Position numbers and translations under genes: made by a program. 64,000 nucleotides of DNA, taken from assembly GCF_900091445.1 (NCBI RefSeq), contig NZ_LT607733.1, positions 1,133,501 through 1,197,500 of the forward strand, written 5' to 3'. This document shows positions 1 to 64,000 of the stretch, piece by piece. The notes beneath the pieces were generated by a model. The model searched no databases, was not told the DNA's origin, and saw only the letters and a list, made by a program, of their open reading frames with translations. The number at the start of each line of letters is the position of its first letter. Positions within the stretch are counted from its first letter, which is position 1. Origin of the DNA: Micromonospora echinofusca (GTDB lineage: Bacteria > Actinomycetota > Actinomycetes > Mycobacteriales > Micromonosporaceae).

Positions 1-530
1 CGGTAGGCCGTCAGGGTGTCGTTCTCCCACCGCTGCCGTACGTCGCCGACGAGGTGACGAACCAGCCAGGCGATCTCGCCCGCGTCGACCCGCTGCTCGC
101 GGTAGATCTCGACGAGTTCGTCGCGCAGGTGCCTGCGGATGCCCGCAGTCTGGGCGAGCCAGTGGGACCGGGCCGTGTCCCGGGGCACGTACCGCCCGAA
201 GTAGGTGTCGAAGAGCCGGTCCACCTTCCGGGCGAAGCCGCCGGCCAGCGACCCTTTCTTGCGCTGCGTCGGCGGAGCGTACTCCGCCTCCTTCAGCCGC
301 AACCGCTCCCGCCGGAAGTGCCGGTCCGCCCCGCCGACCACGAAGGCGACGACTCCCGCCGCGGACACGAGGTAGGCGAGCACCGGGGACAACTCGCCGC
401 GTTGCAGCACCAGTCGCGCGATGTTGCCCGCGGCGAGGACGAAGGCCGCTGCGGCGGTGAGGGCACGCAGCCATTCGCCCACCGGGATCGAGGCCGGCTG
501 GACGGGACGCACCCTCGGCGGCGCGGGGGA
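1..530 (-). pseudogene. 3' part of a membrane-protein gene split by an IS110 element (runs off the window)
   Basis: Open minus-strand reading continues from the insertion-element boundary to the window edge (about 176 codons) with no start or ribosome site of its own. The peptide begins SPAPPRVRPVQPAS, has two hydrophobic segments (around AAAAFVLAAGNIA and LAYLVSAAGVVAFVV), then a charged stretch with RKVDRLFDTYFGRYVPR and a region rich in Arg, His and Glu. It joins in frame to the fragment ending at 1970 once the element is removed at its CT core, so I read the two as one gene, the third of the Nudix operon. Similar uninterrupted actinobacterial proteins are known to me only as hypothetical membrane proteins. 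Function unknown; the gene is probably inactive unless the element excises. Confidence 0.75.
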
Positions 531-548
531 GTGTCCCTATGGGTTTCG

Positions 549-1736
549 TCAAGCGGGGACCGGACTGATGGGGCGTGGCTGGTAGGGGATCTTGTCGCGG
601 AGCATGGCGAACAGGACGTCGCAGCGGCGTCGGGCCAAGCAGATGAGGGCGGCGTTGTGGCGTTTGCCTTCGGCGCGTTTCCGGTCGTAGTAGGCGCGGC
701 TGACGGGGTCGGCCAAGGCGGCGAACGCGGCGAGGAAGAAGGCTCGTTTGAGGTTCTTGTTGCCGCCGCGGGGTGGGTGTTCGCCGCGGATGCTGCTGCC
801 GGATCGTCGGGTCACCGGGGCGAGGCCGGCGTAGGCGGCGAGGTGGCCGGGGGTGGGGAAGGCGGTGCCGTCGCCGACTTCGAGCAGGATCCGGGCGGCG
901 GTCCTGACGCCGATGCCGGGCATCGAGGCGAGAGGGTGCGCATCGAGGATCCTTTCGACCTCGGCGGCGGCCTGGTCGCGTTGGCGTAGGACGTCGCGGA
1001 GGCTGTCAGCCAGGCGGGGCAGGATCGTCTCCGCCGCGTTCGTGCCGGGGACGGTGACGGTCTGCTCGTCGAGCGCGTTCATGATCTGCTCGACGAGGCG
1101 TTCACCCATGCGTGGGGCGTGAGGCCCGGCGACGGACAGCAGTTTGCGACGTCCGGCCTTGCGTAGCCCGACCGGTCCCCCGCAGCGCGACAGCAGTTCC
1201 AGCACGGCCTTGTGCTGCACTTTCGGGCCGAGAACTCGTTCCAGGGCGGGGTGGATCTGAGTGAGCAGGCCACGGATCCGGTTGGACACCCGGGTGGCTT
1301 CGCCAGCGAGGTCGTCGTCGAAGCCGACCAGGACCTCCAGCTCTGCGAGGGCTTCGTCGCCGACATCGACCCGGCGCAGCGTGTGCGGAAGGGTGCGGGC
1401 GGCGTCAGCGATGACGTAGGCGTCGCGGGCGTCGGTTTTCGCCGCACCGGGGTGCAGGTCAGCGATGCGGCGCATCGCCAGGCCGGGCAGGTAGGCCACC
1501 TGATGACCGCAAGCCCGAGCCACCGCGACCGGCAAGGCGCCGATCGAGGCCGGCTGGTCGACCACCACCAGAATCCGGCCGTGGCGGGCGAGCTTGTCGA
1601 ACAACTGCCGCAGTCGGGCCTCGGTGTTCGGCAACGGCGCGTCGTGCAGCCGCTTGCCGTCCGGTGCCAACCCGACCGCGTGGTGGCCCTCTTTGCCGAC
1701 GTCCAAGCCGAGGTAGACGCCGTATCCGTCGTTCAC
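549..1736 (-). CDS. IS110-family DEDD transposase (bridge-RNA-type recombinase)
   Basis: 395 residues. The N-terminal RuvC-like domain shows the acidic set in order: GLDVGK (D near residue 12), a second acidic position in VVVDQPA, and KTDARDAY. The C-terminal Tnp domain has the helix-hairpin-helix MPGIGVRTAARIL and the RRSGSSIRGE segment that holds the family's catalytic serine, followed by GGNKNLKRAFF. The GTG at 1736 is chosen because GGAGG lies about 8 bases upstream; a GTG at 1751 is in frame but lacks such a site. Length is usual for the family and the gene looks intact. It acts on its own element's ends and, by family knowledge, uses an RNA transcribed from the adjoining left end as guide. 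Confidence 0.93.
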   Translation of the reverse strand: MNDGYGVYLGLDVGKEGHHAVGLAPDGKRLHDAPLPNTEARLRQLFDKLARHGRILVVVDQPASIGALPVAVARACGHQVAYLPGLAMRRIADLHPGAAKTDARDAYVIADAARTLPHTLRRVDVGDEALAELEVLVGFDDDLAGEATRVSNRIRGLLTQIHPALERVLGPKVQHKAVLELLSRCGGPVGLRKAGRRKLLSVAGPHAPRMGERLVEQIMNALDEQTVTVPGTNAAETILPRLADSLRDVLRQRDQAAAEVERILDAHPLASMPGIGVRTAARILLEVGDGTAFPTPGHLAAYAGLAPVTRRSGSSIRGEHPPRGGNKNLKRAFFLAAFAALADPVSRAYYDRKRAEGKRHNAALICLARRRCDVLFAMLRDKIPYQPRPISPVPA

Positions 1737-1968
1737 CAGACCCGCCTCCACGCATCGATCCCGTAGCCTCGGTCGCTGGTCCAGGCGTCGGACTGCCGGC
1801 AGCCACGTTACGAAGAGACCTACCCCAACACGGGTGGCCGTGTCCCTATCAGCGGTCCGCCGACGCCACCCGACCCGGCGACAACACCCCCCGGATCATG
1901 CAAACGACAGGGGCAGGAAGTCATACCGGGCCGGGCGACCGAGGGTCCCCGGCTGGGGACGATCAAAA
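1737..1968 (-). ncRNA. Candidate bridge RNA region in the IS110 left end
   Basis: A 232-base stretch without a credible gene lies between the left CT core and the transposase start, in the place where IS110-group elements encode their bridge RNA. It holds an exact copy of the last ten bases of the right end, ATAGGGACAC (1849 down to 1840), in the same orientation. This is what a left donor guide should look like. About 40 bases 5' of it is GGGGGG (1892 to 1887), which could pair with the TCCCCC on the right of the target. Left target matching is weak (CGTT only). RNA ends and folding were not computed. Confidence 0.5.
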
Positions 1969-1969
1969 A

Positions 1970-2557
1970 GGTAACGGGGTGGAAGAACAGCCGGACCCGG
2001 TTCCTCCTGTCCCCGGCCTTCTGCCCGGCCCTGGCCCGCTCGACCGAGCGGTGCCACAGTTGGTCCTCGACCGGGCCTTCGAGCAGCACCCCGAGGTGAT
2101 CGAGGATCTTGTCGCGCTGGCGCGGCCTGAGCTCGTCAAGTTCCTTGACGGTCAACTCGGTGTCGGCGGTGTCCAGGGAGCTGAGCAGCCGCAGGACCGA
2201 CCGCAGGCCGACCGTCCACTCGCCCCGGCCGTGCACCCGGGTGATGCGGCCGCAGATGGTGGAGAGCGTGATGAGGTCCTCGTTGCCCAGTTGTCGCAGG
2301 GTGCGTCCGCTCAGCAGGGCGAGCAGCCAGTGGAAGCGCACCTCGTCGGTCTCGTGCCCGCGCGCCACGGCCTCCTCGATGAGTTCGCGTGCCCTGCCCG
2401 GCATCCGGGCGTCGAGGTACTTCACGCCGGTGCGGAACCTCTCCTTCGGCGAGGCGTCCGGTGGCAGTTGGTAGTAGACGTCGCCGTGGATCGCCTGGGC
2501 CTGCACCCCGACGTGGGCATCGCCCTGCGCGACGTTGGTCGTGGTCGGCGTGGTCAC
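1970..2557 (-). pseudogene. 5' part of the IS-split membrane-protein gene; N-terminal amyloid-like motif
   Basis: 196 codons of the host gene remain on this side (GTG start at 2557, last host codon ACC at 1970). Residues 11-27 hold GDAHVGVQAQAIHGDVY, closely matching residues 273-288 of the upstream nucleosidase-like protein. Residues 35-190 are helical and charged, ending in RRNRVRLFFHPVT. Reading on into the element adds about 49 meaningless residues. The GTG overlaps the upstream stop (GTGA), so the gene was translated as the third of the operon. The intact protein would be an N-terminal signalling motif, a soluble helical part and a C-terminal membrane domain. Exact function unknown. Confidence 0.75.
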
Positions 2558-3702
2558 GACAGCCCCTTCGCCACGGCCATGATCGCGGCCAGCCTGGCCG
2601 CCAGCTCCGTCACGTCGGCCACCAGGCCGCGCAGCCTCCGCAGCGACACCATCAGGACGCTCCGGCTCTGCGGTGTCTCTTCCTGGAGGCAGTCGCCGGC
2701 CGTGTCCAGCTCCGTCTCCGCCGCCGCGTAGGTGTCCTCGTCCAGTTGGCCGTCGCGGTGGGCCTGCTTGAGCAGGTCACGCAGCTCGCTGATCGCCGTC
2801 GCGAGATCGGCCGGCTGCTCCGGCTCCCAACCCACGGTGACGTTGCCGTGGATCTGTCCCGCCTGGACGCCCACCCGGGCGTTGCCGCTGGCGATGTTCC
2901 TGTTGGTGATGCCCATCTGCGCCTGCCTGTTCCTCTTCGCCGTTTCCCGTTGGTCGGCCGCGGCGTCGGCGACCAGTTCCTGCGCCAGCGCCGTGGCGAA
3001 CGCGGCCGCGTGGGCCACCGCCCGTGGCTGCCAGTTCTCCCCGTCGGTGGCCGTCTTGGTGCCGTCGGCCCGGTCGCTGATGCCCCGCACCACGACCACG
3101 GGCAGTGCCCGGTTGAGGTGACCCGCCTGGGCGACGCCGGCGGCCTCCATCTCGATGGCCACGGCGTCGTTGTAGTGCTGCCGAACCCACCGGGCCTGCT
3201 CGGAGACCGCCGAATCCTGTACGATCTCGCCCGCCGCGATCGGCGCGAAGTGCACCCGGGGCGCGGCGTCGCCGGGCTGGCCCCGGAACCACTCGCCGCT
3301 GCGCGCCAGGTGTTGCGCGATCTGGCCCGCGCCGTGCGGAATCTCCCACGCCTTCGGCCGGGCCTTGAGGCCGTCGTCCTCGCTCGTGCCGCCGTGGTAG
3401 GCGTAGACCTGGGACGCCACCACCACGTCGCCCAGCCGGATGCTCGGCCAGAGGGCGCCGGCGACGCCGACGAAGATCACCGCGGCGGGGGAGAACTCGG
3501 CCATGGCGCGCTCGGCCAGTACCGCCGCCGGGTGGTTGCCCTTGCCCACCAGGCCCAGCGCCACCCGGCAGCCGCCGAGCCGGCCGACCTCGAAGCGCGT
3601 GCCGGCGGGATGGCGGTGCACCCGCAGGTCGGTCAGCCTGCTGCGGACCGCGTCGTACTCCAGGTTCAGGGCCGTGAGAATCACGACGGGACTGCTGTTC
3701 AT
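2554..3702 (-). CDS. Nucleoside phosphorylase-fold protein (MTA/SAH nucleosidase-like) with C-terminal amyloid-like motif
   Basis: 382 residues. The first 240 form a PNP_UDP domain: VVILTALNLEYDAV at the start, VGVAGALWPSIRLGDVVVAS, the IEMEAAGVA segment with the ribose-binding Glu, and VVRGISDRADG with the catalytic Asp. A linker leads to GNARVGVQAGQIHGNVTV (273-290), shared with the next gene's product, and then an acidic helical tail of about 90 residues. The start ATG at 3702 overlaps the stop of the Nudix gene (ATGA) and its own stop overlaps the next start (GTGA). The family hydrolyses N-glycosidic bonds of nucleosides or nucleotides; in some antiphage systems PNP-fold effectors destroy ATP. 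An effector role here is inference; plain MTA/SAH salvage is the alternative, but the extra motif argues against it. Confidence 0.82.
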   Translation of the reverse strand: MNSSPVVILTALNLEYDAVRSRLTDLRVHRHPAGTRFEVGRLGGCRVALGLVGKGNHPAAVLAERAMAEFSPAAVIFVGVAGALWPSIRLGDVVVASQVYAYHGGTSEDDGLKARPKAWEIPHGAGQIAQHLARSGEWFRGQPGDAAPRVHFAPIAAGEIVQDSAVSEQARWVRQHYNDAVAIEMEAAGVAQAGHLNRALPVVVVRGISDRADGTKTATDGENWQPRAVAHAAAFATALAQELVADAAADQRETAKRNRQAQMGITNRNIASGNARVGVQAGQIHGNVTVGWEPEQPADLATAISELRDLLKQAHRDGQLDEDTYAAAETELDTAGDCLQEETPQSRSVLMVSLRRLRGLVADVTELAARLAAIMAVAKGLS

Positions 3703-4433
3703 GCCTCTGCCGTCTCCTTGTCCGTCGGCTGCGTCGGCCGGGTCATGGGGGGATGCAGCGCCTCGCGCGGGCCCGGCCGGAACAACCGTGCGGGGCGTCC
3801 GGTGTCGGTCTTCCTCGTCGTACCGGCGGGCACGATGAAGCCGTCGACGCTCTGGACCTTGCGGTAGAAGTTCCGGGGGTCGAGGCTGACGCCCCACACC
3901 GCCTCGTAGACGTCCCGCAACTCCGAGATGGTGAACGTCGGGCCGCAGAACGCGGTCGCCAGCGCCGAGTACTCCAGCTTTGCGCGGGCGCGCTCGACGC
4001 CGTCCGCGACGATCCGGCGGTGGTCGAAGGCGAGCCGGGCGTCGGGCGAGAGAGCGCGATCGGTGGGGGTCCAGCACGCGTCGGAGGCGTCGGTGCCGGC
4101 GGTCGGCTCGGGCAGCCGGGGAGCGACGGCGAGGTAGGCCACGGAGACGACGCGGCCCCGGGGGTCGCGTCCCGGCGTGCCGTAGACGCCCAACTGTTCG
4201 AGGTGCAGTTGGTCCGCCGACAGGCCGGCCTCCTCGGCCAACTCCCGGTGGGCCGCCGCCGGCAGGTCCTCCTCCGCGTGGTTCAGGAAGCCGCCGGGAA
4301 GGGCCAGGGCGCCCCGGTACGGCTCCACGCCGCGCTGCACGAGCAGCACCTGGAGCCGGGAATCGCGCAGGGTGAGGATGACGAGGTCCACCGCGAGGAG
4401 AACGGTGGGCGCAACCCAACGATCGTCCGACAT
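3699..4433 (-). CDS. NrtR-like Nudix regulator (Nudix domain plus winged helix)
   Basis: 244 residues. The N-terminal half is a Nudix domain with the box GGFLNHAEEDLP..HRELAEEAGL; the loop is one residue longer than the classical GX5EX7REUXEE spacing, so hydrolase activity is uncertain. The C-terminal half (from about LAFDHRRI to NFYRKV) matches the winged helix of NrtR-type repressors, which sense ADP-ribose or NAD-related ligands. ATG at 4433 is preferred (AGGGTGAG just upstream) over an in-frame GTG at 4442. It is the first gene of the operon and a palindrome lies 14 bases upstream of its start, so it most likely represses itself and the two coupled genes. Confidence 0.85.
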   Translation of the reverse strand: MSDDRWVAPTVLLAVDLVILTLRDSRLQVLLVQRGVEPYRGALALPGGFLNHAEEDLPAAAHRELAEEAGLSADQLHLEQLGVYGTPGRDPRGRVVSVAYLAVAPRLPEPTAGTDASDACWTPTDRALSPDARLAFDHRRIVADGVERARAKLEYSALATAFCGPTFTISELRDVYEAVWGVSLDPRNFYRKVQSVDGFIVPAGTTRKTDTGRPARLFRPGPREALHPPMTRPTQPTDKETAEA

Positions 4434-4447
4434 GGATCTCACCCTAG

Positions 4448-4472
4448 ACTTACTGTCACTATGACAGGAAGT
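4448..4472. promoter_or_regulatory. 25-bp palindrome, probable operator of the Nudix regulator
   Basis: Central CTGTCA-CTA-TGACAG (4453-4467) is a perfect inverted repeat. It extends to ACTTA on the left and GAAGT on the right with one mismatch, so 12-base half-sites are nearly exact. It sits 15 to 40 bases upstream of the regulator's ATG, where it would cover the promoter. Size and position fit an autoregulatory NrtR-type site; binding is inferred. Confidence 0.7.
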
Positions 4473-4555
4473 GCGGACGGGTGTCGGCTTTCAGCAGCAG
4501 CCGATGCCCGACGGCAGGGGCGCGCCCCGCCCGATCACTCCCGGCGACGGGCCGG

Positions 4556-5539
4556 TCAGCCGCCGGAGGGCGGGGTGTTACGGCTGCGGGCGCCCTTCGG
4601 GCGGGCCCTCGGCGGTTCCGCCAGCGTCGACGCCCGCCGGCTCAACGCGTCGACCCGCTCGACGAGTTCGCGTACGGCCTCCTCGTCGTCGGCGTCCACC
4701 GCCGCGACGCGGTCGAGCAGCGCGGCGTAGTCCGACGTCAGCGCCAGGTACCTCCTGCCGAACGCCTCCTCGGCGCCGCTGACGTAGGCCTGGCGCTGCG
4801 CCCGGGCGTACCGCTGGTCGAGGTCGATGATCTGCTGCGCCAGTACGGCCGCGGCGGCGCCGAGCGCGCCACGGGCGTCGGCGCTCCCGTCGCGGCGGCG
4901 GCGACGGGCGTCCGCGAGCCGGCCCGCGCGGCGGCCACCCACGTAGAGCACCGTCGCCCCGGCGACGACGGCCAGGATCGCGGCGCCGGCGAGCAGGAAG
5001 CGGGGCAGCGACGGGCTGATCGTCCGCGCGCCGTCGGGGACGGTGCCGGCCTTCACCAGCAGGTCGTAGTTGACGGTGACGACCTTCAGCGCCTCCAGGG
5101 GGCGGTCGGCGAAGGTGTCGACGCCCCGGCTGATGGTCATCTCCGCCACGAAGGCCCGGCCGAAGTTCCCGTCGTCGCGCCCGGGCAGCAGCGCGCAGCC
5201 GTAGGTGTCGTACTCGTCGGAGTCGCGGCTTATGACCAGCACGACGGTCCCGTCGGCGGCGCGCTCGACCTGGCGGCAGCCCTGCCTGAGGTCCGCGCCC
5301 GGCTCGAGCATCAGCACGACCAGCCGGCGGTTGCCGATGATCCGTTCGGCCGCCGCGCGGTCCAGGTCGACGCCCGGTGCGACGTACACGGACGAGGCGC
5401 GCACGTGCCGGGCGACCGGACCGTCCAGCGCCCCGCCGGTCCACAACGCCCAGCCGGCCAGCACCAGGCAGGCCAGGACGGCGATGCCGAAGGGCGTGCC
5501 GAACAGGTCACCGAGCCGACGTCGTACGGACGGGTTCAC
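4556..5539 (-). CDS. Membrane protein of unknown function (third gene of a coupled membrane operon)
   Basis: 327 residues. One hydrophobic segment near the N-terminus (IAVLACLVLAGWALW) precedes an extracytoplasmic domain of about 150 residues with LVVLMLEPGAD and VVLVISRDSDEYDTYG. A second segment (FLLAGAAILAVVAGATVLYVGG) is followed by an Arg-rich, coiled-coil-like cytoplasmic tail (IIDLDQRYARAQRQAY; LVERVDALSRRAS). The GTG start overlaps the upstream stop (GTGA). The overall plan, two membrane segments around an outer domain with a cytoplasmic helical tail, recalls TPM-type proteins, but I do not recognise the family with certainty. Confidence 0.75.
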   Translation of the reverse strand: MNPSVRRRLGDLFGTPFGIAVLACLVLAGWALWTGGALDGPVARHVRASSVYVAPGVDLDRAAAERIIGNRRLVVLMLEPGADLRQGCRQVERAADGTVVLVISRDSDEYDTYGCALLPGRDDGNFGRAFVAEMTISRGVDTFADRPLEALKVVTVNYDLLVKAGTVPDGARTISPSLPRFLLAGAAILAVVAGATVLYVGGRRAGRLADARRRRRDGSADARGALGAAAAVLAQQIIDLDQRYARAQRQAYVSGAEEAFGRRYLALTSDYAALLDRVAAVDADDEEAVRELVERVDALSRRASTLAEPPRARPKGARSRNTPPSGG

Positions 5540-6906
5540 GACAGCCTGCCCCGGAGGTAGAGGTCCGGGCGGTAACTGGCGATCCCCAGCGTCCGGGCGG
5601 CGTCGTCCAGCTCCCCGGACGCCTCGTCGAGCAACGTACGCGCGTGGCGGTCCGGTAGCTCCTCGTCCAGCGCGGCGCGGGCGGCCTGGAGCTTGACGAC
5701 GCCCCGGGTCAGCGCCGGGTCGCTGCGCGCGTCGGTGAGCAGGGACATCTCGACGGCGAGCGCGGTGAGACCCGCCAACCGCGCGGGAGTGCCGCCCCGC
5801 CCCGGGTCGCCCCGCCGGAGCACGGCCCCGTCCGGCCGGCGCAGCGACCGGACCGAGAGGATCAGGAACGTCGCCACGCAGCCTGCGAAGATCCACGGCA
5901 GGGCCGGCAGCGCCACCCGCAGCGGATCGATCGGCCGGTACGGCAGCGGACGGTCGAACAGCCCCGAGTAGCGCAGGTCGGTGACCCGGTTCAGCCAGGC
6001 CGTCAGCACGTTGCCCTGCGGGTAGTCGTAGCGGCTCAGCCGACCGGCGAACTGGCCGTAGAAACTCGCCCCGGCCAGCTCCGCGAAGTCGTCGGCCGCC
6101 GGCCCGTGGTACTCGATCCAGAGCCCGTACATCACGACGATCGGCGTGCCCGGGAACAGCTCGGCCAGCGCCGGCCCGTACCGGGGCACCGGCTCGCCGA
6201 ACGGCTGCGCGGGCAGCGCCACGTACCGGGCGCCGTCCGGAAAGGCGTTGCGCGCGGCCTTGTCTGGGACACCGGTCAGCGTGGCCCCGGCCCCGAGGTG
6301 CAGGCCGGTGGCCCGCAGGTCGGCGGCGACGGCGGCCAGCTCCCGGTCGGTCGGCGCGCGCCACCGCAGTTCGTCGTGCTCGGGCGGGTCGGGCGCGTCC
6401 CGCAGCGCGGCGATCAGCCCCACCAGCAGGTTCGTCACGTCGGCGGTGGCGAACTGCGCCCGCCAGTCGGGCAGCGTGTCGGCCACGGCCTGGTAGATGC
6501 CGCCGCTGACCTCAGTGCCGATCACCCGGATGGTCGCGTTCTCCACGTCCCGCACCCGGTCACGCTCGTCCTTGTCGAGCCCGGGCGGCGCGACCAGGAT
6601 CCGGACGGGGCGGTCGCCGGCGGCCTCGCGGACCCGCTGCTCGTTCCAGCGCGCCGTCGAGCCGGGCAGCCGCACCACCGGCTCGGCGGCCACCAGCGCG
6701 GTCATCTCGTCCACCGATGGCACGCTCGCGTCGCTCAGCTCACCCGCCGAGCCCTCGTCGATCTTCGCCGTGGCGGCCGGCGACCGGCCGTAGCTGACGT
6801 CGACGCTCTGCCGCTGGGCGAGTAGGAAGACCACCAGGACGACCACGGCGACGCCGAGCAGCGACCACCGCAGCAGCTCGTAGCGGTAGTGCCTGCGGGG
6901 TGTCAC
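5536..6906 (-). CDS. Membrane protein of unknown function (second gene of the operon)
   Basis: 456 residues. An N-terminal membrane segment (LLGVAVVVLVVFLLAQ) leads to a long extracytoplasmic part (residues about 30-330) with PVRILVAPPGLDKDERD and ARYVALPAQPFGEPV. A second segment (LPWIFAGCVATFLILSV) leads to a helical cytoplasmic tail (ALTRGVVKLQAARAALDEELPDRHA). Its plan is the same as its downstream neighbour's, suggesting an old duplication or a two-subunit assembly. The GTG at 6906 overlaps the stop of the small upstream gene, and its own stop overlaps the next start. Function unknown. Confidence 0.78.
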   Translation of the reverse strand: MTPRRHYRYELLRWSLLGVAVVVLVVFLLAQRQSVDVSYGRSPAATAKIDEGSAGELSDASVPSVDEMTALVAAEPVVRLPGSTARWNEQRVREAAGDRPVRILVAPPGLDKDERDRVRDVENATIRVIGTEVSGGIYQAVADTLPDWRAQFATADVTNLLVGLIAALRDAPDPPEHDELRWRAPTDRELAAVAADLRATGLHLGAGATLTGVPDKAARNAFPDGARYVALPAQPFGEPVPRYGPALAELFPGTPIVVMYGLWIEYHGPAADDFAELAGASFYGQFAGRLSRYDYPQGNVLTAWLNRVTDLRYSGLFDRPLPYRPIDPLRVALPALPWIFAGCVATFLILSVRSLRRPDGAVLRRGDPGRGGTPARLAGLTALAVEMSLLTDARSDPALTRGVVKLQAARAALDEELPDRHARTLLDEASGELDDAARTLGIASYRPDLYLRGRLS

Positions 6907-7208
6907 TGGTGTGTGCGCCACAGCCGGTCGGCCTCCCTCGCGTGTTGCGCCGCCGCGCGGGCGGCGGAAGCCCCGCCGCGCCCGGCCGCCATCGACTCGG
7001 CGCGGGTCAGCAGCCGCTCGGCCTGCGGCACCCGGGTCGCCGCCGCGTCCCGGCTGACGGCCGCGCTGTCGATGGCCGCGCGCGCGGTGGACCAGGCCGT
7101 CCGGCGCTCCCGCTCCCGCGCGCGCCACCTCGGCAGCAGGGCCGTCGCGAAGCCCGCGCCCACCAGCAGGAGGCCGCCGACCAACCAGACGAGGAGGGTG
7201 TGGGACAT
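6903..7208 (-). CDS. Small single-pass membrane protein (first gene of the operon)
   Basis: 101 residues. MSHTLLVWLVGGLLLVGAG is a single membrane segment at the extreme N-terminus. The rest is an Arg/Ala-rich helical tail with heptad-like spacing (WSTARAAIDSAAV.. to HAREADRLW). ATG at 7208 has GGAG six bases upstream. The gene is coupled by GTGA overlap to the next, so the three proteins are probably made together and may assemble through their helical tails. Confidence 0.72.
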   Translation of the reverse strand: MSHTLLVWLVGGLLLVGAGFATALLPRWRARERERRTAWSTARAAIDSAAVSRDAAATRVPQAERLLTRAESMAAGRGGASAARAAAQHAREADRLWRTHQ

Positions 7209-7360
7209 GCGCTCCAACCATCGGACGAGGGGTACGGGGTGCGCTCGCAGGCTGTCGGGCGGGCAGGGGTACGACCGAGTCTGGCTGACCGAGTCGGACC
7301 GGCGCGAACCGGCCCCGGCGGTCGAGGCCCGGCAGGCGACCTGCGTCGTACGGTTTGCGC

Positions 7361-7504
7361 ATGACGCACCCCGTCTGGGCGGATGGCAGGGCCTACCAGG
7401 CGTACGTGGGCCGGTGGAGCCGCCCCGTCGCGGGGGAGTTCCTGTGTCCGCTTCGAGACCCAGCGGTACGCGCCGCCGACGTCGTCGGTCAACCTGATCC
7501 GTGA
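7361..7504 (+). pseudogene. Truncated SAM-dependent methyltransferase, N-terminal stub only
   Basis: A 47-codon frame starts MTHPVWADGRAYQAYVGRWS and continues RPVAGEFL, then diverges into about 20 unrelated residues before TGA. The opening matches the usual start of a class I methyltransferase family in actinobacteria (W..G.AY..YVGRWSR.VA..FL), in which the SAM-binding domain should follow. That domain is absent, so this is a deletion remnant in the gap between two operons. Confidence 0.5.
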
Positions 7505-7542
7505 CGCCGGGTGTCGTGCCCGTCGTGGAGATCGGAGGACCG

Positions 7543-8352
7543 ATGAAGGCCCGTTTCCGATGGCGGTCGACCCGCGTGACGCTGTTCGCGGCCCTGGTCG
7601 GCGCGCTGGTCGCCGCACTGCTGCCCGCCTCGCCGGCGCTCGCGCTGCCCTCCGGTAGCGGCTGGTCGGCCTCGTGGAGCTACTACCATCCCACCGCCTA
7701 CCAGTACGCCGGCACGCTGCCCGGCGTCCGGCTGACCGGTTACGCCACCGACAACTCAGGCACCAGCACCACGGTCGGTACGATCGAGGACACCGCCGAC
7801 GACGGCCGCTGCGCCAGGGTGATGCTCTACGCCAACGGCGTCGGCTACGTCGCCGACCGGACCACCTGCGGCAGCGGCAGCTACCTGACCTACTCCACCG
7901 GCAGCTACAGCCAGGGGCTGCTGGTGATCGTCTACCGGATGGTCGCGGGCACCACCACCCACGACAAGGGCTTCGCCATGTTCGTTCCCGGTTCGTCCGC
8001 CGATCCGGAGCTGCGCACCGTGGGCACCGGCGCCAGTTGGTCGTACTACACGTCGACCGCGTTCCAGTACACGGTCACCCGCCCTGGCGTGCGGCTGATC
8101 GGCTACGGCGTCCACCAGTACACGGACCAGCGCTCCTCGCTGAACACTGTGGAGAAGACGGCCGCCACGGTCGGCTGCGCCACGGCCAAGGTCACCGGCG
8201 GTGTGTCCACCAGCGGCGGCACCTGCGTCAACGGCGGCAGCACGTCCTTCTCCCGCGCCGACCTGACCAACAACCTGGAGGCTTCCGCCTGCTACCAGCC
8301 GGTCCCCGGCACCCGGCGCTGCCTGGCGGTGAGCATCCCCGAGCCCTGGTGA
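7543..8352 (+). CDS. Secreted protein with two related repeats, unknown function
   Basis: 269 residues. GGAGG lies at 7534-7538 ahead of the ATG. A Sec signal peptide is clear (KARFRWRSTR, then FAALVGALVAALLPASPALA). The mature part holds two copies of a module of about 100 residues: SWSYYHPTAYQYAGTLPGVR..GTIEDTADDGRCARV and SWSYYTSTAFQYTVTRPGVR..NTVEKTAATVGCATA. Each is rich in Tyr, Ser and Thr and holds paired Cys, consistent with a disulfide-stabilised beta fold outside the cell. No catalytic motif seen; surface or matrix binding is one possibility. Confidence 0.8.
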   Translation: MKARFRWRSTRVTLFAALVGALVAALLPASPALALPSGSGWSASWSYYHPTAYQYAGTLPGVRLTGYATDNSGTSTTVGTIEDTADDGRCARVMLYANGVGYVADRTTCGSGSYLTYSTGSYSQGLLVIVYRMVAGTTTHDKGFAMFVPGSSADPELRTVGTGASWSYYTSTAFQYTVTRPGVRLIGYGVHQYTDQRSSLNTVEKTAATVGCATAKVTGGVSTSGGTCVNGGSTSFSRADLTNNLEASACYQPVPGTRRCLAVSIPEPW

Positions 8353-8411
8353 CCCGACCGGCACCCGGCCCACCGACCGCAGTCCAGCGTCCTCGGACCG
8401 ACCCGGCAGCC

Positions 8412-8443
8412 CAGCCGTCCCCGGAGCGACCCGGGGACGGCTG
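8412..8443. terminator. Hairpin terminator between convergent genes
   Basis: A perfect 13-bp stem (CAGCCGTCCCCGG and its complement) with a 6-base loop lies between the secreted-protein stop and the convergent membrane gene. No T-run follows, as is usual in high-GC actinobacteria; it could serve both strands. Confidence 0.75.
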
Positions 8444-8502
8444 CTGCGGTGACCCTGGCGCGACGACGACGCCCTGATCGCCGCGTACCGCGACGCGGTC
8501 CG

Positions 8503-10650
8503 TCAGCGGCGGCGCTTCGGCAGGTCGAACTGGTCGGCGGCCCGGCAGTCGCGTGGACCGCCGACCGCGCCCGGCCCGGCCCGGTCGAGCGCCGCGCGTG
8601 CCCGGACCCGGCCCAGGTTCCAGGCGTACCAGGGGTCCGGCTCGTCGAGGTCCTTGGCGATCCAGCTCAGCGTGCAGCGGCGCACCGGATCGGGCAGGCC
8701 CGCCAGAGCCGGCGTCGCGTCCGCCGAGAGCGCCCGCAGGTACCAGGCGTCGATCTTCCCCGTCTGCTCGTACCGGGCGATGTTGCGGCGGGCGGCGTAG
8801 TCCTCCGGGTTGAGCACGGCCAGGCCCAGCAGCATCACCACGGCGAGCGCCACGGTGGTGCCGGGGATCCAGGCCCCGCGCCACCGCAGACCGGCCACCA
8901 GGATCATGAGGAACACGGTGCCGAGCAGTAGCTCGAACGCCATCACGAAGAGCCGCTCGCCGGTGAAGCTGTAGACCTTCTGGTACGTGTACATCCGCGA
9001 CAGCGCCGACACCACGATGACGAAGCTGAGGGCGCTGAGCAGGCCCAGCAGGACCCGCAACAGGTGGCGCTCGACCGCCCGGTCCCGTCGCGCCCAGCGG
9101 GCCACCCCGCCGAGCACCGCCAGCGTCAGCAGGGTGACGACGACGAGCTGCCAGAACCCGCTGCGCGCGTACTCGGCGTAGCTGAGGCCGGCGGTGCGCA
9201 GGACGTGCCGCTGCCCGCCGAACAGGACGGTGAACTGCACCGCCACGAAGCCGCCGAAGAGCAGCGTCAGGGCGCTGATGACGGGAGCCCACTCCACGAG
9301 GCCGAAGCGGCGCGTGCCGGGCCGGTCCACGGTCGACAGGTCGGGCGGCGCGGCCAACGTGTAGACGGCGGCGACGGCGCAGAGCCCGCCCACGGCGGCG
9401 AGGAAGGCCCAGCGGAACGCCGTGCCGACGTTGACCTTCGGGATCACCTCGTCGAGCATCACGGAGAAGGCGCCGTCGGCCGAGGACAGCAGAGCGCCGA
9501 AGACGATCAGCGCGACGATGGTGGCCGCGGCCGATCCGACGACCCGGCGGACCAGGCCGGGATTCGCCGGGGCGCGCAGGTGACCACGCACCCACGGCAG
9601 CCCCCGGAACGCCGCGAACGGCGCCGCCACCAGGCTGAACAGGATCGAGCGGACGAGCCGGCCGCCGACGATCGCGAGGGTCGCGCAGGCGAGCGCGCCG
9701 AGCACGCAGAACGTCACCAGCCACCAGGCGTTGCGGAAGGCCAGGACCGACAGCAGCGCCAGGGACGCCGCCGCCCAGCCGGCGCGGATCCGCCGGTCGG
9801 CGCGGGGGAGTTCCGCGCCCGTCCGGCGTACCGCGAGGACCACCGCGACGGTCAGCGCGAGCCAGCCGAGGAACCAGCCGATGCCCGTGCGGGTGAGCGG
9901 CACGAAGAACGCCACCCCCAGCGCTCCGGCCAGGATCGCGGCCGGTACCGCCCGGTCCCGGGCCGGCGCCGGCCCCGGCCAGCGCGTGTCGAGGAACGAC
10001 GGCGGGCGCGGGACCGGCTGGTAGCCGCGGTACGGCGCGGGCGCGCCGGACGGCACCCCGATCCGGTACGGCGCCGGCAGCGGCGCGGCGACGGGCTCCT
10101 GGGTGATGGTCACGGGCGTACCGGCGGCGGATGCGCCGCTGCCCGCCCACGCGCCTGCCGGTACCCCGGCGGCGGGGGCGTTCCCGGGCTGGCCGGCGGG
10201 AGCGGCGGCCGGTGCCGCGTCGGTGGTGGCCGGCGGCGGGCTGACGGCGTCGGATGGCGGCTCGGTAGCGGGTGCCACGGCGTCCGCCGCCCTCACCGAG
10301 GCGGTCTGCGTCGGGATGCTCGTTCCCGGCTGGGCGGGGACTGTGGGGGCCGGCGCGGCCGACGCCTCGGCCGACCTGGCGGCGGGGGCGGACGGTGCCG
10401 GGGCCGGCGGGCCCGCGGCGGCCGGCACCAGCGGGATGAACACGGCGTACCCGCGCGTCCCGGGCGGGATGCTGACGGGGATCGCCCAGGCGGGCGCGCC
10501 CTCCGCCCCGGGCCACACCATCGGAGGCGGTGCGCCCTCGGTGGGCGGCATGACGAGCAGGTACGGCGTCTGGTGCCGGGGATCGTCGCCGGTGTCGCCG
10601 TGCGTGTCGCCGGTTCCCGGGGGGCCCGGCACCGGTGGTGGCTGGGTCAA
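8503..10650 (-). CDS. DUF4153/DUF4173-like multi-pass membrane protein with Pro/Ala-rich N-terminus
   Basis: 715 residues from a TTG start at 10650 (GAGGGG seven bases upstream); other starts are possible. Residues 1-200 are a low-complexity Pro/Ala/Thr region. The rest has about 12 hydrophobic segments (for example LAILAGALGVAFFVPL and GWFLGWLALTVAVVLAV) and a soluble C-terminal end. The motifs WAFLAAVGGLCAVAAVYTL, FGLVEWAPVISALTLLFGGFVAVQ and YAEYARSGFWQLVVV are those of the DUF4153/DUF4173 family. Role unknown; the family is often linked to envelope stress or sensor operons, but nothing nearby confirms this. Confidence 0.8.
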   Translation of the reverse strand: MTQPPPVPGPPGTGDTHGDTGDDPRHQTPYLLVMPPTEGAPPPMVWPGAEGAPAWAIPVSIPPGTRGYAVFIPLVPAAAGPPAPAPSAPAARSAEASAAPAPTVPAQPGTSIPTQTASVRAADAVAPATEPPSDAVSPPPATTDAAPAAAPAGQPGNAPAAGVPAGAWAGSGASAAGTPVTITQEPVAAPLPAPYRIGVPSGAPAPYRGYQPVPRPPSFLDTRWPGPAPARDRAVPAAILAGALGVAFFVPLTRTGIGWFLGWLALTVAVVLAVRRTGAELPRADRRIRAGWAAASLALLSVLAFRNAWWLVTFCVLGALACATLAIVGGRLVRSILFSLVAAPFAAFRGLPWVRGHLRAPANPGLVRRVVGSAAATIVALIVFGALLSSADGAFSVMLDEVIPKVNVGTAFRWAFLAAVGGLCAVAAVYTLAAPPDLSTVDRPGTRRFGLVEWAPVISALTLLFGGFVAVQFTVLFGGQRHVLRTAGLSYAEYARSGFWQLVVVTLLTLAVLGGVARWARRDRAVERHLLRVLLGLLSALSFVIVVSALSRMYTYQKVYSFTGERLFVMAFELLLGTVFLMILVAGLRWRGAWIPGTTVALAVVMLLGLAVLNPEDYAARRNIARYEQTGKIDAWYLRALSADATPALAGLPDPVRRCTLSWIAKDLDEPDPWYAWNLGRVRARAALDRAGPGAVGGPRDCRAADQFDLPKRRR

Positions 10651-11018
10651 GGAACCCCTCCTCGATCGAACGGTCGGCACACTGTACGGCCGCCCCCGGC
10701 CCGCCGCCGCCCCGTACGCGCCATGACGCGAGCAACTCGCGTCCGTGCCCGAGCGCGGCTGAGGACCCTCCCCACAGACCATCGCCCGCCTGAAGCCCAG
10801 CGGCCGGACCAGTGGTGATCAGGACGCCCTGGACCCTGAAACCGCCGGGTGACGTCCATAGCGTCCTGATCACGAGCGGGGAAGCGGGGGAGGGGTGCGG
10901 GGTGGGGGCGGTGAAGCTCCGCCGCCGGTGTGGCCGTACACGAGCACAGCGGCGCAGGCGTGGGCGACCGGATCGGGCGGGCGGCACGCCCGATCGATCC
11001 TCGGTAACGTGCTCGGCC
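10651..11018. other. Divergent intergenic region, 368 bp
   Basis: It lies between the starts of a leftward membrane gene and the rightward nuclease-like operon, so it should hold two promoters; none is obvious by eye. Its only clear structure is the long inverted repeat at 10815-10873. Confidence 0.6.
10815..10873. repeat. 59-bp inverted repeat (13-bp perfect arms)
   Basis: GTGATCAGGACGC (10815-10827) is answered by its exact complement at 10861-10873. Inside, CTGGAC and GTCCAT pair with one mismatch, so the whole could fold as one long hairpin. It lies upstream of the nuclease-ATPase operon between divergent starts. It may be an operator, an attenuator or a miniature mobile repeat; nothing flanking it looks like a target duplication. 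Confidence 0.7.
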
Positions 11019-12104
11019 ATGGCCAGTGGCGTACCTCCCGGCAACTGGTGGGAGGCCCTTCCGCCGCGGCGGGTCAGCCACCTGCCCGGCATCGACGCCG
11101 AGTTGCTCCACGTGGGACTCGATCCGGCACCGGTCGCCGCTCCGGTCGTCGTTCGGTACCGCGTACCGGCCCGCAGCGACTTCACCGACCTGCTCGCCGC
11201 CGTCCTGGACGAACTGGACCGGGCAGCGCTCACGCTGTTTCCCCGTTGGCTGCCCGGCGCCGAACGGCTCGACGGTTCCGGCACGCTGGGCGCCGCCGCG
11301 GTGCGGTCCCTGGCCTCGCGGGCCGCCGCACGCTCCGAGCACTTCGGCCCGTTCCTGGCCGACCTCGCCGAGCGCGCGCTGCGCGGGCGGCACCGGCAGC
11401 ACCGGCCGCGTTTCCCGGCAGAGGTACGGGCTGCCGGCCTGGCCCGCGTCATCGCCTCCGCGTACGACCGCGACGGGTGGGTCCTGCTGGTCGGCCTGAC
11501 CGACGAACTGACCACGGACACCGAACGCGCGTTGGTCGCCGCCGCCGAATGGCTGGTGCGGCACGGCCGCTTCACCGTCTGGCTGGCCGGGCGAGAACTA
11601 CGGACGGTCGACCGGATCCGGTCGGTCCGGGTTTCGCTGCCGTCGAGCCTGGCCGAGTTGGCGGTGCAGACGGGTCGGGTTCCCGACACCGTCCGCGAGC
11701 CGCCGCCGGCGCTGACGTTTCCGCCGCTGTCCGGGGTGCCGCGCGGCGACAGCGCCGCCGAGCAGGCCCTGGAGCTGGCACTGACGCCGCACGAGTGGGC
11801 CCGGGGGAGGCGCTGGAACCACACGTACGACTGGCACCTGCTCGGCGAGACCTACCGCCTGGATCTCCTCTGGCCGGCCGAGGGACTTGCGGTCGAGGTG
11901 GACGGCCCGGAACATCGGGAACGAATCAGATTCGCCAACGACCGGCGACGTGACGTGCGGCTGCAACTCCTCGGGCTGGACGTGCTCCGGTTCACCAACG
12001 AGCAGGTGCTGTCCGACGTCCAGGCCGTGGTCGGCATGATCCGGCAACTGCTGACCCGTCGTCGCCAGACCGGCACGCACCCCCACACAGAAGAGGCACC
12101 ATGA
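11019..12104 (+). CDS. DUF559/Vsr-like PD-(D/E)XK nuclease-fold protein with a large N-terminal domain
   Basis: 361 residues. The first 230 form an unrecognised domain (LLAAVLDELDRAALTLFPRW; AAEWLVRHGRFTVWLAG). The last 100 are a small nuclease fold: YRLDLLWPAEGLAVEVDG, with D282, E293 and D295 in the D-x10-E-x-D spacing of DUF559, then GLDVLRFTNEQVLSD, which matches the strand-helix that closes Vsr-like folds. The usual lysine of PD-(D/E)XK is Asp here, as in many DUF559 members. The ATG is favoured as the first start after the divergent gap. The stop overlaps the next start (ATGA). As first gene of a nuclease-wHTH-ATPase operon it is probably the DNA-cutting or DNA-binding part. Confidence 0.75.
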   Translation: MASGVPPGNWWEALPPRRVSHLPGIDAELLHVGLDPAPVAAPVVVRYRVPARSDFTDLLAAVLDELDRAALTLFPRWLPGAERLDGSGTLGAAAVRSLASRAAARSEHFGPFLADLAERALRGRHRQHRPRFPAEVRAAGLARVIASAYDRDGWVLLVGLTDELTTDTERALVAAAEWLVRHGRFTVWLAGRELRTVDRIRSVRVSLPSSLAELAVQTGRVPDTVREPPPALTFPPLSGVPRGDSAAEQALELALTPHEWARGRRWNHTYDWHLLGETYRLDLLWPAEGLAVEVDGPEHRERIRFANDRRRDVRLQLLGLDVLRFTNEQVLSDVQAVVGMIRQLLTRRRQTGTHPHTEEAP

Positions 12105-12796
12105 CGAGCACGGCGGACCTTCCCCACCTGACGCCCAACCAGATCAACGCGCTCCTGGTGCTCATGGTCGAGGCCCGCGAACTGACCAACACCGAGCTGA
12201 AGGAGCTGGCCGGGTTCAGCCTCACCGGTGCCGACAACGCCAAGCTCGTCACGCTCGGCCTGGTCCAGACCGACCGGTCGCACCGACCCTTCTCCCACGA
12301 GCTGACCGACGAGGGGTGGCGGGTGGTGCGGCAGCTACACGCCGGCGCCCCGCCCGCGCGCAGCGGCTCGACTACCCGTTCGCTGTTCACCCTGCTGGCC
12401 GGCCTGCACCGCTCGCTGAGCCGGTTGGGGCTGAGCCATGCCGACTTCTTCACGCAGCAGTCGGTCGCCCACGGCCCGGCGGCCGGCTCGACGCCCCCCG
12501 GCGCCGCGCCGGCACCGGTGGCCGCGCAGCCGGAGGCCGTGGAGGCCCTGATCCGCGCCGCCTACCGCGAACTCGCCCGGGAGCCGGGAGCCTGGGTGGG
12601 GCTCGCCGACCTGCGCGAGCGCCTCGGTGGGCAGGACCGCGCGACCGTCGACGCGACGTTGCGGGCCATGGTCCACCGGGACGGCGTCCGGATCATCCCG
12701 GTCGCCAACACCAAGTCGTTGACCCCCCGGGACCGGGCCGCCGCGGTGCGCATCGGGGACGAGGAGAACCACACCCTGGCGATCGGCGCGGCATGA
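12101..12796 (+). CDS. Winged-helix protein linking the nuclease-like and ATPase genes
   Basis: 231 residues. Residues 8-85 read as a winged helix (LTPNQINALLVLMVEARELT, then LKELAGFSLTGADNAKLVTLGLV, then DEGWRVVRQL as the wing). A Pro/Ala linker (about 125-145) leads to a second helical domain (EALIRAAYRELAREPGAWVGLADLRERLGG) that again looks like a helix-turn-helix. Start and stop overlap both neighbours by four bases, so the three proteins are likely made in fixed ratio. Probably a DNA-binding or specificity subunit; a transcription factor is the alternative. Confidence 0.72.
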   Translation: MTSTADLPHLTPNQINALLVLMVEARELTNTELKELAGFSLTGADNAKLVTLGLVQTDRSHRPFSHELTDEGWRVVRQLHAGAPPARSGSTTRSLFTLLAGLHRSLSRLGLSHADFFTQQSVAHGPAAGSTPPGAAPAPVAAQPEAVEALIRAAYRELAREPGAWVGLADLRERLGGQDRATVDATLRAMVHRDGVRIIPVANTKSLTPRDRAAAVRIGDEENHTLAIGAA

Positions 12797-15700
12797 TCGC
12801 TGAGGACGTACGGGCCGCGCTCGAGGCGGTCAGTCTCAACCCGGCGGTCACCCCCGACGACGTGTGGCGGCCCAGCCCGCACGACGTGCCGGAGCTGCAC
12901 GAGAAGGTGGTGGCGGAGATCCTGCGCGGCGTCGGCAGGGCCCGCACCGACGACACCACCGTGCCCCTCGGGGTGGCCATGCAGGGGCGCGCCGGCGCCG
13001 GCAAGACCCACCTGCTCGGAGCGGTGCGGGATCGGATCCAGCGCGAGGGCGGCTACTTCTTCCTGGTCGACATGGTCAGCGGGAAGACGTTCTGGGAGAG
13101 CGTGGCGCTGGCCCTGGTCGAAGGCATGGGGCGGGACGCGTTCGGCTGGGGCACCCAGCTGCGTACGTTCCTGCGTCGGCTCACCGCCCAGCTCGGCATC
13201 CCGGCGGAGGTCCGCGACGCGGTCGCCGGCACGCAGCCGGTCACCCGGGAGCACCTGGACACCTTCGTGCGAGCCCTGCGGACGCGCCACCGCGAGATCG
13301 GCCGGGACTGCCAGGACACCGCCCGGGCGCTGGTCCTGCACGGCGCGCTCGACTTCGAGGCGCAGGACGTCGGCTACGCCCACCTGATCTCCGAGCCGGG
13401 TGATCCGGCCGGCCGTACGGCGTGGGGGCTGACCCCGGCGATGCGTACGCCGCAGCAGATCGTCCAGGACGTCTCGCGGCTGATGGCGCTGACGCTGGAC
13501 CCCACGGTGATAGCCGTCGACCAGCTCGACACGCTCTTCGCCCAGACCAGCACCGCGATGTTCGACCAGTACGCCGGGCTGGAGGACGCCCAGGCGAAGG
13601 TCGTCGGGCCCATCGCCGACGGTCTGCTGAAGCTGCGTGACGTCACCCGCCGGACGCTGATCGTGGTGTCGTGCCTGCCGGACACCTGGGAGCTGTTGAC
13701 CAGGAGCGCGCCCACCCCGGTCGGCGACCGGTTCCGGCAGGCCACCCTTCCCGACCGGATTCCCACCCCCGAGATCGGCCGGGCCATCGTGGCGAAGCGG
13801 TTCACCGCCGCCTTCGCCGGGCCGCGTTTCGCACCGCCGCATCCGACCTGGCCGATCAGCCCCGAGGCGTTCGCCGACGCCCCGGCGTTGACGCCCCGGG
13901 CGCTGCTGCGCCGCGTGGACCGGCACGTCGCCTGGTGCAGGGACCGGGACGAGGTGACCGAACTCGACCGCCTCATCGAGGTCGGCGACCATGTCGCGGA
14001 CGGGCCCGAACCGTCGGGCGCAGGCACCACGGTCGGCCCGAGGGCGGCAGGCGAGACAGCCACAGGCGACGATGCGTGCCTGCGGCGGCTCGACGACCGG
14101 TTCGCCGAGCTGGTGGCGGCGGCCGATGTGACGGCCGCGCTCGATCCGCGGACCGAGGACACACACATGCCGACGCTCCTCGCTGCTGGCCTGGCGGCCT
14201 GGATCGCCGAGCAGGCACCCACCGGTGCCAGTTACAAGTACGACCCGCCGCCCGGCCGTAAGCCGGCGCTGCACGGGCGGCTGATCGAGGTGCTGGACGA
14301 GGCCACCGAGAACGAGGCGCACTGGTGTCTTCGCGCGATCTCCCATCCGAACGCGATCGCGGTGACCGCCAGGGTGAAGGCGGCCTGCACGATGGCGGGC
14401 CTGGACCGTGCGTTGCCGCAACGGCGGCTGGTGCTGCTGCGCAACGGCCCGTGGCCGACCGGCAAGCGTACGGCCGAGGTGTTGGCGGCCTTCGACGCGG
14501 CCGGCGGCATCCGCTGCGGCGTCGAAGAGGGGGACCTACGGGTCTTCGCCGCGCTTCGTGAACTGAGCGGCGAACCGGCCTCCGTCCTGCGGGAGTGGCT
14601 GGTGATGCGCCGCCCGGCCAGCTCGACGCAGCTGTTCGCGACGATCCTTGGCGAATCCGCCGGAGCGACCCGCGCGGGGGCCGGGCCGGCCGCCGGGGTG
14701 GGCGGCGAGGACGACGTGCGGGTCGACGGCGGAAGGGCCTCGGCCGACGGAACCTCGATCCTGTTGGGGCGGACCACCGACGGGGCGCGGCCCTTCGCGG
14801 TGGACCTGGAGTCGCTACGCCGGCACACAGTGATCTTCGCCGGCTCCGGCTCCGGCAAGACCGTGCTGATCCGGCGACTGGTCGAGGAATGCGCGCGGGA
14901 GGGCGTGTCCGCGATCGTGCTCGATCCCAACAACGACCTCGCCCGCCTGGGCGATCCCTGGCCGCAACCGCCAGCCGGATGGGGCCCCGGCGACGCCGAG
15001 CGGGCCCGCGACCACCTCGACCACACCGAGGTGGTGATCTGGACGCCCCGGGTCAACGCCGGTCGACCGCTCACCTTCCAGCCGTTGCCGGACTTCACTC
15101 CTGTCCGCGACTCGCCGGACGAGTTCGACCAGGCGATCCGCTCGGCGGTGGAGGCACTCGCCCCGCGCGCCGGGGTGGACCGGCCGACGAGGGTGGCCCA
15201 GCAGGGCAAGGCCGTGCTGACCGAGGCCCTCCAGGCGTACGCGAGGAGCGGAATGGTGGGCCTGCCCGGCTTCACCGAGTTCCTCGCCGAACTGCCCGAC
15301 GGGGTGAGCCGGTTGAGCCGGTCGGAGAAGCTGGCCCAGGACCTGGCCGAGACCCTGAAGGCCGCCATGGTCACCGACCCGTTGTTCGGCGGCGTCGGCG
15401 CCCCGGCCGATCCGGGCCTGCTGCTGACCCCCTCGCCGGGCCGTCGGGCCCGCATCTCCGTGATCAGCTTCGTCGGGCTCACGTCGGACCAGGAACGGCA
15501 GGGCTTCGTCAACCAGCTCCAGATGGCCCTGTTCGCCTGGATCAAGCGGCACCCGGCGGGCGACCGGCCCCTGGGCGGGCTCTTCGTGATGGACGAGGCG
15601 CAGACCCTCGCCCCGTCGACCGGGCAGACGGCCTGCACCGCCAGCACGATCGCCCTCGCCTCCCAGGCCCGCAAGTACGGGCTCGGGCTGGTCTTCGCCA

Positions 15701-16026
15701 CCCAGGCGCCGAAGGGACTGCACAACCAGATCTCCGGCAACGCCACCACGCAGTTCTTCGGGCTGCTCAATGCTCCCGCGCAGATCGACGCGGCCCGTCA
15801 GTTGGCGGAGGCCAAGGGCGGCCGGCTGCCCGACATCGGCCTCATGCAGAGCGGCCAGTTCTACGTGGCCGGAGAGGGCTTCGCGTTCGTCAAGGTGGAC
15901 ACGCCGATGTGCCTGTCCCACCACCCCAAGGCGCCGCTCAGCCCGGAGGAGGTCGTCGCCAGGGCCGCCTCGGCACACTTACGCCCGGAACGCAGTCATG
16001 TGCCGGACGCGACGGCCGTCCGATGA
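12793..16026 (+). CDS. Double-ATPase protein: N-terminal AAA domain and C-terminal HerA/FtsK-like ATPase
   Basis: 1077 residues. The first ATPase has Walker A GRAGAGKT (65-72) and Walker B-like TVIAVDQLD (about 238-246) in an AAA/ORC-like setting. A middle region without clear motifs follows. The second ATPase has Walker A GSGSGKT (684-690) and Walker B LFVMDEAQ (930-937), then LVFATQAPKGLHNQISGNATTQ, the usual end of HerA/VirB4-type DNA pumps. The TraG/HerA-like core with an attached AAA module is unusual. Its ATG overlaps the winged-helix stop. HerA-type ATPases work with nucleases in several antiviral systems; here the partner would be the DUF559-like protein. Role in defence is inference from operon layout. 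Confidence 0.8.
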   Translation: MIAEDVRAALEAVSLNPAVTPDDVWRPSPHDVPELHEKVVAEILRGVGRARTDDTTVPLGVAMQGRAGAGKTHLLGAVRDRIQREGGYFFLVDMVSGKTFWESVALALVEGMGRDAFGWGTQLRTFLRRLTAQLGIPAEVRDAVAGTQPVTREHLDTFVRALRTRHREIGRDCQDTARALVLHGALDFEAQDVGYAHLISEPGDPAGRTAWGLTPAMRTPQQIVQDVSRLMALTLDPTVIAVDQLDTLFAQTSTAMFDQYAGLEDAQAKVVGPIADGLLKLRDVTRRTLIVVSCLPDTWELLTRSAPTPVGDRFRQATLPDRIPTPEIGRAIVAKRFTAAFAGPRFAPPHPTWPISPEAFADAPALTPRALLRRVDRHVAWCRDRDEVTELDRLIEVGDHVADGPEPSGAGTTVGPRAAGETATGDDACLRRLDDRFAELVAAADVTAALDPRTEDTHMPTLLAAGLAAWIAEQAPTGASYKYDPPPGRKPALHGRLIEVLDEATENEAHWCLRAISHPNAIAVTARVKAACTMAGLDRALPQRRLVLLRNGPWPTGKRTAEVLAAFDAAGGIRCGVEEGDLRVFAALRELSGEPASVLREWLVMRRPASSTQLFATILGESAGATRAGAGPAAGVGGEDDVRVDGGRASADGTSILLGRTTDGARPFAVDLESLRRHTVIFAGSGSGKTVLIRRLVEECAREGVSAIVLDPNNDLARLGDPWPQPPAGWGPGDAERARDHLDHTEVVIWTPRVNAGRPLTFQPLPDFTPVRDSPDEFDQAIRSAVEALAPRAGVDRPTRVAQQGKAVLTEALQAYARSGMVGLPGFTEFLAELPDGVSRLSRSEKLAQDLAETLKAAMVTDPLFGGVGAPADPGLLLTPSPGRRARISVISFVGLTSDQERQGFVNQLQMALFAWIKRHPAGDRPLGGLFVMDEAQTLAPSTGQTACTASTIALASQARKYGLGLVFATQAPKGLHNQISGNATTQFFGLLNAPAQIDAARQLAEAKGGRLPDIGLMQSGQFYVAGEGFAFVKVDTPMCLSHHPKAPLSPEEVVARAASAHLRPERSHVPDATAVR

Positions 16027-16052
16027 CGGACAGGACGTAAGCCTCCTGTCCG
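16027..16052 (+). terminator. Hairpin immediately after the ATPase stop codon
   Basis: CGGACAGGA and its complement TCCTGTCCG form a perfect 9-bp stem with an 8-base loop starting one base after TGA. It marks the end of the three-gene operon. Confidence 0.75.
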
Positions 16053-16479
16053 ACGCACTGTTGTAGCAGGTGAGAGGCGTGAGGATGGCGGGCCACATCC
16101 CATCCCTCGGGCCCGGCGGGGACAGCATCGTCCCCGCCGACACCGCCATCACCGAGCCCGGCCCCGCGACGGCCCCGGCGTAGTGCAGCGTCGGTCGCCC
16201 ACGCACCGCGAGGCCGCGCTCCCGGCAGTCACCGTCCCGGGCGCGCCGGGCGGATGCCGCCTCACCGACACCGACACCGACGTCCCCGTTCCGGCAGCCA
16301 CCTCAGCCGCGCGGCGATCCCGAGACGAGCGCGGCCGGCGAGCCGTACCCAGGTGCCGCCCGGGCCCACGCCGTCGCGTGCCCGGCGGCTGAAGCGTCGC
16401 CCGACGCCATCCTCCCCAGCCGGAGCCGGCCGTGGTCACGAGCGGTCAGGCCCGGCGGCCTAGCACGAGAGGAGCCGGC
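16053..16479. other. Intergenic region without a credible gene, 427 bp
   Basis: Only short frames are present. The best is about 33 codons from ATG at 16085 (MAGHIPSLGPGGDSIVPA..), with no clear ribosome site. The second half is repetitive in CCG/CGC triplets. It presumably holds the promoter for the Ig-like protein gene. Confidence 0.5.
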
Positions 16480-16749
16480 ATGGCCGCTCCCACCGCCACC
16501 GCATCCCTGAACGCCACCACCTATTCGCCCGGCGACCAGATGATCCTGACGGTCACCTACGGCGACGCCGACACCAAGCCGGTGACCGTCACGATCGTGG
16601 TCACCGACGCGCAGGGCAACAGCAGCGCGCCGGTCAAGGTCACCGCCGTCATCGATCCGCTCACCCTCGCCGTCGCCGACGACTCGGGCCGCACCTGGAC
16701 CAGGGCGTCGGACAACGGTTCGGTCGCCGTCTACCGGGCGGTGGCGTGA
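16480..16749 (+). CDS. Small Ig-like-domain protein, phage-tail type
   Basis: 89 residues, no signal peptide. GAGGAG is 6 bases before the ATG. The sequence is a single beta-rich Ig-like domain (SPGDQMILTVTYGD, KPVTVTIVVTDAQGNSSAPV, then TWTRASDNGSVAVYRAVA). This pattern is familiar from small actinophage tail or decoration proteins. The stop and the next start overlap (TGATG). It is either a phage relic kept by the host or part of a contractile or secreted structure. Confidence 0.65.
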   Translation: MAAPTATASLNATTYSPGDQMILTVTYGDADTKPVTVTIVVTDAQGNSSAPVKVTAVIDPLTLAVADDSGRTWTRASDNGSVAVYRAVA

Positions 16750-17786
16750 TGCCCCGGGTCACGGTCACGGTGCGCGACAACGGCGGCCGTACCGCCACCG
16801 CCACCGCCGACTACACGATCGCCCCGCCGGTGCTCGGCGGCTACTACCTCTCCGGCGGCGCCGACCCGACGGCCGACATGGCCGGTGGGAACTTCCGCTC
16901 CCTGACCCAGTACCGCAGCTTCGCCGACGGCTACACCTTCCCCGGCTACCAACGGCCGTGGCTGATCACCCTCGGCAGGGCCGGGGTGCGGATGAACATG
17001 GTGCTGGAGCTGAAGCACTACGGCGCGCCCAACGCCGGGCCGCAGACCTTCACCGTGGACGGCGTGACCTACACCGTCCCGGCGCCCGCGATGACCATCC
17101 AGCAGCGCCCCGGCACGACCTGGCCCCGGGCGTACGGCTACAGCCAGGTCCTGGCCGGGCACTGCGACGGCCTGTTCGCCCGCGCCCTGTCCCAGTACCG
17201 GACCCTGGGCTTCGGGGTGAACATCCAACTCGCCTCCGAGTTGGACACCGACCACGAGTTCGGCACCACCGAGTCCGGCGTCACCTACCCGTGGGCGCAG
17301 TCGGACGCCCGCGCGGTGCAGGCGATGACGTACATCGTGAACTGGTTCAAGGCCCGTCAACTGCCCGCCGGCACGACGTTCTCGGTCGGGGTGGGCGGCT
17401 TCGACCGGGCGTGCTTCCAGCGCACCCACCCGGAGGCGCTGATGGCCCGGCTCGACTTCCTCCAGTGGAACGCGTACGCCACCAGCCCCGCCCACACGGC
17501 GCTGGCCCGGTTCCGCCGGGCGAAGGACTGGGCGGTGGCCGATCTCGGCCCCGTCGCCCTCTCCCGACCGGTGATCATCGCCGAGTGGGGCGTACGCGTG
17601 GCGGAGGTGCCGGACCAGGCGGCCTGGATCGCCACCGTGCCGGCCGCCGTCGCCCAGCTCAACGCGGAGCGGGGCCCCCGGATCGCGCGGACCAACTACT
17701 TCAACTCGGGCTGGGGCACCCTGTCGCCGAAGTCGACGGGGCTGGCCGCGCTGCGGGCGGCGTACGCCACCCGCCCGTACGTCTGA
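16749..17786 (+). CDS. Phage-associated glycoside-hydrolase-like TIM-barrel protein
   Basis: 345 residues. The first 30 (VTVTVRDNGGRTATATADYT) are a beta strand region continuing the upstream Ig-like style. From about residue 35 the sequence looks like a TIM-barrel glycosidase: GVRMNMVLELKHYG, FGVNIQLASELDTDHEFG, LDFLQWNAYAT, and PVIIAEWGVRV, where the Glu sits at the usual nucleophile position of GH5/GH26-like enzymes. No signal peptide. Coupling to the Ig-like gene suggests a tail-borne polysaccharide-degrading protein. The exact GH family is unsure. Confidence 0.62.
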   Translation: MPRVTVTVRDNGGRTATATADYTIAPPVLGGYYLSGGADPTADMAGGNFRSLTQYRSFADGYTFPGYQRPWLITLGRAGVRMNMVLELKHYGAPNAGPQTFTVDGVTYTVPAPAMTIQQRPGTTWPRAYGYSQVLAGHCDGLFARALSQYRTLGFGVNIQLASELDTDHEFGTTESGVTYPWAQSDARAVQAMTYIVNWFKARQLPAGTTFSVGVGGFDRACFQRTHPEALMARLDFLQWNAYATSPAHTALARFRRAKDWAVADLGPVALSRPVIIAEWGVRVAEVPDQAAWIATVPAAVAQLNAERGPRIARTNYFNSGWGTLSPKSTGLAALRAAYATRPYV

Positions 17787-17950
17787 ACGGTCGGCCGGAG
17801 ACCCGGGGGCCGCGGCGGGCGGATAGACGTCGATCATGAGATCCATCGATGGTGGTATAAGATCCGCCGGATCGCGCGCAGGCACGCTCGTGCGCCACCC
17901 GGTGCGATGTCCGCCGAGTCCCGCTGCGCCAGGACAGCCATGGAGATCAT

Positions 17951-18628
17951 GTGAAGTTCAGTCGTCTCGGCCCTGCGTTGGCCGCTCTCGCGCTCGTGGT
18001 CGGCGCCGTGGTCGCCCCGGTCGGCGCCGCGCAGGCGCATCCGTCAGCGGACACGGTCAACGTCTATCCGCCGATCCAGGGCGCGTCCACCTGGGACCGC
18101 TTCGGCCTCTCCGGCCCGACCTCACACCACATCGTCTTCGGCCACTGGGGCTACCCCAACGACTGGGCCGTCGACATCTACCGCAGCCCGGGTGCCACGA
18201 TCGTCTCGCCGTTCGGCACCAAGACCGCTTCGGGGCACCCGGTCGCCGTCAAGGTGGTCACCGTCCAGGCGGGCTGCGCGACCCGCAATCTCGCCGACGG
18301 CGGCTACCGCATCGGGCTCGAGGCCCGGGACACCACGACCGGGCAGATCCTCGGCCGGGCGGACGTGATGCACGTGAACAACAAGCCCGGTGGCATCGTC
18401 GTCGGCGCCTCGGTCGGTCCGTGGACCAAGCTCGGCGAGACGGGCCGCTTCCGCTGGTCCAGCTGCTACCAGGTCAACGGTGACAGCGGGGTGCACATCC
18501 ACCTCGAAGTGATCAACCAGCACCGCTACTCGTGCTACGTGCACCGCGGTGCGAACACCGCCCTGACCGACCTGACCGTGGTGGGCAAGGTCGGCGTGCA
18601 CTACACGGGGCAGCGGCAGCGCTGCTGA
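17951..18628 (+). CDS. Secreted M23-peptidase-like protein
   Basis: 225 residues. GTG start with GGAG eight bases upstream. The signal peptide is LGPALAALALVVGAVVAPVG ending AQAH. The mature domain has GHWGYPNDWAVDIYRSPGA followed by IVSPFGTKT, resembling the metal-binding half of a lysostaphin-type fold, and ends in GVHIHLEV, which holds the H-x-H motif. The N-terminal HxxxD motif is not exact, so it may be a catalytically altered member. It would act on or bind the cell wall. Confidence 0.68.
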   Translation: MKFSRLGPALAALALVVGAVVAPVGAAQAHPSADTVNVYPPIQGASTWDRFGLSGPTSHHIVFGHWGYPNDWAVDIYRSPGATIVSPFGTKTASGHPVAVKVVTVQAGCATRNLADGGYRIGLEARDTTTGQILGRADVMHVNNKPGGIVVGASVGPWTKLGETGRFRWSSCYQVNGDSGVHIHLEVINQHRYSCYVHRGANTALTDLTVVGKVGVHYTGQRQRC

Positions 18629-18699
18629 CCCGTCGATCGACGGCGGACGGGTGCCCCGGCTCCGGCTGGAAACCGGGGACACCCGCCCGCGCCGAGGCG

Positions 18700-18816
18700 C
18701 CCGCGCGCCGCTTGACCCCCGGCGCCCCGCGCGCCGCCGCTTGACCGCGGCGCCCCACGCGCCGCTTGCCCCAACGTCCGCGCGCCGCCGCCCGCGCCCC
18801 AACGTCCGCGCGCCGC
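18700..18816. repeat. GC-rich short tandem repeat cluster
   Basis: CGCGCCGC-type units recur every 20-30 bases. The block CCCCAACGTCCGCGCGCCGC occurs exactly at 18769-18788 and 18797-18816, 28 bases apart; degenerate copies with CTTG lie before it. It fills the gap between a rightward stop and a leftward stop, so it may act in termination. Confidence 0.65.
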
Positions 18817-18828
18817 TTCGTGCCGGTG

Positions 18829-19998
18829 TCAGTAGGCCAGCTCCACCGGCCGGCCGAGCACCCGCGCGCCGTTGTTGGCGAGCCAGCCCTCCGCCGCCGC
18901 CGCGTGCTGACTGAACGTGTGGATGTCGCGGAACCGGCGCTGCAACGGCGACGAGTCCCGGGCCGCCCCGCCGCCGGCTGCCCGGTAGCAGGTGTCGGCC
19001 GCGGCGGCGGCCCGTTCCGTCACCCAGGGCAGCGCGGCGGAGATCCTCGGGTGCAGCGCGGGGACCGCCGCCGGGTCGGTGGCGCAGGCCGCCCACAGGT
19101 CGTCGGCCAGGTCGCGCAGCAGGGCCCGGGCCGCCCGTACGTCGAGGTCGGCGCGGCCGAGTTGGAGGCGGAAGGCGGGCGAGTCGGCGAGCGACTGCCG
19201 AGCGTAGAGCCGCTGCCGGCCGCCTTCGAGCAGCGCGACCATGTCGTCCAGCGCGCCCTGCGCGATGCCGACGGCGACCGCGCCGAGGTGCAGTACGAAG
19301 TGGACCAGCGGCGCCACGAAGCCCGGCCCCGGTACGCAGGGCACCCCGGTGAACAGGTCGAAGCTCTCCTCCACGGGGCAGAACGCGTCCGCCACCTCGA
19401 CGTCGTGGCTGCCGGTGCCGCGCAGGCCCAGCACGTGCCAGGTGTCGTGGACGGTGACCCGGGAGGCCGGGAAGAGCATGGAGCGCACCGGCGGCGGTGC
19501 CCCCGCCGGCCCGGGCAGCGGCGCGCCGCCCTCGGTGAGCACGCAGTTGCCGAAGATCCAGTCGGCGTGCCGGGCGCCGCTGGCGAACGCCCACCGGCCG
19601 GTGACCCGGAAGCCGCCGTCGACCTGCTCGGCGTGGCCCTGCGGGGCGAACCCGCCCCCGACCACCACGTCCGGCCCGTCGGCGTAGGCCTTGTCGAACC
19701 GGTCGCGGGACAGCATCGCCAGCAGGTGCGGCGTCTCGGCGCCGATCATCACGGTCCACCCGGTGGAGCCGTCGGCCCGGGCCAGCGCCTCCAGCACCCG
19801 CAACCCGGTGCGCAGGTCCGCGTCGTACCCGCCGTGGCCGAGGGGGACGAACATCCGGAAGCAGCCGGCGGCCCGCAGCGAGTCGAGCAGGTCGGCCGGG
19901 AGCCCACGGGCGGCCTCGATCTCGCCGGCCCGGCGCGACACCTCCGGCAGCAGCGCCTCCACCGCCCCGATCAGCCGGTCCCGGTGCTGGTCCTCCAT
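18829..19998 (-). CDS. Acyl-CoA dehydrogenase-family flavin-dependent protein (monooxygenase-like)
   Basis: 389 residues, full length for the family. The N-terminal helical domain (LPADLLDSLRAAGCFRMFVP and GGYDADLRTGLRVLEALARADGSTGW) is typical of the HsaA/DszC branch that uses reduced flavin. The beta domain carries GGFRVTGRWAFASGARHADW and WHVLGLRGTGSHDVEV. The C-terminal helices include RAARALLRDLADDLW. The catalytic Glu of true acyl-CoA dehydrogenases is not evident, favouring an oxygenase. It stands alone on the minus strand; the substrate cannot be deduced. Confidence 0.85.
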   Translation of the reverse strand: MEDQHRDRLIGAVEALLPEVSRRAGEIEAARGLPADLLDSLRAAGCFRMFVPLGHGGYDADLRTGLRVLEALARADGSTGWTVMIGAETPHLLAMLSRDRFDKAYADGPDVVVGGGFAPQGHAEQVDGGFRVTGRWAFASGARHADWIFGNCVLTEGGAPLPGPAGAPPPVRSMLFPASRVTVHDTWHVLGLRGTGSHDVEVADAFCPVEESFDLFTGVPCVPGPGFVAPLVHFVLHLGAVAVGIAQGALDDMVALLEGGRQRLYARQSLADSPAFRLQLGRADLDVRAARALLRDLADDLWAACATDPAAVPALHPRISAALPWVTERAAAAADTCYRAAGGGAARDSSPLQRRFRDIHTFSQHAAAAEGWLANNGARVLGRPVELAY

Positions 19999-20155
19999 GC
20001 GTCCTCCTCGACTCGTCGCCCGGCCTCCACTCTGGACCTGCCGGCGACCCGGGGGCCAGGACCGCCGCTATCGGATCCCCGCCACTTCGCGCGGCGGCAC
20101 CGCCGGAAGGGGGCGGAACGGCGCGCGGGCCCGGCCGGCTCCCTATGCTCGAAGC

Positions 20156-21085
20156 ATGGAACTGCGGATCTTCACCGAACCCCAGCAGGGCGCGACGTAC
20201 GACGACCTGCTCGCCGTGGCCCGGTGCGCGGAGGAGACCGGCTACGGCGCCTTCTTCCGTTCCGACCACTACCTGAAGATGGGCGCGGTGAGCGGAGACC
20301 CCGGCCCGACGGACGCGTGGACGACCCTCGCCGGTCTGGCCCGGGACACCCGGCGGATCCGGCTGGGCACGCTGATGACGGCCGCCACGTTCCGGCTGCC
20401 GGGCCCGCTGGCCATCACCGTCGCCCAGGTCGACCAGATGAGCGGCGGCCGGGTGGAGCTGGGCATCGGCACCGGCTGGTACGCCGAGGAGCACACCGCG
20501 TACGGGATCCCGTTCCCGTCGCTGGGGGAGCGCTTCGACCGGTTGGCCGAGCAGCTCGCGGTCGTCACGGGGCTCTGGGCGACGCCGCCCGGCGAGAGGT
20601 TCGACTTCGCCGGGAAGTACTACCCGGTCAGCGACTCGCCGGCGCTGCCGAAGCCGGTGCAGGATCCGCGCCCGCCGATCCTGCTCGGCGGTATGGGCCC
20701 GAAGCGTACGCCGCGCCTGGCCGCCCGGTACGCCGACGAGTTCAACCTGCCGTTCGCGTCGGTGGCGGACTCCGTCGCCCAGTTCGACCGGGTCCGGGCC
20801 GCCTGCGCGGAGGTCGGCCGGGACGCGGGCGAGCTGTGCTGGTCAAACGCCCTCGTGCTCTGCTGCGGGCGCGACGACGCCGAGGTGGCCCGGCGGGCCG
20901 CCGCGATCGGCCGGGAACCGGACGAACTGCGCGAGAACGGCCTCGCGGGGACCCCCGCCGAGGTCGTCGACAAGATCGGCCGGTACGCCGAGATCGGCAG
21001 CGAGCGGCTCTACCTCCAGGTGCTCGACCTGGCCGACCTCGACCACCTGGAGCTGGTCGCGGCCGAGGTGAAGCCCCAGCTCTGA
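20156..21085 (+). CDS. LLM-class F420-dependent oxidoreductase
   Basis: 309 residues, a full-length luciferase-like TIM barrel. Typical segments are MELRIFTEPQQGATYDDLLAVA, GAFFRSDHY, TRRIRLGTLMTAATFRLPGP, VDQMSGGRVELGIGTGWYAEEH, and PPILLGGMGPKRTPRLAARYADEFN. These are the F420-binding patterns of actinobacterial members (TIGR03560-like). It probably reduces or oxidises a small molecule using F420; substrate unknown. Divergent from the acyl-CoA dehydrogenase-like gene across a gap of about 157 bases. Confidence 0.9.
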   Translation: MELRIFTEPQQGATYDDLLAVARCAEETGYGAFFRSDHYLKMGAVSGDPGPTDAWTTLAGLARDTRRIRLGTLMTAATFRLPGPLAITVAQVDQMSGGRVELGIGTGWYAEEHTAYGIPFPSLGERFDRLAEQLAVVTGLWATPPGERFDFAGKYYPVSDSPALPKPVQDPRPPILLGGMGPKRTPRLAARYADEFNLPFASVADSVAQFDRVRAACAEVGRDAGELCWSNALVLCCGRDDAEVARRAAAIGREPDELRENGLAGTPAEVVDKIGRYAEIGSERLYLQVLDLADLDHLELVAAEVKPQL

Positions 21086-21166
21086 GCCGGTGGGAACGGT
21101 CCGTGCAGCTCCGAGCCGGCGGAAGGACCCGGCTGCGCTCACCCGCTCAGGGGCGGCCTCCGGGCG

Positions 21167-21397
21167 TCAGGCGCCGCCCGGCCGGGGCGCCGGCCCCGGG
21201 TGCGGCACCGGGCGCGGCGTGGGCGGGGGCGCCGGGACCGGCCGGGGACCGGGCGTGGTGCCCGCCGCGTACGCCCCGCCCGGAGACACCGGGCCGATGG
21301 GGCCGCTCTGCGCCAGGCTCCCCGGGCCGTCGGGGCCGGTCTGCGCGCGGCGGCGGGCGACGTCTTCTCGGGCGGCGGGATCGCGGTACGTGCTCAT
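21167..21397 (-). CDS. Small proline-rich protein, unknown
   Basis: 76 residues. The N-terminus is charged (MSTYRDPAAREDVARRRAQ), then Gly/Pro-rich with repeated P-x-P (PGPRPVPAPPPTPRPVPHPG). No hydrophobic segment. Start chosen at the first ATG; no strong ribosome site seen. It could be a real small gene or a GC-driven frame; the ordered charged N-terminus argues mildly for the former. Confidence 0.4.
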   Translation of the reverse strand: MSTYRDPAAREDVARRRAQTGPDGPGSLAQSGPIGPVSPGGAYAAGTTPGPRPVPAPPPTPRPVPHPGPAPRPGGA

Positions 21398-21514
21398 CGT
21401 CGCGGCGTTCCCCGAATCCCGGCGGGGTAACCGTGCCCGATCGACCGGTTCCGCCCCGCCGGTGCCCGTCGGATGATGCGTGCCGACGACCGTGGTGTCG
21501 AACGGGGGTACGAC

Positions 21515-22039
21515 GTGGAACTGCACCGCACCCGGGGGGCGCTGGTGCTGCCCCTGGTCTGTGTGCTCAGCGGCGGGGTGCTGCTGACGCTGCCGGGGGA
21601 ACACGCGCTGCTGCGCCGGCTGGTCGCCGGTGGCGCCGTACTGCTGGGCGGGAGCGTGCTGGCGGGCCTGCTGCGTCCGTTCCGGTTCGTCATCGGCGTC
21701 GACGGCCTGACCGTCCGCCGCCCGGGGCTGCGCCGCACGATCGCGTGGACGGAGGTCGAGGCGCTGGCGCTGGCCCGCCCGTCGGTCCGGGAGGGGCTGC
21801 CGGCCACGCCGCGACTGCTGCTGGTGCCCGTACCGGGCACGCTGGCCGGGCTCCCGGCCGACGCGCGCCATCCGGTCGACGGCCGGGCCGCGGTGGAGCT
21901 GCTGGACCTGGCCCGGGTCCGGGAGGAGCCCGCCGAGGTGGCGGCGGCGCTCACCCGGCACGCCGGGGAACGCTTCGTCGACGCGCTCGGCGGCGCGCCA
22001 AACGACGAGCGGCCCGCCGACCGCCGCCGCGTCCCGTGA
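21515..22039 (+). CDS. Membrane protein with PH-like domain
   Basis: 174 residues from GTG at 21515 (GGGGGT about seven bases upstream); an ATG at 21473 is in frame but lacks a ribosome site. Two adjoining membrane segments (LVLPLVCVLSGGVLLTL and LVAGGAVLLGGSVLAGLL) precede FVIGVDGLTVRRPGLRRTIAW, which is the start of a bacterial PH-like domain, as in many small actinobacterial proteins. The stop overlaps the following GTG (GTGA), so it is coupled to the flavoprotein gene. Confidence 0.7.
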   Translation: MELHRTRGALVLPLVCVLSGGVLLTLPGEHALLRRLVAGGAVLLGGSVLAGLLRPFRFVIGVDGLTVRRPGLRRTIAWTEVEALALARPSVREGLPATPRLLLVPVPGTLAGLPADARHPVDGRAAVELLDLARVREEPAEVAAALTRHAGERFVDALGGAPNDERPADRRRVP

Positions 22040-23295
22040 CCGCCGCCGGGTCCGTGCCGCGGCGCAACTGGGCGGGCAACGTCCGCTACGCCGCCCGCCG
22101 CCACCACGCGCCCTCCTCGCTCGACGAGCTGCGCCGGCTGGTGGCGGGCAGCGAACGCCTCCGCGTCGTGGGCACGGGGCACTCGTTCAACCGCCTCGGC
22201 GACACCACCGGCGACCTCGTCTCGCTGGCCGGGCTGCCCGGAACCGTCGCGCTCGACCCGGACCGCCGGGCCGTCACGGTGCCGGCCGCCATGCGGTACG
22301 GGGACCTCGCGTCCTGGCTGCACGCGCGCGGGTACGCGCTGGCCAACCTGGCCTCGCTGCCGCACATCTCGGTCGCCGGCGCGATCGCCACCGGCACCCA
22401 CGGCTCGGGCGAGACGATCGGCAACCTGGCCAGCGCGGTCGCCGGGCTGGAGCTGGTCACCGCCGGCGGCGAGCTGCTGACCGTGGACCGGGCGGCCGAC
22501 GGGGACGCCTTCGCCGGGATGGTCGTCTCGTTGGGCGCGCTGGGCGTCGTCACCCGGGTGACCCTGGACGTGGTGCCGACCTTCGACATCCGCCAGTACG
22601 TCCGCCTCGGCCTGTCCCGCTCGGCGTTGGACGCGGCGCTCGCCTCGGCGTACAGCGTCAGCGTCTTCACCGACTGGCGCTCGTCGCGGCTGCGGGAGGT
22701 GTGGGTCAAGCAGCGCGCGGACGCGGCGCCGCTGCCGGCGGACTGGCTCGACACGACGCCGGCCGACGGGCAACGGCACCCGGTGCCCGGCATGCCGGCG
22801 CGCAACTGCACCCCGCAGCTCGGCGAGCCGGGCCCGTGGCACGAACGGCTGCCGCACTTCCGGCTCGGGTTCACCCCCAGCAGCGGGGACGAGTTGCAGT
22901 CGGAGTACCACGTGCCGCGCGCCTCGGCGGCGGCGGCGTTGGCCGCGCTTGACCCGGTGGCGCGCCTGATCGCGCCGGTGCTCCAGGTCTGCGAACTGCG
23001 GACGGTGGCCGGCGACGGGCTGTGGCTCAGCCCGAACCACGGGCGGGACAGCCTCGCCATCCACTTCACCTGGACCGCCGACGCGGCGGCGGTGCTGCCG
23101 GTGGTGGCGGCGGTGGAGGAGCGGCTCGCGCCGTTCGCGCCGCGCCCGCACTGGGGGAAGGTCTTCGACCTCGCCCCGGCGGCGGTCGCCGCGGCCTGGC
23201 CCCGGTACGCCGACTTCCTCGACCTGGCGCGCCGGCTGGACCCGGCCGGCACGTTCCGCACGGACCTGCTCGACCGCTACCTGCCCCGCGACTAG
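22036..23295 (+). CDS. FAD-binding alditol oxidase-like protein
   Basis: 419 residues. The FAD-binding PCMH domain shows LRVVGTGHSFNRLGDTTGDLVSL and PHISVAGAIATGTHGSG. The C-terminal ALO domain ends with PHWGKVFDL, where family members have the H-W-G-K motif, then FLDLARRLDPAGTFRTDLL. These identify the xylitol/alditol oxidase branch of D-arabinono-lactone oxidases, soluble flavoproteins that oxidise polyols with oxygen. GTG start overlaps the upstream stop. Its stop overlaps the convergent protease stop by four bases. Confidence 0.9.
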   Translation: MTAAGSVPRRNWAGNVRYAARRHHAPSSLDELRRLVAGSERLRVVGTGHSFNRLGDTTGDLVSLAGLPGTVALDPDRRAVTVPAAMRYGDLASWLHARGYALANLASLPHISVAGAIATGTHGSGETIGNLASAVAGLELVTAGGELLTVDRAADGDAFAGMVVSLGALGVVTRVTLDVVPTFDIRQYVRLGLSRSALDAALASAYSVSVFTDWRSSRLREVWVKQRADAAPLPADWLDTTPADGQRHPVPGMPARNCTPQLGEPGPWHERLPHFRLGFTPSSGDELQSEYHVPRASAAAALAALDPVARLIAPVLQVCELRTVAGDGLWLSPNHGRDSLAIHFTWTADAAAVLPVVAAVEERLAPFAPRPHWGKVFDLAPAAVAAAWPRYADFLDLARRLDPAGTFRTDLLDRYLPRD

Positions 23296-24440
23296 CGGCC
23301 GGGCCGGCTGCCCTGCATCTGCTCCCGGAGGCTGCCGCGCTGCACCGCCCGGCTGATGTCGCTCGGTGAGACGATCCCGACGAGCCGGCCGTCGGAGACC
23401 ACCAGCGCCCGCCCGTCGGCGCACTCGCTGAGCCGGGGGAGCAGCTCGTTGAGCGGCTCGTCCGGCCGGGCGAGCACCAGCTCGTCGGCGCGGCAGGCGA
23501 CCTCGGCCAGCGTGGTGGCGGCGCGGCGCTCCGCCGGGATGCCGCGTACCCGGTCGAGGGTGACCAGGCCGACGGGGCGGTCGTCCTCGGTCAGCGGCAG
23601 CGCCGTGTGCCGGTACGCGAAGAGGTAGTGGTCGACGAAGTCGCCCACCGTCATCTGCCCCGACGCGGTCTGCGGCTGCGGCGTCATCACGTCGGTCACC
23701 CGGACGCCCTCCAGCGCGCTGCCCATCCGGGCCTGCCGCTCCTCCAGGCCGGCGGCGCCGATGAGGAACCAGCCGATCAGGGCGAGCCAGAGCCCGCCGA
23801 AGCCGACGCCGGCCAGGAACTGCCACAGCCCCAGGCCGATCAGCACCGCGCCGAGCACCCAGCCGGCCCGGGCGGCGACCACCGACGCCTTCGTCCGGTC
23901 GCCGGTCGCCTTCCAGACCGCCGCCCGCAGCAGCCGCCCACCGTCCAGCGGGGCGGCCGGCAGCGCGTTGAAGACCGCCAGCAGCACGTTGATGCCGGCC
24001 AGCCAGGCCAGCGAGCCCAGCAGCAGCCCCTCCACGCCGGCCATGGCGAGCACCACCGCGATCGCGCCGAAGAAGAGCCCGATCAGCAGGCTCACCAGTG
24101 GGCCGACGCCGGCGATGCGCAGCTCCGCGCCCGGGTCGCGCGCCTCGCCGCGCAGCTCGGCCACCCCGCCGAAGAGCCAGAGGGTGATCCCGCCGACCTC
24201 CAGCCCGTTGCGCTTCGCGACGATCGCGTGCGAGATCTCGTGGGCGAGCAGGCCGAGGAAGAAGACCACCGCCGCCGCGAGCCCCGCCAGGACGTACGCG
24301 GCGACGGGCCGGTCCGGGTAGGCCCGGGGGAACTGGTTGGCCGACAGCCCCCAGGCGATCAGCGCGAAGATGACCAGGACGCTCCAGTTGACCCCGACCG
24401 GTACGCCCGCTATCCGGCCGAGCCGGAAACTCGCCCTCAT
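23292..24440 (-). CDS. Site-2-type intramembrane metalloprotease with CBS domains (M50)
   Basis: 382 residues. Zinc-binding HEISH lies at residues 67-71 in a membrane segment, and the third ligand is in NALPAAPLDGGRLL. Six or so membrane segments are followed by two CBS domains (VTDVMTPQPQTASGQMTVGD and ADGRALVVSDGRLVGIVSPS). This is the Rip3/FtsH-less M50B type found in actinobacteria. Such enzymes cut anti-sigma factors or other membrane proteins; the CBS pair probably senses an adenylate. No partner gene is adjacent. Confidence 0.93.
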   Translation of the reverse strand: MRASFRLGRIAGVPVGVNWSVLVIFALIAWGLSANQFPRAYPDRPVAAYVLAGLAAAVVFFLGLLAHEISHAIVAKRNGLEVGGITLWLFGGVAELRGEARDPGAELRIAGVGPLVSLLIGLFFGAIAVVLAMAGVEGLLLGSLAWLAGINVLLAVFNALPAAPLDGGRLLRAAVWKATGDRTKASVVAARAGWVLGAVLIGLGLWQFLAGVGFGGLWLALIGWFLIGAAGLEERQARMGSALEGVRVTDVMTPQPQTASGQMTVGDFVDHYLFAYRHTALPLTEDDRPVGLVTLDRVRGIPAERRAATTLAEVACRADELVLARPDEPLNELLPRLSECADGRALVVSDGRLVGIVSPSDISRAVQRGSLREQMQGSRPGR

Positions 24441-24534
24441 GTACGCGTACTACCCGCAACGGTCACGTGCATGCCAGGTCGCCCACTTCGCTGGAGGGAT
24501 CGCTACGTCACCCGCCGCGGGCAGCGCCTGGCCG

Positions 24535-25566
24535 CTATCGTCCCCTCCGGTACCGCTGCGCCACTGCGGTGAAGGCGGCCTTGGGTTCCCATTCCATGTC
24601 GGGGTAGGTCTGTCCCCGGCGCCCTTCGAGGAGTCTGACGATGCCCAGGCTGGCCCGGTCCAGGTCGTACCTGGGGTCGCCGTTTGGGCGGTGCGGGTAG
24701 CCAGGCAGGGCGAACAGGAACACGAACGCGCTGTCCACGCCCTCGGTCTCGAAGATCTCCAGCAGTTCGCTCAGGTAGGCGGCCTGGCCGGCCTCGTCAC
24801 GCTCGTACGTGCCGTCGAGCCGCACGGGAGACCTGGTCTCCGGGTCGTACTCGACCACTTCCAGCACCCGCCCGCCACGGTCTCCCGCGCCGCGGTAAGC
24901 CGCGGTGCCGAACCCGGTGATGGCGAGCGGCTTCGGGCCTTGGGCCAGGGTGCGCACCGCGTCCCGGAACCGGTCGGCGACCTCGGCGGAGCGGATCAGC
25001 TCGAACGTCACGATGTCGAAGGGAGCCCAGTCGACCTGCTCGAACTGGATGGATGCGTAGGTGAGTCTGCCCTGGAAGCGCTCGCGGACCGTGGCCGCGG
25101 CCTCGCGGAGGAATGCGTTGATGCGCACGCCGAGCTCGCGTATCGCTCCGGCCCGCCGCTCGGGTCGGCTCATCAGCTGCTCGACCCGCTCCTCGGGGCT
25201 CTCTCCGGACAGGAACCCGCGGTTCATCACGCTCAGCTCGACCCCTGCGACGAACACGACCGTGGCCCCCCGCCGCCGGAGCCGTTCCGCCCGCTCGGCG
25301 CAGTCGCGGAAGAGCGCGAAGATCTGCTCCGGGTCCAGCTCCAGCGGATAGGGCGAGAACCAGACCTCCAGGCCGAGCTCGGCGGCGGCACCGGCGGCCA
25401 GCTCCAGTCGATCCGGGTCGCCGCCGATGATCTGGACCGCGTTGCAGTGCAGGTCGTCGCGGATGATGGCGAGCTCGCGCCGGACCACCGCAAGGTCGAG
25501 GTGCTCGCGGGACATCTGGCCGTGCACGACGAACCCGGTGTCGTAGGTCATCCCTCTTGCTCGCAT
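24535..25566 (-). CDS. TIM-barrel-like protein historically called abortive infection protein
   Basis: 343 residues; ATG with GGAAGGG upstream. The sequence reads as a beta-alpha barrel: TYDTGFVVHG, DLHCNAVQIIGGDPDRL, LGLEVWFSPYPLELDPEQI, GATVVFVAGVELS, FQGRLTYASIQFEQVDWAPFD, KPLAITGFGTAAYRG, and FVFLFALPGY. Relatives I recall carry TEFG where this has TGFG; if that Glu is catalytic, this copy may be impaired. Members are often labelled abortive infection protein from an old annotation, without known mechanism. It is divergent from a TetR gene and shares a control region with it. Confidence 0.72.
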   Translation of the reverse strand: MRARGMTYDTGFVVHGQMSREHLDLAVVRRELAIIRDDLHCNAVQIIGGDPDRLELAAGAAAELGLEVWFSPYPLELDPEQIFALFRDCAERAERLRRRGATVVFVAGVELSVMNRGFLSGESPEERVEQLMSRPERRAGAIRELGVRINAFLREAAATVRERFQGRLTYASIQFEQVDWAPFDIVTFELIRSAEVADRFRDAVRTLAQGPKPLAITGFGTAAYRGAGDRGGRVLEVVEYDPETRSPVRLDGTYERDEAGQAAYLSELLEIFETEGVDSAFVFLFALPGYPHRPNGDPRYDLDRASLGIVRLLEGRRGQTYPDMEWEPKAAFTAVAQRYRRGR

Positions 25567-25616
25567 GGTGGCGCCCTTCCTGTCGGTCCCGGTCGGGTCG
25601 AGACTGGCAGGAAAAG

Positions 25617-25644
25617 TGCGTGCACGCAAGTTTGCGTACGCGCA
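25617..25644. promoter_or_regulatory. Paired palindromes, probable TetR operators
   Basis: TGCGTGCACGCA (25617-25628) is a perfect 12-bp palindrome; TGCGTACGCGCA (25633-25644) is a near-perfect copy 16 bases on. The pair itself is part of a wider symmetric block flanked by AAAG and CTTT. It lies midway between divergent starts, as expected for a TetR regulator controlling both genes. Confidence 0.72.
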
Positions 25645-25682
25645 GCTTTGAAGCGTGCGGTCCTGCGTGGGACGCTGACACC

Positions 25683-26336
25683 GTGACGACACCACCAGGG
25701 CTGCGGGAGCGGAAGAAGCAGGCCACGCGCCAGGCGCTACGCGAGGCGGCCCTGCGCCTGGCCGAGGAGCGCGGGCCGGACCAGGTGCGGGTCGAGGACA
25801 TCGCCGAGGCGGCCGGGGTCTCGCCGCGCACCTACAACAACTACTTCGCCAGCCGCGAGCAGGCGATCGTCTCTGCCGTCACCGCTGACCGGGAGGCGCG
25901 CATCGCGGCGGCGGTCGCGGCCCGGCCCGCACGAGTGCGCCTGGCTGACGCCGTCACCGAAGCAGTGGTCGAGCAGTACACGGACACCGGCGAGCGCGAA
26001 CACAAGGCGCTGCTGCTGATCACCACCCAGCCCGCGCTGCGCGACGCGTTCCTCGACACCACCGCCGGCATCGAGCGCCCTCTCACGGCGGTGATCGCCG
26101 AACGCCTGGACCACGCCGAAGCGCACACGGCCCGCGTCCTCGCGGCAAGCGTGGCCGCGGCGGTTCGCATCGCGCTGGAAGGCTGGCTCCGGCCGGCCGG
26201 GAACACAGACGCCGCCGAGAGTCTCGCCGCCGGAGGACTGGTCGTGCCCTCCGGCTCACTGGCCGACCAGCTCCGCACGGCGCTGGCCCCGCTCGCGCCC
26301 GCGTTCGACGCCGCCGAGCGGGACACCCGGCCGTGA
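25683..26336 (+). CDS. TetR-family repressor
   Basis: 217 residues. The N-terminal helix-turn-helix is clear (KKQATRQALREAALRLAEER, then VEDIAEAAGVSPRTYNNYF, then REQAIVSAV). The C-terminal ligand domain is helical, without a recognisable ligand signature. The GTG start is the first after the operator pair. Because the divergent TIM-barrel gene shares the operators, it probably represses that gene and itself. Confidence 0.93.
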   Translation: MTTPPGLRERKKQATRQALREAALRLAEERGPDQVRVEDIAEAAGVSPRTYNNYFASREQAIVSAVTADREARIAAAVAARPARVRLADAVTEAVVEQYTDTGEREHKALLLITTQPALRDAFLDTTAGIERPLTAVIAERLDHAEAHTARVLAASVAAAVRIALEGWLRPAGNTDAAESLAAGGLVVPSGSLADQLRTALAPLAPAFDAAERDTRP

Positions 26337-26450
26337 AGCCGGCCCGACCGGTGCGCACGGCGGCCAGGGAGTCGGTGGGCCGGGTGGTCGTCGCCATGCC
26401 GACAGGTGCCCAGACTCGGGCGTAGGTCTCCCGTCGGGGATAGTGGCGGG

Positions 26451-28541
26451 GTGGCGAGGCTGACCGTGGAGACCGACGACCCGTACCTCTGGCTGGAAGA
26501 CCTCGACGGCGCGGATGCCGCGCGGTGGGTGCGGGACCGCAACGCGGAGACCGTGGCGGCCCTGACCAACGGAGAGGGGTTCGCGGCCCTGCGGGCCGAG
26601 CTCCGGCGGGTGCTCGACGCGGACGACCGCATCCCCTACCCCGGGTGGCGCGGGGACCATCTCTACTACAACCTCTGGACCGACGCGGCGCACCCGCGCG
26701 GCATCTGGCGGCGGACGACGCTCGGCCAGTACCGCCGGGCTGAGCCGGAGTGGGACGTGCTGCTCGACCTGGACGCGCTGGCGGCCGAGGAGGGCGAGAA
26801 CTGGGTCTGGAGCGGGGCGACGGTGCTGCGGCCCGGCTACGGGCGCTGCCTGGTCAGACTCTCCCGGGGCGGGGGCGACGCGGTCGTGGTGCGCGAGTTC
26901 GACCTCGACCGCCGCGTCTTCGTCGAGGACGGCTTCACGCTGCCCGAGGCGAAGAGCGACGTGGGCTGGATCGACGCCGACCACGTCTACGTCGCCACCG
27001 ACTTCGGGCCCGGCTCGCTGACCTCCTCGGGCTATCCGCGGGTGGTCAAGCGGTGGCGGCGGGGCACGCCGCTGGCCGAGGCCGAGATCGTCCACGAGGG
27101 GCACGCCGACGACGTCGCCGTCTGGGCGTCGCACGACCCGACGCCCGGCTTCGAGCGTGACTTCGTGGGCCGCCGGCTGGACTTCTTCCGCTCCGAGCGA
27201 CACCTGCTGACCGCGACGGGCGAGCGGATCCCGATCGCCGTGCCGGAGGACGCCGAGTGGGACGTGCACCGGGAGTGGCTGCTGGTCCGGCCGCGCTCGC
27301 CATGGGCGGTCGGTGGGGCGACCCACCCCGCGGGCGCCCTGTTGGCGACCCGGTTCGACGCGTTCCTCGCCGGCGGGCGGGAGATGACGGTGCTCTTCCG
27401 CCCCGACGACCGGACGGCGCTCAGCGGCCACTTCTGGACCCGAAACCGGCTGATCCTGGCCACCCTCGTCGACGTGCGGAGCCGGCTGGAGGTGCTGACG
27501 CCCGACGGGGAGGGCTGGCGGCGGGAGCCCCTGCCCGGGGTGCCGGAGTTCGACCACAGCGAGGTCGTGGACACCGACCCGGACAACGACGACGCCTACC
27601 TGCTCGCCTCGGAGGGGTTCCTCCAGCCGGCGACGCTGCGCCTCGGGCAGGTCGGCGGCGCGGTCGAGACGCTCAGGCGGGCCCCGGCGTCCTTCGACGC
27701 GGACGGCCTGGCGGTACGGCAGTTCTTCGCCGCCTCGGCCGACGGCACGCGGGTGCCGTACTTCGTGGTGGGGGACCCGGACGCGCCCGCCGCTCCGACG
27801 CTGCTCACCGGCTACGGCGGGTTCGAGATTCCCCTGACCCCGCACTACAGCGGGGTCATCGGGCGGGGCTGGCTGGCCCGGGGCGGCACCTACGTGGTGG
27901 CGAACATCCGGGGCGGCGGGGAGTACGGCCCCGGGTGGCACCGGGCCGTGCTGCGGGAGAACCGGCCCCGGGCGTACGAGGACTTCGCGGCGGTGGCGGC
28001 CGACCTGGTGACGCGGGGCATCACCACGCCGGAACTGCTCGGCGTCGAGGGCGGCAGCAACGGCGGGCTCCTGACGGGGGTGATGCTGACCCGACACCCG
28101 ACGCTCTTCGGGGCGGTCGTCGCGCACGTGCCGGTGCTGGACATGCGGCGCTACCACCGGATGCTGGCCGGTGCCTCGTGGATGGCCGAGTACGGCGACC
28201 CGGACGTGCCGGCCGACTGGGAGTTCCTGCGCGGATACTCGCCGTACCACAACGTCGACGGCGACCGGGCGTACCCGCCGGTCCTGCTCGTCACCTCGAC
28301 CCGCGACGACCGGGTGCACCCGGGGCACGCCCGCAAGATGGCGGCCCGGCTGCGCGAGCACGGGCACGACGTGTCCTACTACGAGAATGTCGAGGGCGGG
28401 CACGGCGCGGCGGCGAACAACGAGCAGCGCGCCTTCGTCTGGGCGCTGACGCTGGAGTTCCTGTGGCGAAAGCTGGCCGGACGGCCACACCAGCCCTTGC
28501 CGCGCCAGGTTTCCCCGGTCGACGCGTTGTCCGGTCCGTGA
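26451..28541 (+). CDS. Prolyl oligopeptidase (S9 family serine peptidase)
   Basis: 696 residues, full length. An N-terminal part and a seven-bladed propeller (to about residue 440) cover the peptidase domain. Catalytic Ser536 is in GGSNGG, Asp619 or 620 in TSTRDDRVHPGH, His651 in EGGHGA. Additional S9A signs are LTGYGGFEIPLTPHYS and YVVANIRGGGEYGPGWHRA. No signal peptide, so it cleaves peptides in the cytoplasm. GTG start at 26451 chosen because DPYLWLEDL must be near the N-terminus. Confidence 0.95.
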   Translation: MARLTVETDDPYLWLEDLDGADAARWVRDRNAETVAALTNGEGFAALRAELRRVLDADDRIPYPGWRGDHLYYNLWTDAAHPRGIWRRTTLGQYRRAEPEWDVLLDLDALAAEEGENWVWSGATVLRPGYGRCLVRLSRGGGDAVVVREFDLDRRVFVEDGFTLPEAKSDVGWIDADHVYVATDFGPGSLTSSGYPRVVKRWRRGTPLAEAEIVHEGHADDVAVWASHDPTPGFERDFVGRRLDFFRSERHLLTATGERIPIAVPEDAEWDVHREWLLVRPRSPWAVGGATHPAGALLATRFDAFLAGGREMTVLFRPDDRTALSGHFWTRNRLILATLVDVRSRLEVLTPDGEGWRREPLPGVPEFDHSEVVDTDPDNDDAYLLASEGFLQPATLRLGQVGGAVETLRRAPASFDADGLAVRQFFAASADGTRVPYFVVGDPDAPAAPTLLTGYGGFEIPLTPHYSGVIGRGWLARGGTYVVANIRGGGEYGPGWHRAVLRENRPRAYEDFAAVAADLVTRGITTPELLGVEGGSNGGLLTGVMLTRHPTLFGAVVAHVPVLDMRRYHRMLAGASWMAEYGDPDVPADWEFLRGYSPYHNVDGDRAYPPVLLVTSTRDDRVHPGHARKMAARLREHGHDVSYYENVEGGHGAAANNEQRAFVWALTLEFLWRKLAGRPHQPLPRQVSPVDALSGP

Positions 28542-28617
28542 CGCTGAGGGCTTCCGGTCGGCTCTCCACCCCTGCGCCCACGCCGCCAACCCCTCGGCCT
28601 CCGTGTCCGCACCGACG

Positions 28618-28646
28618 TTGACGACTCCCCGATGGACGTATACCTA
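28618..28646 (+). promoter_or_regulatory. Likely promoter for the secreted protein at 28716
   Basis: TTGACG (28618-28623) is followed after 15-17 bases by the AT-rich TATACCTA (28639-28646), unusually low GC for this window and about 70 bases upstream of the start. Hexamer spacing fits a vegetative sigma factor. Confidence 0.5.
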
Positions 28647-28715
28647 TGTAGTTATCGTCGTCAATCTCTTGGTCGCCGCCACGAGCCGATGGCCGGGAGA
28701 CGCAGAGGAGTCCAT

Positions 28716-29843
28716 GTGAACCGACGTACCTTCCGCCGTGCCGTCCTGTCCCTCGGCATCGCGACCACCACCCTGGTCGCGGCGGTCGCCACCCCGGCAT
28801 ACGCCCGGCCCGACCACCTCGCACCGACACCGGCGGTCGCCAGCCCGGTGTTCGCCATCACCGACGGCGTGGCCCGTCAGGTGGCGGTCACCGACCGGTC
28901 CGAGCTGAGCCGGTTGGGCGTCGCCGCCGCGAGTGGCCCGGTCGACCTGCTCGCCGCCGGCGTAGACGCCCGCCTCGCCGGCGACCTGCGCGCCGCCAAC
29001 CAGCGGCTGCTGGTCGCCAAGGGCCTGCCGGGCGGCACCGGCTCGCTGCTGCGGTTGCGGCTGGCCCACCCGGACATGCGCGCGGCGCTGGCCCGAGGCG
29101 AGGCGCCGCTGGTGGCCGCCACGCCGCCGGACGACTCGGCGGCGAGCGTGCACGCGTACGACCGCTCCGGTGCCACGGTGGTGCTGGACGCCGCGCGGGT
29201 GCCGCAGCGGCCGGTGCTCGTGGTCGACGTGGACACCGAGCGGGCCCTCACGGCGGGACTGGCGCTGATGCGCCAGGAGCTGGGCGCGCGGGGCATCGAC
29301 CGGGCGGCTCCGGCGCGACCCACTACCCGCGCCTCCGGGGTGAGCGCCTCGGCCGGCTACTGGGCCACCAAGGTCAACGCCGTGCGGCTGAGCGACGACG
29401 AGGAGCCCTGGATCAAGGGGGACGCCGAGATCTACAACCTGGTGGCCGGGTTCGGGCTGGACGGCAAGGTCAAGGTCGACCTCGTGCAGATGCCGTACCT
29501 GGACCACGACGGCACCACCTACTACCCGAACCAGCTGCTGGTGCACTTCTCGTCGTACAAGTACAACCTGGCCGACGTGGTCATGATGGAGGACGACGGG
29601 GACACCAACTACTCGTCCCTGGTCAAGGCGATCGCGGGCGCCCTGCTGGTGATCGTGGACGGTGGCGCGTACACCCCGCTGGTCAACGCGATCCTGGACG
29701 CCATCCCCACCTCCTGGTACACCGACGACCCGGACTTCGTGGACGCCTGGTACACCCTGAGCACCGCCAGCAGCGGCCGGAAGCACGGCGCGGGCGCCAA
29801 CGGCTGGATGGACGTCGCCCCGTACTGGGTCGAGCAGTTCTGA
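28716..29843 (+). CDS. Secreted protein, DUF3103-like, unknown function
   Basis: 375 residues. GTG start with GAGGAG eight bases upstream. The N-terminus (RRTFRRAVLSLGIATTTLVAAVATPAYA) is a signal peptide with twin Arg, so Tat export is possible. The mature protein has WATKVNAVRLSDDEEPWIKGDAEIYNLVAG, LVQMPYLDHDGTTYYPN, and VVMMEDDGDTNYSSLVK. The Asp-rich DDDGDTNY stretch looks metal-binding. The family guess rests on overall pattern only. Confidence 0.68.
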   Translation: MNRRTFRRAVLSLGIATTTLVAAVATPAYARPDHLAPTPAVASPVFAITDGVARQVAVTDRSELSRLGVAAASGPVDLLAAGVDARLAGDLRAANQRLLVAKGLPGGTGSLLRLRLAHPDMRAALARGEAPLVAATPPDDSAASVHAYDRSGATVVLDAARVPQRPVLVVDVDTERALTAGLALMRQELGARGIDRAAPARPTTRASGVSASAGYWATKVNAVRLSDDEEPWIKGDAEIYNLVAGFGLDGKVKVDLVQMPYLDHDGTTYYPNQLLVHFSSYKYNLADVVMMEDDGDTNYSSLVKAIAGALLVIVDGGAYTPLVNAILDAIPTSWYTDDPDFVDAWYTLSTASSGRKHGAGANGWMDVAPYWVEQF

Positions 29844-29873
29844 TCGGCCAGCCCGCGCGACGGGCAGCGGAAA

Positions 29874-29911
29874 CCCTGTGCGGGTGCGCCGATGGGGACA
29901 CCCGCACAGGG
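29874..29911. terminator. Bidirectional hairpin terminator
   Basis: CCCTGTGCGGGTG and its exact complement form a 13-bp stem with a 12-base loop, between two convergent secreted-protein genes. Confidence 0.8.
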
Positions 29912-29923
29912 GCCGCCAACCGG

Positions 29924-30745
29924 TCAGACGCCCGGGGGCGTCGGACCGGGGAAGTTGCGCTGCGGGCAGGTGTAGGGGCGGGCGGGGTCGTAACGGTGCA
30001 GGGCGACCGCCGTTCCGCCCGGCGGGGTGGTGGTCACCGGTGCGGCGTCCGCGACCATCAGCAGGCCGTGGACGCCGCTGTGGTTCGCGCGGTAGAGCGT
30101 GCAGCCCTGGGCGGTGCGCACCACCCCGGCCGTGGCGTGCTGATGCCGGGTGCGCAGCCGGGTCGTGCTGTCGTACGGGTTGCTCTCCAGCAGGAAGAAC
30201 AGCGTGTCGGGGGCGGTGTCGACCCAGAACGCCTCGCCGGCCTTGAGGTGGATGTCCGAGACGCTGACCACCTGGGTGCTGCCCAGCGCGGCGAAGGCCA
30301 GATCCGGGTCGGACGGGCCGGTCACCCCGTCGTTGGCCGGGTACGGCAGCGTCGTCGTGGTGTGGGACTGCCGCCACTGGGTGTGCGCGACGGCGGGTCC
30401 GTAGCTCGTGCTGGTGCGGGCCTCGTACGACGCCAGGGGCGACAGGTGCGAGTTGACGGCGACGAACTCCGACCGGTTGAAGCCGTAGCCGTAACTGGAG
30501 GTGAGCCATCCACCCCACTGGTCGAAGAGGCTGATGTTGTAGTTCGAGGTCGAGTGGACGGCCGCTGCCGCCCAGGCGGGCCGGTCGGCGGTGACGAGAT
30601 GGTCGGTGCCGGTGGTGGACTGGAGCACGACGCCGTCGTCGAGGACGACTGCGGCGACGGCCGCCTGTGGCATGAGCGTGATCATGGCCGTGGCGGCGGC
30701 TGCGGTCACGCCGAGGCATCGGAGAAAGCGGGACGGGTGACGCAC
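29924..30745 (-). CDS. Secreted protein of unknown function
   Basis: 273 residues. A signal peptide (CLGVTAAAATAMITLMPQAAVA) leads to a mature part rich in aromatic residues and Thr (SLFDQWGGWLTSSYGYGFNRSEF, TQWRQSHTTTTLPYP). Two Cys lie near the end (TAQGCTLYRAN; YTCPQRNFPGP). No catalytic motif or family recognised. It shares a terminator with the convergent secreted-protein gene. Confidence 0.7.
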   Translation of the reverse strand: MRHPSRFLRCLGVTAAAATAMITLMPQAAVAAVVLDDGVVLQSTTGTDHLVTADRPAWAAAAVHSTSNYNISLFDQWGGWLTSSYGYGFNRSEFVAVNSHLSPLASYEARTSTSYGPAVAHTQWRQSHTTTTLPYPANDGVTGPSDPDLAFAALGSTQVVSVSDIHLKAGEAFWVDTAPDTLFFLLESNPYDSTTRLRTRHQHATAGVVRTAQGCTLYRANHSGVHGLLMVADAAPVTTTPPGGTAVALHRYDPARPYTCPQRNFPGPTPPGV

Positions 30746-30827
30746 GGTGCCTCCTGGGTGACGGGGCGTCCCAGTCTGGCCCGTCGGCGCAAGGCCGGCC
30801 CGTGTCCGTCGTCCGGTTCGCGGTCGG

Positions 30828-31739
30828 TCAGGCGGTCGGGGGCGGGGCGGGCAGCTCGTCGACCACGACCACCTCGGTGCCGGGGCGTACCTCGGCCAGC
30901 AACTCCCGCTGCCCGCTCTTCGTGAGCCGGATGCAGCCGTTGGTGGTCTTCTTGCCCAACTCGCCGTCGTGGTACCAGCTGTGGATGCCGATGTGCGCCC
31001 CGCGCAGGCCCGCCGGCACGGAGTCCGGGTCGTCGGGCACGGAGCCGAGGGCGAAGATGTCGACGCCCCCGTACACGCTCTGCGGCGGCGGCGTGCGGCC
31101 CAGGACGAAGGTCCGGCCCAGCGGCGTCTCCTGGCCGCGCTGGCCGAGGCTGACCTCCCAGCTGCGTACGGCCCGGCCGGCGCGGTACCAGGTGAGGCGG
31201 TACGCCTTGCGTTCGATCACGATCTGGTCGCGCAGCGCCACGGTGGTGTGGCCGCCGGGCGGCAGCCAGGCGAGCGTGCGGTTGGCCGAGGGGAGCAGCA
31301 CCGCCACCCAGCCGGCCCGCCGCTGGGCGATCGGCATGGTCAGTTCGACGCCGCTGATGGTGGGGTCGAGGAAGGCCAGCGGCCGGCCGCCGGGGGCGGT
31401 GTAGGCGGCGATGCGGCGGGTCGGATGCAGGCCCGCGGTCAGCGGCGTGGTGTCCAGGGTGTCCGGGTCGGCCGGGAAGCCGGTGGGCGCGGGGCCGTAG
31501 TCGACCACCGGCAGGTCGTCCGGCGCGGGCGCGGCGACGGGCACCCGCTCGGGCGTCGGCGCCGCGCTGGTCGGGGCCGCGCGGGTCGGGGACGCGGGTG
31601 GCCCGGCGACCGGCGGCGCGGTGGGCGCGGCCCCGGGGGTCAGCGCCCAGCCCGTTGCCCCGGCCGCCAGCAGGAGCAGGGGTACGCCGACTGCGGCCAG
31701 CGCCCGGACATGTCGCCGGTTCATTCGGTCAAAACGCAC
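30828..31739 (-). CDS. L,D-transpeptidase (YkuD) with N-terminal anchor
   Basis: 303 residues. A membrane anchor (AAVGVPLLLLAAGATGWAL) and a Pro/Ala/Thr linker precede an unassigned beta domain. The catalytic YkuD domain has HIGIHSWYHDG..TTNGCIRL, with the His and the catalytic Cys in the S/T-x-G-C pattern. It makes 3-3 cross-links in peptidoglycan outside the membrane. Start is unsure: GTG at 31739 or ATG at 31724; neither has a good ribosome site and the mRNA may be nearly leaderless. Confidence 0.9.
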   Translation of the reverse strand: MRFDRMNRRHVRALAAVGVPLLLLAAGATGWALTPGAAPTAPPVAGPPASPTRAAPTSAAPTPERVPVAAPAPDDLPVVDYGPAPTGFPADPDTLDTTPLTAGLHPTRRIAAYTAPGGRPLAFLDPTISGVELTMPIAQRRAGWVAVLLPSANRTLAWLPPGGHTTVALRDQIVIERKAYRLTWYRAGRAVRSWEVSLGQRGQETPLGRTFVLGRTPPPQSVYGGVDIFALGSVPDDPDSVPAGLRGAHIGIHSWYHDGELGKKTTNGCIRLTKSGQRELLAEVRPGTEVVVVDELPAPPPTA

Positions 31740-31770
31740 AAACTAACTGTAACGGGTGTAGAACGGCGAA

Positions 31771-31806
31771 ACCCCGTCCCGGCCGGAATGTCGGCCGGGA
31801 CGGGGT
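31771..31806 (-). terminator. Terminator of the alpha-amylase gene
   Basis: A 15-bp perfect stem (ACCCCGTCCCGGCCG and its complement) with loop GAATGT, 17 bases beyond the amylase stop. It separates that gene from the L,D-transpeptidase start. Confidence 0.85.
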
Positions 31807-31823
31807 CGTGACGGTCGGGACGC

Positions 31824-33272
31824 TCAGCTCAGCCGGGCGCCCACGTGGATGGCGATCGCGTCGTGGGCCGGCACGTTCGCGGCGAACCAGCCGCCGCCGT
31901 CCACGGTGATCACCGGCCCGCTGCACGTGCCGTTGCTGAAGGTGCCGTGGATGACGTCGCAGTAACGGCCGGCCGGCAGCCCGCTCTGGTACGACCGACC
32001 GTTCACCGCGGCGTCCTCGTCGTTGATCGTGACGAAGCCCTTGCCGGCCCGGCCGAAGGCGATGTGGTTGTTGCCGTTGTCGTACCAGTTGACGACGCCG
32101 GCGCCCTCGGTGGCGTTGCGGAAGCCGACCATGTTGGCGATGACCGGCCAGCGGTGCTCGCACTCCCAGCCGGAGTAGCAGGTGGCGTTGAGGGTCCGCC
32201 CGGAGCTGTCCGAGGGCGGGCCCTGGTCGCGCTGGCTGTAGGTGTAGCTCGACATGACCGTCGGGGAGCCGTACGGCCAGGCGAGCATGAACGCGTTGGC
32301 CAGCGCGTAGTTGCCCCGGTCGCGGTAGGTCAGCACCCCGCCGACGTCGCGCTGGGTGTCGTGGTTGTCCACGAAGACGGCCGCCGAGGCGCTGGGCAGG
32401 TGCCCCCAGCCCTCGCCGAAGTTGCGCAGGTAGGCGAGCTTCTCGGAGCGGAAGACCCGGGCCAGGTCCTTGCCGTAGCGGAACTCGTGCACGTCGCCGT
32501 TGCCGGTGTACTCGCCCGGCTGGATCGGCTCACCGGCGCCGTGGATCACCTCCTGCACCATGTACGCCGAGCGCGACAGCTTGCCCTTGATGGCGGCGAT
32601 GTCGGCGGCCGGCATGTGCTTGCTGGCGTCCATCCGGAAGCCGTCGACGCCGAGCGAGAGCAGGTCGTTGAGGTAGCCGGCGATCCTCGTGCGGACGTAG
32701 TCCGACTCGGTCTTCAGGTCGGCGAGGTTGACCAGCTCGCAGTTCTGCACCTCCCACCGGTCGTTGTAGTTGGCGATGTCGTCGCCGCCGTTGCGGCCGC
32801 AGTGGTGGAAGTCCTGCGTCTGGTAGATCCCGGGGTAGTCGTAGTGCCCGTACGACGAGCCGGCCCAGCCGGTGCCGCCGTTGTCCTGCCCCGACATGTG
32901 GTTGACGACCGCGTCGACGACCACCTTCACGCCGGCCGCGTGACACGTGTCGACCATGGACTTGAACTGGGCGCGGGTGCCCTTGCGGGATTCGATGCGG
33001 TAGCTGACGGGCTGGTAGGCCAGCCACCACTGCGAGCCCCGGACGTGTTCCTGGGGCGGCGAGACCTGCACCCACCCGTAGCCCTTCGGGCCGAGGGTGG
33101 TGCGGCACTCGTTCGCCACCGAGGACCAGTTCCACTCGAAGAGGTTGGCGATGACCTTCTTGCCGCCTGCCGGGGCCGCTGCGACCGGGGGCGCCGTCGC
33201 GGCGGTGGGGACGATCAGGCCGGCGATCACGCCGAGGGCGACGATCGCCGACAACCGTCGACGTCTCTGCAT
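31824..33272 (-). CDS. Secreted alpha-amylase (GH13)
   Basis: 482 residues. A signal peptide ([21 protein letters not shown]) is followed by a GH13 barrel: [18 protein letters not shown] (nucleophile Asp), MVQEVIHG (acid Glu) and FVDNHDTQR (third Asp). The C-terminal beta domain includes [11 protein letters not shown] and RYCDVIHG. This is the animal-type amylase group found in actinobacteria. ATG with GGAG upstream. Its promoter contains TTGCAA-type repeats, so maltose/starch control is likely. Confidence 0.96.
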
Positions 33273-33344
33273 GGGAGGACTCCTGAAGGGGGTGTGGGGG
33301 GCGGGGTGTGGCGAGGCCGGGGGAGGGCCCGACCATGCCGGGGT

Positions 33345-33402
33345 CTTGCAGTATGGATTGAAAATTTCCGAAAGGTTACAAGCGCATTGCAAGATCTGTC
33401 AA
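33345..33402 (-). promoter_or_regulatory. Amylase promoter with TTGCAA-type operator repeats
   Basis: On the minus strand TTGACA (33402-33397) and TAACCT (33378-33373) are separated by 18 bases. The spacer holds TTGCAA-x5-TTGTAA-like direct repeats and CTGCAAG recurs at 33351-33345. Streptomyces amylase genes controlled by a MalR/Reg1 LacI-type repressor use similar TGCAAG repeats. The region is AT-rich relative to its surroundings. Confidence 0.68.
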
Positions 33403-33585
33403 TGCATGGGCATGTGTGGATGTCTCGGCGGGGTGGCCGAGGGCGTCCGGGCCGCCCACGTCCGGCGGTTCGGCGCCGGTGCGAGGAATTTCCGCGCGGC
33501 GGTGATCCGCCCGCCCCGCCGGTCCGTACTCGATGGCGAACAGGGTCGGCCGGTGGTGCGCCGCCGCGAGACGATCGAGGAGCAG
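33403..33585. other. Divergent region between the amylase promoter and the redox pair
   Basis: Nothing but a possible promoter for the rightward membrane gene; GAGGAG precedes that gene's ATG. No gene recognised. Confidence 0.5.
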
Positions 33586-35010
33586 ATGGCCCGGGGACAA
33601 CGGAACCAGAAGCCGCCCACAGTCCGGACCACCAGCACCAGCCGGGGGGCCCGCAGCCGGTCCCGGTCCGCGGTGGCCCTGCTGACCGCGTCCGCGCTCG
33701 CCGCGCTGTGGGCCGCCACCATGCTGACCGGCGCCGGCTCGACGGCGTACGCGTACGGCTTCTTCTTCACGGAGTTCTTCGCGGGCGTCGTCGCCCTGGT
33801 GGCGCTGAGCCTCACCGTGATGATGGGGCTGCTCGCCACCGACCGGCTGGTGCTGCTGATCCGCCACCGGGTGCTGCTCCAGTCCGCGCACCGGGCCACC
33901 GGCATCCTCGGCGTCGCCGGGCTGGTCTTCCACGTGCTCACGAAGATCGCCACCGGCCGCGCGGCGAGCACCGACGCGGTGGTTCCCTTCGTCGGCGGGC
34001 GGGGTCTCTACGTCGGCCTCGGCACGGTGGCCGCGCTGCTGATGGTGAGCGTGCTCTGGACCGGGATCGTCCGGGCCCGCTTCGCCGGGGTCGGTCCGAA
34101 GTGGCTCTGGCGCACGCTGCACTCCGCCGCGTACCTCTCCTGGCCGTTCGCCATCGTGCACGGCCTCAACGCCGGGCGGCCCGCGAAGCCCTGGGTGCTG
34201 CTGAGCTACCTCGCCTGCGTGCTGCTGGTCGGACTGGCGCTGCTGGTGCGCCTCTCCGTCAGCCTCGGCCGGCGCCGCCGCGAGCAGCACCAGGCCGCCG
34301 CGATGAACCAGGCCCTGGCCGGCCGGCCGGCGGAGGACGCCCCAGGCCGGTCGCTGCTGCGGGGCCTGACCCGACGCGCCGACCGGGCGGCGAAGCCGGA
34401 CGGGCGCGCGGTCGCCTGGGCCGGCGCCACGGTCACCGGCTCCTGGCCCGCCCCCGTCGCGCGGCGCCGCGACCCCGATCGGTTCACGGTGCCGGTCGTG
34501 CCCGAGCCCGGCACGCTCCGCGACCCGGCCCGCCCCCGCCGTCGCGAGGAGACCGTCCCGGTCGGACGGCGCCGGGAGGAGACCCCCGCCCCGGCCGGTC
34601 GCCGGTACGCCGAGGAACCCGCGCCCACCGGACGTCGCCGACGCGGGCAGGAGCCCGAGGAGCCCTGGGACAGCCCCCGGCGCTGGCAGTCCGGCGACCC
34701 GGTCCCGGCGGAGCCGGTCTCGGCCGGGCCGGTCTCCTCCGCCTCGGTCTCGACGGCGCCGCGCAGCGGCGGCGGGCGGCACAGCGCCGAGGACGACCTG
34801 GACCTCGAACCGGACTACTGGCGGCCCCCGGTCCGGTACGTCCCCGAGGAGGTCCCGCTGCCGGCCGACGACACCCCCACCCTGGTCGACCTCGCCTCCC
34901 GGCGGGCGCGCCGGGCAGCCGGCGAGAGCCGGTCGGCGCGCCGCCGCCGGGTCAACGCCGACGCGGTCGACGGGGCGTACTGGGCGGGGCTGCGGGGCGA
35001 GGCGAAGTGA
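33586..35010 (+). CDS. Cytochrome b-like/ferric-reductase-type membrane protein with long charged C-terminal tail
   Basis: 474 residues. Residues 25-230 hold about six membrane segments with His pairs suited to heme (LIRHRVLLQSAHRATGILGVAG; VFHVLTKIA; LWRTLHSAAYLSWPFAIVHGLN). The remaining 240 residues are a hydrophilic Arg/Pro/Glu-rich tail without a domain. GAGGAG precedes the ATG. The stop overlaps the NuoF-like start (GTGA), so both proteins are probably a membrane redox pair that passes electrons between NAD(P)H and heme. Confidence 0.78.
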   Translation: MARGQRNQKPPTVRTTSTSRGARSRSRSAVALLTASALAALWAATMLTGAGSTAYAYGFFFTEFFAGVVALVALSLTVMMGLLATDRLVLLIRHRVLLQSAHRATGILGVAGLVFHVLTKIATGRAASTDAVVPFVGGRGLYVGLGTVAALLMVSVLWTGIVRARFAGVGPKWLWRTLHSAAYLSWPFAIVHGLNAGRPAKPWVLLSYLACVLLVGLALLVRLSVSLGRRRREQHQAAAMNQALAGRPAEDAPGRSLLRGLTRRADRAAKPDGRAVAWAGATVTGSWPAPVARRRDPDRFTVPVVPEPGTLRDPARPRRREETVPVGRRREETPAPAGRRYAEEPAPTGRRRRGQEPEEPWDSPRRWQSGDPVPAEPVSAGPVSSASVSTAPRSGGGRHSAEDDLDLEPDYWRPPVRYVPEEVPLPADDTPTLVDLASRRARRAAGESRSARRRRVNADAVDGAYWAGLRGEAK

Positions 35011-36473
35011 CGCGGACGACCGTGCCCCCGGTGGCCTGCGTCGGCGAGCCCCGGCTCACCGCCGGCTTCGCCGAGTACGGCCGGCTCGACCTGCCCGCCC
35101 ACGAGGAGGTGCACGGGCCGGTCGGGCCGATGGAACCGGCCACCCTGCTCCGGCTCGCCGAGGGCGTCCAGCTCAAGGGCAAGGGGGGCGCGGGCTTTCC
35201 GTTCGCGAGGAAGCTCCGCGCGGTGCTGGAGTCCTGCGAACGGCGGGACCTTCCGGCGGTGGTGGTGGTCAACGCCACCGAGGGCGAGCCGGCGAGCTGG
35301 AAGGACAAGGTGCTGCTCACCCGGGCCCCGCACCTGATCCTCGACGGCGCCGCGCTGGCCGCGTACGCGCTGGACGCCGACGAGATCGTCGTGGGGGTGG
35401 CCGACGACGGGGTGGGCCGCGCCTCCCTGACCGAGGCGCTGGAGGAACGCCGGATGCCGGTGCCCACCAGCATCGTCACCGTGCCGCACCGGTTCATCTC
35501 CGGCGAGGGCGGCGCCCTGGTCAACGGCATCAACGGCCTGCCGCATATCCCGCCGGGCACCAAGCGGCGCTCCAGCGACTCCGGCGTCGGCGGCCTGCCC
35601 ACCCTGCTCTCCAACGCCGAGACGTACGCCCAGCTCGCGGTCGCCGCCCGCCTCGGCCCGTACGAGTACGCGGCGCTCGGCACCGACGACGAGCCCGGCA
35701 CCGTGCTGCTCACCGTCACCGGCGCGGCGGGCCGCCCGGCGGTGGTGGAGTGCGCGGCCGGCACCGCGCTGCGGGAGATCCTCGACCTGTGCGAGGTGCC
35801 GGACGGCCCGGGCGTCCTGACGGGCGGCTACCACGGCAGGTGGATCACCCGGGAGGCCGCCGACCGGGCGGAGATCTCCCGCAAGGGGCTGGCCGCCGTG
35901 GGCGGCACCCTCGGCGCGGGCATCGTCGTCCCGCTCGGCGCGGACACCTGCCCGCTCGGCGAGGCCGCCCAGGTGGTGCGCTACCTGGCCGGCGAGTCCG
36001 CGGGGCAGTGCGGCCCGTGCCGGATGGGCCTGCCCGACCTGGCCCGCGCCGTCGACCTGGCGGTCGCCGGCAGCGCCCCGGTGGAGGTGGTCCGCGCCGC
36101 CGCCGGAGACGTGAAGGGTCGCGGGGCGTGCAGCCACCCCGACGGTACGGCCCGCTTCGCGCTCTCCGCGATGGAGGTGTTCGCCGAGGACCTGCGGCTG
36201 CACACGACCGGCGAGGGCTGCGGCCGGCGGGTCCGGGCGGTGATGGGGCTGCCCGGTGCGCCCGACGCGGATCCGCAGCGGCTCACCCTCGACTGGTCCC
36301 GCTGCGACGGGCACGGGCTGTGCGCGCACGTCGTGCCGGACTTCATCCGGCTCGACGGCAACGGCTACCCCGCCTTCCCGCCCACTCCCGTGCCGACGTG
36401 GCTGCGCGACGGCGCGCGCAAGGCGGTCAAGGTCTGCCCCGAACTCGCGCTGCGCCTCACCCCCGCCCCCTGA
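35007..36473 (+). CDS. NuoF-like flavoprotein with C-terminal 3Fe-4S ferredoxin domain
   Basis: 488 residues. The NuoF-like core has LKGKGGAGFPFARKL (flavin/NADH site), NATEGEPASWKDK and the iron-sulfur site around GQCGPCRMG..GACSHPDG. The last 70 residues are a ferredoxin with CDGHGLC and KVCPE, three Cys and so probably 3Fe-4S. True complex I NuoF has no such tail; this belongs to the stand-alone family paired with a cytochrome-like membrane protein in actinobacteria. It probably moves electrons between NADH and its membrane partner. GTG start overlaps the upstream stop. Confidence 0.88.
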   Translation: MTRTTVPPVACVGEPRLTAGFAEYGRLDLPAHEEVHGPVGPMEPATLLRLAEGVQLKGKGGAGFPFARKLRAVLESCERRDLPAVVVVNATEGEPASWKDKVLLTRAPHLILDGAALAAYALDADEIVVGVADDGVGRASLTEALEERRMPVPTSIVTVPHRFISGEGGALVNGINGLPHIPPGTKRRSSDSGVGGLPTLLSNAETYAQLAVAARLGPYEYAALGTDDEPGTVLLTVTGAAGRPAVVECAAGTALREILDLCEVPDGPGVLTGGYHGRWITREAADRAEISRKGLAAVGGTLGAGIVVPLGADTCPLGEAAQVVRYLAGESAGQCGPCRMGLPDLARAVDLAVAGSAPVEVVRAAAGDVKGRGACSHPDGTARFALSAMEVFAEDLRLHTTGEGCGRRVRAVMGLPGAPDADPQRLTLDWSRCDGHGLCAHVVPDFIRLDGNGYPAFPPTPVPTWLRDGARKAVKVCPELALRLTPAP

Positions 36474-36492
36474 GCGGGGGCGGGGGTGAGGC
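36454..36492. terminator. Strong hairpin overlapping the NuoF-like stop codon
   Basis: A perfect 17-bp stem (CCTCACCCCCGCCCCC core and complement) has TGAGC as loop; the stop codon TGA is in the loop, so the last codons form one arm. Placed between convergent genes, it can serve both. Confidence 0.88.
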
Positions 36493-36498
36493 GGCGGG

Positions 36499-37782
36499 TC
36501 AGCGGGGGGTCAGGCGGTCGGTGCCCAGGCGGGCCTGGAGGACCTCGGGCACCAGCACCGAGCCGTCGGGCTGCTGGAACTGCTCCAGGATGGCGGGGAA
36601 GAGGCGGCTGGTGGCCAGCGCCGACCCGTTGAGGGTGTGCACGAACCGGGTCTGCTTGCCGCCCGGCTCGCGGTAGCGGATGGCCGCCCGGCGCGCCTGG
36701 TAGTCGCCGGCCCAGGAGACCGACGACACCTCCTTGTACTTGCCGGTGCTCGGCATCCACACCTCGATGTCGAGGGTCTTCTTCATCGAGGCGCTGGCGT
36801 CGCCGGCCGACAGCAGGGTGCGCTGGTAGTGCAGCCCCAGCTTCTCGACCAGGCTCTCCGCGTGCAGCAGCATCTTCTCCAGCGCGGCGTCGGCCTGCTC
36901 CGGCAGGCAGAACTGGAAGATCTCCACCTTGTTGAACTGGTGGCCCCGGACGGTGCCCCGCTCGTCGGAGTGCGAGCCGGCCGCCTCACGCCGGTAGCAC
37001 GGGGTGTACGCGAACGCCTTCAGCGGCAGCTTCGCCGTCTCCAGGATCTCGTCCTGGTAGGCCCCGAGGATCGCCGTCTCCGAGGTGGGCAGCAGGAACT
37101 GCCCGCGCGGGGCGGACTCCCGGTCCAGGTGGTAGACGTCGTCGTAGAACTTGGGGAACTGCCCGGCGGCGAACCCGGCGGTGTCCAGCAGCAGGTGCGG
37201 CGGGAGCAGGAACTCGTAGCCGGCCCGGATGTGCTCGTCGACGAAGAAGTTCAGCAGCGCCCACTCCAGCCGGGCGCCCATGCCGGTGTACATCCAGAAG
37301 CCGGAGCCGCCGAGCTTGACCCCGCGCTCGTGGTCGACCAGGCCCAGCATCCGGCTCAGCTCGACGTGGTCGCGGATCTTCTCGATCGCCGGCGGCTCGC
37401 CGAAGGTCCGGACGACCCGGTTGGCCTCCTTGCCGCCGGGCACCACGTCGTCAGCCGGCAGGTTGGGCAGCTCGCTCATCACGGTGCGCAGCCGCGCCTG
37501 CACCTCGTCCAGCTCGGACTCCAGTTCGGCGAGCTGCTTGCGGCCCGCCTCCGGCGCGGAGACCTCCGGCTCGGTGCCGGCGCGCTTCGCCGCCGCGTAG
37601 GCGCGCGCCTCGGCCTTGCGGCGCTGCCGCTCGCCGTCGATCCCACTGATCAGGGCGCGGCGTTCCTGGTCGAGCCGCTGGATCTCGTCCAGGGCGCGGT
37701 TGACCTCGGCGGGATCCAGTCGCTTCGCCAGCGCGGTCGCCACCGCCTCGCGATCCTTCCGGATCAACTCCATGTCGAGCAT
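36499..37782 (-). CDS. serS: Seryl-tRNA synthetase
   Basis: 427 residues. An N-terminal coiled-coil arm (about 30-105) binds the tRNA. Class II motif 2 is YTPCYRREAAGSHSDERGTV and motif 3 is NGSALATSRLFPAILEQF. It loads serine on tRNA(Ser) in the cytoplasm. The start MLDMELIRKDREAVATAL differs from the usual actinobacterial SerS opening I know (MIDLRxLREDP), so it may be a second copy or an acquired variant. It stands alone. Confidence 0.95.
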   Translation of the reverse strand: MLDMELIRKDREAVATALAKRLDPAEVNRALDEIQRLDQERRALISGIDGERQRRKAEARAYAAAKRAGTEPEVSAPEAGRKQLAELESELDEVQARLRTVMSELPNLPADDVVPGGKEANRVVRTFGEPPAIEKIRDHVELSRMLGLVDHERGVKLGGSGFWMYTGMGARLEWALLNFFVDEHIRAGYEFLLPPHLLLDTAGFAAGQFPKFYDDVYHLDRESAPRGQFLLPTSETAILGAYQDEILETAKLPLKAFAYTPCYRREAAGSHSDERGTVRGHQFNKVEIFQFCLPEQADAALEKMLLHAESLVEKLGLHYQRTLLSAGDASASMKKTLDIEVWMPSTGKYKEVSSVSWAGDYQARRAAIRYREPGGKQTRFVHTLNGSALATSRLFPAILEQFQQPDGSVLVPEVLQARLGTDRLTPR

Positions 37783-37888
37783 GCTGCTCCGTACGCTCCG
37801 TCCGGACGTCGGGTGGACCCACCGATGCTACCGTCGCGGCCCGGCCGCGCCCCGGCCCGGTCTCCACGACCCGCGCCGGACGCGGCGG

Positions 37889-38974
37889 TCAGAGCCGGAT
37901 GGGCATCAGGATGGAGAACACGTCGACGTCGTCGGGCCGGCGTACGGCCAGCGGGGCGATCGGGCCGTCCAGTTCCAGCAGCAGTTGGCCCCGGCCGGCC
38001 GCGTCGAGCGCCTGGAGCAGGTAGCCGCCGTTGACCCCGACCCGCAACGCGTCCCCGGTCAGCTCGTCCGCGCCGAGCAGCCGCACCCCGCCCCGGCCGT
38101 CCGGGCCGAGCACGGTCACCGCGAGCGGGACGCCGTCGTGCCGGCGGGTGACGACGGGGGCGTCGGCGCTGGTCAGGGCCGCCCGCAGGGCGTCGGCGTC
38201 GATCGTCAGCCGGTGCGCCGGCCCGCCGTCGGCCGCCGGGCGGAGCAGGCGGCGGTGGTCCGGGAAGTCGTACGGCAGGGCGGCGGCGTCCACGGCGCGG
38301 CCGGCGACGGTGACCGAGACCGTGTCGCCGGCCACCGTCAGCACCGCCTCGGCGGCGACATCTTCGGCGGCGGCGTCGAGCAGGGCCCGCGCCTCGTCGA
38401 CGAAGGCGACCGGGGCGAGCACCCGCACCGCCGGCCCGTCGACCCGGGCGCCCGCCCGCGTTACCGCCAGCCGGTGCCGGTCGGTCGCCACCAGCCGTAG
38501 GCCGTCGGCGTCGGACTCGATCAGCACGCCGCAGAGCATCGGCAGCTCGGGATCGGCGCCGACGGCGAAGCGGACCGCGTCCACGGCGGCGGCCAGGTCG
38601 ACGCGGGACAGCACGAGGCTGGTGGCCGTCGGGCGCTCCCCGGCGTCGATCAGCGTACGGATCCGGGACAGCTCGCGGCGGGCGTCGGCGAGGCCGTCCT
38701 CCAGCCGGCGCAGGTGCGCGTCGAGCAGGCGGTGGACCTGCGCCGGTTCGACCCGCAGCGCAGCGGCGATCTCGGCCACCGGCATGCCGACCCGGCGCAG
38801 CCCGGCCACCAGGCGGGCCGGCGCCACCTGGTCGCCCGTGTACCAGCGGTAGCCGGTCACCGGGTCGACCAGGGCCGGGGCCAGCACCCCGGCCGAGTCG
38901 TAGAACCGCAGGGCGCTCACGGTCAGCCCGCTGGCGCGGGCCAGCTCACCGATGCTGCGCAGGTCGCTCTCCAC
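37889..38974 (-). CDS. MerR-type regulator fused to a DNA polymerase III beta-clamp-like domain
   Basis: 361 residues. The N-terminal MerR helix-turn-helix is clear (RSIGELARASGLTVSALRFYDSAGVLAP and YRWYTGDQVAPARLV), followed by a coiled coil (DAHLRRLEDGLADARRELSRI). From about residue 115 the sequence resembles DnaN: LVATDRHRLAVTRAGA, then DALRVGVNGGYLLQALDA, and the C-terminal DVDVFSILMPIRL, close to the sliding-clamp ending (LLMPVRL). Actinobacterial members are known by sequence only. The clamp-like part may sense DNA or replace the usual ligand domain. It is not expected to replace the replicative clamp. Confidence 0.85.
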   Translation of the reverse strand: MESDLRSIGELARASGLTVSALRFYDSAGVLAPALVDPVTGYRWYTGDQVAPARLVAGLRRVGMPVAEIAAALRVEPAQVHRLLDAHLRRLEDGLADARRELSRIRTLIDAGERPTATSLVLSRVDLAAAVDAVRFAVGADPELPMLCGVLIESDADGLRLVATDRHRLAVTRAGARVDGPAVRVLAPVAFVDEARALLDAAAEDVAAEAVLTVAGDTVSVTVAGRAVDAAALPYDFPDHRRLLRPAADGGPAHRLTIDADALRAALTSADAPVVTRRHDGVPLAVTVLGPDGRGGVRLLGADELTGDALRVGVNGGYLLQALDAAGRGQLLLELDGPIAPLAVRRPDDVDVFSILMPIRL

Positions 38975-39043
38975 GCCGCTGATCCTGCCGCCTCGACCTG
39001 GTCGAGGGTCAACCCGCCGCCCCCGGCTCCCGCCCGCCCCGAG

Positions 39044-39072
39044 GGTCCGGCTCCCGTCCGGTCCGGCTCCCG
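39044..39072. repeat. Short direct repeat in a GC-rich gap
   Basis: GGTCCGGCTCCCG occurs at 39044-39056 and 39060-39072, followed by further degenerate CCGGTCC copies up to about 39090. The 127-bp gap otherwise holds nothing. Confidence 0.5.
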
Positions 39073-39101
39073 GACCCGTCCGGTCCGGGGTTCCGCACCT
39101 G

Positions 39102-40283
39102 TCAGCCCGGGGTGTCCAGCACCCGGAAGGTCATGCCCGCGCGTACCAGGCGGTCCAGCAGCGCGTCGCCCATCGCGGTCACCGGGGTGACCTGGCCCGC
39201 CGTGGCGGGCAGGTCGTCGCCGGCCAGGCAGAGCGCCGACTCGGCGAGCATCTTCGCCGTCTCGTCGTAGCCGGGGTCGCCGCCGGCCACCTCGGTCAGC
39301 ACCCGCCGCCCGCCGCCCGTGCCGGCGAACCGGACCCGGAACCAGGACTTCGCCCGCTGCTGCGGCGTCGGCCCCTGCCCGGAGGCGAGCCGGCCGAGCA
39401 GCCAGCGCCGGGTCGGCGGCAGCTTCACCAGGGCCACCAGGCCGCCCAGCCCGACCCCGCCGGCCAGCACCGTGGGCAGCCGCTTCACCGCCGCGAAGTG
39501 CCGGTAGCGGAAGTCGGGCCCGTACTCCGGGCGGGCGGCGGCGGAGCGGCGGACCACCTGCGGGTCGATGGTCGGCAGCGGCACCGTCCACATGCCCAGC
39601 TCCTTCGAACGGGCGAGGCGGCCGGGCACCGCGCGTACCCGCCGGCCGGTCGGTCGCGGCTCGACCTGCCGCCGCTCGCGGGCCGCCCGGGACGCCTCGG
39701 CGGTACGGGAGAAGGCGGTGAGCGCCGAGTGGTAGGTGCCGGCGGAGAACCGCCCGCCCGCCCGGACGAAGCCGTCGATGGTGATCGGCACGTCGTCCGG
39801 CAGGTGCTTGAGCGTGAACCAGACGCCCAGGTCGTGCGGGATCGAGTCGAACCCGCAGGCGTGCACCAGCCGCGCCCCGGTGCGCTCGGCCTCGGCGTGG
39901 TGGCGCACGTACATCAGGTCGACGAACTCGGGCTCGCCGGTGATGTCGAGGTAGTCGGTGCCGGCGCGGGCACAGGCGGCGACCAGCGGCTCCCCGTGGT
40001 GCACGTACGGGCCGACGGTGGTGGCCACCACCCGGGCGCTCTCGGCCACCGCCCGCAGCGACTCCGCGTCGGTGACGTCGGCGGTGAGCAGGGGCAGCCC
40101 GGACAGCTCCGGGTCGATCGCGACCAGCCGGTCCCGTACGGCGGCCAGCCTGTCCGGGTTGCGTCCCGCGAGCGCCCAGCGCAGCCCCGGCGGGGCGTTG
40201 CGGGCCAGGTACTCGGCGGTCAATCCGCCGGTGAAGCCGGTCGCCCCGAACAGGACGACGTCGTACGTCCGCTGCTCACCCAT
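39102..40283 (-). CDS. Saccharopine dehydrogenase-like / trans-acting enoyl reductase family protein
   Basis: 393 residues. The Rossmann fold is at the N-terminus (YDVVLFGATGFTGGLTAEYLA), then ALAGRNPDRLAAVRDRL and VVATTVGPYVHHGEPLVAACARAGTDYLDITGE, all typical of this family (Rv2449c/Rv2953-like). The C-terminal half carries a hydrophobic patch (LAGGVGLGGLVALVKL) that may bind membrane or lipid. Members reduce lipid precursors in mycobacteria; the substrate here is unknown. ATG start; the gap to the alcohol dehydrogenase gene is only 43 bases. Confidence 0.9.
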   Translation of the reverse strand: MGEQRTYDVVLFGATGFTGGLTAEYLARNAPPGLRWALAGRNPDRLAAVRDRLVAIDPELSGLPLLTADVTDAESLRAVAESARVVATTVGPYVHHGEPLVAACARAGTDYLDITGEPEFVDLMYVRHHAEAERTGARLVHACGFDSIPHDLGVWFTLKHLPDDVPITIDGFVRAGGRFSAGTYHSALTAFSRTAEASRAARERRQVEPRPTGRRVRAVPGRLARSKELGMWTVPLPTIDPQVVRRSAAARPEYGPDFRYRHFAAVKRLPTVLAGGVGLGGLVALVKLPPTRRWLLGRLASGQGPTPQQRAKSWFRVRFAGTGGGRRVLTEVAGGDPGYDETAKMLAESALCLAGDDLPATAGQVTPVTAMGDALLDRLVRAGMTFRVLDTPG

Positions 40284-40326
40284 CCGCCGAGTCTGTCACC
40301 CGGCGCGGCCGGTCGCAGCGGTCCGC

Positions 40327-41505
40327 TCAGCCGGCCGACGGCGGGAGGTCGGGGTCGAACACGGCGCGCACGCAGCCGTCGGTCCGGTCCCGGAACAGCG
40401 CGTACCCCTGCGCGCCCCGCTCCAGGGGCAGCCGGTGGGTGGCCAGATGCTCGGTACGCAGCTCGTCGCGGGCCATCCGCTCCAGCAGCATCGGGATGTA
40501 GCGCTGCCCGTGCTGCCGCGCGCCCCGCACCGTCAGCCCCTTGCTCGTCACGGCCCCGAGCGGAAAGGCGTCGACGAAGCCGGTGAACTCGCCCAGCAGG
40601 AAGACCGAGCCGCCCTTGCGGCAGGCGTGCACCGCCTCGCGGACCGCGGCCGGTCGCTCGGCGCCGCCGGCGAACCGGTCGGCCAGCGACCGGAGGCCGT
40701 GCCCGTTCCACGTCGCCCCGACCGCCTCGACGCACACGTCCGGGCCCCGCCCGCCGGTGCGCTCGCGCAGCTCGGCGGTGACGTCGGCGCGACGGGGGTC
40801 GATCGTCTCCGCGCCCGCGTGCCGCTCGGCCATGCGCAGCCGCCCCTCCTCGGAATCGACGACGACGACCCGTTCCGCGCCGAGCAGCCGCGCGGCCCGC
40901 GCCGCGAGCTGCCCGACGGCGCCCGCACCCCAGACCGCCACCACGTCGCCGGGGCGCACCTGACCCAGCTCCGCGCCCATCCAGCCGGCCGGCGCGGCGT
41001 CGGAGGCGAACAGGGCGCGGTCGTCGGCGACCGCCTCCGGCACGGTGAACGCGCCGACGTCCGCGTACGGCACCCGGACGTACTCGGCGTGGCTGCCGGC
41101 GAAGCCGCCCATCGCCCGGGGCTGACCGAACGCGCCCCCGGTGGGGTGACCCCAGGCCGCCTCGGCGACGGCCGGGTCGGCGCTGCCGTTGTCGCAGCAG
41201 GACGGCAGGTCGCGCCGGCAGTACCAGCAGCCGCCGCAGGCCACCGACGAGCAGACCACCACCCGGTCGCCGACCCGGTGCCGGCGTACCTGCGGCCCGA
41301 CCTCGACCACCTCGCCGAGGAACTCGTGGCCGAGCACGTCGCCGACGGCGAGGAAGGGCACCCGCCCGGCCAGCAGTGGCAGGTCACCGCCGCAGGTGGC
41401 GCTCCGCCGGACCCGCACGATGACGTCGTGGCCGTTGCGCAGCTCCGGGTCGGGCACCTGCCGTACCGCCAGCTCGCCCGCGCCCACCCAGCACAGCGCC
41501 CTCAT
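40327..41505 (-). CDS. Zinc-dependent alcohol dehydrogenase-like protein
   Basis: 392 residues. Catalytic zinc ligands are in TCGGD and GHEFLGEV; the structural zinc site is CGGCWYCRRDLPSCC. The Rossmann motif is VAVWGAGAVGQLAARAA. The long form with GPDVCVEAVGATWNGHG is that of formaldehyde- and glutathione-independent dehydrogenases. The ATG overlaps the preceding small gene's stop (ATGA), so they are coupled. Substrate is probably an aldehyde or alcohol. Confidence 0.93.
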   Translation of the reverse strand: MRALCWVGAGELAVRQVPDPELRNGHDVIVRVRRSATCGGDLPLLAGRVPFLAVGDVLGHEFLGEVVEVGPQVRRHRVGDRVVVCSSVACGGCWYCRRDLPSCCDNGSADPAVAEAAWGHPTGGAFGQPRAMGGFAGSHAEYVRVPYADVGAFTVPEAVADDRALFASDAAPAGWMGAELGQVRPGDVVAVWGAGAVGQLAARAARLLGAERVVVVDSEEGRLRMAERHAGAETIDPRRADVTAELRERTGGRGPDVCVEAVGATWNGHGLRSLADRFAGGAERPAAVREAVHACRKGGSVFLLGEFTGFVDAFPLGAVTSKGLTVRGARQHGQRYIPMLLERMARDELRTEHLATHRLPLERGAQGYALFRDRTDGCVRAVFDPDLPPSAG

Positions 41506-41939
41506 CGCGGCGGCCCCGCCGGGCGGTCGGCCGGCCGACGGTCCGCGCGCAGCACCTCGCCGGTCTCCGCGAGCTGCTTGACCTCCCACAACGCCCGGCG
41601 CACCAGCAGGCCGGGGTCGTCGCCGACCAGGTGGGCGGCGAGGCCGGCGGGGGCCGCACCCGGCACCGGCCGGGCGGCCAGCTCCGTGCCCCGGCAGCCG
41701 GGCGCCGGCCGCAGCTCGACCTGAACCGCGGCGCCGAGCCGGCGCAGCGGCTCCGGCCAGCGACCACCGGGCAGCACGTCGCCGGGCGCGCGGTCGACCG
41801 TCACCACCTGCCAGCGCCCGGGCCGCGGATCCGCGCCGGCGGCGCCGGGCCACGCCGACCCCCGTCGTCGTACGGCCAGCGCCCGGCCCGCCGCCGCGAG
41901 GGCGAGCGCCGCCCCGGCCCCTCCCGCGAGGCGTCCCAT
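41502..41939 (-). CDS. Small alcohol-dehydrogenase-coupled protein of unknown function
   Basis: 145 residues. The hydrophobic start (LAGGAGAALALAAAGRALAV) looks like a membrane anchor. The rest (WQVVTVDRAPGDVLPGG, VQVELRPAPGCRGTELAARP and VRRALWEVKQLAETGEVLR) matches a small family that accompanies zinc dehydrogenases in actinobacteria, with an SRPBCC-like feel. Coupled by ATGA. ATG at 41939 chosen; a GTG at 41957 is the alternative. Confidence 0.72.
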   Translation of the reverse strand: MGRLAGGAGAALALAAAGRALAVRRRGSAWPGAAGADPRPGRWQVVTVDRAPGDVLPGGRWPEPLRRLGAAVQVELRPAPGCRGTELAARPVPGAAPAGLAAHLVGDDPGLLVRRALWEVKQLAETGEVLRADRRPADRPAGPPR

Positions 41940-42146
41940 CCGTCCCCGCCCGTCCACCCTGCCCGCCTCCCCGTCGCTCCCCGCGCCGGACGCGCACCCG
42001 TGCGCGCGGCCGGTCGCCCGCGTACGCCCAGCATCGTCCGGGGCGGGGTGAAGCCGGGTCCCCCCGAAGGGGTGAACGGGCCCGCGCCGGGTAACCGCCG
42101 CCCGCGGGACCTGGGGGAGTGGACGCATCGGTGGAGGGCGGGCCGG

Positions 42147-45100
42147 ATGCCGGAGCACGTACGGGACACAGGGGTCGTCGCGGTCGCGGACGGGTCGGCC
42201 GGCGCGCCGCTGCTGGCGTCGCGGCTGTGCCCCGCCCCGCCGCCGGAACCGCTGGTGCTGCGGCCCCGGCTGCTGCGGGCGCTGGACGAGGGGACCGCCG
42301 GGCCGGTCACCCTGGTCCGCGCCCCGGCGGGGTGGGGCAAGACGACGCTGCTCGCCTCCTGGTTCCGGGCGGCCGACGAGGCCGGTGCGCACCGGGGCCG
42401 GGTGGGGGAGGGGCCGGTGACCGCCGCCGCCGAGGGGACCCGGGACGACGGGCCGGCCGGCGCCGCGCCCGGCGACTTCGGGGCGGCGGCGGGCGCACCG
42501 GCGCGACCCGACCGGCCCCGGGCGGCCTGGGTCTCCGTGGAGGTCGGCGACGACGGGAACCGGCTCTGGGCCTACCTCGCGGCGGCACTGCGCGCGGCCA
42601 CCGCGCCCGCCGACGACGCGCCGTACCCGCCCGTGCCCGACCGGCCGCCCCGCCCCGACCAGCTGGAGGTGCTGGCCGCGGCCCTCGCCGCCCGGGAACG
42701 CCCGGTGCTGCTGGTCCTGGACGACCTGCACCGGATCACCGACCCGGCGGCGCTGACGGGCCTGGAGTTCCTGCTCCGCCACGCCGAGCAGCGGCTGCGG
42801 CTGGTGGTCGGCGCCCGCGCCGGGATGCCCCTGGCCGTGCACCGGCTGCGGCTGGCCGGGGAGCTGACCGAGATCGGCCCCGACGAGCTGGCCTTCACCG
42901 GCGACGAGGTCGCCGACCTGCTGACCGCGCACGCCGTGGCGCTGCCGGCGGCCGGGGTGCGCCGGCTGCGGGAGCGCACCGGCGGCTGGCCGGCCGCGCT
43001 CCGCTTCGCCGCGCTGGCGTTGCGCGACCAGCCGGACCCGGCCCGCTGGGCCGAGCAGTTCGGCGGCGACCAGCCGGACGTGGCCGGCTACCTGCGCGAG
43101 GAGGTGCTCGCCGGGCTCGACCCGGACGCACGGGACGTGCTGCGCCGCTCCGCCGTCGCCGACGCCGTCTGCGCCGGCCTGGCCGACGCGCTGACCGGGC
43201 GCACCGACGCCGGGCAGACGCTGGCCGGCCTGGCCGGCGACGGCGGGCTGCTGCGCCGCGACGACAGCCGCCCACCCTGGTACCGCTGCCCGGAGCTCCT
43301 GACCGACCTGCTACACGCCGAGCTGGGCCGGCTGCCCGCCGACGAGCTGCGCGACCTGCACCTGCGCGCCGCCGACTGGTACGCCGACAACGGGCGGCCC
43401 GCCGACGGGCTGCGCCACGCGCTCGCCGGCGGCGACCACGGGCGGGCCGCCGCGCTCTTCGTGTCCCGCTGGCCGGAGCTGATCCCGTACGACCGGGACA
43501 CGCCCGCCGGCCGGGCGCCCGCGCCCCCGCCGCCGGAGGCCGTACGCCGCGATCCGGAACTCGGGCTGGCCTGCGCCGCCGAGCGGGCCCGGGCCGGCGA
43601 CGTCACCGCCGCGACCGGGCACCTGCGCGGCGCGGTCGAGGCCGCCCGGACGCTGCCCGCGCCGCGCCGGGACCGGTTCCGGCGGCTGGTCACCGCACTG
43701 GAACTCACCCTGGCCCGGCTGTCCGGCGACCCCGGAGCGGTACGCGCCGCCGCCGCCCGGCTGCTCGCCACCCGTCCCGCCCCACCGGCGCCGTCGCCCT
43801 CGTCGGCGGTGTCGGCCGCAGCGGTGCCGTCCCCGGTGGCCGGTGGGGTAGCGCGGCAACCGGCGCAGCCGGAGAGCACCGCCGACGGGCTGCTCATCGC
43901 GCCGGTGTCGGGCGAGCCGCGCGGAGCCGCCGCAGAGGACGCCGACGTGCGGGCGGTGGCCGGCACCGCGCTGGGCCTCACCGACCTCGCGGACGGGGAC
44001 CTGCCCGGGGCCGCCATCGCCTTCGCCCGGTCGCTGTCGGCGGCCCGGGAGGCCGGCCGGCCGCGTACGGAGCTGGTCTGCGCCAGCCGGGCGGCCGTGC
44101 TGCACGCAGTCCGGGGCGAGCTGCGGGCCGCCGAGACCCTCGCCCGGGACGCCCTCGCCATGCCGCCCTGCCACGGCTGGTCCTGCCGGGAGGACTGCGC
44201 CCACGCGTACCTGGCCCTGGCCCTGGTCGCGCTGCACCGGGACCAGCCCGAGGAGGCGGAGGCGAACCTGGCGCTGGCCGGGCCGGCCACCGGCGAGCCC
44301 GTGGTGGGGGCGGTGGCTGCGCTGTGCCGGGCGTACCTGCTGCGCGACGCCGGTGACCTGCCCGAGGGGCACCGGGTGCTGGCCGAGGCGCGGGAGCGGC
44401 TGACCGACCGGCCCCGGGCCGGCGAGCTGGCGCACTGGCTGCTGGCCGTGGAGGCGGACCTGCGCGCGGCACGGGGCGACCTGACCGCCGCCCGCGACCT
44501 GCTCACCGACCCGGTACGCGACACCGCCGCCCCACCGTCGCCGGCTGTCGCCCCGTCGCCGACAGCCGCCCCGTGTCTGGCCGTCGCGCTCGCCCGGGTG
44601 GAGTTGCGTGCCGGCGACCCGCGCGCCGCCGGGTACGCGCTGCCCGACTGGGAGTCGCCGGAGGCGGCCGGCTGGCCGCTGCCCGTACGCCTGGACGCCG
44701 CCGTGCTGGACGCGGTGCTGGCCCGGCGCGCGGGCGACGACCGGCGGGCCGGCCGGCTGCTGGAGCGTGCCCTCGACCTGGCCGGGCCGGAGGGCTTCCG
44801 GCGGCCGTTCACCCGCGCCGAGCCCGGGGTCCGTGACCTGCTCGCCGCGCACCTGGACGCCGGTACGGCGCACTGGCCGACCGTCAGCGACCTGGTCCGG
44901 GGTGCCGACGCGCCGCCCGAGCGGGCCCCGGCGGAACGGGGCGCGGCGGCGCTCGACGAGCCGCTGACCGAGCGGGAGCTGACGATCCTGCGCTACCTGC
45001 AGAGCATCCTGTCGAACGTGGAGATCGCGGCCGAGCTGTCCCTGTCGGTCAACACGGTCAAGACCCACGTGCGCAACATCTACCGCAAGCTGGACGCCAC

Positions 45101-45149
45101 CCGCCGCCGCGAAGCCGTCCGCCGAGCCCGCGACCTCCACCTGATCTGA
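42147..45149 (+). CDS. Large LuxR-family ATP-dependent regulator (MalT/LAL type)
   Basis: 1000 residues. Walker A APAGWGKTT (60-67) and Walker B VLLVLDDLH (189-197) are those of STAND ATPases. A Gly/Ala/Arg-rich insert of about 40 residues (80-120) interrupts the ATPase. A long helical-repeat region spans 330-900. The C-terminal LuxR helix-turn-helix is LTERELTILRYLQSILSNVE followed by IAAELSLSVNTVKTHVRNIYRKL. It activates transcription after binding an unknown ligand with ATP. It stands alone, and its target genes are not obvious here. Confidence 0.93.
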   Translation: MPEHVRDTGVVAVADGSAGAPLLASRLCPAPPPEPLVLRPRLLRALDEGTAGPVTLVRAPAGWGKTTLLASWFRAADEAGAHRGRVGEGPVTAAAEGTRDDGPAGAAPGDFGAAAGAPARPDRPRAAWVSVEVGDDGNRLWAYLAAALRAATAPADDAPYPPVPDRPPRPDQLEVLAAALAARERPVLLVLDDLHRITDPAALTGLEFLLRHAEQRLRLVVGARAGMPLAVHRLRLAGELTEIGPDELAFTGDEVADLLTAHAVALPAAGVRRLRERTGGWPAALRFAALALRDQPDPARWAEQFGGDQPDVAGYLREEVLAGLDPDARDVLRRSAVADAVCAGLADALTGRTDAGQTLAGLAGDGGLLRRDDSRPPWYRCPELLTDLLHAELGRLPADELRDLHLRAADWYADNGRPADGLRHALAGGDHGRAAALFVSRWPELIPYDRDTPAGRAPAPPPPEAVRRDPELGLACAAERARAGDVTAATGHLRGAVEAARTLPAPRRDRFRRLVTALELTLARLSGDPGAVRAAAARLLATRPAPPAPSPSSAVSAAAVPSPVAGGVARQPAQPESTADGLLIAPVSGEPRGAAAEDADVRAVAGTALGLTDLADGDLPGAAIAFARSLSAAREAGRPRTELVCASRAAVLHAVRGELRAAETLARDALAMPPCHGWSCREDCAHAYLALALVALHRDQPEEAEANLALAGPATGEPVVGAVAALCRAYLLRDAGDLPEGHRVLAEARERLTDRPRAGELAHWLLAVEADLRAARGDLTAARDLLTDPVRDTAAPPSPAVAPSPTAAPCLAVALARVELRAGDPRAAGYALPDWESPEAAGWPLPVRLDAAVLDAVLARRAGDDRRAGRLLERALDLAGPEGFRRPFTRAEPGVRDLLAAHLDAGTAHWPTVSDLVRGADAPPERAPAERGAAALDEPLTERELTILRYLQSILSNVEIAAELSLSVNTVKTHVRNIYRKLDATRRREAVRRARDLHLI

Positions 45150-45192
45150 CCGTGACGCGGGGCGGTGGGGCGCGGGTGGGGCGCGGCGGGTG

Positions 45193-45738
45193 TCAGGGGG
45201 TGGCGGCGTCGACCGCCGCCAGGAGGTCCGCGACGTCGTAGTCCCCGTCGTGGCGGGTGCCGTTGACGAACAGCGTCGGGGTGGCGTGGACACCGCTGCG
45301 GATGCCGCCCACGAAGTCGCGCCGCACCCGGTCGCCGTGCGCCTGCCGCTCCACTTCCGCGGCGACCTCGTCGGCGGGCAGGCCGAGCTGCTCCATGCCG
45401 AGCGACAGGTGCACGGGGTCGAGCTGGTCCTGGTGCTCGTAGAGCCAGTCGTGCATCGCCCAGAACTGCCCGCGCCGGCCGGCCGCCTCGGTCGCCTCGG
45501 CGGCCTGCTCGGCGTACGGGTGCATGTTGGTGATCGGGAAGTGCCGGTACACCAGCCGCACCGTCTCGGCCCGCTGCCGCAGCAGCTCCCGCAGGTTCGC
45601 GTACGCGGCCCCGCAGAACCGGCACTGGAAGTCGGCGTACTCGACGATCGTCACCGGCGCGTCGACCGGCCCGCGCACGTGGTCGTGGTCGGTCACCGGG
45701 GTCCGTAGGCGCGCGGTGACCTGGAGCGGGGTGCTCAT
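45193..45738 (-). CDS. DsbA-family thioredoxin-fold protein, cytoplasmic
   Basis: 181 residues. The redox motif CRFC is in EYADFQCRFCGAAYANLREL, and the cis-Pro loop is ATPTLFVNG. No signal peptide or membrane segment, so unlike most DsbA proteins it should work in the cytoplasm (as DsbA-like oxidoreductases of the FrnE/2-hydroxychromene type do). A small frame ends at its start codon (ATGA overlap). Confidence 0.9.
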   Translation of the reverse strand: MSTPLQVTARLRTPVTDHDHVRGPVDAPVTIVEYADFQCRFCGAAYANLRELLRQRAETVRLVYRHFPITNMHPYAEQAAEATEAAGRRGQFWAMHDWLYEHQDQLDPVHLSLGMEQLGLPADEVAAEVERQAHGDRVRRDFVGGIRSGVHATPTLFVNGTRHDGDYDVADLLAAVDAATP

Positions 45739-45857
45739 CGGGTGCTCACCGCCGATCCGGCGTGCAGGCGCTGCGGCGCGGCCCCGGGCAGGGCGGCCGG
45801 CAGACAGGACCGGGCCGTGGCGGGCCCGGGTCGGGTCGGCCCCTTCGGATCAGTCAT
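45735..45857 (-). CDS. Small coupled frame upstream of the DsbA-like gene, possibly a leader peptide
   Basis: 40 residues (MTDPKGPTRPGPATARSCLP and on to HAGSAVSTR). GGGAGG lies about 4 bases before the ATG, and the stop TGA shares its bases with the next ATG. Good start signal and exact coupling support translation, but the sequence is Pro/Ala-rich without a fold. It may be a leader controlling DsbA translation, or the gene may truly begin here with a frame change. Confidence 0.4.
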   Translation of the reverse strand: MTDPKGPTRPGPATARSCLPAALPGAAPQRLHAGSAVSTR

Positions 45858-45939
45858 GCCTCCCACCCTTCCCGCCACGGGGTGAGGGCGGCTCACCCCG
45901 CCCGGGTGGTTGCCCCTGTCCGCCGATGGGCACGCCCGT

Positions 45940-46626
45940 TCAGTCCAGCACCGGGGCGACCGCGATGTGGTTCTGCACCTCGCGGATGCCCGGCGCGCAC
46001 CAGACGGTCCGCTCCACCTCGGCCCGCTCGGGCATCGAGTGGACCAGGCCGCCGAGCACCACCGTGTCGCCGTGCACCCGGACGGTGATCCGCTCCGCCG
46101 GGGTGGCCCGGTTGCGCGCCAGCGCGTCGACGATCCGGATCGCCAGGGCGTGCCCGTCCGGCCGGGTGTCGGGGCGGACGGTGATGCCGTTGCTGACCCC
46201 GCGTACGCCCGTCAGCCGGGCCACGGCGCGTTCGGCGGCGCGGCGCTGGTACTCCCACTCCACCTCGCCGTGCAGCGTGACCCAGCCCTGCGAGACGGTC
46301 ACGTCGAGCTGCTCCAGGGGAACGAACGCGTCCCACTCCAGCGCGTGCCCGGCCGCGGCGGCGATGTCCGGGTCGGCGCGTTCCGCGCCGGTGGCGAGAC
46401 GTACGGCCAGGTCGTTGGCGACCGCCCGGACGCGCGTCACCCGGTGCGCCGCCCGCTCGGCGGCCCACTTCTTGGCATAGCTGTCCACCCGGCCGGTCAA
46501 CGTCACCACGCCCTCGACGACCGTCACGCCGATCTCGTGCGGCCGTACCCGGGGTTCCCAGGCCAGCTCGTCGAGGACGGCCGACTGGATGTCCTGGTCG
46601 CTGCGGCTGATCGTCTCGATGGCCAT
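45940..46626 (-). CDS. Triple BON-domain protein
   Basis: 228 residues. Three BON units follow each other: IQSAVLDELAWEPRV..VVEGVVTLTGRV, then IAAAAGHALEWDAFV..SQGWVTLHGEV, then IRIVDALARNRATPA..HGDTVVLGGLV. The glycine and V-T-L-x-G pattern is kept in each. BON domains bind membranes or other proteins; OsmY-type proteins respond to osmotic stress. No signal peptide, so it is cytoplasmic. Confidence 0.92.
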   Translation of the reverse strand: MAIETISRSDQDIQSAVLDELAWEPRVRPHEIGVTVVEGVVTLTGRVDSYAKKWAAERAAHRVTRVRAVANDLAVRLATGAERADPDIAAAAGHALEWDAFVPLEQLDVTVSQGWVTLHGEVEWEYQRRAAERAVARLTGVRGVSNGITVRPDTRPDGHALAIRIVDALARNRATPAERITVRVHGDTVVLGGLVHSMPERAEVERTVWCAPGIREVQNHIAVAPVLD

Positions 46627-46729
46627 CTGTCACTCCTCACGGGATAGCTGCCCGATGCGCATGCTTCCGCCGGGACCGATCCTGACGCGGGGGCGGGTGA
46701 GGCTTCCTCACCCGACCCGGGCGACTGCT

Positions 46730-46743
46730 GGGAGCGCTTCCAT
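46730..46743 (+). promoter_or_regulatory. CebR-type operator upstream of the GH74 gene
   Basis: TGGGAGCGCTTCCA differs in one base from the cellobiose-repressor site of actinobacteria (TGGGAGCGCTCCCA). It lies about 165 bases before the GH74 start, so the xyloglucanase is probably induced by cello-oligosaccharides. Confidence 0.8.
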
Positions 46744-46908
46744 GTGGCCCGTGGAGTCGGTTAGGGTGAGCGCGTTCCTCGGGTGCGGGAGCCGTCGCGC
46801 CGATGACCGGAGCCAGGGCAGCTCCGGCGCGATTCCGCACGTCCCCGTCGCCGGGCGTGGCCGTCACCACGTCCGCCCCCGGCTTTCCGTACCCGGAAGG
46901 AACCGCAG

Positions 46909-49668
46909 ATGCGGAGAAGTTACGTCGGCGCGGTCGTGTCCGCGCTGGTCGTCGCCGCGGCCGTCGTGGCGACACCGTTCACCGCGGCCGGCGCGCCCAC
47001 CGCCACCGCAGCCGCCGCCGAGGCGTACGCCTGGAAGAACGTCCGGATCGACGGCGGCGGCTTCGTCCCCGGCATCGTCTTCAACCCCACCGAGAAGAAC
47101 CTGATCTACGCCCGCACCGACATCGGCGGCATGTACCGGTGGGAGCAGGGCAGCCAGTCCTGGACACCGCTGCTGGACTGGGTCGGCGCCGACAAGTGGG
47201 GCTGGAACGGTGTGGTCAGCGTCGCCACCGACCCCGTGCAGACCAACCGGGTGTACGCGGCCGTCGGCATGTACACCAACGACTGGGACCCGAACAACGG
47301 CGCCATCCTGCGCTCGGCCGACAAGGGCGCCACCTGGCAGGTCACCGAGCTGCCGTTCAAGAACGGCGGCAACATGCCCGGCCGGGGCATGGGCGAGCGG
47401 CTCGCCGTCGACCCCAACAGGAACAGCATCCTGTACTACGGCGCCGAGGGCGGCAACGGCCTGTGGCGCAGCACCGACTTCGGGGCGACCTGGGCCAAGG
47501 TGGCCAACTTCCCCAACGTCGGCAACTACCGGGCCGACCCGAGCGACCCGAACGGCTACAACGGCCAGAACCAGGGCCTGACCTGGGTCAGCTTCGACAA
47601 GAGCACGGGTACGGCCGGCGCCGCCACACAGACGATCTACGTCGGCGTGGCCGACAAGGAGAACCCCGTCTACCGCAGCACGAACGGCGGCGCCACCTGG
47701 GAGCGGATCGCCGGGCAGCCGACCGGCTACCTCGCGCACAAGGGCGTCGTCGACCCGGTGGGCGGCTTCCTCTACATCGCCACCAGCGACACCGGCGGCC
47801 CGTACGACGGCGGCAAGGGCGACGTGTGGAAGTTCAGCCGTGCCACCGGCGCGTGGACGCGGATCAGCCCCGTCCCGTCCACCAGCACCGACGCCTACTT
47901 CGGCTACAGCGGCCTGACCATCGACCGGCAGCAGCCGAACACCCTCATGGTCGCCACGCAGATCTCCTGGTGGCCGGACGCGATCTTCTGGCGCAGCACC
48001 GACGGCGGCGCCACCTGGACCCGGATCTGGGAGTTCACCAGCTACCCGAACCGGTCCAAGCGCTACACCATGGACGTCAGCTCCGTGCCGTGGCTGACCT
48101 TCGGCAGCAACCCGGCGCCGCCGGAGGAGACCCCGAAGCTCGGCTGGATGAACGAGTCGGTGGAGATCGATCCGCATGACAGCAACCGCTTCCTGTACGG
48201 CACGGGCGCTACCATCTACGGCAGCACCGACCTCACCAAGTGGGACACCGGCGGCCAGTTCACCATCAAGCCCATGGTCAAGGGCCTGGAGGAGACCGCC
48301 GTGCTGGACCTGGTCAGCCCACCCTCGGGGGCGCCGCTGGTCAGCGCGCTCGGCGACATCGGGGGCTTCCGGCACACCGACCTGGACGCCGTACCGCCGA
48401 TGATGTTCACCCAGCCGAGCTTCACCAGCACCACCAGCCTCGACTACGCCGAGGCGAAGCCGGCCGTGATGGTGCGGGCCGGCAACTTCGCCGACGCGGA
48501 CCGGCCGGGCGACAGCCACGTCGCCTTCTCCACCGACGGCGGGGCCAACTGGTTCCAGGGCACCGAACCGTCCGGCGTCAACAGCGGCGGCACGGTCGCC
48601 GCCTCGGCCGACGGCAGCCGGTTCGTCTGGGCCCCGGGCGACGCCGGCCAGCAGGTGGTGCACTCGGTCGGCTTCGGCACCTCCTGGGCCGCGTCGACGG
48701 GCGTCCCGGCGAACGCGACGATCGAGTCCGACCGGGTGAACCCGAACAAGTTCTACGGCTTCGCGGGCGGCAGGTTCTACGTCAGCACCAACGGCGGGGC
48801 CAGCTTCACCGCCTCGGCCGCCGCCGGCCTCCCCGCCACCGGCACCGTCAAGTTCAAGGCGCTGCCCGGCAGGGAGGGCGAGCTGTGGCTGGCCGGCGAG
48901 GGCGGGCTGTGGCGCTCGACCGACTCCGGGGCCACCTTCACCAAGCTGGCGGGGGTGAGCACCGCCGGCAACGTCGGCTTCGGCAAGGCCGCGCCCGGCC
49001 GGGCGTACCCGGCGCTGTACCTCTTCGGCACCGTCGACGGCCGACCCGGCGTACACCGCTCGGACGACACCGGCGCGAGCTGGGTCCGGATCAACGACGA
49101 CCGGCACCAGTACGGCAACGCGGGCGAGGCCCTGACCGGCGACCCGCGGGTCTACGGCCGGGTCTACCTCGGCACCAACGGCCGGGGCATCCTCGTGGCG
49201 GACCGGCTCGGCGGCACGCCCGACCCGTCGCCGACCACCTCCACGCCGCCACCGACCACGCCGCCGCCCACGACGCCGCCGCCCACCACCCCGCCGCCCA
49301 CGACGCCACCGCCCACGACGCCGCCGCCCACCACCCCGCCGCCCACGACGCCACCGCCGACCAACGGCTGCACCGCGACGTACCGGGTGACCGGCTCCTG
49401 GCAGGGCGGCTTCCAGGGCGAGCTGGTGGTCCGCAACGCCGGCAGCGCGGCGATCGCCGGCTGGACGGTGGGCTGGACCTTCCCCGACGGCCAGAAGATC
49501 ACGCAGCTCTGGGGTGGCACCCACACCCAGACCGGGGCGACCGTCTCCGTCCGCGACGCCGGCTGGAACGGCGCCCTCGGCGCGGGCGCCACCGCCACCG
49601 CCGGCTTCCTGGCCAGTACGACCGGGACGAACACCGCGCCGAGCACCGTCACCTGCACCGCCCGCTGA
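46909..49668 (+). CDS. Secreted xyloglucanase (GH74) with CBM2
   Basis: 919 residues. GGAAGGA precedes the ATG. A signal peptide (VVSALVVAAAVVATPFTAAGA) leads to the double beta-propeller of GH74: IVFNPTEKNLIYARTDIGGM with the catalytic Asp, repeated RSTDFGATW and RSTNGGATWERI units (Asp-box-like), and WAPGDAGQQVVHSVG. A Thr/Pro linker (about 780-825) joins a CBM2 (CTATYRVTGSWQGGFQGELV to the final Cys). It cuts xyloglucan outside the cell, anchored to cellulose. The CebR-type site upstream fits. Confidence 0.95.
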   Translation: MRRSYVGAVVSALVVAAAVVATPFTAAGAPTATAAAAEAYAWKNVRIDGGGFVPGIVFNPTEKNLIYARTDIGGMYRWEQGSQSWTPLLDWVGADKWGWNGVVSVATDPVQTNRVYAAVGMYTNDWDPNNGAILRSADKGATWQVTELPFKNGGNMPGRGMGERLAVDPNRNSILYYGAEGGNGLWRSTDFGATWAKVANFPNVGNYRADPSDPNGYNGQNQGLTWVSFDKSTGTAGAATQTIYVGVADKENPVYRSTNGGATWERIAGQPTGYLAHKGVVDPVGGFLYIATSDTGGPYDGGKGDVWKFSRATGAWTRISPVPSTSTDAYFGYSGLTIDRQQPNTLMVATQISWWPDAIFWRSTDGGATWTRIWEFTSYPNRSKRYTMDVSSVPWLTFGSNPAPPEETPKLGWMNESVEIDPHDSNRFLYGTGATIYGSTDLTKWDTGGQFTIKPMVKGLEETAVLDLVSPPSGAPLVSALGDIGGFRHTDLDAVPPMMFTQPSFTSTTSLDYAEAKPAVMVRAGNFADADRPGDSHVAFSTDGGANWFQGTEPSGVNSGGTVAASADGSRFVWAPGDAGQQVVHSVGFGTSWAASTGVPANATIESDRVNPNKFYGFAGGRFYVSTNGGASFTASAAAGLPATGTVKFKALPGREGELWLAGEGGLWRSTDSGATFTKLAGVSTAGNVGFGKAAPGRAYPALYLFGTVDGRPGVHRSDDTGASWVRINDDRHQYGNAGEALTGDPRVYGRVYLGTNGRGILVADRLGGTPDPSPTTSTPPPTTPPPTTPPPTTPPPTTPPPTTPPPTTPPPTTPPPTNGCTATYRVTGSWQGGFQGELVVRNAGSAAIAGWTVGWTFPDGQKITQLWGGTHTQTGATVSVRDAGWNGALGAGATATAGFLASTTGTNTAPSTVTCTAR
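49246..49360 (+). repeat. Tandem repeat coding the Thr/Pro linker of the GH74 enzyme
   Basis: Units of about 24-27 bases (CCGCCGCCCACGACGCC and variants) repeat four to five times and encode PPPTTPPPTT. Such repeats expand and shrink readily, so linker length may vary between strains. Confidence 0.85.
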
Positions 49669-49682
49669 CCGCCCGAACGGCC

Positions 49683-49722
49683 GCGCACGCCGGAGCCCCG
49701 TCCACGGGACTCCGGCGTGCGC
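49683..49722 (+). terminator. Terminator after the GH74 gene
   Basis: GCGCACGCCGGAG and its exact complement form a 13-bp stem with a 14-base loop, 15 bases past the stop. Confidence 0.85.
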
Positions 49723-50053
49723 CGTTCGAGCGGGCGGCTGCCGGCTCGACCCACCGCGTGGCTTGCGGCTGCGGCGTGTTTCAGAAGTCGGTCTGATCGC
49801 AGTCCTGGTGGCGCGTGAACCTGGTGAACCATTGCCATCGCAGCGCTGATACCCGTGCGGCATAAAAATACCTGTGTGGTATCAGGGCGAGTGGACCACA
49901 CCGCCCGTCGTCGACGTCCGGCGTAGCTAGTCGCGGTCAATGAAACAGGCGTAGCCACCGCGTGCTGCCGGGCGATCGGGCACGTATCGAGGGGAGTCGG
50001 TGTCCCGGTCGGCCATAGGCTCGGGGGACCGCCCGTCGAAGGAGGGATCCTCC
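49723..50053. other. Intergenic region of 331 bp, partly AT-rich
   Basis: TGATACC near 49846 and GGTATCA near 49877 form an inverted repeat around an AT-rich core with ATAAAAATA, very unusual for this window. No gene seen. The dyad could be an operator or the promoter of the following gene. Confidence 0.5.
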
Positions 50054-50692
50054 GTGAGTCCGATCAGGACGGCCTACCTCACCGCCGCGCGTTCGGCGGC
50101 GGACCTGCTCGCCGATCCCGCCGTCGCGAACCGCTGGGACGAACCGAGCGCCCTGCCGGCGTTCGGGGTGGCCGGGCTGGCCGGTCACCTCGCCAACCAG
50201 GTGCTCGGCGTCCCCGCCGTGCTGGCCACGCCCGTTCCCGCCGGCGACCCCGTGGGGCTGCTCGACCACTACGCGCGCGGCGGCTGGCTCGGCGCCCCGG
50301 TCGACGCGACGGTGAACGTCGTCATCCGCCGCGTCGGTGACGGCCTCGCCGCCGACGGCCCCGCCGCCCTGGTCGACCGGTACGCGGCCACGCTGCGCGA
50401 GCTGAGCCGCGTACTGTCGGCGGAGCCGCCCGCGCGAGTGGTGCACGTGCGCCACGGCCCGTGGTCGCTCACCCTGGACGACTACCTGGTCACCCGGCTG
50501 ATGGAACTCGTCGTACACGCCGACGACCTCGCGGTCAGCGTCGGCGTGCCCACCCCGGAACTGCCGGCGGAGGTGGTCGACCCGGTGCTGACGCTGCTGG
50601 CCCGGCTCGCCGTACGCCGGCATGGTCAGCCGGCCGTGCTGCGCGCGCTGAGCCGGGCGGAACGGGCGCCGGCGAGCGTCGCGGCCCTCTGA
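50054..50692 (+). CDS. Maleylpyruvate isomerase-family, mycothiol-dependent DinB-like protein
   Basis: 212 residues, GTG start with GGAGGG upstream. Helical bundle sequence: DLLADPAVANRWDEPSALP, VAGLAGHLANQVLGV, and MELVVHADDLAVSVGV. The His and Asp/Glu positions in these segments fit the metal site of the DinB/MDMPI group that uses mycothiol. The reaction is unknown. Confidence 0.85.
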   Translation: MSPIRTAYLTAARSAADLLADPAVANRWDEPSALPAFGVAGLAGHLANQVLGVPAVLATPVPAGDPVGLLDHYARGGWLGAPVDATVNVVIRRVGDGLAADGPAALVDRYAATLRELSRVLSAEPPARVVHVRHGPWSLTLDDYLVTRLMELVVHADDLAVSVGVPTPELPAEVVDPVLTLLARLAVRRHGQPAVLRALSRAERAPASVAAL

Positions 50693-50774
50693 GTCGGACC
50701 GTGCGGTGCGGCGCCGCCGGCTCTGGCCCGAGCCGGCGACGCCGGCGACGACCGGCGGGCGTCACCCGCAACGG

Positions 50775-50815
50775 GCACGGGCCCCGGCCGACGCTGGGTT
50801 GGCCGGGGCCCGTGC
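50775..50815. terminator. Terminator between convergent genes
   Basis: GCACGGGCCCCGGCC and its exact complement form a 15-bp stem with an 11-base loop. Confidence 0.85.
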
Positions 50816-50836
50816 GCCGAGCGCGGGTCGGGCGGG

Positions 50837-51244
50837 TCAGCCGTCGAGGCCGACGGGGGAGTTGGGCCGGTCGACATCGACGAACTCGATGTCGTCCATC
50901 GCCCGGTCGCCCCGGCTGCCGGCGGCCCGCGCGGCGGTGCCGGCGGCCCAGCCGATCGCCGCACCGACGAGCGCGGCGCCGACCAGCAGCGTCCAGGGCA
51001 GCGCGGGCCGGCGGCCGGCCAGCGCGTCGAAGGCCAGGGTGGCCCGGCGGCGTGCCTCGTCCGCCGCGGAGCCCACCAGGTCGCCGGCCTCGTCGGCGAG
51101 ACCGGAGCCGCCCCGGCGGGCGGAACGTGCGGTGTCCCGGACGCTGTCACCGGCGGAGCTGACCGCCGAGACCAGGTGCTGCCACGCCTGGTCCGCGATC
51201 CGCTCGGGCTTGTTGCGGCGGTCCAGCAGGTTGCTTCCGAACAT
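50837..51244 (-). CDS. Small membrane protein, stress-protein-like
   Basis: 135 residues. The N-terminal helical part (RIADQAWQHLVSAVSSAGDS and SGLADEAGDLVGSAADEAR) resembles YtxH/late-embryogenesis-type stress proteins. One membrane segment (WTLLVGAALVGAAIGWAAGTAA) follows. The acidic C-terminus is MDDIEFVDVDRP. ATG with GGAGG upstream. Conserved in many actinobacteria, function unknown. Confidence 0.8.
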   Translation of the reverse strand: MFGSNLLDRRNKPERIADQAWQHLVSAVSSAGDSVRDTARSARRGGSGLADEAGDLVGSAADEARRRATLAFDALAGRRPALPWTLLVGAALVGAAIGWAAGTAARAAGSRGDRAMDDIEFVDVDRPNSPVGLDG

Positions 51245-51416
51245 GGTGGGTTACCTCCTCGGGTGCCGAAGCCGGCGGCCACTTCGGACTTCGGCGTCGG
51301 ACCGGCGGGTGACGGTTCGCTCGTTCCGCCTGTGCCCCGTCGGGCGGCCCGGCAAACCCGCTGTGGCGGGTGCCGCGGCCCGTGCCGCCCGGCGGGGTGG
51401 TGCGCGGGGCCCGGCG

Positions 51417-51563
51417 TCAGCGCAGCACGACCGCCGCCGTCACCCCCCTGGCGAAGTCGTCGTCATCGTCGTCGTCATCGCCGCCTCCGCCGCCGAAGCC
51501 GCAGGCCAGTACGAGGGCCAGTAGCGCGCTGACGCCGGCGAGTGCGGCAAGTCTCCTGAGCAT
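51417..51563 (-). CDS. Very small lipoprotein-like peptide with Gly5-Asp8 tract
   Basis: 48 residues. A hydrophobic signal-like stretch ends in a lipobox-like LALVLAC, followed by GFGGGGGDDDDDDDDFARG. GGAGGACG precedes the ATG. The codons alternate GAC and GAT, so the Asp tract is not a simple base repeat. If lipid-anchored, the Asp tract would face the outside and could bind cations. Confidence 0.6.
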   Translation of the reverse strand: MLRRLAALAGVSALLALVLACGFGGGGGDDDDDDDDFARGVTAAVVLR

Positions 51564-51892
51564 CGATCGTCCTCCCGGTCGCAGTCGTGTCTCCGAGCCG
51601 ATGCTAGGCAGAACGGGCAAGGCCGGGGGCCGAAGCGGGACAGGCCACGCCCGGGGTACGGCTGCTGGGCGTTGCCGGACACAGCCGGCTACCCTGGGGG
51701 CGCGACGCGTCAGCGGAAGCTGATCGTCTGGTGGACAAAACGTCAATAGTGCGGATAAGGGCGACTTGCCGTGTCCTCGTCCGCGAATTGCTCATCCCGA
51801 GGGGTGGCGACCGAGGCCGTCAGAGGAATACTCTCGGTCGCGGCCCGCGTACTGATGAGGCGCCCGTCGGACGGGCGAGTGGAGGTGCTCGC
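51564..51892. other. Regulatory gap before the STAS gene, 329 bp
   Basis: Two dyads are seen: GCGACCGAG (51807-51815) with CTCGGTCGC (51833-51841), and CGCCCGTC with GACGGGCG near 51861-51877. The first encloses AGGAATACT, which may be a promoter element. No gene recognised. Confidence 0.5.
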
Positions 51893-52255
51893 GTGAGCCT
51901 GTCGATCGTGAAGTCGGTCCTGCCCGGTGGTGTCATCGAGATCGCCCCGCGGGGGGAGATCGACGTCGACACCGCGTACGAGGTGCGTGAGGCGATCGCC
52001 GAGGTCCTGACCAAGGGGCGTCCCGGCCGGATCGAGCTGAACATGCGGCTCGTCACCTTCATCGACTCGGTGGGCATCAGCGCGATGGTCGCCGGCTTCC
52101 AGACCGCCGAGGTGAGCGGCGTCAAGCTCGTCGTCACCGAGCCGAGCCGGTTCGTGCACCGGCAGCTCTGGGTGACCGGCCTGCTCGGCCTCTTCGGCGC
52201 CCCCGAGCCCTACTACGCCGGCGCGCCCACGCCCGAGGTCCTTCCCGGCGCCTGA
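51893..52255 (+). CDS. Anti-sigma factor antagonist (STAS domain)
   Basis: 120 residues, GTG start with GGAGG upstream. The STAS core has VIEIAPRGEIDVDTAYEVREAI and TFIDSVGISAMV, where the Ser is the usual phosphorylation site. It frees a sigma factor of the SigB/SigF type by binding the anti-sigma factor in its unphosphorylated state. No anti-sigma or sigma gene is adjacent, so its partner is elsewhere. Confidence 0.93.
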   Translation: MSLSIVKSVLPGGVIEIAPRGEIDVDTAYEVREAIAEVLTKGRPGRIELNMRLVTFIDSVGISAMVAGFQTAEVSGVKLVVTEPSRFVHRQLWVTGLLGLFGAPEPYYAGAPTPEVLPGA

Positions 52256-52300
52256 CCGCCGCCGGCACCACCCCGGCCGCGCGGCGGGGGTGTGCGGCGC

Positions 52301-53125
52301 TCAGCCGTCGCCGAGGCCCGACAGGTCGACGTCCGCCACCTCGGTGACCGCGCGGATCGCCGTCACCGAGGCGTACCCGTCGGCCAGCAGGGCCAGGTCG
52401 GTGCCGGGCTGCACGGCCTGCCCGGGCTCCTCCAGCGACGTGCGGACGAAGCCGTGCCCGGCCTCCGCCACCGTCATCTGCACCTGACCGAAGCTGGCCA
52501 GGGTGCCCCGGCGTACCCCGCGCAGCCGGTTGTGCGGCAGGTCCGGCGCGTTCACGTTGAGCACGCTCTCCACGGGCCCGGCCGTGAGCCGGGGCAGCAG
52601 GTCCAGGGCGACCCGGGCGGCCGTCGGCCAGTGCCGCTCGGCGTCGCGTACCCGGGCGGCGGCGGCCACCGCGGCGCCCCCGCTGGCGGCCGTGGCCTCC
52701 CCGGCCGAGAGCACGTCGAGTGAGACGGCCATCGCCCGGCAGCCGTTCGCGGCGGCGGTGAAGGCGGCCCCCACCGTGCCCGAGTGCAGCACCGCGCGGC
52801 CCGCGTTCGCGCCCCGGTTGATGCCGGAGAGCACCACCGTCGGCGGGGGCCCGAACGCGCCGTGCACCGCGATCAGCGCGATGAAGCCGGGGGAGCCGCC
52901 CACCGCGTACGCCGGCACCCCCGGCAGCTCCGGCAGCGGATGCTCGTGGACCACCACGTGCCCGTCCCGCTCCACCGCGGTCATCGCGGCGCTGGTGCCG
53001 CTCGCCTCCTCCAGCGGCGCGGCGACGACCACGTCCAGGCCCCGTTCCGCCGCCGCCCGCGCCAGCGCCTGGATGCCGGGCGCGGCGATCCCGTCGTCGT
53101 TGGTGACCAGCACCCGCAGCGTCAT
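52301..53125 (-). CDS. surE: 5'-nucleotidase SurE
   Basis: 274 residues. The metal-binding start LVTNDDGIAAPGI and the conserved SGINRGANAGRAVLHSGTVGAAF are those of SurE. It removes the 5' or 3' phosphate from nucleotides. The ATG overlaps the stop of the PfkB-like gene (ATGA), so the two are coupled. Confidence 0.92.
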   Translation of the reverse strand: MTLRVLVTNDDGIAAPGIQALARAAAERGLDVVVAAPLEEASGTSAAMTAVERDGHVVVHEHPLPELPGVPAYAVGGSPGFIALIAVHGAFGPPPTVVLSGINRGANAGRAVLHSGTVGAAFTAAANGCRAMAVSLDVLSAGEATAASGGAAVAAAARVRDAERHWPTAARVALDLLPRLTAGPVESVLNVNAPDLPHNRLRGVRRGTLASFGQVQMTVAEAGHGFVRTSLEEPGQAVQPGTDLALLADGYASVTAIRAVTEVADVDLSGLGDG

Positions 53126-54099
53126 CGCCCGGCCGCCCGGTCGGCCAGCTCGTCGGGGCTGGTCCGCTCCTGCGGCCGGTTGCCGGCCGGTACGAGGCGT
53201 ACCCGGTCGACCAGGCCGGTGATCGAGTCGAGCCGGCCGGTGCCCAGGCCGTGCCGGGTCACGTTCAGCGCGCCGGCCGCCGCCCCGGTACGGATGGCGG
53301 TGCGCACGTCGCCGCCACGCGCCACCACGGCCGCCACCCCGGCGGTCATCGAGTCGCCCGCCCCGCGCGGGTCGGCTGCCTCCAGGCGGGGCATCTCCAC
53401 CTCGAAGACCTCGCCGTCGACCAGGGCGAGGGCGGGCTTGTCGGCCCGGCTCACCACCACGTTCTCGGCGCCGCCGGCGTGCAGGTCGTACAGGGCCCGG
53501 GTGAGCTGCTCCTCCTCCTCGCCGTCGACGCGGCCGTCGGCGATCAGCTCCTCATGGCTGATCTTGAGGAAGAAGACGCCGCTGTCCAGCACGGCGTCGA
53601 GGTGCTCGCCGCAGAGATCGACCACCACCCGGCTGCCATTGGCCCCCAGGTCGGCGGCGAACCGTCGGTAGAGGTCGGCCGGGACCAGCGACGGCTCGTT
53701 CGGCCCGCTCAGCACGCTGACCGTGGCGCGCAGCCCCTCGCCGAGCGCCAGGTTGTAGAGCTCGTCCAACTCGTGCCGGCTGAGCGGCTGGCCGGGCACG
53801 TCCACGATCTCCTGCCGGGAGCCCTCACGGCGGTCGTGCACGTACCCGCCGCTGCCGGAGTCGCGCACCACGACCTTCAGGTTGACCCCCTCGCTGACGA
53901 GCAGGGGCTCCAGCACCTGACCGATCTCGCCCCCGAGGGCGGTGCAGAGCACCACGTCGACGCCGAGCGACATCACCATCCGGGCCTGCCAGACGCCCTG
54001 CCCGCCGGGGTGCAGGTGCAGCTCCGGGGCGTCGCTGGGCTGGTCGACGGTCACCGTCAGCCGAGGTGTGGGCGCGAAGACCATCACGTGCCCGCTCAT
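53122..54099 (-). CDS. PfkB-family sugar kinase (1-phosphofructokinase-like)
   Basis: 325 residues. LHPGGQGVWQARMVMSLG is the substrate motif and AADPRGAGDSMTAGVAA is the PfkB signature with the catalytic Asp. N-terminal GHVMVFAPTPRLTVTVDQP resembles 1-phosphofructokinase and tagatose-6-phosphate kinase. The region PNEPSLVPADLYRRFAADLG is also typical. With SurE it may take part in sugar-phosphate or nucleotide salvage. Confidence 0.85.
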   Translation of the reverse strand: MSGHVMVFAPTPRLTVTVDQPSDAPELHLHPGGQGVWQARMVMSLGVDVVLCTALGGEIGQVLEPLLVSEGVNLKVVVRDSGSGGYVHDRREGSRQEIVDVPGQPLSRHELDELYNLALGEGLRATVSVLSGPNEPSLVPADLYRRFAADLGANGSRVVVDLCGEHLDAVLDSGVFFLKISHEELIADGRVDGEEEEQLTRALYDLHAGGAENVVVSRADKPALALVDGEVFEVEMPRLEAADPRGAGDSMTAGVAAVVARGGDVRTAIRTGAAAGALNVTRHGLGTGRLDSITGLVDRVRLVPAGNRPQERTSPDELADRAAGR

Positions 54100-54273
54100 C
54101 CGTCGTACCCGTTCATGCGCCCACCCCTGGCCAATGCGTCCCGTGACCATCCATAAGCTGACGGTAGTGGGGTCGCCGGCAGGACGTCCGGACTCCGGGC
54201 GGGATCGGCGCGGCGTTGCCAGGGCGCCCGGCATGCGCGACCATCGGGCGACCATCGGCGGTGGGGAGACGGC

Positions 54274-54753
54274 GTGCTCAGGCGGAGTTCCTTCAGCTAC
54301 ACCGTCCAGGCGCGCTGCTCCGTGGCGCGGGCCGCGGCGTTGCTCGTCGATCCGAGGAGGCAGAAGGGCCTGCACCCGCTGATCGTCCGGGTCCGGCGGG
54401 TGCCGCCCCGTCCCGGTGCCCGGGCCAGCTACGACATCACCGACCGGCTGGCCGCCGGGCCGGTACGGCTGCCGATCACCTACCGGGCCGACGTCCTGGT
54501 CGACGAGCCCGACGAGATCGTCACCGTGGCCCGGCAGTGGCCCGCCACCACGGTGCGCAACCACACCCGGCTGCGGCCGGAGCCCGACGGCGTGGTCCGC
54601 GTCGACGTGGAGATTACCCTCGCCGCACCCGCGCCGCTCTTCGGCTACGCGTTCCGCCAGGCGCGCGCCGCCCACCTCGGACTGGCCGCGCGCCTCGCCG
54701 TGGTCCTCGACGGTGCCGCGCCGCAGCCGCCACCCGCCGACACGCCCCGGTGA
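54274..54753 (+). CDS. SRPBCC-like (polyketide cyclase/START) small protein
   Basis: 159 residues. GTG start with GGGGAG upstream. Beta-rich pattern ending in a long helix: LHPLIVRVRRVPPRP, RLPITYRADVLVDEPDEIV, VVRVDVEITLAAPAPLFGYAF, and RAAHLGLAARLAVVL. This is typical of actinobacterial SRPBCC proteins that bind hydrophobic ligands. Ligand unknown. Confidence 0.75.
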   Translation: MLRRSSFSYTVQARCSVARAAALLVDPRRQKGLHPLIVRVRRVPPRPGARASYDITDRLAAGPVRLPITYRADVLVDEPDEIVTVARQWPATTVRNHTRLRPEPDGVVRVDVEITLAAPAPLFGYAFRQARAAHLGLAARLAVVLDGAAPQPPPADTPR

Positions 54754-54785
54754 CCCGCGACGGGCGGGGCACCGAGGCGTGGGCG

Positions 54786-55874
54786 TCAGTAGACCGACAG
54801 GTGCACGTGGTTGGTGTGGTCGCTGGACGGATCGCCGTTGGCACCGCTGTACGACTTCCACCCGCTGCTCGGCAGCCAGATCTGCCGGTACCAGATCACG
54901 TAGAGCACGGCGAGCCGGTCGGCGTTGCGCACGTAGAACGCCGCCAGGTTGTTGCCGTACGTCCGGTCACCGCCGGTGGCGTCGCCGCCGAAGCCGCCCT
55001 TCTGGGCCGCGAAGTCGCACGCCCGGCCCTTGGGGTGCTCGCCGGAGCCGCCGGGGCGGTAGCAGGAGACGTAGCGGGTGAAGCCCGCCGCCTTGGCCTG
55101 GTTGAGCGCGTGCAGCGTACGCGGCGTGATGCAGCCGTTGGCGGGGGTGGGGTCGTTGACGCTGCACGACTCGCGCGGCCAGGAGCCGTCGGAGTTGCGC
55201 GGCGCCGCCTTCGCCGTCTTGCTGGAGGTGCCGCCCGGCGAGCCGCCTCCGCCCGCGGACTGTCGCTGTTGCTGCTTCTGGTTGGCGACCGTCAGCGCCC
55301 GTTCGGCCTGCTCCTTGCGCTTGGCCATCACGGTGACCTGCTTGCGCTGCTCCCGGATCTCGCCGTCCAGAGCGAGCTTCGTGCGGGCGGCCTCGTCCCG
55401 GGTCTGCTGGAGCTCGCGCAGGGCGCGGTCCTCCTTGGCGGCCACCGCGTCGAGGGCGGCGGCGCGGTCCATGAAGCCGTCCGGCGAACCGCTGTTGAGC
55501 AGGGCGGACGCCACACTGAGCCGGCCGGTGCGGTAGGCGGCCCCCGCGATCTCGCCGACCTTGGCGCTGCGCGCCGTCAGCTCGACCTCGGTGGTCTTGA
55601 GCTGGGCGGCGAGCTGCTGCTGCCGTTTGGCCGACGTGTCGAGGGCGCGCTTGGCGTCGAGGTAGCCCTTGCTGGCGGCCTCGAGTTGGGCCCGCAGGGC
55701 GGGCGTGCCGCCCTCCTCGTCCTGGCCGGGGGTGGCGGCGAGCAGGCCGGCGCGGGTGGCGGCCGCCGCCGGGGCGGCGGTGACCGGGGCCACCGCGGCG
55801 CCGAGGGCGAGCATCGTGGTGATCAGGGCCGCCGTCCGGGCGGCACGTCGTCGTACAGGTGCCATCACTGGCAT
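54786..55874 (-). CDS. Secreted coiled-coil cell-wall protein with DHTNHVH C-terminal domain
   Basis: 362 residues. A signal peptide (LITTMLALGAAVAPVTAAPA) precedes a coiled coil (about 55-215), followed by a Gly/Ser linker. The C-terminal domain has LNQAKAAGFTRYVSCYRPGG, EHPKGRACDF and DPSSDHTNHVHLSVY, as in the M15-like or ARB-07466-type domains of actinobacterial cell-wall proteins. ATG at 55874; its ribosome site (GGAAGGA) lies inside the riboswitch's last stem, so c-di-AMP should control translation or termination. Confidence 0.85.
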   Translation of the reverse strand: MPVMAPVRRRAARTAALITTMLALGAAVAPVTAAPAAAATRAGLLAATPGQDEEGGTPALRAQLEAASKGYLDAKRALDTSAKRQQQLAAQLKTTEVELTARSAKVGEIAGAAYRTGRLSVASALLNSGSPDGFMDRAAALDAVAAKEDRALRELQQTRDEAARTKLALDGEIREQRKQVTVMAKRKEQAERALTVANQKQQQRQSAGGGGSPGGTSSKTAKAAPRNSDGSWPRESCSVNDPTPANGCITPRTLHALNQAKAAGFTRYVSCYRPGGSGEHPKGRACDFAAQKGGFGGDATGGDRTYGNNLAAFYVRNADRLAVLYVIWYRQIWLPSSGWKSYSGANGDPSSDHTNHVHLSVY

Positions 55875-55882
55875 ACACGTGT

Positions 55883-56003
55883 CCTTCCGTCAGCCGCCGA
55901 CCGGGTTAGCTGACGGGTTCGGGACGGAAGATCCCTACCGCTGACGCGGATGCACCCCACGAACATGGTTCCCCGGTTCGCCCCGCCGGGCGATTAGGCG
56001 GCG
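55883..56003 (-). promoter_or_regulatory. ydaO-type c-di-AMP riboswitch
   Basis: On the minus strand, in order: CGCCTAATCG (56000-55991), GGGGAACCA (55974-55966), TGGGGTGCATCCG (59-47 of 559xx), then GAACCCGTCAGCTAAC (55920-55905) and GGCTGACGGAAGG (55895-55883). These are the characteristic blocks of the ydaO/yuaA riboswitch, which binds c-di-AMP. It controls the downstream cell-wall gene, as in many actinobacterial rpf/nlpC-type genes. The 5' limit is approximate. Confidence 0.93.
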
Positions 56004-56163
56004 GCCACCGCCGGCACCGGTGGGTGCCGCCTGGCGGAGGCCGAAGCAGAGCCTACCGGTGCCGGTGTGACTGCTGCAGTGCAGGTGACGCACGGTGCAT
56101 GTCCACTAACAGTCAAATCCGGCATAACGCGACAATACTCTCCCAGATTTAAGGTTGTCCTCA
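56004..56163. promoter_or_regulatory. Promoter region of the riboswitch transcript
   Basis: AT-richer than its surroundings (around 56105-56163), with TTGACT on the minus strand (56116-56111) as possible -35; no clear -10 found at the right spacing. It also holds the 3' end of the CDF gene region. Confidence 0.4.
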
Positions 56164-57081
56164 TTACCACTCAACCGCCCCGCAAGCCCCTGGCGACGCT
56201 CCCGGCTCGATCTGCAACGTGGCGTGCTCGATCTGGAAGTCGTCGTGCAGCGCGGCCCGGGCGGCGCCCAGCACCGCGCCGACCTCCGCGTCGGGTGTCA
56301 TGGTCAGGTGCGCCGAGGCCACCTCCATCCCGGAGGTCAGCGTCCAGACGTGCAGGTCGTGCACCTCGGCGACGCCCGGCACGGCGGCCAGCCGGTCGTG
56401 CACGGCCGTTACCTGGAGGTGCTCCGGCGCGGCCTGCACCAGGATGCGCAGCGCCGCCCGCCCGAGTCGCCAGGTGCGCGGCAGGATGAACAGCCCGATC
56501 GCGACGGCAACCAGCGGGTCGGCCCACCACCAGCCGGTGGTGGCGATCAGCAGTGCCGCCGCGATCACGCCGAGTGACCCCAGCAGGTCGCCGAGGACCT
56601 CCAGGTACGCGCCGTGGACGTTGATGCTCTCCTTCGCCCCCGAACGCAGCAGGGCGAAGGCGCCGATGTTGGCGAGCAGGCCGAACACGGCGACCACCAG
56701 CATCGGGCCGGCCAGCACCTCCGGCGGGTCGCCGAAGCGGCGTACCGCCTCGATCACGACGTAGACCGCGACGCCGGAGAGCAGCACGGCATTGGCCAGG
56801 GCGGCGAGCACCTCCAGCCGGTAGAGGCCGAACGTGCGCTGCGGGTCGCCGCCCGCCCGCCGGGTCGCCGAGATCGCGGCGAGCGCCATGCCGATGCCGA
56901 GCACGTCGGTGAACATGTGCCCGGCGTCGCTGAGCAGGGCCAGCGAGCCCGTCCGGAAGGCGGCCACCGCCTCCACCACCATCAGGCCGGCGAGCAGACC
57001 GAACGCCGCCCAGAGCCGGCCCCGGTGGCGGTGTGCGGCGTTCGCCACCGACCCGTGGTGGTGGTCATGACCTGCGCCCAC
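56164..57081 (-). CDS. Cation diffusion facilitator (zinc-type exporter)
   Basis: 305 residues from GTG at 57081 (AGGGAGG eight bases upstream). Cytoplasmic His-rich start (VGAGHDHHHGSVANAAHRHRG), six membrane segments with LLSDAGHMFTDVLGIG (metal site) and INVHGAYLEVLGDLLGSLGV, and a C-terminal cytoplasmic domain with VAEVHDLHVWTLTSGMEVAS. All fit CzcD-like zinc exporters. A 22-bp dyad upstream suggests control by an ArsR/SmtB-type sensor. Confidence 0.93.
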   Translation of the reverse strand: MGAGHDHHHGSVANAAHRHRGRLWAAFGLLAGLMVVEAVAAFRTGSLALLSDAGHMFTDVLGIGMALAAISATRRAGGDPQRTFGLYRLEVLAALANAVLLSGVAVYVVIEAVRRFGDPPEVLAGPMLVVAVFGLLANIGAFALLRSGAKESINVHGAYLEVLGDLLGSLGVIAAALLIATTGWWWADPLVAVAIGLFILPRTWRLGRAALRILVQAAPEHLQVTAVHDRLAAVPGVAEVHDLHVWTLTSGMEVASAHLTMTPDAEVGAVLGAARAALHDDFQIEHATLQIEPGASPGACGAVEW

Positions 57082-57124
57082 GCGCCCATCCTCCCTCTGG
57101 GGGTCCGGATTCGCGTTCAATTTA

Positions 57125-57146
57125 TGCTCACATCGCTATGTGTGCA
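57125..57146. promoter_or_regulatory. 22-bp dyad operator of the metal exporter gene
   Basis: TGC-A-CACAT-AGCG-ATGTG-A-GCA on the minus strand is exactly symmetric apart from the two A spacers and central four bases. It lies about 45 bases before the GTG. ArsR/SmtB metal sensors use dyads of this type; the sensor gene is not in the window. Confidence 0.75.
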
Positions 57147-57158
57147 AGTAACGGGTTC

Positions 57159-59276
57159 TCAGCCAGTGGGGTCGACGGTGGTCAGCCGCTGGGTGGCCCG
57201 GGACAGCGCCACGTAGAGCGTCCGCACGCCCGACCCCGGGTCGGCCCGGATCTCGCTCGGGGCGACGAGGACGACCCCGTCGTACTCCATGCCCTTGGCC
57301 TCCAGGCTGGTCACCACCTGAAGCCGCGGCGCGGCCAGGCCGGCCAGCCAGCCGGCGACCTCGTCGCGGCGGGGCACGGGCGTGATCACGCCGACCGTGC
57401 CCTCGACCTCGGCGAGCAGCGCCGTGGTCGCCGCCGCGACGGCGGCCTCCAGCTCCACCTGCGGCACCACCAGCGCGACCGGGTCGACGCCGGTGGACCG
57501 CACCGCCCGGGGCAGCGGGAGGTCCGGATGCAGCCGGCGGATCTCGGCCGCCGCCACCGCGAAGATCTCCGCCGAGTTGCGGTAGTTGGTGGTGAGGGTG
57601 AAGTGGTGCCGCTTGCGCCGGCCCAACGCCTGGTCCCGGGCCCGGGTCAACTCCTCCGCCTCGCCCGTCCACGCCGTCTGGGCCGGGTCGCCCACCACCG
57701 TCCAGGAGGCCAACCGGCCGCGCCGGCCGATCATGCGCCACTGCATCGGCGAGACGTCCTGCGACTCGTCGACCACCACGTGCGCGTACTCCCGGTAGTC
57801 CTCCGGGCGTTCCCGGGCCGCCTCGCGGGCGGCGCGCTGCCGGTCGGCGAAGGTGCTCAGCTCGCGGACCCCGCCGGCCAGCTGGAACGGGTCCCGCTTC
57901 GCGCGGGCGGGCTTCATCGGCTTGCCGAGCAGGGCGTCCAGCTCGTCGAGCAGCGCGACGTCGGCGATCGTCAGCCCGGCGGCGTCGAGGCTGCGGTACG
58001 CGTCGGTCAGCAGCCGGATCTCGGCGCGGGAGAGGATGCCGGCGGCGTAACGGTGCATCCGGTCGGGGCGGGCCAGCCAGCCCAGCACGTGCCGGGGGTG
58101 CAGCCGGGGCCACCACGCCTTGAGGAACTCCCGGAACTCCGGCCGCTCGGCGATCTCGTCCTCGAACGCGCGCTGCTCGGGCAGCCGGCCGACGCCCAAC
58201 CGGCGGGCCTGCGCCCAGAGCGCCGCGAAGACCCCGTCGAAGCCGGCCCGGCGCACCTCGTTGCGCCGTGCGCCGCGAGGCATCGCCCGGTCCCGGATGC
58301 CGTCCAACTCGCGGCGCTCCAGCCGGAGCAGCGCGCCCCGGTAGAGCAGGCGCAGCTCGGTCGGGCCGTCCGGCACCGCGTCCCGGACCGCCCGCTCCAG
58401 CACCCGCCGCATCCGCAGCGAGCCCTTGACCGCCGCCACCTCCGGTGCGTCGGTGCGGGTGGCCGTCATGCCCGCGAAGAGCGTGCCCAGCGAGTGCAGG
58501 GTGGCGGTGTCCTCGCCGAGCGAGGGCAGCACCGAGGCGATGTACTCGACGAAGACCGAGGACGGGCCCACCACCAGGATGCCGCCACCGGCGAACCGGC
58601 TGCGGTCGGAATAGAGCAGGTACGCGGCCCGGTGCAGGGCGACGGCCGTCTTCCCGGTGCCCGGGCCGCCGGACACGATCGTCACGCCCGAGCCGGGGGA
58701 GCGGATCGCCTCGTCCTGCTCCCGCTGGATGGTGGCCACGATGTCGCGCATGCCCCGGCCGGTGGCCTTCGACAGCGTGGCCAGCAGCGCGCCGTCGCCG
58801 ACGACCGCCATGTCGGCGGGGGCCGCGACGGGGTCGAGCAGGTCGTCCTCGATGCGGGTGACCCGCTCGGCGGAGGACTGGATCGTGCGGCGCCGCACCA
58901 CGCCCAGCGGCTGCGCGGGGGTGGCCTGGTAGAAGGCGGCGGCCGCCGGGGCCCGCCAGTCGACCACCAGGGTGGACGCGTCGTCGTCCCGGATGCCGAG
59001 CCGCCCGACGTGCAGCACCTGCCGGTCGAGCAGGTCCAGCCGGCCGAAGACCAGGCCCTCGTGCTCGGCGTCGAGCATGTGCCGCCGCCGCGCGGCGTGG
59101 AACACCATCGCGTCCCGTTCGACCAGCGCACCGAAGTTGCCCACCCGGGCGAGCCGGTAGCCCTCCTTCTCGGCGCTGACCGCCGACCGGCGCAGCTCGG
59201 CCAGTCGGGCGTACACCCGGTCGAGATGCCGCTGCTCGACGGCGATCTCCTGTTCCAGGGTGGTTTGGTCGGTCAC
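57159..59276 (-). CDS. HelD-like UvrD-fold ATPase acting on RNA polymerase
   Basis: 705 residues. An N-terminal coiled coil (1-50) is typical of HelD, followed by Walker A VSGGPGTGKT (201-210), Walker B HVVVDESQDVSPMQW and late helicase motifs WTVVGDPAQTAW and TLYVALSRATQRL. The HelD-specific VVDWRAPAAAAFYQATP is present. Actinobacterial HelD/HelR frees stalled RNA polymerase and can give tolerance to rifamycins. No rifamycin-associated element was seen upstream. It stands alone. Confidence 0.9.
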   Translation of the reverse strand: MTDQTTLEQEIAVEQRHLDRVYARLAELRRSAVSAEKEGYRLARVGNFGALVERDAMVFHAARRRHMLDAEHEGLVFGRLDLLDRQVLHVGRLGIRDDDASTLVVDWRAPAAAAFYQATPAQPLGVVRRRTIQSSAERVTRIEDDLLDPVAAPADMAVVGDGALLATLSKATGRGMRDIVATIQREQDEAIRSPGSGVTIVSGGPGTGKTAVALHRAAYLLYSDRSRFAGGGILVVGPSSVFVEYIASVLPSLGEDTATLHSLGTLFAGMTATRTDAPEVAAVKGSLRMRRVLERAVRDAVPDGPTELRLLYRGALLRLERRELDGIRDRAMPRGARRNEVRRAGFDGVFAALWAQARRLGVGRLPEQRAFEDEIAERPEFREFLKAWWPRLHPRHVLGWLARPDRMHRYAAGILSRAEIRLLTDAYRSLDAAGLTIADVALLDELDALLGKPMKPARAKRDPFQLAGGVRELSTFADRQRAAREAARERPEDYREYAHVVVDESQDVSPMQWRMIGRRGRLASWTVVGDPAQTAWTGEAEELTRARDQALGRRKRHHFTLTTNYRNSAEIFAVAAAEIRRLHPDLPLPRAVRSTGVDPVALVVPQVELEAAVAAATTALLAEVEGTVGVITPVPRRDEVAGWLAGLAAPRLQVVTSLEAKGMEYDGVVLVAPSEIRADPGSGVRTLYVALSRATQRLTTVDPTG

Positions 59277-59425
59277 CGCTCGCTCCTCCTGACGTCGGCG
59301 GCGGGCGGCGCGAACCGCGCCAACCGCGCCAGGCCAACCGCAAGAGGGTACGGCCCGCGCGCAACCAGCGGCGCGACCGGTGCGGGAAAGGAACCCGCGT
59401 CACGCCCCCGCGGGGCCGCGCCCGG

Positions 59426-60355
59426 TCAGTCCGCCCGGGCGGCGGCGGTGGCGCCGGGGGCGGCGAGTACGCGCCGGAGCACGCCGCCCAGCGCCTCGTT
59501 GACCTCGTCGGGCCGCTCCATCATCAGCATGTGCCCGGCACCCGGGCAGACGGTCAGCTCGGTCGCCGGCAGCGCGCCAGCGATCGACTCGGCGCAGGGC
59601 GGCGGGGTGAGCCGGTCCCGGTCGCCGACCAGGGCGGCGGCCGGCAGGTGGGCCAGCGCGGCGAGGGTGTCCAGCCGGTGCTGCGCCCCGATGGAGGCGC
59701 GGAACCCGCCGATCGAGCGGAGGGTGGCGCGGGCCACCGCCGAGGTGACCAGCCGGATGTCGTGCGGGTCACAGCGGTCGCCGAAAAGCATCCAGCGGAT
59801 GCTGGGACGCAGCGCGCGCAGCAGCGCCCGGGGCGGTCGCCAGGCCCCGCACCGGGCCAGCACGCCGGCCCCGGTGGTCTCGGCGAGCCGGATCAGCCGG
59901 GCGATCCGGGGGGAGAGGCCGTAGACGGTGTGCGTGTGGCCCTCGGCGGTGGTGGAGACGAAGACCAGCCCGGCCGTCCGGGCGGCGAAGTGCCCGGGGT
60001 GGCGGTGCGCGTACTCCATGATCGTCATACCGCCCATCGAGTGGCCGACCAGCACGACGCGGCCGGTCGGGGCCACCTCGTCCAGCACTGCGGCGAGGTC
60101 GTCGCCGAGCTGGGCCACGGTGGCGGTGGGCAGCGCCATGCAGCTCGACCGGCCGTGGCCGCGCGCGTCGTAGGTCACCACCCGCACCGCGTCGCCGAAG
60201 CGTCGCCGCAGGTCGGCGAGCTGCCGGTGCCAGGCCCGCCCGTCGAGCGTCCAGCCGTGCAGCAGCACGACCGTGACCTCGGCGTCGGCCGGTCCGGCCG
60301 CCTCGACGTGCAGGCGTACGTCGTCGGGAAGACGTACCTCGACGTGCTCCGGCAT
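59426..60355 (-). CDS. Alpha/beta hydrolase
   Basis: 309 residues. ATG with GGGGAGG upstream. Nucleophile Ser in LVGHSMGG, Asp in LVGDRDRLTP, His in GAGHMLMMERP. HGW oxyanion motif (VLLHGWTLDGRAW). No signal peptide. Probably a lipolytic or epoxide-hydrolase-like enzyme; substrate unknown. Confidence 0.93.
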   Translation of the reverse strand: MPEHVEVRLPDDVRLHVEAAGPADAEVTVVLLHGWTLDGRAWHRQLADLRRRFGDAVRVVTYDARGHGRSSCMALPTATVAQLGDDLAAVLDEVAPTGRVVLVGHSMGGMTIMEYAHRHPGHFAARTAGLVFVSTTAEGHTHTVYGLSPRIARLIRLAETTGAGVLARCGAWRPPRALLRALRPSIRWMLFGDRCDPHDIRLVTSAVARATLRSIGGFRASIGAQHRLDTLAALAHLPAAALVGDRDRLTPPPCAESIAGALPATELTVCPGAGHMLMMERPDEVNEALGGVLRRVLAAPGATAAARAD

Positions 60356-60502
60356 CGTCACCTCCCCAGGGCCGCACGGAACCGCAACACCGGGGATACC
60401 CGGTGGTAACACCGGCTACCCGTCATGAGACCACGACAACCGGGTCGGTGAGAAGATTCGCAACCCGCTCCGAACCTCCCGGGGGCCCGCCAAGCTGAGG
60501 GC

Positions 60503-61093
60503 ATGGGGTCGCCCCGGGCCGCGCTGGCCGAGCTGCTCGCCGGCAACCGCCGCTTCGTCAGCGGCCAGCCGATCCACGGCCACGACGTCACCGCGGCCGC
60601 CGCGGCGGCCTCCGGAGACCAGCAGCCGTACGCGGTGCTGCTCGGCTGCATCGACTCGCGGGTGCCGCTGGAGGCGATCTTCGACCAGACCTTCGGCTCG
60701 ATCTGCGTGATCCGCACCGGCGGGCACGTGCTCGACCGGGCGGTGCTCGGTTCCATCGAGTACGTGGTCGGTCAGCTGGGCGTACCGCTGGTGGTGGTGC
60801 TCGGGCACGAGCGGTGCGGCGCGGTGGCCTCGACCGTGGACACGCTGCGCGGCGGACGGTCGCCGGGCGGCTCGCTGGCCCACCTCGTCGAGCAGATCGC
60901 CCCGGCGGTGACCGAGGTGGGCGTCGACGACCCCCGGGTGCATCCGCTGGCGATCCGACGGCACGTGCTGCGTACGGTGCGCGCCCTGCGCGCCGACGCC
61001 CTGCTCGCCGCCCCGGTCGCCGCCGGCCGGCTGGCGGTGGTCGGTGCCCTCTACGACCTGGCGACCGGCGAGGTGGCCCTGCTGGAGACGTGA
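60503..61093 (+). CDS. Beta-class carbonic anhydrase
   Basis: 196 residues. Zinc ligands are in [10 protein letters not shown] (Cys and Asp) and LGHERCGAV (His and Cys). ISPxR-like IRTGGHVLD precedes. It interconverts CO2 and bicarbonate in the cytoplasm. Full length for the family. Confidence 0.93.
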
Positions 61094-61107
61094 GCGACCC
61101 GCAGACG

Positions 61108-61146
61108 GCGCGACCGCCCGCCGGGATGGTCCCGACGGGCGGTCGC
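61108..61146. terminator. Terminator between convergent genes
   Basis: CGCGACCGCCCG and its complement form a 12-bp stem with a 15-base loop that itself holds GGGA/TCCC. Confidence 0.82.
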
Positions 61147-61167
61147 GGTGTCGCGTGGGGGGAGGGC

Positions 61168-61497
61168 TCAGCCCTCGAAGACGCCGGCCTCGACGAGGCG
61201 CTTCTCGGTGGCGTCCCAGCCGTCACCCGGGTGGGTGGCGTTGAGGTTGTTGAGCTCGACCCGGATCTTCGCGGCGTGGCCGGCGGCGGCCAGCACCCGG
61301 ATCTCCTCGATGAAGGCCTCGGAGTCGGTGCGCAGGTGCGCGGTCTTGCCGTTGGTCAGGTTCCGCACGTAGGCGTGCTTGCCGCCGTTGAGCGGGATGA
61401 CGTACTTGAACTCGCCCAGCACGCTGAGGGCGCCACCCTGGCCAGCCTGGCCGGCCCGGACTGACGCGCGCGCGGTCTTAGAGGTGTTGCTCGCCAC
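61168..61497 (-). CDS. Conserved small actinobacterial protein, unknown function
   Basis: 109 residues; GTG start with AAGGAG upstream. The core [20 protein letters not shown] and [19 protein letters not shown] is beta-strand then helix, without Cys, His clusters or membrane segments. I do not recognise a named family. It stands between a terminator and a divergent gap. Confidence 0.7.
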
Positions 61498-61803
61498 GGA
61501 GGTACTCCTTGCAAGACGTACGGGAGGACGGAACGTCCGGGGGCTGTGCGGGTGTCACCCTGCTGGGTTCCGCCCGCGAAGATGTGCGCGGCACAGGCCG
61601 CCGATGGAACTGTACACGAACACGGTCCCTGGCTGGTCATCGCGTCGTGAGGGGTCAACCGGGGCACCCGTCCGACTATTCCGACCGCGAATTTTCCGAT
61701 TCCCTGGCGCACCATCCGTCACACCAGTCATCATGTGTTCCAGCAACCACTCGGGTGGTCGAGGTCGTAGGGGAAGACGCACCTCGCTCTCCGGGAGGTC
61801 ACC
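61498..61803. other. Divergent intergenic region, 306 bp
   Basis: It separates the starts of the small conserved protein and the DUF3145 gene. No gene, no long repeat. GGGAGG precedes the DUF3145 GTG. Confidence 0.5.
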
Positions 61804-62295
61804 GTGCCAACGCGTGGCGTCGTATACGTCCATTCGACCCCGCTCGCCGTGTGCTCACACGTCGAGTGGGCGATCGCGCGCGTCCTCGCCGCGCCGGTCA
61901 ACCTGCAGTGGACGGCTCAGCCCGTCGACCCCGGCGCCCGCCGGGCCGAGTGCGGGTGGACCGGTCGCCCGGGGACGGGCGCCGAGCTGGCTGCTGCCCT
62001 CCGGCAGTGGCCCATGATCCGTTTCGAGGTCACCGAGGAACCCAGCCCCGGCGCCGACGGCGAGCGCTTCATGTACGTGCCCGGACGGGGCCTGTTCCGG
62101 GCGGCCGTCGGGGCGGCCGGCGACATCCAGCTCGGCGAGGACCGGCTGCGCAGCATCATGGCGGGCGCGCGGGCGCCGGAGGCCCTCGCGCACGCCCTCG
62201 ACAAGGCGCTCGGCACGGCGTGGGACGCTGAACTGGAGCCCTACCGGTACGCCGGCGACGGCGCGCCGGTGACCCTGCTCACCCGCGTCGGCTGA
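61804..62295 (+). CDS. DUF3145 protein
   Basis: 163 residues; GTG start with GGGAGG upstream. RGVVYVHSTPLAVCSHVEWA at the start and RFEVTEEPSPGADGERFMYVP in the middle are characteristic of DUF3145, found only in actinobacteria. The fold and role are unknown. Stands alone. Confidence 0.9.
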   Translation: MPTRGVVYVHSTPLAVCSHVEWAIARVLAAPVNLQWTAQPVDPGARRAECGWTGRPGTGAELAAALRQWPMIRFEVTEEPSPGADGERFMYVPGRGLFRAAVGAAGDIQLGEDRLRSIMAGARAPEALAHALDKALGTAWDAELEPYRYAGDGAPVTLLTRVG

Positions 62296-62372
62296 CGCCA
62301 CGGTCCGGACCGGGGCCGACTCATCCGATGGGGTGAAGGTCAAGTTGCCCCGATAACGGGCGAACTGGTGGG

Positions 62373-64000
62373 ATGGGCCGCGTGTCGACTACCCCGCGAC
62401 GTGCCGGCGTCGCGCTCGCCGTCCTGACCGCGCTGCTCGTCTCCGGATGCTCCCGGCCGGCGGAGCGCCGCCCCGACCCGACGCCCACGAGCGCCGCCGC
62501 CCCGACGGCCACCCCGGCACCCACCGCGAGCGTCCCCGGCGCCGACCCCGACGCCCGCGCCGCCGCCCTGGTGGCCTCACTGGCCGACGAGGACCTCGTG
62601 GGGCAGGTGCTGATGCCGTACGCCTACGGCGACGCGGCCACCCGGGTCTCGCCCGGCTCGGCGGCCGGCAACCAGGCGCTGGCCGGCGTGGACACCCCCG
62701 CCCAGATGGTCGAGAAGTACCGGCTCGGCGGGCTGATCCTGGTCGGCTTCAGCGCCGACGACCCCACCAAGGGCAACCAGGAGACGACCAACGTCGACAA
62801 CCCGAAGCAGGTCCGTGCGCTGACCGACGGCCTGCGCGCGGCCGCCGGCCGGCTGCCCGCCGGGCCGGCGCCCTTCCTGGTCGGTACCGACCAGGAGCAC
62901 GGCGTGGTCACCCGGATCACCGACGGCGTGACCCTGCTGCCCAGCGCCCTCGCCGCCGGTGCCGCCGGACGACCGGAGCTGACCGAGGCCGCCTGGCGGG
63001 CGGCCGGCGCCGAACTCGCCGCGATGGGCATCAACCTCGACTTCGCCCCCGTCGCCGACGTGCTCGTCACCCGCAGCACGGTGATCGGCTCCCGGTCGTA
63101 CGGGGCGAACCCGAAGGTGGCGGCGGGGCAGGTCGCCGGCGCGGTACGGGGCCTGCAGGCCGCCGGCGTCGCGGCCACCGTCAAGCACTTCCCCGGGCAC
63201 GGGCACAGCGCCGCCGACTCGCACGAGGGCCTGCCGGTGCTCGACCAGCCCAGGAAGACGCTGGAGACCGGGGCGTGGCCGCCCTTCTCCGCCGCCATCG
63301 ACGCGGGCACGATGGCCGTGATGTCCGCCCACCTCGACGCGCGGTCGGTGGACCCGGGCACCGCGGCGACCTTCTCGCACAAGCTGCTCACCGACGTGCT
63401 CCGCGGCCAGCTCGGCTTCCAGGGCGTGGTGATCACCGACGGGATGAACATGCCGCCGGCCAAGCGCTGGTCGCCGGGCGAGGCCGCCGTGCGGGCGCTG
63501 AAGGCGGGCAACGACCTGATCCTGATGCCGCCGAACGTCCGTCAGGCGTACGACGGGCTGCTCGCCGCGCTCCGCGACGGCTCGCTGCCCCGGGCCCGCC
63601 TCGTCGAGGCCGCGACCCGGGTGCTGACGATGAAGTTCAAGCTGGCCGACCGGCCCACGCCCGAGCTGTCCACGCTGGCCGGCCCGGCGCACCGCAAGGC
63701 GGCGGAGGACCTGGCCGCGGCGGCGGTGACGGTGCTGCGCGGCGCCTGCGGCGGCGGCGTACGGGGCCCGGTGACCGTGACCGCCTCCGGCGGGCGCGAG
63801 CACACCCGGGCGGCGCTGACCGAGGCGCTCAAGGCGGCCGGGGTCGAGGTGGCGGCCCGTGGCGGCACGGTGGTGCACCTCGTCGGGTACGGCGACGGCG
63901 CCGGCGACCTGCGCGCCGACGCCGCCGTCACGGTCGCCATGGACACCCCGTACGTGCTGGCGAAGGCCAAGTCGCCGACCCTGCTGGCGACCTACTCGTC
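62373..64000 (+). CDS. GH3 beta-N-acetylhexosaminidase-like lipoprotein (cut by the window edge)
   Basis: About 542 codons are present with no stop before the edge. ATG at 62373 or GTG at 62382; a lipobox LLVSGC anchors it outside. GH3 motifs are KHFPGHGHSAADSHEG (His-Asp pair of NagZ-type enzymes) and VVITDGMNM with the nucleophile Asp. A Pro/Ala/Thr linker follows the lipid Cys. NagZ-type enzymes remove GlcNAc from cell-wall fragments. The C-terminal (beta/alpha) sandwich is incomplete here. Confidence 0.88.
   Translation, partial: MGRVSTTPRRAGVALAVLTALLVSGCSRPAERRPDPTPTSAAAPTATPAPTASVPGADPDARAAALVASLADEDLVGQVLMPYAYGDAATRVSPGSAAGNQALAGVDTPAQMVEKYRLGGLILVGFSADDPTKGNQETTNVDNPKQVRALTDGLRAAAGRLPAGPAPFLVGTDQEHGVVTRITDGVTLLPSALAAGAAGRPELTEAAWRAAGAELAAMGINLDFAPVADVLVTRSTVIGSRSYGANPKVAAGQVAGAVRGLQAAGVAATVKHFPGHGHSAADSHEGLPVLDQPRKTLETGAWPPFSAAIDAGTMAVMSAHLDARSVDPGTAATFSHKLLTDVLRGQLGFQGVVITDGMNMPPAKRWSPGEAAVRALKAGNDLILMPPNVRQAYDGLLAALRDGSLPRARLVEAATRVLTMKFKLADRPTPELSTLAGPAHRKAAEDLAAAAVTVLRGACGGGVRGPVTVTASGGREHTRAALTEALKAAGVEVAARGGTVVHLVGYGDGAGDLRADAAVTVAMDTPYVLAKAKSPTLLATYS

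Follow-up and report, generated by a model that had tools for sequence, protein, structure and literature searches.

We identified a three-gene operon, with counterparts in many actinobacteria, in which a PNP-fold effector and a membrane partner carry the same short motif, and across related loci the motifs of the two proteins co-vary in sequence. The reading that we moderately favor is an effector/membrane-partner pair under NrtR control, coupled through this homotypic motif. Such an NLR-independent, motif-coupled pair is probably a conflict system, and a motif that changes in step in both proteins suggests an immune-like switch working without the usual NLR sensor. The operon is a concrete and widespread candidate whose diverged cognate motif pairs would predict seeding partners. 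Through it, PNP and TIR effectors are connected with a membrane family in which the seven members scanned had no Pfam match above the cut-off, and possibly with NAD-metabolite control.

Operon organization and the NrtR-type regulator

In the window (the whole 64-kb stretch of DNA analyzed), the Nudix/NrtR-type gene, the PNP gene and a third gene lay on the minus strand, with neighbors sharing 4 bases at each junction (Table 1), as claimed in an earlier note on this DNA. That note had also called the regulator NrtR-like, which was borne out by Pfam matches to NUDIX (E 8e-19) and the NrtR winged helix (NrtR_WHD, E 7e-15), both exceeding the Pfam cut-offs, and by a conserved upstream palindrome; with NCBIfam NtrR the regulator scored 124 bits, under the equivalog cut-off of 400. 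The palindrome core, TGTCAN3TGACA, had a single match within the window and was present upstream of the operon in 26 of 33 related loci and absent from 7. Of 22 stretches that precede or lie close to more distant operons, some of which have no NrtR gene, just 3 contained it. We infer that the palindrome is an operator bound by the regulator, and rising ADP-ribose would lead the regulator to derepress the operon. MsNrtR, as portrayed in the available passages of PMC6800001, is likewise a Nudix plus winged-helix protein with an upstream palindrome, and acts as an autorepressor that controls nadABC. Its box, however, is GTTTTCGA-N7-TCGAAAAC and its target nadABC, whereas the regulator here has TGTCAN3TGACA and precedes a PNP/membrane-partner operon.

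Table 1. Features of the operon, with positions in the window
Feature	Position	Strand	Remarks
Operator-like palindrome	4450..4470	.	core TGTCA-N3-TGACA at 4454-4466, directly upstream of the NrtR-type gene
Nudix/NrtR-type gene	3699..4442	-	start GTG 4442 or ATG 4433
PNP-fold (MTAN-like) effector gene, 382 aa	2554..3702	-	Pfam PNP_UDP_1 E 5e-34
PNP catalytic domain, residues 5-239	2986..3690	-	E15, E186, D210 kept
Shared motif, effector side, residues 273-290, GNARVGVQAGQIHGNVTV	2833..2886	-	
C-terminal four-helix region, effector residues 300-381	2560..2805	-	AF2 model
Membrane-partner gene, N-terminal piece (~residues 1-194), motif and TPR-like domain	1979..2557	-	64% identity to P0125 from residue 1
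Shared motif, membrane-partner side, residues 12-28, GDAHVGVQAQAIHGDVY	2474..2524	-	
IS110-family element in membrane-partner gene	535..1979	-	ends approximate
IS110-family transposase, 400 aa	549..1751	-	Pfam DEDD_Tnp_IS110 E 4e-48, Transposase_20 E 4e-23
Membrane-partner gene, C-terminal piece, from ~residue 196	1..530	-	68% identity to P0125 196-662, frame open

The membrane partner and its interruption by IS110

Intact relatives of the membrane partner were ~660 aa long and comprised the motif, a TPR-like domain, two TM hairpins (4 TM) and a PH-like domain, the TPR-like and PH-like assignments resting on structural resemblance of an intact relative. No Pfam domain scored above the cut-off in the seven members scanned, and Pfam detected no NB-ARC/NACHT or other NTPase domain in seven intact and three more distant partners. 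The listed names in the family were mostly 'hypothetical protein', Foldseek returned no match to the whole membrane protein at E 1e-3, and a Bestrophin-like assignment of the TM region was not trusted. Among plasmids, the protein had a single partial match, on a Streptomyces plasmid.

The claim that the third gene encodes a membrane protein held for these intact relatives but not for the window, where an IS110-family element that the earlier note had overlooked splits the gene. Its transposase also exceeded the NCBIfam transpos_IS110 cut-off, and the ends of the element were placed by comparison with two partial copies elsewhere in this genome, which matched at 92% over one stretch and 79% over a second. 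The piece of the partner left in the operon is soluble and its P0125 match continues beyond the insertion junction, through two stops. Near base 530 the membrane part picks up again, and this C-terminal piece extends 871 bases past the window start. Because the insertion parts the motif and TPR-like domain from the membrane part, the system in this strain is probably off or uncoupled.

The PNP-fold effector

The catalytic residues of MTAN are E12, E174 and D197 in E. coli numbering. The window PNP protein combined the PNP_UDP_1 fold with the MTAN catalytic residues, in keeping with the PNP-fold effector predicted earlier; E15, E186 and D210, aligned with V. cholerae MTAN, were invariant in 46 sequences. 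Its model resembled MTAN structures (Foldseek E 6e-20). Its substrate may or may not be MTA/SAH, since it missed the curated MTAN equivalog cut-offs (NF004079, 95 bits vs 169; TIGR01704, 59 vs 73.8). Helices were modeled by AF2 at residues 300-316, 322-340, 344-361 and 365-381, with block means of pLDDT of 81-92 up to residue 380. PADLOC matched the protein to its PN-superfamily effector model and to PDC-M60C, and matched the regulator and six membrane partners to no model. Six phage records matched, solely in the PNP domain.

A short motif common to the two proteins

The motif that had been claimed for the PNP protein and the third protein was located in both. BLASTP aligned the two window proteins with an E of 7e-6 across residues 266-295 and 5-34, a score reached by one in 2000 shuffled pairs. 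A motif profile, partly built from these same two proteins, gave them E values of 7e-14 and 2e-12 in a search of the complete 7.0-Mb genome, in which 150 of the 219 candidates were scored, and the next value was 0.13. On the effector side the motif formed an island of conservation (0.79 across 34 sequences, vs 0.44 for the linker before it). Profile-profile comparison matched the effector motif to the membrane-partner motif with 98.6% probability over 25 columns, while the tails behind the motif gave <1% and the two proteins had no detectable homology outside it. A helical domain common to both proteins after the motif, at which tblastn and local alignments had hinted, was rejected on the same tail profiles. 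The motif had low confidence in both structure models (pLDDT <50 on the effector side), as expected of a flexible segment.

An ordinary MTA/SAH salvage operon, with the motif arising incidentally through local duplication or gene conversion, would account for the closest solved structures being MTA/SAH nucleosidases and for the 68% identity, over 60 bases, between the two motif-coding DNA segments of the window pair. Yet only 8 of the 13 identical residues of that pair share a codon, gene conversion alone would not restrict similarity to ~25 residues across many lineages, and short and TIR effectors that have no PNP enzyme still retain the motif. We therefore disfavor this explanation as highly improbable.

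Co-variation of the two motifs

In a swap test, cognate motif pairs were far more alike than swapped pairs (z 9.1 with 30 divergent clusters; z 11.9 with 53), with a control region that was itself slightly positive (z 1.8, p 0.04 with 30; z 2.0, p 0.03 with 53 representatives). The cognate partner ranked first in only 8 of 30 cases, with a median rank of 4, and ranked weakly at the TIR locus L075 (14), L060 (16) and L126 (11). The swap test replaced a partial Mantel test (r 0.30, p 0.0014, 55 pairs), which was dropped as the main proof because its control was also positive (0.22, p 0.009). Left out of the swap test were duplicates (L077, L081, L134-L137), near-duplicates (L055, L128), degraded or frame-split loci (L072, L020, L080, L119), the cut window locus, and loci that lacked a partner upstream (L078, L086, L123, L127, L133). 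The frame split of L020 may be a sequencing error.

Distribution and exchange of the effector

We collected 33 PNP-anchored loci by six short peptide patterns from the window PNP protein, including two from its tail; by construction, these loci are therefore close relatives. A neighborhood survey, as proposed in the earlier note, revealed a conserved operon: a membrane partner with the N-terminal motif was encoded at 33/33 loci (frame-split in L020, shortened in L028), and the PNP and partner genes overlapped by 4 bases in 30/33. The doubts raised there, that homologues might be without the motif or that the two proteins might occur mostly apart, were thereby dispelled, the partner also being present in 27 of the 28 family genomes that encode a motif-covering PNP. 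The 42 partner-anchored loci examined had a PNP protein (31, two degraded), a short motif-plus-helix protein (8), a TIR protein (2) or nothing (1); the effector varies while the membrane protein is constant, and the partners of L078, L123 and L127 had no adjoining PNP. The partner occurred in 43 of 150 family genomes, in 28 of 249 genomes of an order sample (up to 4 candidates scored) and in at least 2 of 396 genomes of a phylum sample, one being its own genome (a lower bound, with 2 candidates scored per genome). From the phylum and order samples, 16 of 22 new genomes were taken in.

The co-variation requires contact and not amyloid, and the motif could accordingly be a non-amyloid docking element, with a small heteromeric beta structure that tethers the nucleosidase to a scaffold in the membrane and serves regulated metabolism, not immunity. 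The TPR- and PH-like domains would suit a scaffold, and the NrtR-type regulator suggests NAD physiology. We consider docking of this kind unlikely, as a conflict system fits better with the patchy distribution in the family, the exchange of the effector to TIR, the PNP homologues fused to NLR-type ATPase modules (NB-ARC/TPR or AAA; L175, L186), and the repeated damage or insertions (IS110 in the window, a transposase between the genes of L086, damaged L020 and L080).

Comparison with known systems

BASS and NLR-Bell systems are described in the accessible text of PMC7889193, PMC8086366, PMC12261475 and PMC9815663 as adjacent or overlapping genes with a short motif common to the effector and the receptor N-terminus. 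The loci studied here are similar in that products of adjacent genes carry the motif at the receptor-side N-terminus and after the effector domain (33/33 PNP-anchored loci), and a similar VQAGxIHGDV core was found in actinomycete NLR N-termini and a Bell-like C-terminus (L152, L159). They differ in that the BASS receptor is an NLR (NB-ARC/NACHT) and its typical effector Bell, less often CHAT or TIR (PMC7889193, in part), whereas here a 4-TM TPR/PH-like protein is paired with PNP or TIR and no Bell domain, and the motif has an additional N-terminal half, NxAxGxAxVG. The fungal PNP_UDP + PUASM + NLR arrangement outlined in PMC9815663 also ties a PNP-fold effector to a partner gene by an amyloid motif, but with an NLR partner and the motif FxGxGxQxxGxGxF. 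With RHIM, fungal PP and BASS3 the motif has in common a short V-Q/G-rich core including GVQ. A RHIM/BASS3 identity, a specific form of the BASS/RHIM-like motif suggested earlier, was rejected in a comparison with two peptides and the core: the published core, in a passage of PMC7885112, is G-phi-Q-phi-G and here it is G-V-Q-A-x-x-(I/V)-H-G, a single published BASS3 peptide scored 1.3 bits with the motif profile (18/200 shuffles as high), and for a single archaeal BASS3-like peptide 9/200 shuffles were as high. PNP domains are predicted or modeled effectors in conflict systems according to sections of PMC8195603 and PMC7159879, as in PADLOC, but the systems described there are linked to death-like, TRADD-N, EAD or NTPase modules, whereas here the motif co-varies with that of a membrane protein.

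The signal might also run in reverse, with the membrane protein as a pore or channel effector and the nucleosidase-fold protein as sensor or signal generator. We regard this as distinctly improbable, since the structural matches did not go beyond what helical arrangements would be expected to give, described BASS receptors bear the motif N-terminally as the membrane partner does (PMC7889193, in part), and in described conflict systems the variable enzymatic parts are interpreted as the effectors (sections of PMC8195603 and PMC7159879).

Proposed mechanism

In the motif-coupled pair that we favor, the membrane protein would be the sensor or nucleator standing in for an NLR. A trigger would expose or cluster its motif, which would recruit or template the effector motif, probably as a RHIM/BASS-like amyloid; this contact would activate the nucleosidase or TIR NADase. 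The active effector would drain the nucleotide or NAD pool so that growth stops, most likely as an abortive response to phage. More tentatively, these loci could represent a class of NLR-independent, prion-like signalosomes with a TPR/PH-like membrane receptor, homotypic motif templating, exchangeable PNP/TIR effectors and an NAD-metabolite regulator, in which lineages drift to private motif codes and whose logic arose twice, once more around a membrane protein and a motif that are both unrelated to these (L189-L191). Among other PNP loci, L174 had no motif common to the PNP tail and the adjoining NLR-like protein (z -0.7), and the L173 tail matched its neighbor weakly (z 2.1). The second, non-homologous membrane protein paired with PNP through its different motif with z values of 13.3 (L189), 10.8 (L191) and 4.1 (L190).

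Operon, motif and insertion in the window

The window lies on a 7.0-Mb actinobacterial chromosome, and the named proteins nearest to its PNP (MTAN-like nucleosidase-fold protein) are from Micromonospora. As had been claimed in the earlier note, the NrtR-type gene, the PNP gene and the third gene overlap by 4 bases at each junction, and the motif said to be common to both proteins was found at residues 273-290 of the PNP and 12-28 of the third protein. BLASTP aligned these two proteins with an E value of 7e-6, the similarity being restricted to 30 residues, and the score was equalled in 1 of 2000 shuffled pairs. The membrane protein claimed as the third product does have its gene, but the gene is broken here by an IS110-family element. 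Residues 1 to about 194 are encoded before the element and those from about 196 after it, in a frame that is open and extends out of the window. Apart from itself, the window PNP is most similar to P0006 and P0007 (92% and 91% identity). For these, a membrane protein of 662 aa (P0127, P0130) is on record from the same strain and from a contig of equal length. The operon was hit by IS110 a second time in another genome (L086), where a different transposase of that family separates the PNP gene from the membrane gene.

Positions of features in the window and in related loci (L-handles)
Sequence	Feature	Positions	Strand
Window	TGTCAN3TGACA	4450-4470	
Window	NrtR-type Nudix/winged-helix gene	4442-3699	minus
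Window	PNP gene	3702-2554	minus
Window	Third gene (membrane partner)	from 2557	minus
Window	IS110-family element within third gene	about 535-1979	
Window	IS110-family transposase	549-1751	
L086	Different IS110-family transposase	3310-4961	
L083	Small 176-207 aa protein	6649-7179	
L084	Small 176-207 aa protein	7076-7606	
L118	Small 176-207 aa protein	1487-2110	
L124	Small 176-207 aa protein	1549-2115	
L128	Small 176-207 aa protein	6669-7226	
L173	Motif-bearing PNP and 162-aa protein	3605-5244	
L174	PNP homologue and NLR-like TPR protein	3-4036	
L175	PNP homologue fused to NB-ARC/TPR	3599-6358	
L186	PNP homologue fused to AAA module	2786-4777	
L189	Second NrtR + PNP + membrane-protein system	1900-4726	
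L190	Second NrtR + PNP + membrane-protein system	3390-6021	
L191	Second NrtR + PNP + membrane-protein system	3157-6124	

The model of the PNP (mean pLDDT 78, with short stretches below 50 in the catalytic domain) matched MTA/SAH nucleosidases (Foldseek E 6e-20). E15, E186 and D210, aligned with the V. cholerae MTAN, showed no variation in 46 PNP sequences, and the window PNP scored under the curated MTAN cut-offs. The motif falls within a linker of pLDDT below 50, which is followed by four helices.

Conservation and regulation

In all 33 loci of the PNP-anchored scan, which are close relatives by construction, the PNP gene is followed by a partner whose N-terminus bears the motif; the partner was frame-split in L020 and shortened to 556 aa in L028. 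The 4-base overlap was retained in 30 of the 33. Within the PNP the motif forms an island of conservation, with a mean share of the commonest residue (34 sequences) of 0.79, against 0.44 in the preceding linker, 0.61 in the tail and 0.82 in the catalytic domain. Among 150 family genomes the membrane partner occurred in 43, the window's own genome counted, and it was present in 27 of the 28 whose PNP homologue (E no higher than 1e-30) extends beyond the motif, at least as far as residue 370.

The pattern TGTCAN3TGACA, initially spotted in the window, where it occurs once, lies upstream of the operon in 26 of the 33 loci and stands immediately before the PNP gene in L028. Near more distant operons, many of which have no NrtR gene, 22 stretches were examined and 3 of them contained a looser form of the palindrome. 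ADP-ribose may control the operon.

Co-variation of the two motifs

Profile comparison matched the effector and partner motifs at 98.6% over 25 columns, while the regions after them gave no match (below 1%). In diverged loci the motifs of both proteins shift together, as in L083 (SPAIQQNKTTTGDIH / SPTIQQNGTVHGDTN) and L130 (GRVGQQIGVSYG / TQVGQQIGVVYG), and in L021 one residue is missing from both. We compared cognate motif pairs with exchanged pairs, using representatives that shared less than 50% (n=30) or less than 70% (n=53) identity across the membrane protein outside the motif, and the effector tail against partner residues 60-200 as control. With 30 representatives the cognate excess was 17.6, with a z of 9.1 and p at its lower limit of 5e-5, and the control was weakly positive (z 1.8, p 0.04); with 53 the z was 11.9 (control z 2.0, p 0.03). 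Against this, the cognate partner ranked first in only 8 of 30 (median rank 4); its rank was 14 in L075, 16 in L060 and 11 in L126. The partial Mantel r was 0.30 (p 0.0014), and its own control was also positive (0.22, p 0.009), which counts against it.

Exchange of effectors

The partner-anchored set held 44 loci in 43 genomes, ten of them shared with the PNP-anchored set, and the upstream gene was examined in 42. It encoded a PNP in 31 (degraded in L072 and L080), a short motif-plus-helix protein in 8 and a TIR-motif-helix protein in 2; one locus had no effector. Seven of the eight short frames had an upstream in-frame stop, the remaining one being at a contig end. TIR_2 scored 30.4 bits in L075 (cut-off 28), and L076 was called TIR from its sequence similarity to L075. 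A further 16 loci of 22 new genomes had a PNP in 13 and none in 3.

In L078, L123 and L127 no motif-bearing effector adjoined the membrane partner, and a nearby AAA-type protein in L127 matched several PADLOC defence ATPase models. Five loci have, next to the operon, a small protein with a start like LLAEYxxLKxEQxxRI. In the four of these proteins that were scanned no Pfam domain passed the cut-off; the protein is possibly an extra component.

Relation to known systems

We searched 298 genomes of the order with the motif. Since the extra matches were weak (E about 0.0015 to 0.009 per genome), some of them are chance, and that in L154 was a helicase-like protein. Weak matches fell at the N-terminal end of NLR-type proteins (in L152 with an NB-ARC domain at E 7e-11; in L161 and L157 NLR-type as judged from sequence) and at the C-termini of small proteins; the second half of the motif thus resembles a described kind of bacterial signalling motif. 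The single published BASS3 peptide that we tried did not match. In L159 a 116-aa protein, Bell-like by our reading without a profile match, ends VQAGEIHGDVRLG, and the NLR-like protein that comes after it starts AVQAGSVRGGVHLH. Proteins or frames with terminal VQAGxIHGDV-type motifs were likewise seen in L158, L160 and L163, and all four loci have the look of canonical BASS pairs.

In fungi, PNP effectors that carry an amyloid motif have been described (PMC9815663). Our literature search, which covered subscription papers and preprints thinly, found no paper on this PNP/membrane-protein pair. We rate the pair as a motif-coupled effector/receptor type, a kind already known, but new in being without an NLR; its immune role, amyloid state and mechanism are putative.

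PNP homologues also occur fused to NB-ARC/TPR (L175) or to an AAA module (L186), and in L174 one directly adjoins an NLR-like TPR protein. In L173 the gene downstream of a motif-bearing PNP encodes a different protein of 162 aa that starts with a similar motif (weak similarity, z 2.1). L189, L190 and L191 carry a second system with an NrtR-type gene nearby, whose membrane protein (~520-550 aa, about three TM segments) is unrelated to the membrane partner. Its C-terminal region and the PNP tail have a different Gly-rich motif in common (z 13.3, 4.1 and 10.8, respectively, against 0.8, 0.1 and -0.4 for the rest of the membrane protein), and in L191 this motif is also present in a third, small protein (z 6.5).
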